Source of the DNA: Candidatus Hydrogenedentota bacterium | Lineage (GTDB): Bacteria; Hydrogenedentota; Hydrogenedentia; Hydrogenedentales; JAEUWI01 | Reading direction: 5' to 3' | NCBI GenBank assembly: GCA_019637335.1 | Contig: JAHBVV010000041.1 | Location: 1-43,011 of the forward strand | Length of the DNA: 43,011 nt | Shown: one piece after another, positions 1-43,011 of the stretch | How the letters are laid out: every line of letters starts with the position of its first letter | How positions within the stretch are numbered: the stretch's first letter is position 1 | Translations under genes and position numbers: made by a program | Notes under the pieces: model-generated | What the model was told of the DNA's origin: nothing | What the model saw: only the letters and a program-made list of their open reading frames with translations | The model's database searches: none

Positions 1-35
1 AAGCCCTTGGGGGCTTGTCCGTGGCACGCCTGGGG

Positions 36-77
36 CAGTTGACAGTTGACAGTTGACAGTTGACAGTTGACAGTTGG
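36..77. repeat. Heptanucleotide tandem repeat (CAGTTGA)n, copy A
   Basis: Five perfect CAGTTGA units in a row plus a partial sixth. The array follows a short inverted repeat (CAAGCCC...GGGCTTG type) at the very start of the window, and the same arrangement recurs near 604-704. It is non-coding. Each unit contains TTGACA, which resembles a -35 box, but no matching -10 box or gene follows, so I read it as a simple-sequence array. Confidence 0.9.
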
Positions 78-134
78 CTGCGCGGGCGCTGAAATGGGGT
101 GGGACATTCGGTATGGACGGCCTCATGGGGGGGA

Positions 135-330
135 AGCCGCTCGTGCGGGGTGGTTGTGGCGGCGGTCGGTTGGCGTTGCTCCTGGCACACGAATCCGCCT
201 GGGGCGGAATCGCGTGGCACGTGGATGGTGGGGATGCGTTGAACGGGGCGGGAGCAGACAGGAGATTCGCCCCTTGAAGCCGATGGCATGGCGCGCGAAC
301 TGACTCGACCCCGACCGGGACGTACCCCCG
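135..330. repeat. Long intergenic repeat, family 1, copy A
   Basis: This block of about 196 bp is nearly identical to 931-1125. Both begin AAGCCGCTCGTGCGGGG or AGCCGCTCGTGCGGGG, continue with a shared stretch around GGCACACGAATCCGCC, and end near CGTACCCCCGC. A diverged third copy lies at about 32062-32240. Reading frames across it are not conserved between copies, so it is treated as non-coding dispersed DNA. Confidence 0.85.
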
Positions 331-669
331 CGCTGGGGCGTGAGGCGTTGAGGCACGGGGAACTGTTGGACGCGGGGGTGTTTGTTGCAGCGTCTGGCGC
401 CTGTGCGCGGGTACGTCCCTTGGCGCCGCCAAGGGACGGGTGCGCGCTGGAAACCTCGAACCCGGCGCAGGGAGACCGGTGTCCCGCGCATGAGGCCGCC
501 GCCCTTCCTGAGCACCGCCGGTGCGCGCGCCTGACCCGGTTGGGGTCGCGGCGGGAGGTGTGTTTGTGGGGGGCGTGTCGGTCCCCGGGGAGGAGCGCAC
601 GGGCAAGCCCTTAGGGGCTTGACCGTGGCACCCCTGGGGGGAGGTTGGCACGGGCAAGCCCTGGGGGGG
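331..669. other. Non-coding spacer between repeat copies
   Basis: No credible gene is seen. The stretch holds an 18-bp inverted repeat at 604-621 (CAAGCCC, TTAG loop, GGGCTTG) and GTGGCAC-type words that also occur next to the first heptamer array. Open frames here are rich in Arg and Pro with no recognisable protein content. Confidence 0.6.
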
Positions 670-704
670 CAGTTGACAGTTGACAGTTGACAGTTGACAG
701 TTGT
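670..704. repeat. Heptanucleotide tandem repeat (CAGTTGA)n, copy B
   Basis: Four perfect CAGTTGA units plus a partial fifth, preceded at 604-621 by the same type of short inverted repeat that precedes copy A. The different unit number from copy A fits slippage in an array shared by descent. Confidence 0.9.
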
Positions 705-930
705 CATAGGGGTGGTGAAAGGGTGGGTACAGCCGTTCATGACGCGTTGGGCCACCCGTTAAGGATGAAAAGCCGGTTGCTTCGCATCCGGTACACAGCC
801 GGGACGGCTGGTGCCACGTTCCTTGCACGCTTCACCTTGATTCGTAAGAGTAACTCTTGAAGGAATGTGGCACGGGCGTCCCGCCTGTGTATTTTCGGAG
901 CAGGCAGGATGCCGGGCTTTCTGGGAGTTG

Positions 931-1125
931 AGCCGCTCGTGCGGGGTGGTTGTGGCGGCGGTCGGTTGGCGTTGCTCCTGGCACACGAATCCGCCTGGGG
1001 CGGAATCGCGTGGCACGGGGGCGGGGGCATGCGTTGAACGGGGCGGGAGCAGACAGGAGATTCGCCCCTTGAAGCCGATGGCATGGCGCGCGCAACGGCC
1101 CAACCCCGGTCGGGACGTACCCCCG
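931..1125. repeat. Long intergenic repeat, family 1, copy B
   Basis: Near-identical direct copy of 135-330 (about 195 bp). Similarity fades after CGTACCCCCGC. The part after 1125 (CTGGCGTTCGTGGGTGGGG) instead resembles the end of the third copy near 32235-32255, so copies B and C share more 3' flank than A and B do. Confidence 0.85.
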
Positions 1126-1217
1126 CTTGCTGGCGTTCGTGGGTGGGGCTGAGTGTTTGGCTGGACGGTGGGTATTGTGGGTTGATTGTGGCGTGTGTGC
1201 GGCGGTACGTCCCTTGA

Positions 1218-1474
1218 TTGGGCGCGACGGCGTATGATGGGTGCGACCCGAATTTGCCGGCGGTGACGGTGGACAGCTGCGCGGTGAATATGGCGGCCTG
1301 TGGGGAGTACGTGGTGACGTACAAAGTGACGGACAGCTCGAGTCACGCGGCGGTGGAGGTGACGCGACGGTGCTTGCGGCTGTCGGGGTTGATTGCGGGA
1401 AGAATTTGTACGACGGGGACCGCCCGGCGCCGATTACCGAAGGCGGGACGCCGATCACGGCGCTGTTTTCCTGA
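1218..1474 (+). pseudogene. Remnant of an Ig-like/HYR-type surface protein
   Basis: The frame from 1218 reads as the end of a bacterial immunoglobulin-like (HYR or DUF5011-like) domain: YDGCDPNLPAV, then GEYVVTYKVTDSSSH, then AAVEVTR. An in-frame stop (1215-1217) sits directly upstream, so there is no proper start. Near 1365 the plausible protein sequence moves to another frame (VDCGKNLYDGDRPAP...) and stops at about 1474. I read this as a truncated, frameshifted 3' end of a cell-surface gene next to repeat DNA. The GEYVVTYKVTD core is the reliable part; the frameshift is inferred from the change in plausible reading frame. Confidence 0.55.
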
Positions 1475-1478
1475 GGGG

Positions 1479-3530
1479 CTACTCGCTTGCGGGCGTGACG
1501 CGGGGCGTGCTGGCATGCAGCGCGTCGACGGTCAGTTCGCCGGCTTGCCAGGTCAGGACGCCGGTTCCCATGGACGCCAGGGACACGGCGCCCCGGGGCG
1601 TTTGAAGGGTGAGCGGCGCGGGGTCGCCGTGGTAGCCGGCGATGTAGAGGTCTTGTTCCGGCGCGGCGAAGAGCCAGGCGGGGGCCTTGCCGCAGGCCAG
1701 CACGGCGCCGGCCACCTCTACACGCCCGGTTTCGGTCTGGCGTGCGACAGGGGATTCCAGCATAGGCCAGCCGAGATCGGCGTCCGCATTCCAGCGCCGC
1801 TTGAGCGACCAGGCGATCAGATCGATTTCGATGCCGACGGTTTCGCCGTCCCGGGCGTATTCGACGGTCCAGCGGCGTTCGGTGTTGTCCTGGTAGGCGG
1901 TTACCGGCGGTTCGGCATCATCCCGGAGGGTTCCCGAGGCGACGGCGCGCGCGAAGGCGGCGCCATCGGGCCAGGCGGACCTGGGTGCGACCTCGGCGTA
2001 GAACCCGGCGCGCGGCTTGCCCTGGAAGAAGCGGCTTTCGCGGTCCATATCCCAGAAGACGGTTTCCGGGCCGAGGTAGTTGTAGATTTCCAGCGCGAGA
2101 TGGCCGTCTCGCCGCACGAGGCGCAGCGGCGCGCCGAAGCCGAGATCATCGCGCGAGAGCGGCATGATGGCGACGAGCGCGTCGCCACATTCGACCACGG
2201 CGACGGTTCCCGGGGCGAGATCGCGGGGGAACTCCGTGATTGGATCCTCGCCCGCCCAGGCGCGATCGTCCGGGCCGCGCCCGATGAAAGCAATGAGCAC
2301 CTTGGCGCTCTGGAAACGGTTGAGGCTGGCGGGGGCGAGGCTGCCGGGGTGTTCGAGCGTGCGCGGGGCATAGAGGCCGATGGCCCGCGCGCCCTGCTGT
2401 ACGCCGTAGAACTTGCCCTGTTCGCCATCGACGCCACGGCGGCGGCGGTCGGTTTCCGGGGCGTCTTCCGGGCTGTCAATGAGGTAGCGGGACTGGATGG
2501 TTACGGGCGGGGCGCCGTCCGCGCGCGTGGCGTGGACCAGGAAGACATCGGACTGGCGGCTGATCTCGCGGGTGGCGGTCCCCAGGGTGAACGCGGGATG
2601 GAGATAGGTCATGATCCCGATGTTCCGCTCGGGGTATACCGATTCCCAGACCGCGTAGGGGAGCGGGCGATGGGCGAGCATGTCCGCAAAAGCCTCCGGT
2701 GCGGCGTCCATCGCGACCCACTTTTCGAGATACTGCCGTTCCGGTACGATGTCTTCGATTCGTGTGTAGCGGTGGCCGCGACCATGCGGGCCCGCCCAGC
2801 GTCCGGTTTCCGGTTGCAGGTGCAGGGCGGCGGTCAGCGCAAGCCGGGTCCGCAAGGCCCGCGCGCGGACGGCGGCTTCCTCGTTTGTGGTATAGGTTGC
2901 GATGCGTGTCAGGGCTTCATGGGTGACGCGGGTGTAGGTGGGCGTGTTGTACTCGCAGAAGGTTCCCCGGGACAGGGTCTCGTGCTCCAGCTGTTTGAGG
3001 CGCGCATAGCCTCGGTTGGCGAAGTAGGCATCCTCCAGCAGCTCGCCGCCGAGTATGGTGTTCATCGCGCCCATGGCGGCGACGTTGGTATAGGTGATGT
3101 CCACGTTCATGCGGTCGATTTCTTCGAGGCCAAGGCGGATCGCTTTGCGGAGGCGGTCGCGCGTATCGGGTTTGAGGCGGTCTTCGTGCGCGATCATCAA
3201 GGGGATGAGGTGGCGCAGCGTGAACTCGACCGAATTCAGATCGCCGATGGCCCCTTCGCGGAAGGTCCATCGGAAATTTCCACGGTGCGCCGCGCCGTCT
3301 CGGGTCTCCTGCGCGGCGAGGATGGCGTCGATGAGTTGCTCCGCGATTTCGATGTTTTCCGGCGCGCCGTGGGCCACGAGTCCCTCGGCGAGGGCCGCCG
3401 CGCCCCGTGGGGAGGTGGGGCTGCCCATGTCGGTGGCGCTGGTGAGGTAATAGGGTTCCGGATTAAAGCCGGGGGGCAAGAGGGGGGCGGGATCGATCTG
3501 CGCGAGCACGAGGGCGATGAACAGAAGCAT
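1479..3530 (-). CDS. Secreted protein, probable alpha/alpha-toroid glycan-active enzyme
   Basis: The start is placed at the ATG of 3530, which gives 683 aa. It has a perfect GGAGG six bases upstream and opens with a hydrophobic signal peptide (MLLFIALVLAQ). The longer frame upstream of it runs through repeat DNA. Residues of about 50-350 are rich in helices with regular Leu/Ala spacing and contain EYNTPTYTRV, a type of motif I associate with toroid-fold polysaccharide lyase-like proteins. The C-terminal half is beta-rich (LEIYNYLGPETVFWD, WTVEYARDGETVGIEIDL), as expected for a following beta-sandwich. I do not recognise an exact family and cannot assign a substrate or catalytic residue. It lies tail-to-head with the DUF4038-type glycosidase on the same strand, separated by repeat DNA. 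Polysaccharide breakdown outside the cytoplasm is inference. Confidence 0.8.
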   Translation of the reverse strand: MLLFIALVLAQIDPAPLLPPGFNPEPYYLTSATDMGSPTSPRGAAALAEGLVAHGAPENIEIAEQLIDAILAAQETRDGAAHRGNFRWTFREGAIGDLNSVEFTLRHLIPLMIAHEDRLKPDTRDRLRKAIRLGLEEIDRMNVDITYTNVAAMGAMNTILGGELLEDAYFANRGYARLKQLEHETLSRGTFCEYNTPTYTRVTHEALTRIATYTTNEEAAVRARALRTRLALTAALHLQPETGRWAGPHGRGHRYTRIEDIVPERQYLEKWVAMDAAPEAFADMLAHRPLPYAVWESVYPERNIGIMTYLHPAFTLGTATREISRQSDVFLVHATRADGAPPVTIQSRYLIDSPEDAPETDRRRRGVDGEQGKFYGVQQGARAIGLYAPRTLEHPGSLAPASLNRFQSAKVLIAFIGRGPDDRAWAGEDPITEFPRDLAPGTVAVVECGDALVAIMPLSRDDLGFGAPLRLVRRDGHLALEIYNYLGPETVFWDMDRESRFFQGKPRAGFYAEVAPRSAWPDGAAFARAVASGTLRDDAEPPVTAYQDNTERRWTVEYARDGETVGIEIDLIAWSLKRRWNADADLGWPMLESPVARQTETGRVEVAGAVLACGKAPAWLFAAPEQDLYIAGYHGDPAPLTLQTPRGAVSLASMGTGVLTWQAGELTVDALHASTPRVTPASE

Positions 3531-3592
3531 TGCGAACCTCCGGCGTGTTGTGTGCGGGTAGTATACATTGCACGGGTCGCCGGGGATCGAAG

Positions 3593-3905
3593 TCCGGATC
3601 ACCACGAAGGGAGCAGAGCAGCCTTCGGCCGCAACTGAAGAAATGGTCACCACGGAGGGCACGAAGGGCGCGAAGAGAAACGGAGACGGATTCTAACCGC
3701 AGAGAACGCAGAGAGCGCATAGGGTGATTTTTGTGGGCGGATGGATTGGGTTGTTGAAAGGGACGCTTTCTTGACCGCGAATGGACGCGAGTGGACACGA
3801 ATGCATTGGGAGCAGCCACTGGCCGCGATCGGGATTTGTGACCACGGATTACACTGATGACACGGATAGAAAATGATTCCGGTCGTTGGGGTGTGCTGGC
3901 GCTTG
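3593..3905. repeat. Long intergenic repeat, family 2, copy 1
   Basis: This fills most of the 443-bp gap between the two glycan-active genes. Recognisable words are GATCACCACGAAGG, AACCGCAGAGAACGCAGAG, GAGCGCATAGGGTGATTT, GATGGATTGGGT, CACGAATGCATTGGGAGCAG and CACTGATGACACGGATAG. The same words in the same order occur at about 17865-18130 and 42290-42580. Copy 1 is the most diverged. No gene is supported in it. Confidence 0.85.
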
Positions 3906-3973
3906 CGTGTGATTTCCGAGGTTAATTGTATGGTTTTTTTGGAGGGGTTGATTGGGCGGGGTGGCTTTGTGGG

Positions 3974-5464
3974 CTATCCGGCATCCTGGCTTTTTTCGAC
4001 GAGCAGCGCCCAGTCTTCGCCGGAGGGGCGGTCGAAGTGGGCTGTCTCGCCGCCGTTGCGGGTTGTGGTTTCGGCCCAGGCTCCGGTGCGGGGATTGTAG
4101 AAGCGCGCGGTGAAGGAGCCGGTTGCCGCGCGGAGGTCGAGGGTGATTGGGGCATCGCCGGGCACGGCGTACACGGCGTAGGCGCGTCCCGGATCCGCCA
4201 GGCAGAAGCTTCCTTCGCCGACGCGATCGTTGTGCGGGCGCATGCGGTCGAGGTCCGGGAGGTGGCCGTTGAAAAAACGGCTGGCGTGGCCAAGACAGGC
4301 GCGGCGTACGGGGCCGGTGTCGCCGCCGGGGACGTTGGGGTCGTAGCCCATGATGCCGGTGTGGATGGTTTCCTGGCGTTCGTCGTTGTGGAAGATGAAG
4401 TTGGCGCCGCCCATCAAGGCGGACCACAGGCTGATGCGAACGGCCTCGCCCTGGTATGGCTCGCCTTCCAGAATCATGAAGGGGCGTACGGGCTCGCGGT
4501 AGAAACGCTGAACGACCTCGGGATTGCGCCCCACCGTGTCGTTCCGGTGGGTGACGGGGTCGAAGACGAAATCCACGGATTCGCGCCTGCGTTCCGTGTC
4601 GGTCCAGCGTACGCCACGCCGTTGGAAGAATTCGCGGAAGTGATCGCCGCCGTTGCCCTCGCTGTAGGAGTGTTCGTCCATGAAGACGAAGAAAACATTG
4701 CCGAAGGGCGCGGCTTCGGCGATGAGCTTTGCGGCGAAGCGTTCCCAGTGCCACTGGTTTTGTTTGGCGGGGGGCCAGGCGTCCGACCAGGCCTCCTCGA
4801 GGACTTCGACGCCGGGGGAGGCGATGGTTTGGACCTGGGTGACGTGGGGCTTCGGGGTGTCCGACACCGGACCACCGTTGATGACGTTAAAGGGGTGGTA
4901 GGCCCAGTCCGCAGGGTGCTTGGGCCAGCCCCAGAAGACGGTGACGCCGAGGAGGAGGCCCTTTTCGTGGGCGCGGGCGCAGAGCGCGCGAAAACGGGGC
5001 CAGTAGCGATCGGGCGTGTCGCCGTCGTCCCACTGGTGGAGATCCCACTGGTAGCCGCCGTCGTGCGCGCGCGGTCCCGAAGTGCGGCGCGCCCAGGGGG
5101 TCAGGCCGGGGTAGAGGTAGCCGTAACGGTTTTCGAGGTCGGAGCCATCCAGCTGCTGGCGCGGGGCCACGAAGGACCAGACGTGCACCGTGTTCAGGCC
5201 CGCATCCGCGCAATCGTCGATCCAGCGCGCGAAGTCGAGGTTGGCGTTTTGCAGGACGCACTGCGTGCCGCTGTCGCCGACGAGGAGGAGGGGGCGGTCG
5301 CGGTAGGACACGTAGTGGCCGCCGGGGCTTGTGGCGATGGCGGTTTGCGCGACGCCCGGCGCCGCTGACAAGGCAGCGGCGGCCAGTACGGCAGTGCGGC
5401 ACATGACAGCCCAATGTTTCCGAGCCAAACCGCTACCGAAGCGCGGAGTCCACATCATCTTCAT
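3974..5464 (-). CDS. Secreted DUF4038-type TIM-barrel glycosidase with C-terminal collagen-binding-like domain
   Basis: The chosen start (ATG at 5464, 496 aa) has AAAGG about eight bases upstream and gives a basic N-region followed by a hydrophobic signal stretch (VLAAAALSAAPGVA). After cleavage the protein opens with HYVSYRDRPLLLVGDSG, typical of DUF4038/apiosidase-like (beta/alpha)8 proteins. FVFMDEH and PFMILEGEPYQGE carry the acidic residues expected at strand ends 4 and 7. The last 80 residues (FYNPRTGAW, then DWALLVEK) resemble the small beta domain often called putative collagen-binding domain of a collagenase. It probably removes sugars from plant or algal polysaccharides in the periplasm or outside. 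Substrate is unknown. A later start at 5404 (MCRTAV) is possible but has a poorer ribosome site. Confidence 0.85.
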   Translation of the reverse strand: MKMMWTPRFGSGLARKHWAVMCRTAVLAAAALSAAPGVAQTAIATSPGGHYVSYRDRPLLLVGDSGTQCVLQNANLDFARWIDDCADAGLNTVHVWSFVAPRQQLDGSDLENRYGYLYPGLTPWARRTSGPRAHDGGYQWDLHQWDDGDTPDRYWPRFRALCARAHEKGLLLGVTVFWGWPKHPADWAYHPFNVINGGPVSDTPKPHVTQVQTIASPGVEVLEEAWSDAWPPAKQNQWHWERFAAKLIAEAAPFGNVFFVFMDEHSYSEGNGGDHFREFFQRRGVRWTDTERRRESVDFVFDPVTHRNDTVGRNPEVVQRFYREPVRPFMILEGEPYQGEAVRISLWSALMGGANFIFHNDERQETIHTGIMGYDPNVPGGDTGPVRRACLGHASRFFNGHLPDLDRMRPHNDRVGEGSFCLADPGRAYAVYAVPGDAPITLDLRAATGSFTARFYNPRTGAWAETTTRNGGETAHFDRPSGEDWALLVEKSQDAG

Positions 5465-5499
5465 CCCACCGACCTTTCGCGTTGATTCCTGCAATGCAG

Positions 5500-5514
5500 G
5501 GCAGGCAGCCTGCC
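5500..5514. repeat. Short perfect inverted repeat
   Basis: GGCAGG CAG CCTGCC, a six-bp stem with a three-base loop, in the 335-bp gap upstream of the membrane-protein gene. There is no T-tract, so it is not an obvious terminator. It could be an operator or a chance palindrome in GC-rich DNA. Confidence 0.4.
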
Positions 5515-5693
5515 GTACTGGCAGCCGTTGTCCATTGGACCGGATGCCGCGACGCCAGGTCAACTTGCGACCTGGGATCGTGCAATCCTCTGGGCGGGGA
5601 CGGGGAACCTCGGGATTGGGCATGCCGCCGAATTCCGGACCTGTGCATCCCATTCCTGGGCCATCCGTGTTGGGCGCGGTCGAAAAAAAGTGA

Positions 5694-5722
5694 TTGACAA
5701 ACGGTTGCGCGCGCCGTTTAAT
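5694..5722 (+). promoter_or_regulatory. Sigma70-type promoter for the membrane protein at 5800
   Basis: TTGACA (perfect -35) at 5694-5699, a spacer of exactly 17 bases, then TTTAAT (5 of 6 matches to TATAAT) at 5717-5722. Transcription would start near 5729, leaving a leader of about 70 bases before the ATG. It is one of only two near-consensus promoters I could see in the window. Confidence 0.75.
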
Positions 5723-5799
5723 GAATCTGGTGGAACCGCAATTCCGAATGGCGTACACGGGCGCGGGTTCCCTGGGTAGCGGAGCTGGAAAGGCGGTTG

Positions 5800-6936
5800 A
5801 TGATGCCAGACGTTTCTTCCACATCGCCCATCGGGGTGGCGTTCCGGGTGCTCAACGGCATGGTATTGGGTTTTGGGGCGGGCGCCGCCGCGTTTGGTCT
5901 AGCCAGTGCTGCAATCATGTCGGCGAAGAAGCTCCCGGACCACAACACCGTGGGCTTGATTGTGATTGTCCCGATACTCGTCGGGGCCGGTGCGCTGCTC
6001 GCCGCCGCTGTGGGTGGGTACGCCGCGTACCGGTTGCGGGAGTCTGCGGGCGCCTCGCTCGCGATTGGGATCGGGGCTTTTGCCGTTGTCGCGCTCCTTG
6101 TGGCGGGCGTTGTCCACTCATTGGCCTCGGAGCAGAAGCGCGCCGCCGGCAAACAAGCGGGAATCGCCGAGGTGAAGGCGCGCTGGGCCGCCACCTTCGG
6201 CGCCGGGTACCCGAGGATGTCGGAATCCCTGCCCAGGCTGTTGGGCCCCTTGCATTATCCGGCGGGGCGCCTTGCGGGGTGGGACGATCTGGAGATCTCC
6301 GACGCGGCCTTTGCTCCGGGTTGGCTTATCGCCCTGGAGACCGGGGCCCCGCTTTCCGATGTCGTAGCGTACTATATGACCGTGCTTCCCGGCGGTCTCG
6401 ATTTCATTCCCGGCACATTAAACTGGCCCTGGCACTTCCGCGGCGGCCCGCAAGAATCCGCCGACGGGCGGGAGACGTCGGTGCGGATCGAATGGGCCGG
6501 GACGCTCACGCGCGTAACGCTCCGGACGGCGAAGGTGATGTACCGGGCGCGGCCGGACACCGAGCCGGCCGAGCTTCCGGAGCCCTGGCCCGAACCGCGC
6601 GAGGCCTGGATTGAGGGCGTCGCGTCACTACAGGCGCCGGACCGGGAAGCCTATTCGCGCCTGTTGGAACCCGTATTGTATCCCGGCGGCCGCATGCTCA
6701 GCGCGGCCTATCCCATAGACGTGTATCGCCAGGCGGGCCCCAATTGTGTCTATACAACGCAAGACACGCGCGCCCAGGTCGTGTCGTTTCTGGAATCGCG
6801 GTTCGCGGCGCCGGCCAGGGAGGATGGCAGAGACTACTTCACCGGCTTTCTCGATGGGCGCCACGTCAAGATATCCGTGTATCCGGCGGATGGCCCCGTG
6901 CCGTTGGGCGGTGTGATCATTCATTATTCGCTGTAG
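5800..6936 (+). CDS. Membrane protein of unknown function
   Basis: A 378-residue protein starting at one of two adjacent ATG codons (5800 or 5803), with GGAAAGGCGG just upstream. Three hydrophobic segments fill roughly residues 15-115 (MVLGFGAGAAAFGLASAAIM, VGLIVIVPILVGAGALLAA, SLAIGIGAFAVVALLVAGVV). A soluble domain of about 260 residues follows. That domain seems to hold two related halves: PRLLGPLHYPAGRL near residue 150 and SRLLEPVLYPGGRM near residue 290, each followed by a stretch about proximity to a conserved aromatic and Asp (WDDLEISD, YPIDVYRQ). I do not recognise the family. The soluble part could be cytoplasmic or periplasmic. Its last 20 bases overlap the end of the convergent beta-helix gene. 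Confidence 0.8.
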   Translation: MMPDVSSTSPIGVAFRVLNGMVLGFGAGAAAFGLASAAIMSAKKLPDHNTVGLIVIVPILVGAGALLAAAVGGYAAYRLRESAGASLAIGIGAFAVVALLVAGVVHSLASEQKRAAGKQAGIAEVKARWAATFGAGYPRMSESLPRLLGPLHYPAGRLAGWDDLEISDAAFAPGWLIALETGAPLSDVVAYYMTVLPGGLDFIPGTLNWPWHFRGGPQESADGRETSVRIEWAGTLTRVTLRTAKVMYRARPDTEPAELPEPWPEPREAWIEGVASLQAPDREAYSRLLEPVLYPGGRMLSAAYPIDVYRQAGPNCVYTTQDTRAQVVSFLESRFAAPAREDGRDYFTGFLDGRHVKISVYPADGPVPLGGVIIHYSL

Positions 6937-8146
6937 CCAGCCCGAAATTGCCGACGATGGTCACGTTGACCCCCGCATCGATCGCGAGCGTACGCACGGG
7001 GCCCGTGAATCGGTTTCCGGCGATCACGATGCCATCGCCGGCGCCGGCATTGATCTGGATCACGCTGTTGCAATGCGGCGTCGATTGAAAAAGGTTGCCC
7101 TGGATCAGGATGTCCGCGGGCACGGTGTCGTAGCGCGGCTCTTCGTTGATCCGGATCTCCGAATCCTTGTTTGCGTCGTCTTTCTGGCCGTTCTCGCGGA
7201 AGATGTTGTTGGCGACGACGAGCCGGGCGACATCCGGGGCCCAGAGCCCCTCGCGGCCGCTGTGCTCCACGATGTTGTTCGAGAGGATGCAGTCGAGGCT
7301 GTCCCGCTCGATGGTGCAGCCGCGCGAGCCGTTGTTTCGCATGATATTGCCCGTGGCGACGACTTTCTGGCAGCGTTCGAGGAAGAAGCCGCCCATGGTA
7401 CTGTTGAGGATCTGGTTGTCGGTGATCTGGCCGTTTTTGCAGTCCTTGAAGTGGGTGCCATCGGAGCGGGAGCCATCGAGGTAGCAGCCGCGCACCACAA
7501 AATCCTCGACGTAGTAGAGGCAGACGCTACCCTGGTCTTCGCGGACGCTGCCCTCGGCGGGGCCGCGTTTCTCGCTGAGGTAGTCGTAGTATATGTTGCA
7601 GCAGTTGCGCGCGTAGACGTCCACGATCCAGACGTGTCGGATGGGATTCTCCGGGCCCGCGCCAAAGACGCCCACGCCCACGCTGGACAGGTCGAGGAAG
7701 CGCGTGGACTCCACGCGGATGTGGCTGCCGCCGCCGGTGGCGCGGATGCCCGCAATGTTCACGGATTCCGGCCACGCATCGCGGTGGCCCTGGATGGACC
7801 CGCCGCGAATCGTCACGTTCGATGCGTCTTCCAACAGGAAGGCCTGGCCGTCCTCCGCGAGGGAGGGGGACAATAGGAAGGTCGCGCCGTCCAGCACGAG
7901 GGTCCGGTTCGACGGCACACGCAGGCCGCGGGCGTCGTCGAGCAGAAACGTGGCTGGCGGGAAGACGAGCGTGGCTCCGTCCGGGCTGGCGTCGAGGGCC
8001 TGTTGCAGGGCGCTCTGGTGGCTTGTGGCGCCGTCCAGGACCGCGTCCGGCGGGAGGTGGGGTGCTAGCCAGGCGGGTGTTGTGCCGGCGGCCATCACGC
8101 TCGCGTTCCGTAGCAAGCCGAGACAAAGGACGAAAAGGGGTTTCAT
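6917..8146 (-). CDS. Secreted right-handed parallel beta-helix protein
   Basis: 409 residues starting with MKPLFVLCLGLL and a signal peptide ending near AAG at about residue 20. Residues 60-400 consist of short repeats with regularly spaced Asn and hydrophobic residues (NVTIRGGSIQGH, GQITDNQILNSTMGG, VVATGNIMRNNGS, LSNNIVEHSGREG, LVVANNIFRENG, ILIQGNLFQSTP). These are the rungs of a pectate-lyase-like beta-helix (Beta_helix, PF13229). The fold is clear; the activity is not. Candidates are a polysaccharide lyase, an epimerase or an adhesive structural protein. The 3' end overlaps the convergent gene by 20 bp. Confidence 0.9.
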   Translation of the reverse strand: MKPLFVLCLGLLRNASVMAAGTTPAWLAPHLPPDAVLDGATSHQSALQQALDASPDGATLVFPPATFLLDDARGLRVPSNRTLVLDGATFLLSPSLAEDGQAFLLEDASNVTIRGGSIQGHRDAWPESVNIAGIRATGGGSHIRVESTRFLDLSSVGVGVFGAGPENPIRHVWIVDVYARNCCNIYYDYLSEKRGPAEGSVREDQGSVCLYYVEDFVVRGCYLDGSRSDGTHFKDCKNGQITDNQILNSTMGGFFLERCQKVVATGNIMRNNGSRGCTIERDSLDCILSNNIVEHSGREGLWAPDVARLVVANNIFRENGQKDDANKDSEIRINEEPRYDTVPADILIQGNLFQSTPHCNSVIQINAGAGDGIVIAGNRFTGPVRTLAIDAGVNVTIVGNFGLATANNE

Positions 8147-8325
8147 GACATTGCTCCCAACCGTGCCGGGCCAGGTTGTTCCAGTCTCCTGGCTCCATTG
8201 CCGGATCGTAGCATGCCCGGCGGCGAAGGAGAAAGGGCGGCGGAAGCGCGGATATTCGGGCCGGAAGGCGCGCCTGACAACGTCGGAAAGTCATTCCTTC
8301 CGGGACGCTGGAGGGCGTACCGTGA

Positions 8326-8559
8326 TTAACTGACCGTCCGCTTTGTGACGTAACCGACAACCTCCACGCGAATCGGTACGCCATCCAACTCAGTCGGAAC
8401 CCCAAGATCGTCTCCGGGGGGTTCCGTAAGGTTCACCTTTACGGCATAACCCTTCCCCACGCGCGTGATGCCCACGCCCGCCAACTGCGGCATGGCGCGC
8501 AGAAGTTCGTGCACCCGGGGCTTCGCCGCCCGGGCCTGACTGAGGGTAGTGCTGTTCAT
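8326..8559 (-). CDS. Small protein resembling the N-terminal domain of the neighbouring protease
   Basis: 77 residues if started at the ATG of 8559; an ATG at 8577 would add six residues, and neither has a strong ribosome site. The C-terminal 50 residues line up with residues 42-93 of the upstream trypsin-like protease: GVGITRVGKGYAVKVNL against LGVAPKTGGGYALAVRL, and VEVVGYVTKR against VDLRYIGLVSKR. It has no signal peptide and no catalytic residues. It begins about 40 bases after the protease stop on the same strand, so the two are probably co-transcribed. By analogy with free-standing propeptide-like protease inhibitors it may bind or chaperone the protease. That role is inference. Confidence 0.75.
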   Translation of the reverse strand: MNSTTLSQARAAKPRVHELLRAMPQLAGVGITRVGKGYAVKVNLTEPPGDDLGVPTELDGVPIRVEVVGYVTKRTVS

Positions 8560-8599
8560 GACTCTATTGTACGCCATCCGGCCCGGTTTGCACAGAAAA

Positions 8600-9583
8600 T
8601 CAAAGCGCCACGTCCACCTTGAGCGCGTCCAGCACCAGCCGGATGGGGTTGGCGTAGGTCAAGCCCTGTCCATTCGCGCCGCCTTGGTCCGAGCCCGCGA
8701 AGAGCAATCCGACCGCCCGCAGGTCCTCGCCTACGATCAGCGAACCGCTGTCTCCGCCATCGCTGAAGGGGCCATCCCCGTCCCCTTCGATCTCGATGGT
8801 GTTGTCAAAGCGCAGATCCCCGGAGTCGAATCCGACGACCACGTCGTCCAACTCGAAGGCCGTCACCCGACCGCGCGTCAGACCGGTGGTCCGCCCGACT
8901 TTGGCCACCATCGCGCCCTCGTCCAGGAATTCACCGCCCAGGCCCTTGAGTTTGCCCAAGCCTTTCAGTTTCGTCGTATTCGTTTCGATATCTTGCGCGA
9001 TCTCCGCCGTGGCACAGTCCACGTAGTTTATCCCGGCGCGCTTGAGCTTCTGGAAGGATCCCAGCACCGCCACCACATCGTTCGGCGCGGCCCCGCCATC
9101 GTAACTGGCCGGCTGGAGGATGGCATCGCCCTTCTTCGCGCAGTTCTCGTTCGCCAGTACGTGGTTGTTCGAGAGCATGGCCAACGGCCCGCCGCCGCGT
9201 GGCCGGACGAAGGCCCCGAGGGTGCCCGCCGTCACCTGCACATGGCCCACGCTACACCCGATGAGTAACGGGCGCTGCCGCCGCGGGCGCCACGGGGCCG
9301 CGCGCTTGCTCACGAGCCCGATGTAGCGCAGATCGACTTCATTCTTCGCCTGCTCCGCTATCAATTCGACCGTCCGGCTGCCTTCCAGCGCCGGGTGTTG
9401 AAGCCGCACGGCCAGGGCATAGCCGCCGCCCGTTTTCGGCGCCACGCCCAGCGCGATGGCCGGCGACGACATGCGCAGCGACAGCGCCCGCGACGCCCCC
9501 CGCATCCGTGCCGATTCAGCTGCAACGGGGACAACATTGGCGGCTAGTGCGGCCTTGAGTTCACGTACCGAGTTCAGTTCCAT
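8600..9583 (-). CDS. Trypsin-like serine protease with N-terminal prodomain-like region
   Basis: 327 residues. The triad can be placed at His141 (MLSNNHVLAN), Asp189 (INYVDCATAEI) and Ser279 (SDGGDSGSLIVG), with the GDSGS motif intact. Residues about 30-95 form a separate domain of the kind repeated alone in the downstream small gene. No clear signal peptide is seen; the N-terminus (MELNSVRELKAALAAN) is amphipathic, so the enzyme may be cytoplasmic. The ATG at 9583 is preceded by AGGAAA at about 12 bases. The segment DIETNTTKLKGLGKLKGLGG carries a small local duplication (KLKGLG twice). The target is unknown; regulatory cleavage is more likely than nutrient digestion if it is intracellular. 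Confidence 0.88.
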   Translation of the reverse strand: MELNSVRELKAALAANVVPVAAESARMRGASRALSLRMSSPAIALGVAPKTGGGYALAVRLQHPALEGSRTVELIAEQAKNEVDLRYIGLVSKRAAPWRPRRQRPLLIGCSVGHVQVTAGTLGAFVRPRGGGPLAMLSNNHVLANENCAKKGDAILQPASYDGGAAPNDVVAVLGSFQKLKRAGINYVDCATAEIAQDIETNTTKLKGLGKLKGLGGEFLDEGAMVAKVGRTTGLTRGRVTAFELDDVVVGFDSGDLRFDNTIEIEGDGDGPFSDGGDSGSLIVGEDLRAVGLLFAGSDQGGANGQGLTYANPIRLVLDALKVDVAL

Positions 9584-9951
9584 AGCAGATTAATTTTCCT
9601 GAATACGCTGAATCCCTACAGGGGCGACTTGCGTACATGATGTCTCCGGGCAAAGTCAGATTCCTGCATTCCCGCACGTCTCTTTCATGCTGCCCGGCGT
9701 AAACGGATAGGTGGAGTATCCATAAGCCCCTCGCTATCGCTGCATAGTACTGTAACAAGGTCGAGCGATCTCCACAAGAAGGAGACTGATGTAACGGCAT
9801 GTCGGCGGTTGTACGTTCACTTCTGGAAAGCGCGCCTCTCCGTCAGGGTCCCGTGGTTCGCCCGCTCTGGACGAACCCCAATGAGACTTTATGGTAATCT
9901 TCCCCAAGTCACCAGGCAAGCGCAGTTACTAACGAGTCGAAAGGAAGATCC
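9584..9951. other. Divergent intergenic region, protease/sulfatase
   Basis: A 368-bp region that must hold the promoters of the divergent protease and sulfatase genes. It is visibly richer in A+T than its neighbours. Open frames inside it have no recognisable protein features. I could not identify a convincing -35/-10 pair in either direction. Confidence 0.5.
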
Positions 9952-11271
9952 ATGCCCCGCCTCCGAATGCACATCCTGTACGGTCTTGTTATCGCCGTAG
10001 CAGCCACGCTGTTCCCCGCCGCGCATGCCGCGCCGCCGAATATTGTGCTTATCATGGCGGACGACCTGGGCTATGAGACCATCGGCGCGAACGGCAGCGC
10101 GCATTACAAGACGCCGCGGCTGGACGCGCTGGCGAGGGAGGGGATGCGGTTTACGCAGGCGCACAGCCAGCCGTTGTGCACGCCGACGCGGGTTAAGCTC
10201 ATGACGGGGAAGTACAACTTCCGGAATTACACGGCGTTTGGCTATCTGAATCCGGAGGAGCGGACTTTTGCGCATGCGCTTAAGGCGGCGGGGTACGCGA
10301 CGGCGATCGCGGGGAAGTGGCAGTTGGGGCATGACAACACGCTGCCCGCGCATTTCGGGTTTGACGAGCACTGCCTCTGGCAGCTGACCTATGAGAAGAA
10401 GGACGGCGAGCGTTTTGCGAATCCGCTGCTGGAGCGCAACGGGGAGACGCTCCCGCGGGATCCCGATGCGTATGGGCCGGACGTGGTGCTGGAATTCGTG
10501 ATGGACTTCGTCACGCGGAAGAAGGACGGGCCTTTTTTCGTTTACTTCCCGATGCTGCTGACGCATGACCCGTTTGTACCGACGCCGGACACGGCGGGCT
10601 GGGCGGGGGACCGCTATGCGAAGGACAATGCGTATTTCGCGGAGATGGTGACATACATGGACAAGAAAGTCGGGCGCCTTGCGGACCATGTGTCGGCGCT
10701 GGGCCTGGCCGAGAACACGCTGTTCATCTTCACGGCGGACAACGGGACAAGCCGCGCCATTGCCTCGCCCTTCCAGGGGCGCACCGTGCAGGGGGGGAAG
10801 GGCGCGATGACGGACGCGGGCACGCACGTGCCGCTGATCGCGTGGTGGCCGGGGATGATCGCGCCGGGGACGGTCTACGAGGGGCTGATCGGTTTTGAGG
10901 ATTTCTTTCCGACCCTGCTGGAGGCGGCGGAGCGTCCCGAGCTTGCGGCGGGGCTCGACGGGCGTAGCTTTCTGCCGCTGCTTCGGGGCGATTCCTACGC
11001 GCCGAAGCCGTGGCTCTACATGCACTATGATCCGCGCTGGGGCAACCGGAACCGCGACCGGGGCCGCTTCGCGCGGACGGTTCGGCACAAGCTCTACGCG
11101 GATGGCCGCCTTATCGATGTTGCGCAGGACCCGGACGAGCGGTCGCCCCTGGCCGGGGAGGCCATCACGCCGGACGTGGCGGAAGTGCGGGCCGTGCTGC
11201 AGGGCGTGCTGGACGATATGGAGCGGCAGGGCAGCGTGATGAGCGCGGAAGGCGCGCCGAAGGACGAGTAG
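9952..11271 (+). CDS. Secreted formylglycine-dependent sulfatase
   Basis: 439 residues with a signal peptide (about residues 1-27, ending AAHAA), and AAGGA seven bases before the ATG. The sulfatase core is complete. Asp37-Asp38 (IMADDLGYETIG) bind calcium. Cys76-T-P-T-Arg80 is the C-X-P-X-R signature whose Cys is converted to formylglycine. AGKWQLG supplies the active-site Lys, and TADNGTS the later metal-binding Asp-Asn pair. It hydrolyses a sulfate ester, most likely on a carbohydrate given the gene neighbours. Activity needs a formylglycine-generating enzyme or anSME, and neither is encoded here. Specificity cannot be read from the sequence. The next gene, a sigma factor, is 282 bp away on the same strand. 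Confidence 0.93.
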   Translation: MPRLRMHILYGLVIAVAATLFPAAHAAPPNIVLIMADDLGYETIGANGSAHYKTPRLDALAREGMRFTQAHSQPLCTPTRVKLMTGKYNFRNYTAFGYLNPEERTFAHALKAAGYATAIAGKWQLGHDNTLPAHFGFDEHCLWQLTYEKKDGERFANPLLERNGETLPRDPDAYGPDVVLEFVMDFVTRKKDGPFFVYFPMLLTHDPFVPTPDTAGWAGDRYAKDNAYFAEMVTYMDKKVGRLADHVSALGLAENTLFIFTADNGTSRAIASPFQGRTVQGGKGAMTDAGTHVPLIAWWPGMIAPGTVYEGLIGFEDFFPTLLEAAERPELAAGLDGRSFLPLLRGDSYAPKPWLYMHYDPRWGNRNRDRGRFARTVRHKLYADGRLIDVAQDPDERSPLAGEAITPDVAEVRAVLQGVLDDMERQGSVMSAEGAPKDE

Positions 11272-11553
11272 CGTGTGGGCTTGGGTGGGCAAGGGTGAGA
11301 ACATGACCCTGAGACTTGGATTCAACCCGTCATTCTGAAGATTCGTTGGCTTTCGGGTGTGAGGCAGGTTTTCCCTACCGTTGGCATCGAACATTGACTT
11401 GCGCCTAACAGAAATACTCAGCGCCGCCTGGCGCTGCAGCGAGATGCGCCGCAAACCAGATGGAGTGCCGCCACTCGATTAAGTTGCGTATTCTATGGCC
11501 CAAAGGCCCCCTCCGTGTTGTCTTTAACGTAGACTACCGCGAGGAACGTACCC

Positions 11554-14500
11554 ATGAATGCGAACACGCCCGATATCGCCCTCTTACAGGTCTGGCAACA
11601 CCGTCGTGATTCCGACGCTTTCCAGCTCATTGTTGCCCGCCATGCGTCGCTGGTGTTCAATACCTGCCGGCATATCATAAAGAACGACGCGGATGCCGCC
11701 GATATCAGTCAAGAGTGCTTTCTGAGCCTCGCCACGACACCCCCTCAGATCGAGCGTTCCCTAGCGGGGTGGCTGCACCGGCTGGCGACACACCGTTCCC
11801 TGAACCACCTGAAACAGGAACAGCGCCGCCGCCAGCGCGAAATTCGCTACGCCGAGGGACTTCCCGAATGGTCTGCCGGAGAACGGGACGATTTGCTTGA
11901 CGCTGTGGATCTGGCGATCGACGCGCTGCCCGACGAGGTGCGCATCCCTGTTATCGAGCATTACCTCCGGCAGCAGAGTCACCAGCAAATTGCGGATGCA
12001 CTGAAAATTCCGCGTCGTACCGTTACCAATCGAATTACACGGGGGGTATCGCTGCTGCGCGAAGAACTGAGAAATCGAGGAATCATCACCCCGGCGGTGG
12101 GACTGGCTGCGTTTCTGGAGACCGCACTCGCCCCCGCCGCGGTTCCGGACGTGATGTGCGCTTCATTAGGGAAGTTCGCTATGGCTGGGGCGGGGTACGG
12201 GACGACGTTGGGGGCGTGGAGCGGGGCTGCGGCAGTTCTCATGAGTAAGGGGGGGATTGCAACACTCGCCGCAGGCGTGGTGCTGATTAGCGCCGCGTGG
12301 GTACTCCTGCGCGGGACGGAACCACCTCCCGGGGGATCGGGGCCTCCGCCGACTCCGGTAGAAATGGAGGCTGCGGAAAATGCCGCTTCGGAGTCCGCGG
12401 TTCAGGCGCCCGAAACAGCCGTCGCTGCTATTCCAACGGGGGTCGCGGACGTGACCGTAATGGCTGAAGGACCGGGAACCATTTTTGGGCGGGTACTCTC
12501 TCGCGAGGGTGAACCGGTTGCGGCAACGGTCCGCGCCATACCGGCCCAGTACATGGAGTCCAAGCCGGAACCGGTACTCCTGGATCTCGCGCCGCGTAAT
12601 CTGGAAGTGGATACCAGCGGCCGTTTCACCTTCAAACTCCTCCCACTCGATACCTACATCATTTTGGCCGTCGCGGGCGATCTGGGTGCGTATGGGGAGG
12701 CCCGCCTTTCGGATGCATACCCGGTCAATGAAATGGAGTTAATCCTCGAGCCGGGTGGCGCCATCAGCGGGCGCGTCACCGACACAGACGGGGCGCCGAT
12801 CCCGGGCGCGCGCGTTTATCCGGTGGCGCGCGACCGGTACCGAGTCGGTGAGAGTGAAATGCGTGGACTCTCGGTTGTTACCGGCAGCGGCGGGGCGTTT
12901 CTACTGCCTTTTCTGCCTGCCGAGCAGTGGCAACTTCTGGCGGCGGCAAGTGGCTGCCAACCGTCGTTGACCGAAGACCTTACTGTGGGTGCGAAATCCG
13001 TCGAGATAGTGCTGAAGCCCGGGCTGACCCTGGCCGGCCGTGTGGTGGACGCAGTCTCGGACGTGGGGTTAGAGGGGATGACGCTTTCCGCAACACAGGA
13101 AGGGATACCTGTCCGCGCACGTGCTCGGACCGAAGCCGACGGCAGGTTTATGTTCGACGGCATCGCACCGGGCGATGTAAGTGTGACGGGCTACCACGCC
13201 ACCCATGTATTGAAGGAGCACCCGGTGTCCCTGTCGGTACCGGAGGAAGGGGGCGAGCCAGTGCGCCTGGAAGCGACCCCGGGCGGAAAAGTACGGGGGC
13301 GGATCCTACTGGCGAATGGCGAAGGCATCGAGGGTGTTCGAATTGGTCTCCGCAGCATGGGGCATTCGCAGTTGGCGATCACCGGTGCCGGGGGGCGTTA
13401 CGATCTTGACAATGTTCCGGGCGGAAACTACGCACTGGGTACGTTGGCAGTAACGCCATTTGACCGGCGGGAGATTCATGTTTCACCGGGCGAGACCATC
13501 GAGGCGCCCGACTGGGGAATCACCTCAGGTATCGTTCGGGGCGTGGTAGTGGACCAGTCAGGCAGACCCGTGTCCCGTGCAACGGTCTGGCTCAGCAATG
13601 CCGCGCCAGTAACCGGCGTGTGGACCGATTCAAAAGGCGAATTTCAGGCGGTGGAACCTGGTGTCCGGGGAATCCTCACCGTGACGGCGTCCAAGTTCGA
13701 CCGTTCGAGTCGTCTGGTCAAGATCGACCTCGACCAGGATCCCGCGCCGTACGTGAAGCTCACACTTGACCAATCACGCGGCCTGGTCGCCGGACAGGTC
13801 GTTGACGAACGCGGTGCACCCGTGCGCGCGCGGCTTGCCATCTCCACCTACACCGGAATGCACATACCCGATCACCTGATCAATCACACGCCCGGCTTCA
13901 TATCCCCATATGGAGAACCACCCATACCACCCGCGGAGGGCCAGACCAACTGGGAAATCACCATTCCCACCGACAGTGAAGGATACTTCCTCGCTTGGGT
14001 AGACACGCCGGCTGACCTGAAATTCTTTGTGTCGGCGTACACGCCGGAAAGTGTCCTCTCCAAGAAAAACCTGGTCCAGGAGTTGGCCTTGCGCGCGGGC
14101 GGAGTCAGGAAAGGGATCCGGCTGGTGTATAAGGCCGGGCCGGGCGTGTCGATCCGCGGGCGGGTGCAGGATGCCGGGGGCCATCCGTTACCCCATGTGA
14201 ATGTGACGGCGAGGATAGAGAGGAGCATGGGCGAGAGCGGCGTCGCAAACAGTGATCTGGAAGGAAATTTCGCGATCAAAGGACTGCAGGGCGACATGTT
14301 CACGGTAGTTGCACACACCAGTGAGCACCTGGCGAGTACGATCCCGGAGGTCCCGGCGGGTACCACGGACCTCGTGATTGTGCTGAACAAGTTGGCGCGC
14401 GTCACCGGCATCGTCCAGGATGCCCGAACTGGCGCGCCGCTCACGACCTTTGAGGCCGCATTCGTGTTTGAAGGCGGCGGCACGGCCTACGCCCAATTCC

Positions 14501-15201
14501 AGCAAATAAGCAGCGTCCAGGGGGAATTCGACCTGACCGCGCCGGATCCGCGTCCCGAACTGGAATCTGATTTGGTGATACAGGCGGCGGGTTATGACCC
14601 CGCACGTCTGACGCTCGGATCAATTTCAGGGGATGTGGGGCCCCTGACCGTGACCATGTCGCCAGCGGGACCGCCGGTATCCGGGATCGTTGTCGACGAG
14701 GAGGGAAACCCTATTTCAGGAGCGGCTATCGCGTTTCGTTCGCTATCCGGCGCTCTGTCTTCCGGCTCGATGCTCACAGCGACGAGCGCGAGCGACGGGA
14801 CTTTCCAGCATGCGGGCGTACCGGGTGACACCGAGTCGCTCGAAGCTTCGCATCCAGATTTTGTTCGGGCGCGCCAGACCATCGACCCGCATTCTGGCGA
14901 TGCCGTTACGGTTATTATGTCGAAGGGGGGCGCTCTGGAGGGTATCGTTACGGAGGATGGACGACCTGTCGAAAAGCTTAGTCTGCGGGTCGCCGAGGCG
15001 GAGACGCCCATACAACGGACCGATGCGGAAGGCCGCTTCAGATTCATACACCTCCCTGTGGGAACCGTGACGCTTCGGCTGCGGACCTACGGCCCCGACG
15101 GCGAGGTTACCCTGCATATGGTCGAAACCGAAGTCGTGGCGGGGGAAGTGCGCACCGTCCGTCTGGCGTTCCAGAACGGCGGTATCGTCGTGGAGGAGTA
15201 G
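11554..15201 (+). CDS. ECF sigma factor fused through a membrane segment to about ten carboxypeptidase-regulatory-like domains
   Basis: 1,215 residues, with GAGGAA eight bases before the ATG. Residues 18-97 are sigma-70 region 2 (DAFQLIVARHASLVFNTCRH, ADISQECFLSLA, AGWLHRLATHRSLN). Residues 112-176 are region 4 with its helix-turn-helix (HQQIADALKIPRRTVTNRI). A hydrophobic helix spans about 233-253 (IATLAAGVVLISAAWVLL), followed by a Pro-rich linker. From about 310 to the end come about ten beta-sandwich units that each start in the style of GRVTDTDGAPIPGARV, GVVVDQSGRPVSRATV or GIVVDEEGNPISGAAI (CarboxypepD_reg-like). Topology should put the sigma domains in the cytoplasm and the repeats outside. 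No anti-sigma gene is adjacent. The repeat part probably senses or holds the protein at the envelope, and release of the sigma domains would need proteolysis; both points are inference. Confidence 0.9.
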   Translation: MNANTPDIALLQVWQHRRDSDAFQLIVARHASLVFNTCRHIIKNDADAADISQECFLSLATTPPQIERSLAGWLHRLATHRSLNHLKQEQRRRQREIRYAEGLPEWSAGERDDLLDAVDLAIDALPDEVRIPVIEHYLRQQSHQQIADALKIPRRTVTNRITRGVSLLREELRNRGIITPAVGLAAFLETALAPAAVPDVMCASLGKFAMAGAGYGTTLGAWSGAAAVLMSKGGIATLAAGVVLISAAWVLLRGTEPPPGGSGPPPTPVEMEAAENAASESAVQAPETAVAAIPTGVADVTVMAEGPGTIFGRVLSREGEPVAATVRAIPAQYMESKPEPVLLDLAPRNLEVDTSGRFTFKLLPLDTYIILAVAGDLGAYGEARLSDAYPVNEMELILEPGGAISGRVTDTDGAPIPGARVYPVARDRYRVGESEMRGLSVVTGSGGAFLLPFLPAEQWQLLAAASGCQPSLTEDLTVGAKSVEIVLKPGLTLAGRVVDAVSDVGLEGMTLSATQEGIPVRARARTEADGRFMFDGIAPGDVSVTGYHATHVLKEHPVSLSVPEEGGEPVRLEATPGGKVRGRILLANGEGIEGVRIGLRSMGHSQLAITGAGGRYDLDNVPGGNYALGTLAVTPFDRREIHVSPGETIEAPDWGITSGIVRGVVVDQSGRPVSRATVWLSNAAPVTGVWTDSKGEFQAVEPGVRGILTVTASKFDRSSRLVKIDLDQDPAPYVKLTLDQSRGLVAGQVVDERGAPVRARLAISTYTGMHIPDHLINHTPGFISPYGEPPIPPAEGQTNWEITIPTDSEGYFLAWVDTPADLKFFVSAYTPESVLSKKNLVQELALRAGGVRKGIRLVYKAGPGVSIRGRVQDAGGHPLPHVNVTARIERSMGESGVANSDLEGNFAIKGLQGDMFTVVAHTSEHLASTIPEVPAGTTDLVIVLNKLARVTGIVQDARTGAPLTTFEAAFVFEGGGTAYAQFQQISSVQGEFDLTAPDPRPELESDLVIQAAGYDPARLTLGSISGDVGPLTVTMSPAGPPVSGIVVDEEGNPISGAAIAFRSLSGALSSGSMLTATSASDGTFQHAGVPGDTESLEASHPDFVRARQTIDPHSGDAVTVIMSKGGALEGIVTEDGRPVEKLSLRVAEAETPIQRTDAEGRFRFIHLPVGTVTLRLRTYGPDGEVTLHMVETEVVAGEVRTVRLAFQNGGIVVEE

Positions 15202-15524
15202 CTCTCGGAGGTCTCCCGGGCGTGGCAATATCCCTTATGCGGAGCGCCCCCGGAGTCTTGGCGGTTCTCATAGATTCATTATCGGGTATGCGCTTTCTTG
15301 GAGAAGAAGAGCGGCGAATTGCATCCCGAGCCGGGCCAACTTCGGGGCTTTCTGGACCCGCTACGCCGGGACCGGCGACTCAGCCAAGCCAGGCGGGTGT
15401 TGCCCGCGAGGGAACCAAGCGAAATAGTCGGCCTGCCCCCCTTGCCGGTCCGGGCGCGGTTTCGCTACACTTCCGGTGGCTGATCCGGCCTTTCCTAGAA
15501 CCGCACCCGCATTGATGAGTCGCC
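15202..15524. other. Intergenic region without a supported gene
   Basis: A 323-bp gap between the sigma-factor fusion and the NrdD-like gene. The only open frame of any length (about 97 codons from 15222) has a composition unlike the neighbouring proteins and no recognisable motif. I see no terminator with a T-tract and no clear promoter. Confidence 0.5.
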
Positions 15525-17792
15525 ATGTCGTTTGATCCCGCGCAGAATCCCGCCGAGCCCGAGGAGCCCAATCAGGAGGGGCTGTTTGACGCGCAGCTTT
15601 CGTTGCCGCTGCCGTTTGTGGGGGCTCCGGAGCCGATTACGACGGTGGTCAAGCGTAATGGGCGGGAGGAGGCGTTTGACCGGGGGAAGATCACGAATGC
15701 GATTTTCCGGGCGGCGGAGTCGATTGGCGGGGACGATCGGGGTCTGGCGGACAGCCTGGCGCGGGCGGTGACGATCTACCTGACGAAGCAGCTGGGCGGC
15801 CACGCGCCGACGGTGGACCATATTCACGACGCGGTGGAGCGGGTGCTGATTCAGATGGACCACATCCGGACGGCGTTCGCGTATGCGCGGTACCGGGATC
15901 GGCGGGCGCGTATCCGGCGGCTGCGGGAGGGGGACATGCGGCTGCTGCTGGGCGAACTGGAGGAGGCGCGCGACCGGGGGGAGGCTGTTCCGCCCGCAGG
16001 ATCCGGATTGTTTGTTCGGACGAGCGCGGAGACGCTTTCGACGTGGGACCGGGACCGGATTGTGGAGGCGCTGGTGCGGGAGACGGGGCTGGACCGGGGG
16101 ATGGCGGGTGTGATCGCGGCGGAGGTGGAGCAGCAGCTGGACGCGGCGGGGATCCAGCATTTGAGCTCGGCGCTGGTGCGGGAGTTGGTGGCGGCGCGCC
16201 TGGTGGCGCATGGCCTGCACGAGTTTCGGGACCGCCAGCAGCGGCTGGGGGCGCCGCTGTACGACTGCGAGCGGATCATCCGGGGGCTGACGGAGTCGAC
16301 GGCGCGGCGGGATCCGGTGGCGACGGATTACGTGCTTGCGGGGGCGGTGAAGAAGGAGTATGCGCTGGCGCGGGTCTATTCCGCGGCGGTGAGCGAGGCG
16401 CACCTGCAGGGCGCGCTTCATCTGCATGATCTGGAGAAAGTGGACCGGTTGCGCAGCGCGACGCTCTCGCCCGGACAGGTGGCGCGGTTTGGCGTTGGGA
16501 TGCCGGGGGCGCCGGATTTTGCGTCGCCGCCCCGGAGCGCGGTCACGTTCCTGGCGCAGTTGGCGAAGGCGACGGCGAATTTTCAGGCGCATTTTGCGGG
16601 CCCGATCGCGTGGGATTCGGTGAATTACCATCTGGCGCCGTTTGTTTATGGCTACAGCGGCGAGGAACTGGCGCAGTTTGCGCAGATGATTGTGTACGAA
16701 TTTGCGTACCGGGCGATGGCGCACGGGGGCGACGCGCCGGGTTCGGAACTGCGGCTGGACTGGATCGCGCCCGCGACGATCGCGGATCAGTTGGCCGTCA
16801 CGCCCCATGAAACGGACGAGCCGCGGCGCTACCGGGATTACGAGCATACGGCGCAGCAGCTGGCGTGGCGGATATTCGAGACCCTGCAGCAGAGCGAGGG
16901 GCTGCATGTGGCCGCGCCCGCGCTCGGGATAACGGTGGACGAGCGCTTTTTCAAGGCCCCGGGCGCCGATGCGTTTCTGGAGCAGGCGACGGGCGCGGCG
17001 GCGGCGGGTTTTCCCGTGCGGCTGCGGTTTGTGCGCGAGGCGCCGCGTCCGCTGACCGGCGCGCCGGCGTGGCAACCTTCGGAGGTGGTTTTCGGGCAGG
17101 TGGCGCTGAATCTGCCTCGCCTGGCGTGTCTCGCGGATTCGGAGGCGGCGTTCTACGAAGCGGCGGACCAGATTGTGGCGCTTTCGTGTCAGGGCCTGGC
17201 GGAACGCCGCGCGTTTCTGGAATCGATCCTTGCGCGGGGCGCGGTGGGTCCGCTTGGCTTGCTGGCTGTTCAGCACGGGGCGGCGCCGCTGATCGATCTG
17301 GAGCAGACGACGGGCCGGATCGCGCTGCATGGTCTGAACGAAGCGGTTCAGCTGCTGGGTGGCGCGCCGCTACACGCGAGTGACGATGCGTGCCAGCTGG
17401 GTGCGCGTATCGTGGAGCGGGTGGCGCAGAAGTGCGCGCTGGAGCGCCGTAAGCGTGGCTTCGCCATCGAGCTGGGGCCGGGCCTGGATTGGAACGTGTC
17501 GCATCGCTTCGCGAATCTGGACGCGCAGAGCCACCCGGAAAAAACGAAAACCGTCATAAACGTGCGCGAGGACGATAAAAGAATGCACTATACGCCGGGG
17601 GTCGGGGTGGCGGCTGGGGCCGAGATCAGTCCGTTTGACCGGGTGCGTGTGGAGGGGGAGCAGCACCAGCGCCTGGACGCCGATCGGTGGGTTGCGTTGG
17701 CGGCGCACCCTCTGGCGGTTGCGCCCGGGGCATTGGCGGATCTGGCGCGCAAGGCATATTATCAGACATTGGCGGGTGGTATTTATCTGTAA
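15525..17792 (+). CDS. Anaerobic ribonucleotide reductase (NrdD)-like protein lacking the glycyl-radical site
   Basis: 755 residues. Residues 38-132 are an ATP-cone (VVKRNGREEAFDRGKITNAI). Residues 163-252 are a second cone-like region (VRTSAETLSTWDRDRIVEAL, then RLGAPLYDCERII), as in Thermotoga-type class III reductases. The core follows: LHLHDLEKVDRL near 310, DSVNYHLAPFVYGYSGEEL near 365, GQVALNLPRLAC near 525 and IALHGLNEAVQLLG near 600. These match the NrdD fold, including the NLPR and G-x-NEA motifs. The Cys-rich catalytic stretch normally found before NLPR is replaced by RPLTGAPAWQPSE. The protein ends at AYYQTLAGGIYL, with neither the C-terminal CxxC/CxxC zinc site nor the RVxGY glycyl-radical motif. 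No nrdG activase is nearby. It is probably a non-catalytic nucleotide-binding homologue. Confidence 0.85.
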   Translation: MSFDPAQNPAEPEEPNQEGLFDAQLSLPLPFVGAPEPITTVVKRNGREEAFDRGKITNAIFRAAESIGGDDRGLADSLARAVTIYLTKQLGGHAPTVDHIHDAVERVLIQMDHIRTAFAYARYRDRRARIRRLREGDMRLLLGELEEARDRGEAVPPAGSGLFVRTSAETLSTWDRDRIVEALVRETGLDRGMAGVIAAEVEQQLDAAGIQHLSSALVRELVAARLVAHGLHEFRDRQQRLGAPLYDCERIIRGLTESTARRDPVATDYVLAGAVKKEYALARVYSAAVSEAHLQGALHLHDLEKVDRLRSATLSPGQVARFGVGMPGAPDFASPPRSAVTFLAQLAKATANFQAHFAGPIAWDSVNYHLAPFVYGYSGEELAQFAQMIVYEFAYRAMAHGGDAPGSELRLDWIAPATIADQLAVTPHETDEPRRYRDYEHTAQQLAWRIFETLQQSEGLHVAAPALGITVDERFFKAPGADAFLEQATGAAAAGFPVRLRFVREAPRPLTGAPAWQPSEVVFGQVALNLPRLACLADSEAAFYEAADQIVALSCQGLAERRAFLESILARGAVGPLGLLAVQHGAAPLIDLEQTTGRIALHGLNEAVQLLGGAPLHASDDACQLGARIVERVAQKCALERRKRGFAIELGPGLDWNVSHRFANLDAQSHPEKTKTVINVREDDKRMHYTPGVGVAAGAEISPFDRVRVEGEQHQRLDADRWVALAAHPLAVAPGALADLARKAYYQTLAGGIYL

Positions 17793-17864
17793 GCCGTCTT
17801 TTGAATCTGTTCTGATCGCGAGAAAGCTCGCCCTGAGCGTATGTTATCAGATGCTGAATCCGCA

Positions 17865-18130
17865 GGGCAGCCTTGGGCCGCAACCGAAGAAATGATCACC
17901 ACGAAGGGCGCGAAGGTCACGAAGAAAAACAGAGAATAGCTTTAACCGAAGAGAACGCAGAGAGCGCATAGGGTGATTTCTGGTACGCAGATGGATTGGG
18001 TGGATGATCGAGAGAGTGCATCCTTAACCACGAATGAACACCAATGCACACGAATGCATCGGGAGCGGCCGCAGGCGGCGATCAAGAATTGCGCCCACGG
18101 ATTGCACTGATGACACGGATAGAAAATCAG
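17865..18130. repeat. Long intergenic repeat, family 2, copy 2
   Basis: This occupies most of the gap between two convergent genes. It is very similar to 42290-42580: GATCACCACGAAGGGCGCG, GATTTCTGGTACGCAGATGG, GGATGATCGAGAGAGT, TTAACCACGAATGAACACC and GACACGGATAGAAAAT follow in the same order and spacing. A frame starting MHTNASG appears in both copies but is simply translated repeat. Confidence 0.88.
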
Positions 18131-18143
18131 ACGTTGAGGCCCC

Positions 18144-18178
18144 AAGAAAACGCCCCGGGAGTGGGCGCTCCCGAGGCG
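18144..18178 (-). terminator. Intrinsic terminator of the sugar isomerase-like gene
   Basis: On the minus strand, 23 bases after the stop codon, CGCCTCGGGAG pairs with CTCCCGGGGCG across a short loop (18151-18178). It is followed by TTTTCTT. The stem is 11 bp with one G-T type mismatch. This is a standard Rho-independent terminator for the gene ending at 18202. Confidence 0.85.
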
Positions 18179-18201
18179 AAGAACTTTGGGTCCGACAGGA
18201 A

Positions 18202-19053
18202 TCAGGTTGCTGCTTTGGCTTCGTCCACGATGGCCATGAGCCGGCGTCCATATTCGGTGTAGGAGTTGTAGAGCAACTCCTTGTCGCTGGTGGTTTCGCC
18301 GGTGTGGATGACGGCGGCGAGGTGGGGTTCGATGGAGAACCCGCCGTCGTATCCGCGCGCCAGCAGGTCGGCGATGGTTTCTCGGACGAATCCCTGGCCT
18401 TCTCCGCAATAGCAGTAGACCGGCTCGCCGTCCACGATGTTGGCGTCCTTGATGTGGACGTAGACGATGTGCTCGCGGACTTTCTGGTAGTACTCCCAGG
18501 CGTCCTGCTTGTAGCTGACGGGGTTTCCGGTGTCGTAGACGACCTTGAGCGCGGGGCTGTTCACCTCGCCGAGGAGGATGTTGCTGTTGTCAGCGGAAAG
18601 GCCGCCCCAGCCGCTGCAATTCTCGTGGGCGAGGGTGATTCCGCCGTCCTCCGCTATTTTGGCCAGGGTTTTCATGCGCGCGATGGCCTCGTTGCGCCAG
18701 GCGGATTCCTCGACGGGGTTATTCTGGTCGTTGGGATAGCTCATGACGCGGATGAAGGGGGTCCCGAGGGTCTTCATGCGTGGTATGGCGCGCTGGAGGT
18801 CGCTGATATCGAGCTGGGGGTCGCACGTAATGGGGCGTGCCCAGTTGGCGATGGCGCTGCCGAAGCAGGAGACGTTCATTTTTGCGGCTTCGAGCGCCTC
18901 GCAGACGGCGTCGAAGGTATCGTCCGAGATCTGGGTGATATTGGTGCCGTCGATCATCCGGAGTTCGAGGTGGTTCCACCCGAGTTGCTTGTGGGCCTTG
19001 ATCTGGACGCCGATAGGCTGTCCGGCTTCGTCGCTGATACCGGAAAAGAACAT
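18202..19053 (-). CDS. Xylose isomerase-like TIM-barrel protein (sugar phosphate isomerase/epimerase family)
   Basis: 283 residues starting at an ATG with AAGGA about eight bases upstream. The fold is the AP_endonuc_2/xylose isomerase-like barrel. Metal-binding acids and histidines appear in the expected order: AHENCSGWGG (Glu), VVYDTGNP (Asp), VHIKDAN (His and Asp) and SIEPHL (Glu). There is no signal peptide, so it should be cytoplasmic. Members isomerise or epimerise sugars, inositols or related acids, and the substrate cannot be told from sequence. It lies 69 bases downstream of a small gene on the same strand and has its own terminator. Confidence 0.9.
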   Translation of the reverse strand: MFFSGISDEAGQPIGVQIKAHKQLGWNHLELRMIDGTNITQISDDTFDAVCEALEAAKMNVSCFGSAIANWARPITCDPQLDISDLQRAIPRMKTLGTPFIRVMSYPNDQNNPVEESAWRNEAIARMKTLAKIAEDGGITLAHENCSGWGGLSADNSNILLGEVNSPALKVVYDTGNPVSYKQDAWEYYQKVREHIVYVHIKDANIVDGEPVYCYCGEGQGFVRETIADLLARGYDGGFSIEPHLAAVIHTGETTSDKELLYNSYTEYGRRLMAIVDEAKAAT

Positions 19054-19122
19054 GCTGGTTTCCTTATTAGGTTTTTACGATCCAAAGGTCAATTGCGCGG
19101 GAGCGGCTCCGCAATCGGGCTA

Positions 19123-19404
19123 CTACTCTTCGAGGTAGACCACGACGCGCTTGCCTTCCCAGCGCGCGCAGGCTCCCGGCGGCACCTTGACGATAAGCTC
19201 GGTGTCGCCGCCGTCGCCGACGGTGATATCGAGCCGGTGCCGGCCTTCTTCCTTATGCTGCTGCCCGCGCCGCACGGCGATCACCTGCCCGTGAACGGCG
19301 GCGTGTGCGGGCGGCGGCGGGGGACCGCCCGATTCGTGTTCCAGACGGTCGATTGGCGCCTTGGGCCGGATCGGGTCGATATAATCGCGAAAATCGTCCG
19401 GCAT
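19123..19404 (-). CDS. Small hypothetical protein, possible translation- or stability-linked beta-barrel
   Basis: 93 residues from the ATG at 19404, with GAGGT seven bases upstream; a GTG at 19413 would add three. The N-terminal half is charged and Pro-rich (PIRPKAPIDRLEHESGGPPPPP). The C-terminal half reads as about five short strands: HGQVIAVRRGQQ, HRLDITVGDGGDTELIVKV and WEGKRVVVYLEE. That pattern recalls small OB- or SH3-like barrels but I cannot name a family. The coding-like strand pattern, good ribosome site and position 69 bases before the isomerase-like gene support it as real and probably co-transcribed. Confidence 0.6.
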   Translation of the reverse strand: MPDDFRDYIDPIRPKAPIDRLEHESGGPPPPPAHAAVHGQVIAVRRGQQHKEEGRHRLDITVGDGGDTELIVKVPPGACARWEGKRVVVYLEE

Positions 19405-19680
19405 ACCATCCACCTCGCGGGCCCCCGTAGCCTGTTCGCTACGGGTACTCTACCGGCGTGGGGGCCGCTGAATCAAGCTGGCGGGGTTCAGAGCAATCGC
19501 ATTTAACTTTCGCGTACGCGCTGATCGCCGGAGGCGAATCCTGGATCCTGCCGGCAGAGATGCCGGCGCTCCAACACGCTCACATTCCTTGAATCAAGGT
19601 TCCAAATCGACATGAGTTCACGCCCAAATGCCACGATCCGGTCTACAACCGACAACTCTCCGGGCGGGTCAGGCTTCGGT

Positions 19681-20232
19681 TCAGCGGACCAGCCCGGTCT
19701 CGACGGTATGGCGGGTTTTTTCGCCGCCGAGGATTTCGATGAGGGTCAGGGCGAAGTCCATAGCAGTGCCGGGACCCCGGGAGGTGATGACGTTACCGTC
19801 GCGCTCGACGCGCCCGCCGGTGCAGCGGACCTCCGGGAAGTCTTCGGCGTTGATAAAGCCGGGATAGGCGGTGACGGTCTTTCCGTCGAGTATGCCGAGC
19901 TTGGCGAGCACGCGCGGGGCGGCGCAAATGGCGGCGATATATTTGCCCTCGGCGTGCATGCGCTTTAGCAGGGCGGTCAGCACGGTGGAACCGGCGAGGT
20001 TATCGGCTCCGGGGAGCCCTCCGGGGAGGACGATCATGTCGAGGTCGTCCAATTCGGCGGCGCTCTCGAGGTCGGTGTCGGGAACGAGGACGACGCCCCG
20101 GCTGGCGACGACGTGCGCGGTGTCCAGGCCGGTGGTGACGACTTCGAAGTTTGCGCGGCGGAGCAGGTCGATAATGGTGACCGCTTCGAGTTCCTCGCAG
20201 CCCTGTGCGAGGGGGACGAGTACTTTGGGCAT
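19681..20232 (-). CDS. DJ-1/PfpI family protein (YajL/ThiJ type)
   Basis: 183 residues. The ATG at 20232 has AGGAG eight bases upstream; the frame continues upstream but with no plausible protein sequence. Cys103 in IAAICAAPRVLA is the nucleophile-elbow cysteine of the family, and Glu16 (GCEELEA) is its usual partner. LPGGLPGADNL and TSRGPGTAMDFALTLIE are family hallmarks. The position of the human DJ-1 His126 is occupied by a Tyr (TVTAYPG). Family members act as glyoxalase or deglycase-like enzymes, or as oxidative-stress protective proteins, in the cytoplasm. The gene stands alone with no clear terminator. Confidence 0.93.
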   Translation of the reverse strand: MPKVLVPLAQGCEELEAVTIIDLLRRANFEVVTTGLDTAHVVASRGVVLVPDTDLESAAELDDLDMIVLPGGLPGADNLAGSTVLTALLKRMHAEGKYIAAICAAPRVLAKLGILDGKTVTAYPGFINAEDFPEVRCTGGRVERDGNVITSRGPGTAMDFALTLIEILGGEKTRHTVETGLVR

Positions 20233-20454
20233 GGTGGAAACTCCTAATCTGCCGTATGCGCTGGATTTGTGGATTCTTCCGTGTTGAGTTCCAGTAATCA
20301 TAGCATTTTCGGGGTGATTGCTTCGAAGAAGGGATGGAAAAGCCGGTCCGGGGCGCGGGGCGCGGATCGCGGATTTATCCCCGCGCCGCAAACGTGTTAG
20401 ACTGCCGCTTCGTATTTCGGTCGGGTTTTCAGCTGGTACGCGGGTGCGGAATCT

Positions 20455-22791
20455 ATGAAGTCTTACTTGTTCGCCGGGGCCATAGCGCTTTTACTTTGCC
20501 CCTGCGCCGTTGAGGCGCTCGAGGCGGGCGCATCGCGGGCCCGTATCGCCGCGCCGCGGGGCGTGCCGCTTGATGGCGACGCATCGCGGCTGGGCCGCCC
20601 TTCGTCGGGCGAGCATGACCCGATTTGGGCGCGCGCGCTGTACCTGGATGATGGCGATACATCGGTATTCGTGGTCAGCCTCGATCTTTTTGCCGTGACG
20701 CCGGGGTTGCGGGCGACGGTGGTGGAGCGCGCGGGGTCCCTGGCGTCGCCGGAGGCCATCATTCTAACCGCGACGCACACGCACAATGGCCCCGGGGGGA
20801 TGGCGGAGTCGCTGCCCTGGCGTTGGACGGCGGGCCGCTACCATCCGGAGATGATCGACACGGTGTCGGACGCGGTTGTGACGGCGATGTCGCAGGCCCG
20901 GGAGCAGAAGCGCCGGGCGACGCTGGGTTACGGCACGGCGGTGCAGCGCGTTTTGTCGGCGAATGTCCGGGGGGCTGAAGCGCCGATCGACGAACAGATT
21001 GGGGTAATCCGGGTTGACGACGCCGACGGGAAAGCCATCGCGATCCTGACCAGTTTCGGGGCGATGCCGGATCTGGTTCCGGAGTCGGATTATTATCGCT
21101 TCTCGGCGGATTTTCCGGGCGCTTACTGCCGGGAAATGGAGGCTTTGACGGAGCCGGGTTGTGTGGCGATGTTCCTGAACGGGTCCGCGGCGGGCCAGCG
21201 GGCGGTGGATCCGGAGCGGAACGAAGGGTGGGCGCGTATCGACTCGATCGGGCGGTTGCTCGCGGTGCGGGCGAAGGCGGTGGCGAACGACATGGTGTTT
21301 CACGACGCGAAGTTGACGGTGATGCACCGGGAGGTTCCGGTTCCCGAGGGCATCGGGGAGGCCTACCTCCCGCCGACGGCCCTCATTCAGTTGATCGGCG
21401 TGGAGGGGCTGCTTGTTGCGTTTGTGCCCGGTATAATCACCGCGGAAGTCGCCAGGGACCTGCGAGCGACCGCGATTGCGGCGGGCTACGAGGCGCAAAT
21501 GAGCGCGGGGCCGGCCAACGGTTACCTCGGCGCGCTGGTATCGCGGGCGGCGTGGGCCGCGCCGGAACACGTGGACCTGCCGAACTGGCTGGGTCCGGAT
21601 GCGGGGGACTGGCTTGTGGGCCAGGTTGCCGCACTGGTTGCGGGGGAGCCTTACGCTGAGACGCCGCAGGCCAGCGCGGGCGCCGCGGAGCGGGAGGCCC
21701 TTCCGGGCGGTGTATTGCTGTCGTTTCGCGGCGGCGCCTACGCGCGCGGATACCAGCGCGGGGCCGAAATGCGGGATTTGATACCGGGGCTGTATGAGGC
21801 GCGCGTAGCCGGGGCTGTGCGGGGTGGCGCGTGGCTTCCTCCCGGCGATGGCTGGTTACTCTGGCCGCCCTTCCTTGACCGGGTTCCGGTTGCGCTGCCC
21901 GCCCTGGCGCAATCGGTCCGACCGCGGTTGGCGGGTCTGGGCGAGCACTGGATCGACGAGTTGCGTGGCTTTTCCGGCGGCGCGGGCATGACTCCCGACG
22001 CGGCCTGGCTGCTGCAGAACGCGCCCGCGCAGGAGGGCCCGGATGGGGGGCAGCCGGTGGGGCATACCATGATGGCGCACCTCGGCGGCGCCAAATCCAA
22101 TGGCGGCCCGTCGGTGGCGTGTACGCTTGGTTCGGGTTTGTTTGAACGGCCGGCGGCGGCGCGTGTCGAACCGGATACCGGCCGGTACTTTTTGCAGGCG
22201 GGTCTTGATGGCATCTGGGGGGTGATGGCCGGGATGAACGACGCCGGGGTAGTGGTGGCGGTCACGCGGGATCCAGCGGCGGCGGCACATTCGAATGGGC
22301 CGCCTCTTCCGCTCATCGCGCGCGAATCCCTTCAGTTTGATTCGACCTATGAAGCCGCGCTGGAGCGCCTGCGCGCCGCGAACCATGCGGCGGGCCACCG
22401 CGTGCTGCTGGTGGGCCCTTCTCGTGAAGGCTGGCGCGGCGCCGTTCTCACCTACGGGCGGTCGGTAGCCGTTCGGGAGCAATCCGAGGGCCTGCTTGTG
22501 GCCGTGGATCCGGAAGAGCATTATCCCGATGAGGACGCCCGCCAGCGGTACGCGCTGGCGGCGGCGCGTTTCGGGGATGTGGCGGAGGTGGATGCTGGCG
22601 CGCTTCAGGCGTTTTTGCGGGAGCGCGGACCGGATCAGGTGGATGATGGGGGGGCGTGGAACACGGGCGTGCGCCATGCCGCCGTGTTTTCGCCGAGCCG
22701 CCTCAGGGCCGGCCTCGCGTTTGCCGCGGCCGATGGCCAGCTGGGCGAATTCACGGAAGTCGTGCTGAAGAAGGCGCCGCGAAATGAGTGA
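20455..22791 (+). CDS. Secreted fusion of a degenerate neutral ceramidase-like domain and a C45/acyltransferase-like domain
   Basis: 778 residues with a signal peptide (KSYLFAGAIALLLCPCAVEA). Residues about 22-400 follow the neutral/alkaline non-lysosomal ceramidase N-terminal fold (PF04734). TATHTHNGPGG near 106 matches the first zinc-binding motif. The second His region is FGAMPDLV with no His, and the GDVSPN-like nucleophile motif is replaced by NGSAAGQRAVDP near 242, so classical ceramidase chemistry is unlikely. Residues about 419-770 resemble the peptidase C45/acyl-CoA:6-APA acyltransferase fold: AYARGYQRGAEMR, IDELRGFSGGAGM, SVACTLGSG (candidate Cys nucleophile near 555) and GVMAGMNDAGVVVAVT. 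The stop overlaps the start of the next gene by 8 bp, so the two are translationally coupled. Amide hydrolysis at the cell surface is a reasonable but unproven role. Confidence 0.8.
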   Translation: MKSYLFAGAIALLLCPCAVEALEAGASRARIAAPRGVPLDGDASRLGRPSSGEHDPIWARALYLDDGDTSVFVVSLDLFAVTPGLRATVVERAGSLASPEAIILTATHTHNGPGGMAESLPWRWTAGRYHPEMIDTVSDAVVTAMSQAREQKRRATLGYGTAVQRVLSANVRGAEAPIDEQIGVIRVDDADGKAIAILTSFGAMPDLVPESDYYRFSADFPGAYCREMEALTEPGCVAMFLNGSAAGQRAVDPERNEGWARIDSIGRLLAVRAKAVANDMVFHDAKLTVMHREVPVPEGIGEAYLPPTALIQLIGVEGLLVAFVPGIITAEVARDLRATAIAAGYEAQMSAGPANGYLGALVSRAAWAAPEHVDLPNWLGPDAGDWLVGQVAALVAGEPYAETPQASAGAAEREALPGGVLLSFRGGAYARGYQRGAEMRDLIPGLYEARVAGAVRGGAWLPPGDGWLLWPPFLDRVPVALPALAQSVRPRLAGLGEHWIDELRGFSGGAGMTPDAAWLLQNAPAQEGPDGGQPVGHTMMAHLGGAKSNGGPSVACTLGSGLFERPAAARVEPDTGRYFLQAGLDGIWGVMAGMNDAGVVVAVTRDPAAAAHSNGPPLPLIARESLQFDSTYEAALERLRAANHAAGHRVLLVGPSREGWRGAVLTYGRSVAVREQSEGLLVAVDPEEHYPDEDARQRYALAAARFGDVAEVDAGALQAFLRERGPDQVDDGGAWNTGVRHAAVFSPSRLRAGLAFAAADGQLGEFTEVVLKKAPRNE

Positions 22792-24334
22792 GACGATTCG
22801 AAGTTACAGCAGTGGCGGGGCGGGGGTGTACGGTGCTCCCGGATCGCGGGGCCGCACGTTTCGGCGCGTAATGCTTGTTATGTTGGCGGCGGGCGCGGTC
22901 TGGATTTTCTGGACGACCCGGGACACGTGGCCGGCGGAGGCGCTGGTGCCGGGCGAGCAGACGTACCGTATTCAGGCGGCGCGGCTGCTGGCGTCGCGCC
23001 AGGATGCGGCGGGATCGCCGCTGTGGCGGCTGGGGGTGCTCCCGGAGCGCTACCACGCGGTACCGGAGTTGCTTGGCAACAATTTTGGCCTTCCGGACTG
23101 GGTATTGAACAACCTGGTTTCCGGTACCTGCTACATTTCCGGAAAGGACACCCTTGCCTTTTCGGACGTGCTCGTAGTGACGCGCATGAGCCGGATCGGA
23201 TGCCTGATCGAGCGCTACCACCGGTATTTCGGCGGTCCCGAGGTGGATTATGCGGGCGGGCTCGAACTCCGCCGTATGCCGGAATCGGGGGTGTACTACG
23301 CGGTACGCGGGCGCACGCTGGTATTCAGCCCGGCGCGCGACGCGCTGATCGCGGCCCTGACGCTTCCCCTCGACGAATCGCTCGCGCGCCGCGAGGACCG
23401 GGACGGCAGCGCTGCGGGCGATTTGCACGGAACGGTTGCGCCGCGCGAGAGCGATCCGCTGGGCGCCTACATAGAGCGGGCGGATTTCGCGCTGGCGTTT
23501 GCTCCCGGCATGGTGCGGTTTTACGCCGAGGCCCGGATGCGGGCGGCGTGGCGAGCCCCGCTGGACGCGATCGGATCGGGCGGGAGCAGCGGGCCGCTTT
23601 CGGCTCCGTCAAACGGCGGTGTGGTGGTGGCCGGTGATCTGGGCGCGCCGCTGCCGGCGGTCTGGCGCGCGGTGGATGAAATGGCGGGTGGCTGGCTCAG
23701 CGGGACGACGGCGACATGGCCGGGATTCGCCCCGGGCGAAGGCGAGGCTGGCGAACGTTTTCGGGAGGCCCTTCAAGAGGCGATGGGGCCGGGATTTACC
23801 CTGCGCTGGACGGGGGTGGACGTGGACGGCGTGCTCCCTCTGCCGGAGCTGGACGTGTGGCTGGAGACGCGGGCGGACGCCGCCGCCTGGCTGGAGGCGA
23901 TTCCGGCGATCGGCCCGGACGCGACGCCCCTGGCCGATGCGCCCTACCGCAATCCTGACCGTGGCGTGGTTCACTGGCCGCAGGGTTGGGGGTCGGTGTT
24001 TGAGCCGGCGCTGGCGCCAGTTCCGGGGGGCGTGCGTCTGGCGCTCCATGCGGCGCACCTGGAGCAGATCCCGGCGGCCGGCCCTCCGGTTGCGGTTTCG
24101 TCTGACCTGTATATCCGGATCCGGCCATCCGAGGCGCTGGCGCTCATCCAGGAAGCGGGGATGGTTTACGCGGAGTGCGGCCTGATCCGCGGGCATTCGC
24201 TGGCGTCCTTCCAGACCACGATGGACGGGCTCATGGCGGGAACACGGGAGGTTTCCGAGGTCCGGATCGCCGCGGGTTACCGCGATGGCGCGGTCCGACT
24301 GGAGGCCGAGATAGAACTGCGCCCGGGGGGATAG
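22784..24334 (+). CDS. Membrane-anchored protein of unknown function, coupled to the ceramidase-like fusion
   Basis: 516 residues starting inside the end of the preceding gene (8-bp overlap, ATGAGTGA). A single hydrophobic segment at about residues 28-46 (VMLVMLAAGAVWIFWTT) is preceded by Arg-rich sequence, so the large C-terminal part should lie outside the cytoplasm. That part alternates strands and helices, with segments such as YIERADFALAFAPGMVRFYA, LPAVWRAVDEMAGGW and ADAAAWLEAIPAIGP. The layout recalls DUF3352-like proteins, but the match is not strong enough to assert. It has no catalytic motif that I can recognise. Tight coupling suggests that it works with, anchors or presents the ceramidase-like protein. 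Confidence 0.78.
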   Translation: MSETIRSYSSGGAGVYGAPGSRGRTFRRVMLVMLAAGAVWIFWTTRDTWPAEALVPGEQTYRIQAARLLASRQDAAGSPLWRLGVLPERYHAVPELLGNNFGLPDWVLNNLVSGTCYISGKDTLAFSDVLVVTRMSRIGCLIERYHRYFGGPEVDYAGGLELRRMPESGVYYAVRGRTLVFSPARDALIAALTLPLDESLARREDRDGSAAGDLHGTVAPRESDPLGAYIERADFALAFAPGMVRFYAEARMRAAWRAPLDAIGSGGSSGPLSAPSNGGVVVAGDLGAPLPAVWRAVDEMAGGWLSGTTATWPGFAPGEGEAGERFREALQEAMGPGFTLRWTGVDVDGVLPLPELDVWLETRADAAAWLEAIPAIGPDATPLADAPYRNPDRGVVHWPQGWGSVFEPALAPVPGGVRLALHAAHLEQIPAAGPPVAVSSDLYIRIRPSEALALIQEAGMVYAECGLIRGHSLASFQTTMDGLMAGTREVSEVRIAAGYRDGAVRLEAEIELRPGG

Positions 24335-24375
24335 AGGGGCGTGGTCAGGAGGCGCGCCGGGATCGCGCGCCGCTT

Positions 24376-25395
24376 TCAGCGAGAAACCGCCAGCCAGGTT
24401 TCCACGGCATGATCGAGATCGGCGTCGGAGATGTCGCGGTGGAAGACGATGCGCAGGGTTTCCGGCCCCACGGCGAAGACCCGCACGCCCCGTTCCGCGA
24501 GATCGGCCTGGATGCGCTCGGCTTCCGGCGCGCGCAGCATGAGGATATTGGTGGGCGAGGGGAGGACAAAGCGCGATCCGCTGGCCTCGAGGCGCTCCCG
24601 GAACACGCTCGCGCGACGGTGATCCTCCGCCAGATCGGGGATGTGGTGCTCGAGCGCGTAGAGGCAGGCGGCGGCGAGAATTCCCGCCTGGCGCATGCCG
24701 CCGCCGAGTTGCTTGCGGGCGCGGCGCGCTTCGTGAATCGTGGCGGCGTCGCCCGCCAGGAGTGACCCCGCCGGCGCGCCAAGGCCTTTCGAACAGCAGA
24801 AACTGATGGTGTCGCATGGGGCTGCGAGCGTGGCGGGCTCCACCCCCAGCGCCACGCTGGCGTTGAAGATGCGCGCGCCGTCACAGTGAAGCCGGAGGCC
24901 GTTGGCGCGGCAGATCGCGGCCAGGGCGGATACCTCCTCGGGCGTATAGCACGCGCCGCTGCCGCGGTTGGTGGTGTTTTCGATGGCCGCGACCCGTGTG
25001 ATGGCGAAGTGGGGGTCGTCTTTCAGCACCAGCGCGGCTTCCAACTGCGCCGGGGAGATTTTTCCCAGTTCGCCGGGCAGCGGCCGCGCAAGCAGCCCCG
25101 CGAAGCGCGCCAGGTTGCCGCCCTCGTAGTTCACCGGGTGGGATTGTTCGCTGAGGATCACGGCGTCGCCGGGGCGTCCCAGAACGAGAAAGGCGATCAG
25201 ATTCGCCATGGTTCCGCTCGGGACGAAGAGTGCGGCTTCCTTGCCCATCAGGGCAGCGGCGTACGTTTCGAGCCGGTTGACGGTGGGGTCTTCGCGCAGC
25301 ACGTCGTCGCCGACCTCGGCGGAGGCCATTGCGGCGCGCATGGCGGGTCCCGGGCGGGTTACGGTATCACTTCTGAGGTCGACGAGGCGGGCCAT
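24376..25395 (-). CDS. ltaE: Low-specificity L-threonine aldolase
   Basis: 339 residues, fold type I PLP enzyme. It opens with VDLRSDTVTRPGPAMR, the hallmark of threonine aldolases. Lys203 in SFCCSKGLGAPAG forms the Schiff base, Asp172 in LHCDGARI holds the pyridine nitrogen, and EQSHPVNYEGG carries the stacking His. It cleaves L-threonine or L-allo-threonine to glycine and acetaldehyde in the cytoplasm. AAGGAAA lies about eight bases before the ATG. The length is normal. It is convergent with the preceding gene, with 41 bases between the stops, and stands alone as a transcription unit. Confidence 0.93.
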   Translation of the reverse strand: MARLVDLRSDTVTRPGPAMRAAMASAEVGDDVLREDPTVNRLETYAAALMGKEAALFVPSGTMANLIAFLVLGRPGDAVILSEQSHPVNYEGGNLARFAGLLARPLPGELGKISPAQLEAALVLKDDPHFAITRVAAIENTTNRGSGACYTPEEVSALAAICRANGLRLHCDGARIFNASVALGVEPATLAAPCDTISFCCSKGLGAPAGSLLAGDAATIHEARRARKQLGGGMRQAGILAAACLYALEHHIPDLAEDHRRASVFRERLEASGSRFVLPSPTNILMLRAPEAERIQADLAERGVRVFAVGPETLRIVFHRDISDADLDHAVETWLAVSR

Positions 25396-25649
25396 CGGGG
25401 GTTTCCTTGAGCACTTGAAAAGGTCTTAATTCTGAACGGTACAGCACGCCGGATTGTATCTGGTTCGCCGCTGGCATTGAAAGGGGCGCCCGGGTTTTTT
25501 GCGCGTGTCGGAATTGATGCAATTGGCCGTAAAATGCTAAGGTTGGCGCGTCTGTCCCGTGCCGGGTATTCGGAACGGGGTATGGATCGGGCCATACCAC
25601 CCGGCAAGCGGGCTGCCTGCCGTGTCGCGCCTCCGACCAGGGATTCTGT

Positions 25650-28139
25650 ATGAACTTCTTGAACATCTTGCGCTCGCATTGCGCCCCAATCGGCCTGGCG
25701 CTTGTGCTGGCGGCGCTGCTTTCCGCTTGTGGCAACTCGGAGAACGCGGTTCCCGCGCGGATCAGTTGGGACAAGCATGCGTCGGGCAACCACCAGATGG
25801 CGATGTACGGGGAACCTTTTGCGAAGCCACTGCGGGCGGTGGTCGAGAGCGCCGTTCGGCCCGGGCTGTTGGGTGGCGAAGGCGGCCGGGACGTGGTTCC
25901 GGGGGTTGCGGTCCGATTCGTTGTGGAAAACCCGGATAAGGGGGTGGTGTTTGCGGAAAGTGGCACGGCAACGCTGGATGCGGTCACCGATGTGTCCGGC
26001 ACGGCGCGCGCGGACGTGATCGCGGGCACGGATCCGGGCGATGTCATAATCCACGCGTCACTTCCGGAATTTCCCGACGCGGGGTCGGTGGAGTACCGCC
26101 TGGTGGCGGGGGTGCAGCGAATCGGCGCGGCGCTCGAGGGGAGCACGGGCGACAGCGTCGGCCCCGTTGGCGTTCGGCTGTGGAATTCGGACGGGACGCC
26201 CGCGTCCGGCGTGGAGGTCAACTTTCGGGCGGTGGGCGAGACGGAGGGGGCGCGGATGCTGAACACGCGTGTGTACAGCGATGCGAGTGGCCGTGCGGAG
26301 ACGATATGGACGCTCGGGAGCAAGGTCCAGCGGTATTTTGCGGACGTTGAGATACACGATAATCGCGCCGGCGTGAGCGAGGAACAGCGCTTCGACGTGC
26401 GTACCGTTCATTTTGAGGCGATGGCGATCAACGCCACCCAGATGGCGGTCGTGTTGCTGGGCGGGCTGGCTGTGTTCGTGTTCGGGATGAAGATGATGTC
26501 CGAGGGGCTCCAACGGATGGCCGACCGGCGCCTGAAGAGTATCTTGCAGTTCATGACGCGCAACCGTTTCATGGCGGTGGTCGCGGGAACGCTGATGACG
26601 GCCATGGTCCAATCGTCGAGCGCGACGACGGTGATGACGGTGGGATTTGTGAATGCGGGGCTGATGACGCTGAAGCAGGCGATCGGCGTGGTGTTCGGGG
26701 CGAACATCGGCACGACGGTGACGGCGCAGATCATTGCGTTCAAGCTGGATGATCTGGCGTATCCCTCGATATTTCTGGGGCTGCTGCTGATGATGTTCAT
26801 GAAACGCCAGCAGCTTAAGTTTCTCGGGCAGGTGCTTCTGGGCTTTGGCTTGCTGTTTCTGGGTATGCAGACGATGGGGGGCATCCTGAAGCCTCTCCGG
26901 TATAGCCCGGAGTTTCAGGCGTGGTTTCAACTGGTGGACTGCACGCCGGTGGACGGCGGCATGATGCCGGCGGGCCGCGCGTTGCTGTGCATTCTGATTG
27001 GCACGGTCACCACGGTGGTGGTCCAGTCGAGTTCGGCGACGGTGGGGCTGGTTCTGGCGCTGGCGAGCCAGGGCCTGATCGGGTTCTACACGGCGGTTCC
27101 GCTGATTCTCGGGGACAATATTGGCACCACGATCACGGCCAATCTTGCGGCGATTGGGACGAGCCGAAACGCGCGGCGCGCGGCGTTGGCCCACACGCTG
27201 TTCAATGTTTTCGGCGCGACGTATATGTATGTGCTGTTTTTCATCCCGATCTGGTCGGGCCAGCCCTTGTTTCTGGGTTTTGTGAACTGGTTTACGCCGG
27301 GCGAGGTGTTGCACGGCGAAAACGAGAACCTGCTGCGCCATATTGCGAACATTCACACGACTTTCAACCTTTGCAATGTGGTGCTGTTTCTCGGGTTTAC
27401 GGGGGCGATGGCGCGGGCGTGCAATTTCCTGATACCGGTGTTGGATTCGGAACGGGACTCGGTCTTGCGCTATCTGGAACCGAAGTTGTTGAGCGCGCCC
27501 GCGATCGCGCTGGAGCAGGCGGTGAAGGAGGTGTTGTTCATGGTGCGGAAGGGGCAGAAGTCCATGAACGAGAGTTGCGACTTGTTGTGCGACGGGCGGA
27601 CGGAGTTTGTGGAGTCGATTCTGGCCCGCGAGGACGTGATAGACAAGTTGCAGCACGAGATTACGGGGTATCTCGTTGAGCTGTCTCGGACGAGCCTGGA
27701 TACGGATGAATCGTCGTTGATTCCCGCGCTTCTGCACGCGGTGAACGATGCGGAGCGGCTGGGCGACCATGCGGAGGCGCAGGTGGAGTTGCACCGCCTG
27801 CTCGGCCAGCAGCGCCTCGCGCTGACGGAGGCGGATCGCGCGGGTATCCGGGAATCTCAGAAGTACCTGAACGAGGAATTTGAAGCGATCTACCGGACGC
27901 TTGAGAAAGAGGATCCGAAGGCGGTTTCGGACGCGCACCGGCTGGATGAACGCTTGAACATGCTGATGAAGCGCCTTACGGACGAGCACATCAAGCGGCT
28001 CGACGCGGGCGAATGCGACGTGCAGGCGGGTGTGATTTACCTGGACGCGCTGGCGCACCTGGAGCGCGTGGGCGATCACCTGGTCAACATCGCGGAGCGC
28101 GCGGGCCGCATTCTGGAGGTCACGTCGTCGCCGTCCTGA
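25650..28139 (+). CDS. Na+/phosphate cotransporter with N-terminal lipobox and Ig-like region and C-terminal PhoU domain
   Basis: 829 residues. The N-terminus is a lipoprotein-type signal ending in LLSAC (Cys27). Residues about 45-250 form one or two Ig-like (Big_1/invasin-like) domains: GVAVRFVVENPDKGVVFAES, then GVEVNFRAVGETEGARML. The transporter core covers about 258-600 and shows the two inverted halves typical of the NptA/YjbB family: QSSSATT near 320 with GANIGTT near 350, and QSSSATVG near 458 with GDNIGTT near 488. Residues about 617-825 are a PhoU-like helical bundle in the cytoplasm (HAVNDAERLGDHAEAQVEL, LAHLERVGDHLVNIAERAG). It should move phosphate with sodium. Core plus PhoU is common; the acylated Ig-like front end is unusual. 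AGGGA precedes the ATG by six bases. Confidence 0.92.
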   Translation: MNFLNILRSHCAPIGLALVLAALLSACGNSENAVPARISWDKHASGNHQMAMYGEPFAKPLRAVVESAVRPGLLGGEGGRDVVPGVAVRFVVENPDKGVVFAESGTATLDAVTDVSGTARADVIAGTDPGDVIIHASLPEFPDAGSVEYRLVAGVQRIGAALEGSTGDSVGPVGVRLWNSDGTPASGVEVNFRAVGETEGARMLNTRVYSDASGRAETIWTLGSKVQRYFADVEIHDNRAGVSEEQRFDVRTVHFEAMAINATQMAVVLLGGLAVFVFGMKMMSEGLQRMADRRLKSILQFMTRNRFMAVVAGTLMTAMVQSSSATTVMTVGFVNAGLMTLKQAIGVVFGANIGTTVTAQIIAFKLDDLAYPSIFLGLLLMMFMKRQQLKFLGQVLLGFGLLFLGMQTMGGILKPLRYSPEFQAWFQLVDCTPVDGGMMPAGRALLCILIGTVTTVVVQSSSATVGLVLALASQGLIGFYTAVPLILGDNIGTTITANLAAIGTSRNARRAALAHTLFNVFGATYMYVLFFIPIWSGQPLFLGFVNWFTPGEVLHGENENLLRHIANIHTTFNLCNVVLFLGFTGAMARACNFLIPVLDSERDSVLRYLEPKLLSAPAIALEQAVKEVLFMVRKGQKSMNESCDLLCDGRTEFVESILAREDVIDKLQHEITGYLVELSRTSLDTDESSLIPALLHAVNDAERLGDHAEAQVELHRLLGQQRLALTEADRAGIRESQKYLNEEFEAIYRTLEKEDPKAVSDAHRLDERLNMLMKRLTDEHIKRLDAGECDVQAGVIYLDALAHLERVGDHLVNIAERAGRILEVTSSPS

Positions 28140-28218
28140 CTACGGCCGTGGCCGAGATCGGGGGCGCGAGTGCGCCAGGGGCGGATACGCGTGTTCTTCA
28201 TTACCGGAGAGGCCTGTT

Positions 28219-29625
28219 GTGACTCGGAAGAAGACGTTAATCGCGGGGTTTGTTGGCCTGCCGGCCGTGCTGGCCGCCGCTTTTCTTATCGTGATTGGCC
28301 CGTGGCCGGCGTACCAGGACTCGCGCTATCGGGAGAGCGATTACTACCGCGCGGCGCTGGACGCGATAGCCGCCAGCGCGTCGAAATCCGAAAAGACGGC
28401 CAGCCCGGGGCGGCTGCACGCCGGCTGGGCGAAGCGGGCCATTACGCCGGAGATCGGCGCGCCGCTGGGCGGCTACTCGGGGCGGAAGGGCGGTATGGAA
28501 TCAACGGGAGTTCGCGACGAGCTGTATGTTCGGGCGCTGGCGCTGCATGACGGTGTGGACACCGCCGTAATACTCGGATCGGACATGTTGATCATCCCGC
28601 CGAATCTCTCGTCCGCGGTCCTGGAGCAGGTGGGTGCGCGGACCGGGCTGACGCCGGACCAGATCCTGTTCAACGCAAGCCATACGCATTGCGGCCCCGG
28701 GGGCTTCATGCCCGGGCTGGTTTCGAAGTTTTCCGGAGGGGCGTATGACGAAGCGCGCATGGCCCGGATTATCGCGGCCTTTGCGGAGGCCGCAGTGGAG
28801 GCGCATGGCGCGCTGGAGCCGGCTTCCATTGCGGCGGGGAGCGCCGACGCGCCGGAGTACATCCGCAACCGCACGCGGGACGGTGCGCCTGTGGATTCGG
28901 AGCTCAGCTTCATGCTGGTCCGGCAGGACGATGGCGACGTGTGCTATGTGGCCAGTTACTCGGCGCATCCGACGGTATTCGGATCGCGCATGATGGCGTT
29001 CAGCGCGGAATACCCCGGCGAACTGATGCGCTTTATCGAGGAGGAGACGGGTCACGATGCCCTGTATCTAGGCGGGGCGGTGGGATCCATGGGCCCGCGG
29101 GCCCCGGAGGGCGAGGATGACGGGGCCCGGGTGACCGCGATGGGGCGCGCGCTGGGCAGCCTCATTTTGGCGAGCGACGATGCCCTGGCCTTCACGGATC
29201 ATGCGGATATCGCACCGGCGGGCGCGGCGGTGGGCATGCCGCCGTTCCAGTTGCGCCCGTTTGAGAACCGCCCGCACTTGCGCCTTTCGCCGGCGGCCGG
29301 ATATCTGCTTGGTCTGCGCCGGGAGGGCTGGATACACGGAGTCCGAATCGGCGACTTGTTCCTTGTGGGTACGCCGTTCGATTTCTGTGGCGAGACGAGC
29401 GTGGTGTGGAAGGAATGGGCCCGGGAGCACGGGCTGGACTTGTGGGCTTTGAGTTTCTGCTCAACCTATTGCGGCTACCTTTCGCCGGACAAGCACTACT
29501 GGGACGTTCCGTTGAATTACGAGACCGGCCCGATGGGATGGTTTGGCCCGAATACAGAGGCGTATTTCACCGACTTGTTCCAGGCGCTGGTCCAGGGGCT
29601 GGCGGTTACGGAAGGGCGCTCCTGA
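28219..29625 (+). CDS. Membrane-anchored neutral ceramidase-like hydrolase
   Basis: 468 residues from a GTG start with GAGAGG upstream. An N-terminal hydrophobic segment (LIAGFVGLPAVLAAAFLIVI) follows MTRKKT and acts as a signal anchor. The body is the neutral/alkaline ceramidase-like fold: WAKRAITPEIGAPLGGYSGR, FNASHTHCGPGG near 154 (zinc-binding) and YSAHPTVFG near 247 (second His kept). The position of the catalytic GDVSPN hexapeptide reads GGAVGSMGPRAPEG, so the serine nucleophile of known ceramidases is not conserved. The metal site is kept, so another hydrolysis is possible. The following gene starts one base after its stop. Confidence 0.85.
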   Translation: MTRKKTLIAGFVGLPAVLAAAFLIVIGPWPAYQDSRYRESDYYRAALDAIAASASKSEKTASPGRLHAGWAKRAITPEIGAPLGGYSGRKGGMESTGVRDELYVRALALHDGVDTAVILGSDMLIIPPNLSSAVLEQVGARTGLTPDQILFNASHTHCGPGGFMPGLVSKFSGGAYDEARMARIIAAFAEAAVEAHGALEPASIAAGSADAPEYIRNRTRDGAPVDSELSFMLVRQDDGDVCYVASYSAHPTVFGSRMMAFSAEYPGELMRFIEEETGHDALYLGGAVGSMGPRAPEGEDDGARVTAMGRALGSLILASDDALAFTDHADIAPAGAAVGMPPFQLRPFENRPHLRLSPAAGYLLGLRREGWIHGVRIGDLFLVGTPFDFCGETSVVWKEWAREHGLDLWALSFCSTYCGYLSPDKHYWDVPLNYETGPMGWFGPNTEAYFTDLFQALVQGLAVTEGRS

Positions 29626-29626
29626 C

Positions 29627-31144
29627 ATGGCGGATGGCCAGGTCACGGACGCGATGGCGTTGCCCGCACCTCGGGCCGGGCGGCCGGACGGACTGATCGC
29701 GGCGGGGCTTATCGCGTTTGCCGTGTCGCTCTTGTTTGTCCTCGCCATACTTGAGGGGAGCTGGCTGCGCGCCCAGCCGTGGAGTTCGGCCCTGCGGACC
29801 GAAGACCACGTGATTGATGACCCGAGCGCGATTGCGGCGTGGAGCCGCCGGCTTTCCCTGGACCAGAGCGTGGGCGAGAGTGAGAATGTGCGCGCGATTC
29901 TCCGGGATCTTCGGCGGCTGGAGCGCGAGCAGGCCGCGGGCAGAACGCGCTCGGTACTGGAGGATCCGCTGGGCACGGCGTCGCTGGCGAACCTCGATTA
30001 TTTTCCGCGCGCGTCTCTGGTTATGGTGGACTTGCCGGCGGAGGCGATGGCGCCGTTGCTTGAGTCCGGCCGCATTCCGGCTGCGGGCGCGCGCGAGGTG
30101 CTTGCGGGCTATCTGACCGGCGCGGGACCGCTCGAGATCGATGGCGAGACGTTTGCCGTTGTGGGGCGGCTTCGCCCGCAGATACCAGCCTTTGTGAAGT
30201 CGTATGTGCTGCCGTCACACGATGATTTTCGGGCGCTGTTTGGAGATTCGTCCGGCGGCGCCCCCGGCAGCATCGTTGTGGAGCCGGGCGGGCGGATACG
30301 GGAGCTTATTCCGGAACTGTTTGAATCCGGCGACGCGGATCCGCCGCGCGTGCACGCGGGTCCGGTTCCCACGCGGCCGTTGTTTGCCTGGGGCACGTGG
30401 GGGGCGCTGCTGATAGCGGCATTGGGAGCGACGCTGGGCTTTCTGGCGCTCTTTCGCCGCCTTGCGCAGACCCGCATTCCGCTAATCGGCGATGCGATGC
30501 GCGAAATCGTCCTGCGCGGACGGCTGATTCGCACGCTATACGGGCTCTATTTCGGCGGTTTTTTCGGGGCGATGGCGCTTGGGATGCAGGATCCGGAACT
30601 GAACCATTTGTTTACCGAATACGTCTCGCGCACCTTCACGGAGGGCAGCCTCCAGTATGTGGGCGAAGCGTATACCTCGGGTAACATTGCCGCCGCGGCC
30701 CACGCGACGTATTACAACAATTTTGTTGTTCAGACCGTGTTTCTGACGACGGGCCTGTCGTTGATGCCGCCGTTTTTTCTGGGAATGCTGAAAATCATGG
30801 CGAGCTTTCTGGTGGTGGGCTTTGCCATGGCCCCGCTGTGGTCGGCGACGGCGTCGGGCATGACGTATCACGTGATAACGCTGGCCCTGGAGCTTCCGCC
30901 CTATATTCTTGTGGCGTTCGGCGTCGCGGTATGGTCGCATGCGGCATGGGGGTTTCTCTGGTCTCCGGTGCGCCGGTGGTACCTTGGCGACCGCGCGCGG
31001 GACCAGGCTATCGTTATGGAGGCGGGTGCGCAGTTGCCGCGCGCGTTGCTTGTCCTCCTGGGCTGTACGCTGCTTAGCGCCGTCTTGTTGTATGTCGCGG
31101 CCTGGTACGAGGCGACCACCCTGATTCTCTTCCGCGGGGGATGA
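29627..31144 (+). CDS. Multi-pass membrane protein, SpoIIM-like, with an extracytoplasmic MacB-like segment
   Basis: 505 residues starting at the ATG one base after the previous stop, with GAAGGG upstream. One helix at about 25-45 is followed by about 210 residues outside the membrane. There, PLEIDGETFAVVGRLRPQIP recalls the periplasmic core of MacB/FtsX-type permeases. Six or so further helices follow from about 262. The region NIAAAAHATYYNNFVVQTVF through MTYHVITLALELPPYILVAF resembles the stage II sporulation protein M family (PF01944), whose members often sit with ABC transporters. The function is unknown. Coupling to the ceramidase-like gene suggests a shared surface role. Confidence 0.75.
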   Translation: MADGQVTDAMALPAPRAGRPDGLIAAGLIAFAVSLLFVLAILEGSWLRAQPWSSALRTEDHVIDDPSAIAAWSRRLSLDQSVGESENVRAILRDLRRLEREQAAGRTRSVLEDPLGTASLANLDYFPRASLVMVDLPAEAMAPLLESGRIPAAGAREVLAGYLTGAGPLEIDGETFAVVGRLRPQIPAFVKSYVLPSHDDFRALFGDSSGGAPGSIVVEPGGRIRELIPELFESGDADPPRVHAGPVPTRPLFAWGTWGALLIAALGATLGFLALFRRLAQTRIPLIGDAMREIVLRGRLIRTLYGLYFGGFFGAMALGMQDPELNHLFTEYVSRTFTEGSLQYVGEAYTSGNIAAAAHATYYNNFVVQTVFLTTGLSLMPPFFLGMLKIMASFLVVGFAMAPLWSATASGMTYHVITLALELPPYILVAFGVAVWSHAAWGFLWSPVRRWYLGDRARDQAIVMEAGAQLPRALLVLLGCTLLSAVLLYVAAWYEATTLILFRGG

Positions 31145-31388
31145 GTTGTATCGTTCCGGCCATACCTTGTAGAGTGTAGGTAAGCGGGCGGCTCCAATTG
31201 AGGCGGCGCCTTCAATACATTGCGGAACGGCATTGGCCTTTTCCGCGGGAGCGGGCGGTTGCGGGGCGATTGCCGCCACCCCGGGGGGGTGAACCGCCCT
31301 CGGGAACCCCAAGCGCAGCACGCACCGGGCGCGTCCGGCGAGAAAGGCGCGCCTGTGTTGAATCGTTCAAACCCAAAGGAGAAGAAGC

Positions 31389-31970
31389 ATGAAGTTTAGT
31401 GCACGTTACGCAGGCGCCGCGGCCGTCGCCGTTCTTGCCGCATTCGCGATGACGGCGAGCAGCCACGAAGGTCACGACCACGACCACGACCACGATCACG
31501 ACCACGGGCCGGCGATTTCCAGAGCGATCTGCGTGCTTTCGCCGACCGAGGGCAACTCGACGGCGGGCGTCATCACGTTTACGAAGACGGACAAGGGCGT
31601 GCTGATTGAGGGGACGATCAGCGGCTTGACGCCCAACGGCAAGCATGGCTTCCATATTCACCAGTATGGCGACCTCAGCAGCGCGGACGGGACGAAGGCG
31701 GGCGGCCACTTCAACCCGCACGGCGCGGATCATGCGGGGCCCGATGACGAGCACCGGCATGTGGGCGACCTCGGGAATGTTGAGGCGGACGCCCAGGGCA
31801 ACGCGACGTACAAGCGCGTTGATTCGCACATTACCTTTGAGGGCGCCACCAGCATCATCGGGCGCGGCATGATCCTGCACGCGGGCACGGACGACCTGAA
31901 GACGCAGCCCACGGGCGACGCGGGTGGACGTATCGCGCAGGGCGTTATCGGCATCGCGGCGGACGAATAA
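31389..31970 (+). CDS. sodC: Periplasmic Cu/Zn superoxide dismutase with His-rich N-terminus, lacking the family disulfide
   Basis: 193 residues with a signal peptide (about 1-24) and AAAGGAG eight bases before the ATG. It converts superoxide to hydrogen peroxide and oxygen outside the cytoplasm. Copper ligands are His89 and His91 (GFHIHQYGD), bridging His107 (GGHFNPHG) and His164 (MILHAGTDD). Zinc ligands include His124 and Asp127 (RHVGDLGN). Immediately after the signal peptide is a HEGHDHDHD run likely to bind metal. The two cysteines that form the conserved disulfide are absent: AGGHFNP has no preceding Cys, and ACGVIGIA reads AQGVIGIA (Gln184). Cys48 is the only cysteine. A terminator follows. 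Confidence 0.93.
   Translation: MKFSARYAGAAAVAVLAAFAMTASSHEGHDHDHDHDHDHGPAISRAICVLSPTEGNSTAGVITFTKTDKGVLIEGTISGLTPNGKHGFHIHQYGDLSSADGTKAGGHFNPHGADHAGPDDEHRHVGDLGNVEADAQGNATYKRVDSHITFEGATSIIGRGMILHAGTDDLKTQPTGDAGGRIAQGVIGIAADE
31473..31506 (+). repeat. CACGAC microsatellite coding the SodC His-Asp run
   Basis: Five to six units of CACGAC (one reads CACGAT) encode alternating His and Asp after the signal peptide. The array keeps frame because its unit is six bases, so unit number can change by slippage without disrupting the enzyme. Confidence 0.85.
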
Positions 31971-32000
31971 GCTCGGTTCGCCGGCGAATGGAATGAATCG

Positions 32001-32039
32001 GCGGGCCTGTCTCCATGGAGGCGGGCCCGCTGTTTATTT
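32001..32039 (+). terminator. Intrinsic terminator of sodC
   Basis: GCGGGCCTGTCTCC pairs with GGAGGCGGGCCCGC (a few G-T pairs), followed by TGTTTATTTG. It starts 30 bases after the sodC stop. Confidence 0.8.
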
Positions 32040-32061
32040 GCCAGGGCCGGGCGGTGTACCG

Positions 32062-32240
32062 AGCCGCTGGTGCGGGGTGGTTCTGGAGAGGTTGGGGTTG
32101 CGTTGCTCCAGGCACACGAAGGCGCTGGGACGCCATCGCGTGGCACGGGTGGCTTGGCTTGAGTTGAACGGGGGGACGGTGTTGTGGGGTCCTGGCCGGG
32201 TGGTATGACAAGCGGGGACGCTTATCCCACTTTGGCGTTC
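32062..32240. repeat. Long intergenic repeat, family 1, copy C (diverged)
   Basis: Shares GTGCGGGGTGGTT, GTTGCTCC, GGCACACGAA, ATCGCGTGGCACGG and GTTGAACGGGG in the same order as 135-330 and 931-1125, but with many substitutions and small indels. It fills the gap between the sodC terminator and the convergent larE. No gene is supported in it. Confidence 0.75.
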
Positions 32241-32297
32241 GCTGGTGGATCGGGGTGGATTGAGGAGGGTGGGGTGTTGTGGGCGTTGCTGCGCTCG

Positions 32298-33143
32298 TTA
32301 TGGGAGCTTTGGGTCCGGGGGGAGGTCCGCCGTGCTGCCGGTTCGGTAGCCGGCGAGGTCCACGGTGACGTGGCGGTAGCCCGCTTCGCGGATCCCGGCG
32401 AGGACGGCGTCGCGGGTGGTGGGGTCGAGCAGGCGTGGAAAATCGACGGGGTCGATTTCCACGCGGCAGAGGTCGCCGTGGTGCCGCGCGCGGTACTGGT
32501 GGAAGCCCAGACTCTTGAGGATCTCTTCGGCGGCTTCCACTTTCCGCATTTCCTCGGGGACGACGCGCGTACCGGTGGGGAAGCGTGAGGAGAGGCACGC
32601 GAAGGAGGCCTTGTTCCAGGTGGGGAGGCCGCGCGCGCGGCTGAGGCGGCGGATCTCTTCCTTGTGCAGGCCGGCCTGGGCGAGGGGGGCGACCACCTGA
32701 TGCTCCCGGGCCGCCTTGGCGCCGAGCCGCGTTGGGTCGAGCTGGTCCTCGGTGATTTCACCGTAGGCGAGGACCGTGATGCCGTGATCCCGTGCGAAGG
32801 CGTCCATCTGGGTGAAGAGTTCGGTTTTGCAGTAGTAACAGCGGGTTCCGTCGTTCTTGAGGAAATCCTCGTTCTCGAATTCCGAGGTCCGCACGACGGT
32901 CAGGTTCCAGCCGCGCGCCTCGGCGAGTTCTGTGGCGTCCCTGACTTCGGAGCGGGGGATACTGGGAGAATCGGCCAGGATCATGCGCGCGCGATCGCCG
33001 AGCACCTCGTGCGCGACGGCGGAGAGATAGGCGGAGTCCACGCCGCCGGAGTAGGCAATGGCGAGGGCGCCGTACCCTTCCAGCGCCGCCTTGAGGCGCG
33101 CTTCTTTTTCCTGTACCGCGTTGGGGATGGTCTGCGTTGCCAT
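32298..33143 (-). CDS. larE: LarE-type ATP-dependent sacrificial sulfur transferase
   Basis: 281 residues of the PP-loop ATP pyrophosphatase family. Ser32-GGVD-Ser37 is the PP-loop. Cys102 and Cys105 (GTRCYYCKTE) plus Cys183 (SFACLSSRFPTGT) match the three-cysteine arrangement of LarE proteins that carry a [4Fe-4S] cluster, rather than the single sacrificial cysteine of the Lactobacillus enzyme. LarE adds sulfur to the pyridinium dicarboxylate precursor of the nickel-pincer nucleotide cofactor in the cytoplasm. No larB or larC lies in the window. The start at 33143 has GAGG five bases upstream. Confidence 0.9.
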   Translation of the reverse strand: MATQTIPNAVQEKEARLKAALEGYGALAIAYSGGVDSAYLSAVAHEVLGDRARMILADSPSIPRSEVRDATELAEARGWNLTVVRTSEFENEDFLKNDGTRCYYCKTELFTQMDAFARDHGITVLAYGEITEDQLDPTRLGAKAAREHQVVAPLAQAGLHKEEIRRLSRARGLPTWNKASFACLSSRFPTGTRVVPEEMRKVEAAEEILKSLGFHQYRARHHGDLCRVEIDPVDFPRLLDPTTRDAVLAGIREAGYRHVTVDLAGYRTGSTADLPPDPKLP

Positions 33144-33244
33144 ATTGCCTCGGAATGTTGCTGCCAGCCTGCGATTCAGGCCTTCATTTTAACATGTATG
33201 GCCGGCCTTCCGCCTCCCGGCGGCAATGCGGAATTCGGCGTCCC

Positions 33245-33285
33245 AGAAAAAGAAAGGCGGCGCGGCCCATGGGGGCCGCGCCGCC
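33245..33285 (-). terminator. Intrinsic terminator after the coiled-coil membrane protein gene
   Basis: A 12-bp perfect stem (GGCGGCGCGGCC with its complement, 33256-33285, six-base loop). On the minus strand it is followed by TTTCTTTTTCTGG, 18 bases after the stop at 33304. It separates this gene from larE. Confidence 0.92.
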
Positions 33286-33303
33286 TGGCGTCTATTCTGG
33301 ATA

Positions 33304-35052
33304 TTACAGCGAGCTGAAGGCGCGCTGGAAGGGGGTTTCGTCTTCCAGCGATATTTCGCGCTCGGCGAGGGCCTGGATCTTTTCCTGGAAGCCCTCCACG
33401 CGGCTGCTCATGATCCGCGCTTCCACTTCCTTGCGGGCGGCCGGGGGCAGGTTTTCGTCGAAGCCCCAGGAGGGGTGGTCGCCCGTGCCGAGGTTGCGGA
33501 ACGATCCGATATTCTTGCCATCGAAGGTGCGGTAGAGCACTTCGTTGTTGCCGCGCATCACGCATTCGGCCCACTTGTTAACGCGGCTGCCGTACTGGTC
33601 AATCACGGGAATCTTGCTGTAGAAGTATTCCTGGGACTGGGCGATGGCGAGTTCGGCGAGATAGAGCTCGTTGAAGGCGTTCTGGAGCGCGGGGGTGACC
33701 CACTTGGCTCCGCCCACCTGGTCGCGGAGATCTTCCACTTTCCGGATGCGCTCCTGGCGATCGTACTTCGCCGGGGTGAGCGGAATGCCTTCCTTAACCT
33801 TGATATAGAGGCGGTCGATCGCGTGCTCCAAGGCGTCCTTGGTGGCGGCGCGGCGCTCATCGGCTTCGGCGAGCTGGCCGACCTGGCCCGTGAGGCGGTC
33901 GACTTCGATCACGAGGCCGCGGTGCTGGGCCTGGGTGATGGCGAGGGTGTTCTGGAGGGCGTCAAGCTCTTCGCTGCGGGTGATGAACTCGTCGGTTGCG
34001 GTATCGAGCTCGGATTCGGTGCTTTCGAGCCTGGCGGTGACATCGTTCAGCGCGGCCTGTTTGTCATCGAACTGTTTTTCGGCATCGATGATCTGGGTGC
34101 GGAGTTCTTCGAGGCGCTCGGGGGAGAGCTCCAGGCCACCTTCGCGGCCCTCGACCAACGGCATCAACTCGTTCACGCGGGCCCGAAGGGTTCCGTTTTC
34201 GCTGGTGAGGCGCTGGACGTCGGCGGTGCGGGATTCAAGCTCCGCCTTCATCGGGTTGGGGAGCGGCAGGAAGGAAGATGCATAGGGGCCGGCCGCGATG
34301 CCGATGACCAGCGCGATTACCGCCGCAATGACCAGGGCGAGGGGGCTGCCGCCGCCACGCCCGCCGCCGCCGACCGATTCGCTCGCGACCTGGCGGCCCA
34401 TCGGGGCGCGCATGTCGGTGTCGGGCGAGAAGTCGGGCGCGGGGGTGCCGCCGCCCATGCCGAAGTCGCCGCCGCTGCCGCCGCCGAAGGCGCCGGCGTC
34501 AAAGCCGCGCTGCTGGCCGAACATGGGGGTTTCCATGGCCTGCGTGGGGGCGCCGGTGTCGCGGCCGAAGCCGGAACCGCTGCCGCCGCCGAAGGCGCTG
34601 TCGAACATGGGGGTGTCCATGTTTGAATCGGGGCCGGGACCGATTTCGGGGGTTTCGGGCGAAAAGTCGCTGTCGGCGGCGAGGTCCTGGAAGCCGGAGC
34701 CGACCGGGCTGACGCCTTCACTCGGCGTGGTGCCGGCGGGGGTGTCGATGCCCGGGGTGCCGCTTGAGAAGGTGTTGTTCACCTGGCTGTCGAAGCCCGC
34801 GGGCGGGCGGCGTACATTGCCGCCGGTCGGCTGGGGGGTTTCGACCTGGATATCGCTGATGGGCGGGAGGCCGGCGGAATCTGACGGGCTGCCGCCGGAA
34901 TCGAAGTTTCCGAGCGGAGGCAAGCCACCATCCGAGTCCATACCACCGGAATCGAAATCACTCAGGGGGGGCAGATTTCCCAAGCCGGAGTCGCCGGGCG
35001 TGTCCAAACGATCTTCCGCATTGTCGTCCGGTTCTTTGTGTTCGTCAGCCAT
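33304..35052 (-). CDS. Single-pass membrane protein with disordered acidic/Gly-rich N-terminus and coiled coil
   Basis: 582 residues. Residues 1-240 are low complexity and acidic, with a loosely repeated LPPLSDFDSGG/LPPLGNFDSGG element, then Gly-rich stretches around recurring METPMF/MDTPMF. A hydrophobic helix lies at about 247-268 (LALVIAAVIALVIGIAAG). Residues about 275-415 form a heptad-type coiled coil (ELESRTADVQRLTSENGTL, ARLESTESELDTATDEF). The C-terminal 160 residues are a globular domain with no assigned family. With the N-terminus inside, the coiled coil and C-domain would face the periplasm. A strong promoter lies 65 bases upstream, suggesting high expression. The design resembles an envelope scaffold or cell-shape factor; that is inference. 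Confidence 0.85.
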   Translation of the reverse strand: MADEHKEPDDNAEDRLDTPGDSGLGNLPPLSDFDSGGMDSDGGLPPLGNFDSGGSPSDSAGLPPISDIQVETPQPTGGNVRRPPAGFDSQVNNTFSSGTPGIDTPAGTTPSEGVSPVGSGFQDLAADSDFSPETPEIGPGPDSNMDTPMFDSAFGGGSGSGFGRDTGAPTQAMETPMFGQQRGFDAGAFGGGSGGDFGMGGGTPAPDFSPDTDMRAPMGRQVASESVGGGGRGGGSPLALVIAAVIALVIGIAAGPYASSFLPLPNPMKAELESRTADVQRLTSENGTLRARVNELMPLVEGREGGLELSPERLEELRTQIIDAEKQFDDKQAALNDVTARLESTESELDTATDEFITRSEELDALQNTLAITQAQHRGLVIEVDRLTGQVGQLAEADERRAATKDALEHAIDRLYIKVKEGIPLTPAKYDRQERIRKVEDLRDQVGGAKWVTPALQNAFNELYLAELAIAQSQEYFYSKIPVIDQYGSRVNKWAECVMRGNNEVLYRTFDGKNIGSFRNLGTGDHPSWGFDENLPPAARKEVEARIMSSRVEGFQEKIQALAEREISLEDETPFQRAFSSL

Positions 35053-35117
35053 GGAAGCTTTTCTCCGTAACGTGTTTTAGCATAAGTGTATTACGCTGAT
35101 GCGTCGTTATAAGGCCC

Positions 35118-35146
35118 ATGATAGCACGGGCTCCCCAATGTGTCAA
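35118..35146 (-). promoter_or_regulatory. Sigma70-type promoter for the coiled-coil membrane protein
   Basis: On the minus strand: TTGACA (perfect), a spacer of 17 bases, then TATCAT (5 of 6). The -10 box lies about 65 bases upstream of the ATG at 35052. Confidence 0.8.
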
Positions 35147-35223
35147 GAAATCTCCACACGAAAAAACCGAATTTCTGAAACCGCCCGATCCCACTAACTC
35201 CCGTTCCCGTGGCGGCTTATATC

Positions 35224-35263
35224 AGAACCCGGCGCCGTCTCCCGAGGCGGCTGGCGAGGTTCT
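35224..35263. other. Two-tier inverted repeat downstream of the FucU/RbsD-like gene
   Basis: An outer AGAACC/GGTTCT pair encloses an inner GCCGTCTC/GAGGCGGC pair. There is no T-tract in either direction, so it is not a standard intrinsic terminator. It may still end or protect the rbsD/fucU-like transcript, which stops at 35290 on the minus strand. Confidence 0.45.
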
Positions 35264-35289
35264 AAAACTACGATTTCGCTGGAACTAGC

Positions 35290-35706
35290 CTACGGCATTC
35301 GGACCCCAATCGTCAACAACAAATTTGCGTAGATCCGTTGTTCTCCGGTGACGATGGTCAGGCAGGCGTCATCATCGCCGGCGGCGGTGTAAAATTCGTG
35401 CCGATCGAGGGGGGTGAGTTCCAGATCGGGGAGCCTTTCGTGAAATTCTTGAAATATGGGCGGGGTGGAGCCGTCGGCCGGCGCCATCACGTGGGCGGCT
35501 TCCACCGGAATGGCCGTCAAGAGGGCCTCCAGGACGTCGGTCACGGTGGGCAGGCCGGGCCGCAAATTGAGATAGACGAGGTCCGCGTTGATTCCGCACT
35601 TGGTGCTTGCGGGATAGTTGCCGTCCGCGATCAGGATTTTGGAGCCGTGGCCCGCCGCGCCGATGGCTTCGAGGATTTCCGGGTGAATGAGGGTATGTTT
35701 CAGCAT
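35290..35706 (-). CDS. RbsD/FucU family sugar mutarotase
   Basis: 138 residues from the ATG at 35706. The opening MLKHTLIHPEILEAIGAAGHG, with GHGSKILIADGNYPA, carries the family's catalytic His and the D-x-x-(F/Y)-P motif. YANLLLTIGV at the end fits the C-terminal Y-x-N/C motif of the fold. Members interconvert alpha and beta anomers (fucose, ribose), helping sugar uptake or catabolism in the cytoplasm. The sequence looks closer to FucU than to RbsD, but the substrate is not certain. It starts 24 bases after the TMTC-like gene on the same strand and is probably co-transcribed with it. Confidence 0.88.
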   Translation of the reverse strand: MLKHTLIHPEILEAIGAAGHGSKILIADGNYPASTKCGINADLVYLNLRPGLPTVTDVLEALLTAIPVEAAHVMAPADGSTPPIFQEFHERLPDLELTPLDRHEFYTAAGDDDACLTIVTGEQRIYANLLLTIGVRMP

Positions 35707-35730
35707 GGTTCTTCTTTCTGAGCGCCGCAA

Positions 35731-37521
35731 TCAGCGCAGGCGAATATCGGGCAGGGGGGCTCCACGCATGATGGCGCGGTATCGCGGCGCGAGGGCGGGG
35801 TCCCAGGCGAGGGCCTGTTGCATGGCCTGGTTTGCGCCGGCGAAATCGCCGAGGCCCAGTAGGCACTGCCCCGCGCCGAAGGCGGCCCGGGCGGCATCCG
35901 CGCGGAACTGCTCCTGCTGGCCCAGGGGCAGCAGGCTTCCGTAAATGGCATAGGCTTCGTTGTAGGCCTGCTGGCGCAGAAGAATGCCGCCGAGCGAGAG
36001 GCGCACGGGGATTTCATCGGGCATCAGGCCGGCCGATCCGGAACCGCGCTGGGCGTCGTAGGCGTCCAGCACGGCCTCGTAGTGCCGGCGCGCGCCGGGG
36101 AGGTTGATGTCGAGATACTCGTAGGTCACGGCCAGGTTGGAGTGAACCCGGAGGGTATTGGGGTTTTCCGCGAGGGTGGCGCGGAAGATGGATTCGTTGG
36201 TTTGCCAGTCCCGGTTGCGCGCGACGGTCTGGAAGAGAAAAACCAGAGCGAGTATGGCGGCGGCGGGGGCCAGCGGGCGTATGGGGAGGTTTTTCGAGGC
36301 GTGCAGCACGAGTTCCAGCAGGGCCCACCAGAAGCCGGCCATGGGCACGTACATCCAGTGTTCGGCCATGGGGGCATTGAGGGGGAAAATACCCGAAATC
36401 GGGAACCAGGCGGCGAGGAACCAGGCGAATCCAAGCGCAATGCGGTAGTGGCCGGCGCGAATGCTCCAGACGATGGCGGCGGCGCACGCGAGGAGCAGGA
36501 GCAGCCCGATAACGGCGGTCCAGGCAGGCACGCCGGCGAGGGTCTGTTCCATGTGGAGGCCAGTCGGGAGAAAGAGGGTCTTAATATAGAAGGCGAATGC
36601 CTGGCAGGTTTCAACGAGGCGCTGGCCGATTTCGAGGAGGTGCTGGCCGATTTCGAGGATGCGCTGGCCGAGGCCAATTGCGGCGGAATCGCCACCCTTT
36701 TCGAGGAGACGCTGTCCGAGGCCGCTTCCCGCGGATTCGCCGCCTTCGCTGAATTTCAGCACGGTCATGCGGAGTGCGCCGTAGCCCGCGAGGATTGCGG
36801 CGGCAAGGGCGAGGGGCGTGCTGCGGGCTTTCCATTCGGCGCGGCCGGGCAGGGCGCCATCCGCCGTGGGCCGGAGTGCGATCAGGAGCAGGAGCAGCAG
36901 CGGGTAGATGGTGGAGGATTCTTTGCTGCAGAGGCCGAGGACAAAAAAGAGCCCGCTCAACCCGAGCATGATTGCCCGCCGCTTGCCTTTCGCCTCGGCG
37001 GTGGCGCACAGCAGTGCGGCGAGGATGAAGACGGCGGACATCATGTCGGCCCGACCGCTGATATAGGCGACGGCCTCCGTGTGCATCGGGTGGAGGACGA
37101 AGAGGATTGGCGCAATGGCCTGGATGGCGCGTGGCGCTTCGAGGCGGACGAGCAGGGCGAACAGCAGGATTGCCGCCGCGATATGCCACAGGATGTTGGT
37201 GAGGTGGAAGACAAAGGGCTTTACATCGGGGTAGCCCTTGGCCTCGCTGCTGTCGAGCACTTCGTCATGGGACAGTGCGAAATCCAGCATGAAGCTCACC
37301 GAAACGAGGGGGCGATAGAAATTGCCCTGGCCCCGCCCGAACGCGTGTTGGTCTTCACGGAAGAGCTGGAAGAGTTTGCCCGGATCCTGGACATGCTCGT
37401 GCAGGAGGACGGAGGAGACATCGTCCCAGACCCAGTCGCCGGCGAAGGTATTGGCGTAGGCGAGGAAGCCCGACAGGATGATAGCCCCGGCCACAATTGC
37501 GAAGAAATGCTTGTTTGACAT
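35731..37521 (-). CDS. TMTC-like polytopic glycosyltransferase with C-terminal TPR repeats
   Basis: 596 residues from the ATG at 37521, with GAGG six bases upstream; a GTG two codons earlier is less likely. About ten to twelve membrane helices make a GT-C fold. The first loop carries WVWDDVSSVL (acidic pair) and NFYRPLVSVSF. HPMHTEAVAYISGRADMMSA and LGLCSKESSTIYPLLLL are signatures shared with TMTC O-mannosyltransferases. Residues about 445-590 are TPR-like (TLRVHSNLAVTYEYLDI, FGAGQCLLGLGDFAGANQAM) and should be extracytoplasmic. It likely transfers a lipid-linked sugar to secreted proteins. A stretch of about 45 residues near 262-310 is built from nested repeats. Confidence 0.88.
   Translation of the reverse strand: MSNKHFFAIVAGAIILSGFLAYANTFAGDWVWDDVSSVLLHEHVQDPGKLFQLFREDQHAFGRGQGNFYRPLVSVSFMLDFALSHDEVLDSSEAKGYPDVKPFVFHLTNILWHIAAAILLFALLVRLEAPRAIQAIAPILFVLHPMHTEAVAYISGRADMMSAVFILAALLCATAEAKGKRRAIMLGLSGLFFVLGLCSKESSTIYPLLLLLLIALRPTADGALPGRAEWKARSTPLALAAAILAGYGALRMTVLKFSEGGESAGSGLGQRLLEKGGDSAAIGLGQRILEIGQHLLEIGQRLVETCQAFAFYIKTLFLPTGLHMEQTLAGVPAWTAVIGLLLLLACAAAIVWSIRAGHYRIALGFAWFLAAWFPISGIFPLNAPMAEHWMYVPMAGFWWALLELVLHASKNLPIRPLAPAAAILALVFLFQTVARNRDWQTNESIFRATLAENPNTLRVHSNLAVTYEYLDINLPGARRHYEAVLDAYDAQRGSGSAGLMPDEIPVRLSLGGILLRQQAYNEAYAIYGSLLPLGQQEQFRADAARAAFGAGQCLLGLGDFAGANQAMQQALAWDPALAPRYRAIMRGAPLPDIRLR
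36610..36770 (-). repeat. Nested coding repeats inside the TMTC-like gene
   Basis: Three 21-bp DNA units (cores at 36622, 36643 and 36664: CTGGCCGATTTCGAGGA-like) encode LEIGQHL/LEIGQRL heptads. Next to them, two related units of about 15 residues read EGGESAGSGLGQRLL and KGGDSAAIGLGQRIL. All lengths are multiples of three, so the frame is kept. Confidence 0.8.
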
Positions 37522-37594
37522 GTACACCTCAGGCCATGCGGAAACCCGTGCGCCCCGCCGCGGACAGCCTAGCGCATCGCGGCGGGCCGGGGCA

Positions 37595-37630
37595 ATAAAA
37601 AAGCTGGCGCGCGCGATAGCGCACGCCAGC
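37595..37630 (-). terminator. Intrinsic terminator of the lipoprotein gene
   Basis: Minus strand: GCTGGCGTGCGC, loop TATC, GCGCGCGCCAGC (37603-37630), then TTTTTTAT. It begins 24 bases after the stop at 37655. Confidence 0.92.
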
Positions 37631-37654
37631 GGGTAGCTTCACGGTACGGGGCGG

Positions 37655-38335
37655 TCAGTTGTTTCGCGGCCCCGGCACCTCCCAGGTTTCGCCGGGGAGG
37701 CGGAGGTATTCGAATTCCACGGCGGACTGAGCCCCAATCACGCGGACGAGGCGGAGTATGTCCTTCCCTTCCTCGTCCGGATAGAACTCTTCACCTTCGC
37801 GTACGCGCAGGTCGTCCTTCTTTCGGGTCTTGGGGTCGATGACCGAGAGGAACACGACGAGGTCCCCGGCGTCAATGGTCGCGAAGCCGGTCACCTGGAT
37901 CCAGGGGCGCGCGAGCATGAGGTCGGCCCTACGCCGTTGGGTGGTATAACGCTGGCTGGTCGGATTGAGCTGTTTATGCACGTCGAGCAATGCGTCCAGC
38001 GCGTACCATTGTTCGTTGTCGGAGGCCTGTCCGATGGCGGTGGAAATATCGCGCTCGATGTTTCCGACGGCTTCCGGCTCATTAATCTCGGTGCTGTACT
38101 GGGACTGCTTGGTGCGGAAGGCGCTGATAACCGGCTCTTTCATGCCATCCATGAACCCGCCGTTCACGCCGGCGAAGAGCGGCTGCAACGCGGCCTTGTA
38201 GTCCGAATAGATTTCCTGGGTTGTCTTTGGCGGCGGCGCCTCGGGTTCGGGCGGGGCTGCGGGTTCCGATTTGCAGCCCGCGATCATGGGTATCGCGGCG
38301 AGGATGGTGAGTGGCAGGATAAACAAATGTCGCAT
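37655..38335 (-). CDS. Lipoprotein of unknown function
   Basis: 226 residues from the ATG at 38335, with AAGGAG eight bases upstream. A lipoprotein signal peptide ends in MIAGC (Cys21), followed by a Pro/Glu-rich linker (SEPAAPPEPEAPPPK). The mature part is helical for about 100 residues, then strand-rich (WIQVTGFATIDAGDLVVFLS, KDILRLVRVIGAQSAVEFEY). No Asp at +2, so outer-membrane sorting is likely if the lineage is diderm. No family is recognised. It has its own terminator, so it forms a single-gene unit. Confidence 0.82.
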   Translation of the reverse strand: MRHLFILPLTILAAIPMIAGCKSEPAAPPEPEAPPPKTTQEIYSDYKAALQPLFAGVNGGFMDGMKEPVISAFRTKQSQYSTEINEPEAVGNIERDISTAIGQASDNEQWYALDALLDVHKQLNPTSQRYTTQRRRADLMLARPWIQVTGFATIDAGDLVVFLSVIDPKTRKKDDLRVREGEEFYPDEEGKDILRLVRVIGAQSAVEFEYLRLPGETWEVPGPRNN

Positions 38336-38559
38336 CGCGGCAACTCCTTGGTTAAGGCGGTATTCACGAAGGAAGGGTAACACAGGAAGCGCGGGTCTTA
38401 CAAACATGATTCCGTAAAACGGGTAAACTACGTGAATCCGCATGGGCTGGCGACGTGATGGGGCCGCGATCGGCGTATTCGCCCCGCCCCCGGGTTTTAT
38501 GTATAATGAGGTTCAACGCCATTGCGGACGCGGGGCAGGGAAACGACAGGAAGCCGTAA

Positions 38560-39495
38560 ATGAGTAGAATCCTTCTGGTTGACGACGACGTCGATTTGTC
38601 GGAACTCATCAAGACCAAACTGAACGCGGAGGGCCACGAGACCCACGTGATAAACACGGGGGAGGGCGCTTTTGAGTTTGCGAAGCGCGTGAAGCCGGAT
38701 ATCTCGATACTGGATATCATGCTTCCCGGGGTGACGGGGTATCAAATCTGCCGGCGTATGCGGAAGGATCCGGAGCTGTACAAGCACGCAATTCTGGTGC
38801 TTACGGCGCTTGGCGAGGAACCGGAGATCCTGCACGGGCTGGAGCAGGGCGCGGATGACTACCTGGTGAAGCCATTCAAGCTTGAGCGGCTGATGGACAA
38901 GATCGCGTCGCTCACGGCGCTGACCGCGTCGCTCGGGAATCGCAACCGGGTTACGAATTTGCCGGGCACGGACGCGGCGAAGCGCGAGATCAATCACCTG
39001 CTGGCGCGGGACACAGCGATCGCGGTGGTCTATATCGACATGATTGGCTACAAGGCGTATTGCGCGACGCGCGGCGCGGACGGGCAGCAGAAGGCGCTGG
39101 AGTTCATGGCGCGGCTGCTGGTGAGCATGGCGCGGGACATGGGCTTCTACGAGAGTTTCATCGCGCACATGGGCGGGGAACATTTTGTGGTGTCGCTGAA
39201 GCTGGAGGACCACGAGCGCTTCACGCAGAGCCTGTGTAGCCAGTTTGACCGGCAGGTGGAGGAGCTTTACACGCCCGAAGAGGTCCAGAAGGGCTACGTC
39301 AAGGCGACGGATCGCCAGGGGAATGAGGTGCGCTGCAAGTTGATGGCGCTTTCGGTTGGCGTGGCGCACACGCAATACCGTTCCTTCAAGAGCGCGAAGA
39401 AGATGTTTGAGGTGCTGGCGCAGGTGCGTCAGATGGCGCACCCGAAAGATGGCAAGAGCGCGGCCTTCGTGGATCGCCGCCGCAGCGATCGGTGA
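38560..39495 (+). CDS. Response regulator with degenerate GGDEF-like output domain
   Basis: 311 residues. The receiver domain covers 1-120, with the acidic pair Asp8/Asp9, phosphoacceptor Asp52 (SILDIMLPG), Thr82 and Lys104 (DDYLVKPFK), so phosphorylation should work. Residues about 127-305 follow a GGDEF-like layout: RVTNLPGTDAAKREI, then AVVYIDMIGYKAYCATRGAD, then FIAHMGGEHFVVSL. The signature is GGEHF rather than GGDEF/GGEEF, and the usual metal-binding and substrate residues are changed, so cyclic-di-GMP synthesis is unlikely. TATAAT at 38502 may be its -10 box, but I see no matching -35. The next gene starts four bases after the stop. No histidine kinase is nearby. Confidence 0.88.
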   Translation: MSRILLVDDDVDLSELIKTKLNAEGHETHVINTGEGAFEFAKRVKPDISILDIMLPGVTGYQICRRMRKDPELYKHAILVLTALGEEPEILHGLEQGADDYLVKPFKLERLMDKIASLTALTASLGNRNRVTNLPGTDAAKREINHLLARDTAIAVVYIDMIGYKAYCATRGADGQQKALEFMARLLVSMARDMGFYESFIAHMGGEHFVVSLKLEDHERFTQSLCSQFDRQVEELYTPEEVQKGYVKATDRQGNEVRCKLMALSVGVAHTQYRSFKSAKKMFEVLAQVRQMAHPKDGKSAAFVDRRRSDR

Positions 39496-39499
39496 ATCC

Positions 39500-39979
39500 A
39501 TGCGCTATTTTCTGGCCGCCGGCGCCGCGTGTTTTGTGGCGCTGGCGGCCTTTTTCACTATCCTCAACATGCGGGAGCTGCCGCCAGGCGAGCTTGCCCG
39601 GCGGTGTGCGGCGTGTGCGCCGGCCTGGGACGGCTACCAGGAGGAAATCAAGGCCATAGGCGCGCGCCCCGTGGCGCGTTGGCGCGGCGAGCCGGTTTGG
39701 ATGGCCGCGGGCCCCGGTGGCGTGCGGCTTGCGATGTCGCTCTCGCCGCCCTGGGACGCCTATGAGGCGGCATTGCCGTTGTTGCTTCGCGAGCCCGGGG
39801 GGCAGGTGTTCCGGAATAGCGGCGTAGAAGCGGAGGGGCCGCTTCGCGTGTATGTATTTCCGCCGGTCGCGGAGCCGGGAGCGCCCGATCCCGTCTGGCT
39901 GGAGATTCAGTACCCGCACGTCAAGCGCCGCCTTCACCTCGATGGCAATGGCCGCTGGCGGGCGGCCCCGGGCTCGTAG
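39500..39979 (+). CDS. Small membrane-anchored hypothetical protein
   Basis: 159 residues starting four bases after the response-regulator stop. A hydrophobic segment (FLAAGAACFVALAAFFTIL) at residues 4-22 is a signal peptide or anchor. The remaining part is a small extracytoplasmic domain with CAACAP near residue 36 (a CxxC pair) and a strand-rich end (VWLEIQYPHVKRRLHLDG). I do not recognise the family. Its position suggests co-expression with the response regulator. Confidence 0.72.
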   Translation: MRYFLAAGAACFVALAAFFTILNMRELPPGELARRCAACAPAWDGYQEEIKAIGARPVARWRGEPVWMAAGPGGVRLAMSLSPPWDAYEAALPLLLREPGGQVFRNSGVEAEGPLRVYVFPPVAEPGAPDPVWLEIQYPHVKRRLHLDGNGRWRAAPGS

Positions 39980-40064
39980 CGCCGCCGGGACACGGCCATT
40001 CCGTTTGTGGTACGATGCCGTGCGGTTCGGCGGCGCCTGTTCCGGCGCGGTTCTTGAGGAGCAC

Positions 40065-40751
40065 ATGCACAAGGCGGAACGGCTCTTTCAGCTGGTGATG
40101 CTACTTCGCCGCTCGCGCACGATAACGGCGCGGGACCTCGCGATCGCGCTCGAGGTCTCTGATCGCACCATTTACCGCGATATTCAATCGTTGATTCTGT
40201 CGGGCGTACCGGTGGAGGGCGAGGCGGGCGTGGGGTATATCTTGCGCCGCGACTTTGACCTGCCGCCGCTGATGTTCAGCCGCGAGGAAGCCCAGGCGCT
40301 CTCGCTGGGTGCGCAGATGGTGCAGGCGTGGGGCGATCCCGCGCTGGAACAGGCGGCCCGCGCGGTGCTCGACAAGGTGCGGGCGGTGGCCCCGCCGGCG
40401 CTGCTTTCGGAGTTCGAAAGCCGAACCCTGCGCGTTCCGGATTTTCACATTGATCCCTTCGTTCGCGAGAAGCTGGGGATTGTCCGTGAGGGCATCGTGC
40501 GCTGCGAAAGAATCCAATTCGAATACGAGCGCGCGGATGGCGCGGCGTCGTCGCGGACGGCGCGTCCCCTGGGCCTGTTTTTCTGGGGAAGCGTGTGGTC
40601 GTTCGCGGCGTGGTGCGAACTCCGGCGCGCATTCAGAAATTTCCGTGTGGATCGCGCGAGCGCGATTTCGCTGACCGGCGAGCGTTTTGTAACCGAGCCA
40701 GGGAAGACCCTGGAGGCGTATATAGCATCCGTTGAAAAGGAGGTATGGTAA
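40065..40751 (+). CDS. HTH/WYL-domain transcriptional regulator (YafY/DeoR-like)
   Basis: 228 residues from the ATG at 40065, with GAGGAG just upstream; longer frames start inside the previous gene. Residues 5-58 are an HTH_11 winged helix (RLFQLVMLLRRSRTITARDL, then VSDRTIYRDIQSL). Residues about 65-225 form the WYL region (RCERIQFEYE, RPLGLFFWGSVWSFAAWCEL, RAFRNFRVDRASAI). WYL regulators bind DNA in the cytoplasm and respond to nucleic acid or nucleotide ligands. It is followed after three bases by an alkaline phosphatase gene, so it may regulate that gene and itself. Confidence 0.92.
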   Translation: MHKAERLFQLVMLLRRSRTITARDLAIALEVSDRTIYRDIQSLILSGVPVEGEAGVGYILRRDFDLPPLMFSREEAQALSLGAQMVQAWGDPALEQAARAVLDKVRAVAPPALLSEFESRTLRVPDFHIDPFVREKLGIVREGIVRCERIQFEYERADGAASSRTARPLGLFFWGSVWSFAAWCELRRAFRNFRVDRASAISLTGERFVTEPGKTLEAYIASVEKEVW

Positions 40752-40754
40752 GCA

Positions 40755-42101
40755 ATGAAAGTGAGATTCAGACAGATCCTGATCGCCGCGGCCGCGCTTT
40801 GCGCCGGCGCGGCTTCCGCGGCGGACGCCGGTCCGAAAAACGTGATTCTGATGGTGGGCGACGGCATGGGATTTCATCAGGTGCAGGCGGCGAGCCTGTA
40901 TGTGTATGGCGAGCCGAAGGGGCAGCCCTACTGGGAATTTCAGACGCTCGCGATGACGACGTATTCTTCGGATGGCGAAGGATACGATCCCGCCCTGGCG
41001 GCGGCGGATTTCAAGTACGTGCTGAAGGGCGCAACGGACTCCGCGGCAGCCGCGACGACGCTTTCCTGCGGGGTAAAGACGTACAACAAGGCCATTGGCG
41101 TGGACAAGGACGGCAATCCGGTGCGCCACCTGTACCAAGACGCGAAGGCGATGGGCAAGTCGGCGGGGGTGCTCAGTTCGGTGTATATCAGCCACGCGAC
41201 GCCGGCGGGGTTCTGTGCGCACCACAGCACGCGCAATGATATTGATATCCTGGCGGAGAAGATGTTGCGGAACAGTGCGGTGGACGTAATCATGGCGACC
41301 GGGCACCCGTGGTTCGACGACAACGGCAAGCAGGTTGGCGGCCTGGGCGAGGACCCCTTCAAGACGGAGGGCGACTACAAGCGCATCGGCGGCGAGGCCG
41401 TCTGGCGCGAGGCCGTGGCGGGGACGCTCGGCGGCGACGCGGATGGCGACGGGCAGCCGGATCCGTGGACGCTGGTGGACTCGCTGGCCGGATTCGAGGC
41501 GTTAAAAGGGCCGGATGCGCCGAAGCGCGTGCTGGGCATTGCGCCGGTGGGCGCCACGCTTCAGGGCAACCGCGACGGGGACAAGAAAGCGGACCCGGAT
41601 GTTGTGCCGCCGATCGCCAGCGTGCCGAGCCTCGCGCTGATGGTGGAAGGGGCGCTCAATGTGCTTTCGCGGGATCCGGACGGCTTCTTCATGATGGTGG
41701 AAGGCGGCGCAATCGACTGGGCCGGCCACGCGAATGTGATCGGGCGGCTAATCGAGGAGCAGCGGGATTTCGACCAGGCAATAGAGCGCGTTGTGGCGTG
41801 GGTCGAGGCGAACAGCAGTTGGGATGAGACGCTGTTGATCATCACCGCGGATCACGAAACTGGCTATCTTTGCGGCCCGAACGCCGGCGAGAAGTGGGAA
41901 GCGCTGGAGAACAAGGGCAAGGGCCAGGTTCCGGGCCACTCGTGGCACACGGGCGGCCACACGAACCAGCCGGTGCCGTGCTTTGCGAAGGGCGCGGGCT
42001 CCGAGAAGCTGTTGGAGCACGTGAAGGGTGAGGATCCGTTCTACGGCCCGTTTATCGACAATACGGATGTGCCGAAGGTGATTCGTTCCGTTTGGCGCTG
42101 A
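40755..42101 (+). CDS. phoA: PhoA-type alkaline phosphatase
   Basis: 448 residues with a signal peptide (1-22). AAGGAGGT lies within the last codons of the regulator gene. Asp36 (MVGDGMG) and the Thr94-Asp95-Ser96 nucleophile motif in KGATDSAAAATTLSCG match the E. coli-type enzyme. FMMVEGGAIDWAGHAN, ITADHETGYL and HTGGHTNQPVP supply the remaining zinc and magnesium ligands. It releases phosphate from organic monoesters in the periplasm. The sequence GGDADGDGQPDPW near 220 and QGNRDGDKKADPD near 275 look like Asp-rich, calcium-binding-type insertions. Length is normal for the family. Confidence 0.93.
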   Translation: MKVRFRQILIAAAALCAGAASAADAGPKNVILMVGDGMGFHQVQAASLYVYGEPKGQPYWEFQTLAMTTYSSDGEGYDPALAAADFKYVLKGATDSAAAATTLSCGVKTYNKAIGVDKDGNPVRHLYQDAKAMGKSAGVLSSVYISHATPAGFCAHHSTRNDIDILAEKMLRNSAVDVIMATGHPWFDDNGKQVGGLGEDPFKTEGDYKRIGGEAVWREAVAGTLGGDADGDGQPDPWTLVDSLAGFEALKGPDAPKRVLGIAPVGATLQGNRDGDKKADPDVVPPIASVPSLALMVEGALNVLSRDPDGFFMMVEGGAIDWAGHANVIGRLIEEQRDFDQAIERVVAWVEANSSWDETLLIITADHETGYLCGPNAGEKWEALENKGKGQVPGHSWHTGGHTNQPVPCFAKGAGSEKLLEHVKGEDPFYGPFIDNTDVPKVIRSVWR

Positions 42102-42125
42102 GCGGGGAGAAGTCTGGGATCTGTC

Positions 42126-42154
42126 GGGCGGGCCGCGGCGAATGCGGCCCGCCC
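42126..42154 (+). terminator. Hairpin terminator candidate after phoA
   Basis: GGGCGGGCCGC pairs perfectly with GCGGCCCGCCC (11 bp, seven-base loop), 25 bases after the stop. The tail (GTTCGTATTTCC) is only moderately T-rich, so termination efficiency is uncertain. Confidence 0.7.
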
Positions 42155-42289
42155 GTTCGTATTTCCGGCGGGGCGGACGCCCGAGAGGAAAGGGGATGGC
42201 GCGGTTTTATGCCTGCGTGGGGCGAGTAAACCACGAATGCACCTGGGGCAGCGGCTGGCCGCGAACAGGATTTGTGACCACGGATGACA

Positions 42290-42580
42290 CAGCGCAGCCT
42301 CTGGCCGCAACCAAAGAAATGATCACCACGAAGGGCGCGAAGGTCACGAAGAGGAAGAGAGACGAAGCTTTGACCGCAGAGAACGCAGAGATCGCATGGG
42401 GTGATTTCTGGTACGCAGATGGATTGGGTGGATGATCGAGAGAGTACATTCTTAACCACGAATGAACACCAATGCACACGAATGCATCGGGAGCAGCCGC
42501 GGGCGGCGGTCAAGAATTATGCCCACAGATTGCACTGATGACACGGATAGAAAATGATTTCGGTCGTTGGGGTGTGCAGG
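42290..42580. repeat. Long intergenic repeat, family 2, copy 3
   Basis: Highly similar to 17865-18130 over about 250 bp, in the same orientation. Just upstream (42230-42290) is a partial second unit with CCACGAATGCACCTGGGG and GTGACCACGGATGACAC. An inverted fragment of the same family (CCGTGTCATCGGTGTAATCCG) lies at about 42699-42722. No gene is supported in the 910 bases from 42102 to the window end. Confidence 0.88.
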
Positions 42581-42902
42581 CGGCTGCGTGCTGTTTCCAA
42601 GGTGGCCTGTTCGGATTGTTCAGCATCGGAATTGTAGCGGGGTTGATATGGTGGCGGGCTGCTTCTTCTTCTTGTTTGGTCTGCGTGTCGCTTCAATCCG
42701 TGTCATCGGTGTAATCCGTGGTAAAAAGACTGCCGGTCGCGCAATTCACGGAACGGCCCCGAAATTCTCCCTGGAATTTTCGCTCCGTAACTAATTTCTA
42801 CGCCATACGGGGATGGGTTTCTTGATTGCAAGCAACACTTTAGCCGTCTGAAGTAGTCGCCCTCGTCGCACCCAACGGTGGCGGCTCTCGGTGATCGAGC
42901 AC

Positions 42903-42988
42903 CGTCATCCCCACGAAAGTGGGGATCCAGAGACCATGCAACGTTAACCTCGCAAACCCTCTGGATTCCCGCCTTCGCGGGAATGACG
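42903..42988. repeat. REP-like inverted pair
   Basis: CGTCATCCCCACGAAAGTGG and following bases to 42932 form one small hairpin. 42959-42988 (CTCTGGATTCCCGCCTTCGC onward) is an inverted, slightly diverged copy that is itself a hairpin (TTCCCGC/GCGGGAA). The word CGTCATTCCCGCGAAAGCGG and relatives are common extragenic palindromes in many bacteria. Confidence 0.75.
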
Positions 42989-43011
42989 AATACATCCTTT
43001 GTAAGTAAGGA

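Follow-up and report, generated by a model that had tools for sequence, protein, structure and literature searches.

A catalytically dead class III ribonucleotide reductase homologue in Hydrogenedentota with ATP-cones and a putative sliding clamp-binding tail

Closest described systems

The class III ribonucleotide reductases (NrdD) of Prevotella copri, Streptococcus thermophilus, T4 and Thermotoga have the overall fold, the ATP-cone and the NLPR and GLNE motifs in common with pseudo-NrdD, the Hydrogenedentota protein described here. In contrast to these enzymes, pseudo-NrdD lacks the thiyl-radical cysteine, the NxN flap, the phosphate loop, the Zn site, the glycyl-radical domain and an accompanying NrdG2, and possesses two cones and a tail with a putative clamp motif. 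The nearest catalytic relatives found are the double-ATP-cone NrdDs of WOR-3, Eisenbacteria, Stahlbacteria and other lineages (loci L127 and L139-L160). They share the cone-cone-barrel order, and many have nrdR upstream, but they keep ECCRL and RVTGY and have no tail motif.

Dead or non-reductase RNR paralogues kept for another role are known in yeast (Rnr4) and in herpesviruses (the R1 homologues UL45 and M45). These belong to class I and are eukaryotic or viral, whereas pseudo-NrdD is of class III and bacterial. Hda is an AAA+ protein. As the clamp-bound regulator of DnaA (RIDA), Hda/HdaA carries an N-terminal QLSLPL on a nucleotide-linked regulator, as does pseudo-NrdD, although apart from this peptide the two show no homology (PMC3836487). 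YfiD/GrcA, the glycyl-radical spare part for pyruvate formate-lyase (PMC8683613), is a small trans domain resembling the subunits of the split NrdDs described below and is absent from the window clade. A literature search that left most subscription journals outside its coverage yielded no paper on NrdD pseudoenzymes or on the RNR of Hydrogenedentes; within the same coverage, the titles and abstracts found described no separate glycyl-radical subunit of NrdD.

Gene and domain organization

The window, that is the whole stretch of 43,011 nucleotides that was analysed, is contig C41 of genome G000 (7.16 Mb, 96% complete). The pseudo-nrdD gene (Table 1) begins with ATG and ends with TAA without an internal stop. 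The encoded protein matched the Pfam family NRDD (PF13597, E = 1.8e-40, profile positions 14-468 of 562) and, in two stretches with 79 bits, the ATP-cone family PF03477, while its scores with the NCBIfam NrdD models were far below the cut-offs. The motifs HLHDL, APFVYG, NLPR and GLNEA are present. Pfam and the open reading frame thus bear out the sequence-only reading, which had recognized two ATP-cone regions, core NrdD motifs and an uninterrupted frame.

An AlphaFold2 model, calculated with 41 orthologues in the alignment, comprised two cone-like domains and a barrel (mean pLDDT 82.7, pTM 0.70). All top PDB matches in Foldseek were class III RNRs, the best being NrdD from S. thermophilus (9d3x, E = 2.1e-21); the TM-score against Thermotoga NrdD (4con), normalized by target length, was 0.70. 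The barrel fold is hence related to NrdD by both the PF13597 match and the predicted structure.

The window also contains a dispersed repeat, with pieces of approximately 80-94% identity at 3613-3939, 17862-18127 and 42232-42620, one of which begins just past the pseudo-nrdD gene.

Table 1 Features of the pseudo-nrdD locus and of apparent split class III reductase loci in distant relatives
Feature	Position	Strand	Evidence
Pseudo-NrdD of 755 aa, a catalytically dead homologue of class III ribonucleotide reductases	15525..17792	+	ORF, Pfam, orthologues, AF2, PDB matches
N-terminal tail, residues 1-37, predicted disordered, conserved EGxFDAQLSLPLP	15525..15635	+	AF2 pLDDT, alignment
QLSLPL (residues 24-29), putative motif for binding to DnaN, the beta sliding clamp	15594..15611	+	Hda peptide identity, conservation, shuffles
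ATP-cone 1, residues 38-132, with KRNG hairpin	15636..15920	+	PF03477; K43/R44 conservation
ATP-cone 2, residues 162-252, divergent, without KRDG hairpin	16008..16280	+	Second PF03477 stretch; AF2 cone-like elements; clade identity
RNR barrel remnant, residues 264-755, fold retained, active site gone	16314..17789	+	Foldseek; clade identity
HLHDL, triphosphate-binding HxHD motif, residues 299-303	16419..16433	+	Joint alignment
Short Pro/Ala-rich loop at the ECCRL (thiyl-radical Cys) position of catalytic relatives, residues 503-518	17031..17078	+	Alignments
NLPR motif, residues 529-532	17109..17120	+	Alignments
GLNE motif, residues 603-606 (GLNEA 603-607)	17331..17342	+	Alignments
Downstream stretch, no Zn site or glycyl-radical domain in any frame	17793..17937	+	Frame inspection; genome search
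Apparent split class III NrdD and glycyl-radical protein	L126:7893-10313 and 10325-10651		
Apparent split class III NrdD and glycyl-radical protein	L132:7869-10298 and 12745-13044		
Further apparent split class III RNR loci	L224-L229, L233, L234		

Loss of the catalytic apparatus

In a joint alignment of 41 pseudo-NrdDs from Hydrogenedentota with catalytic double-cone relatives, the RVTGY glycyl-radical motif was missing from all 41, as were the ECCRL thiyl-radical loop, the CxxC pairs of the Zn site and the EQTPAE phosphate loop. None of the variants listed for these members kept the YTNS segment or the NxN flap, the window copy having TARR at the position of NANI in the relatives. Where the relatives carry ECCRL or MCCRL, the alignment has a gap or a short Pro/Ala-rich loop, which in the window copy contains no cysteine, and neither of the two CxxC pairs that precede the radical loop in active enzymes is present. 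NLPR, GLNE and APF are retained in most members. The HxHD motif is intact in the window copy (HLHDL) and in few other members of the clade, HLHG being the commonest form. The roles assigned here to the NxN flap, HxHD, Zn site and glycine follow the work on P. copri NrdD (PMC11226230).

Judged from these alignments, pseudo-NrdD is a pseudoenzyme that has lost radical chemistry. The sequence-only reading had proposed as much from the single copy, noting a Pro/Ala-rich replacement of the cysteine loop ahead of NLPR and an end without Zn site or glycyl-radical motif; both features hold in the alignments, and no close orthologue that keeps the glycine occurs among the aligned members. The loss of the NxN flap and the phosphate loop, the drift of HxHD across the family and the conserved QLSLPL tail come in addition. 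A downstream remnant of the radical domain was considered and rejected, since none was seen in any frame past the TAA. The lack of an adjacent nrdG activase, likewise proposed before, follows from the absence of any NrdG2 (TIGR02495) match in the window genome; NrdG of the TIGR02491 type lay outside the search.

Split and degenerate NrdDs in distant relatives

Eleven distant relatives encode an NrdD with ECCRL and Zn site in which the radical glycine has been lost, either through truncation past the Zn site, through replacement of Gly with Asp (L137, L161) or at a stop codon (L133). In 10 of the 11 genomes with such a Gly-less, Cys-bearing NrdD, a separate glycyl-radical protein of approximately 93-108 amino acid residues was found, in which the N-terminal part is conserved and which carries a sequence resembling ITRVTGYF...WNKGK...ELKDR. 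At locus L132, nrdR is followed in turn by nrdD, two further open reading frames, the glycyl-radical subunit, a CxxC redoxin-like open reading frame and nrdG2. These class III reductases, which belong to other phyla, appear to be split, with their glycyl-radical subunit acting in trans.

Genome G082 (locus L135) encodes both an intact fused glycyl-radical domain and a stand-alone subunit (C214:1509-1799), a double set that possibly represents a spare-part intermediate. In the Eisenbacteria NrdD at L133:2-2551, the codon of the radical Gly has been replaced by one for Ser, followed immediately by a stop codon, behind which the rest of the radical domain remains readable; a trans glycyl-radical subunit was not found in this 1.7 Mb assembly. 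NrdD homologues without Cys and Gly, in which the Zn pairs are kept, occur in an unclassified bacterium (L182:7917-10358) and in Blastocatellia (L184:7956-10076); these are apparently separate pseudoenzymes outside the Hydrogenedentota and have no clamp tail.

The sequence-only reading had named a split enzyme as a finding that would refute it, and a search was made accordingly. The window genome yielded no glycyl-radical domain, and 20 other Hydrogenedentota genomes yielded none that was convincing. That pseudo-NrdD could be a working reductase supplied with its radical by a separate glycyl-radical protein is thus hardly credible. Split enzymes of this kind are predicted in distant relatives, but there they keep ECCRL and the Zn site, which the window clade does not, and NrdG2 is absent from the window genome as well. 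A glycyl-radical gene that had escaped assembly would still leave the catalytic cysteine missing. For the same reasons, the protein was rejected as one half of a split enzyme.

Conservation, selection and origin

Orthologues with the same losses were found in six of the seven genomes of the window's family, the other five copies being 42-62% identical to that of the window, and pseudo-NrdD occurs in nearly all of the 68 Hydrogenedentota genomes. Across many genera the reading frames are full-length and similar in length and end point, and pairs with unsaturated dS gave dN/dS values of 0.098-0.256, indicating purifying selection. Both decay of the gene and its truncation in the assembly, for which only the fast-evolving barrel could be adduced, are therefore rejected, in line with the earlier inference of a maintained frame without recent decay.

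In most comparisons the cones had a lower dN/dS than the barrel; exceptions were the pair L086/L105, with an equal value for cone 1, and the pair L092/L093, with a slightly higher value for cone 2 at saturated dS. Mean pairwise identities in pseudo-NrdDs were 57.8% for cone 1, 58.7% for cone 2 and 33.1% for the barrel, compared with 63.3%, 55.3% and 64.5% in the catalytic double-cone relatives. The cones are thus as conserved as those of the catalytic relatives and the barrel is not, which indicates that selection holds the sensor domains and is relaxed on the barrel. In multi-cone reductases, inner cones tend to drift, and most class II enzymes are cone-less (PMC9669993); unlike this published tendency, the inner cone of pseudo-NrdD shows no more drift than the outer one.

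Retention of the fold and of NLPR and GLNE would also be compatible with a nucleotide-related role apart from clamp or reductase, for example as a dNTP buffer or another barrel enzyme, with the tail binding something else. We consider this rather unlikely, because conservation is lowest in the barrel, no position is a cysteine in all aligned pseudo-NrdDs, and the alignments reveal no evident new catalytic constellation.

In a maximum likelihood tree (quick mode), all 28 sampled pseudo-NrdDs formed a single clade, set apart by a branch with an SH-aLRT of 100, with the caveat that branches are long and some long-branch joins were flagged by warnings. In 12 of 52 pseudo-NrdD loci, nrdR lies directly upstream on the same strand at a distance of 37-272 bp, as it lies directly upstream in many catalytic double-cone relatives; the copy in the window lacks an adjacent nrdR. 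From this shared gene order, the most likely ancestor of pseudo-nrdD is an nrdR-nrdD operon encoding a double-ATP-cone class III reductase. Apart from NrdR, neighbourhood clustering retrieved no more than a few family-specific genes, and no functional partner.

ATP-cones

Cone 1 retains the KRxG hairpin, with K43 present in 41 and R44 in 40 of the 41 aligned members. In NrdD of S. thermophilus, the equivalent Lys and Arg are located at the phosphates of the nucleotide (PMC12662201). Binding of ATP or dATP by cone 1 is inferred from these retained phosphate-contacting residues, and nucleotide binding by the degenerate cone 2 is doubtful. A role as nucleotide-sensing regulator, suggested in the sequence-only reading, fits the conserved cones, its function remaining an inference.

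N-terminal tail

The disordered N-terminus reads EGLFDAQLSLPLP. It is conserved at Q24 (41/41), D22 (40/41) and E18 and G19 (39/41 each), and its QLSLPL is identical to the clamp-binding hexapeptide of E. coli Hda (PMC3836487), which has also been used with E. coli DnaN as the reference for tight binding (PMC12309361). With pLDDT values below 50 at residues 1-22 and 24-33, this peptide of the QLxLPL clamp type is predicted to lie in an accessible tail.

A loose motif definition was met by all 41 aligned tails, compared with a mean of 1.25 and a maximum of 6 in 1000 shuffles, and a strict definition by 28 of the 41 (shuffle mean 0.08, maximum 2). Anchored to its position, the motif was found in 47 of 52 pseudo-NrdDs and not in the other five; a stricter unanchored pattern matched 40. 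About one third of the members have variants, such as QLSFP and QLRFD, that are less like known clamp motifs. A second motif, QxxLF, lies upstream of the main one in seven of 47 tails (shuffle mean 0.16, maximum 3), in the window copy as QEGLF. Because the tails come from related sequences and are not independent of each other, the shuffles exaggerate the significance. A stronger argument is the contrast with the catalytic relatives, since the tail motif occurs in none of 67 other NrdDs (0/24 catalytic double-cone, 0/13 radical-in-trans and outlier, and 0/30 canonical sequences).

The DinB family is known for clamp binding. In the DinB encoded by the same organism, NQHQLPLFGG is found near the C-terminus, placing QLPLF in the tail, so that the window genome appears to use such peptides. 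The assignment of the tail as a DnaN-docking peptide remains inferred, given the shortness of the motif and the lack of binding data.

Supply of dNTPs in the phylum

A survey for other reductases, advised in the sequence-only reading, revealed in the window genome no NRDD besides pseudo-NrdD and no match to PF02867 at E < 0.001. The conclusion of a reductase-free genome would have been wrong: TIGR02505 detects a class II adenosylcobalamin-dependent reductase (RTPR) at L095:4852-7035 (G000 C8), with a score of 343 bits (cut-off 340) and the sequence NPCAEQSLE, that PF02867 misses and in which Pfam finds no ATP-cone. RTPRs of Hydrogenedentota are poorly caught by PF02867, and a survey with this model alone would miscall these genomes as reductase-free. 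The dNTPs of the window organism presumably come from this cone-less class II reductase, and in some families of the phylum presumably also from canonical NrdD/NrdG.

This distribution bears on another role, that of a regulatory pseudo-subunit of RTPR whose own ATP-cones would confer dATP activity control. RTPR was present in 62 of 68 genomes, no ATP-cone was found by Pfam in the one RTPR tested, and 24 genomes with pseudo-NrdD but without canonical NrdD or NrdG2 all contain RTPR. Against it, pseudo-NrdD is present and RTPR was not found in G014 (98% complete), G061 and G064, G030 has RTPR without pseudo-NrdD, and the clamp motif is left unexplained. Although the presence and absence counts rest on draft assemblies, no single reductase looks like an obligatory partner; the role is unlikely, and the earlier suggestion of a partner modulating another reductase is weakened.

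Proposed function

With the chemistry lost, the sensing domains kept and a clamp tag in the tail, pseudo-NrdD is probably a sensor at the replication machinery and no enzyme. Its specific interpretation as a replisome-tethered sensor of ATP and dATP is given a probability of about 0.5, as clamp binding, nucleotide binding and output are all inferred without experiment. The Hda-like QLSLPL tail would dock the protein onto the DNA sliding clamp, ATP-cone 1 would take up ATP or dATP, and the barrel or dimer would serve as a conformational scaffold that relays the dATP/ATP state to the replisome. The output may, for instance, be an altered access to the clamp, or alternatively an active reductase may be held near the fork. 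It speaks against the clamp-bound sensor that conserved neighbours beyond NrdR provide no functional clue, and that in the window even NrdR is missing beside the gene.

More tentative, and in our estimate somewhat short of even odds, is the wider proposal of a phylum-wide clamp-bound dNTP sensor that arose from a dead anaerobic RNR and, by means of an Hda-like peptide and a dATP/ATP switch, couples the dNTP pool to replication. How dNTP supply is sensed at the bacterial replication fork is an open question, and a dead reductase with sensor domains and a clamp tag would render a direct link from sensor to replisome testable. If true, pseudo-NrdD would represent a new class of replication regulator. 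RNR biology would also gain a bacterial pseudoenzyme clade for which catalytic relatives with a fused radical domain and relatives with the apparent radical domain in trans are both sampled in living lineages.
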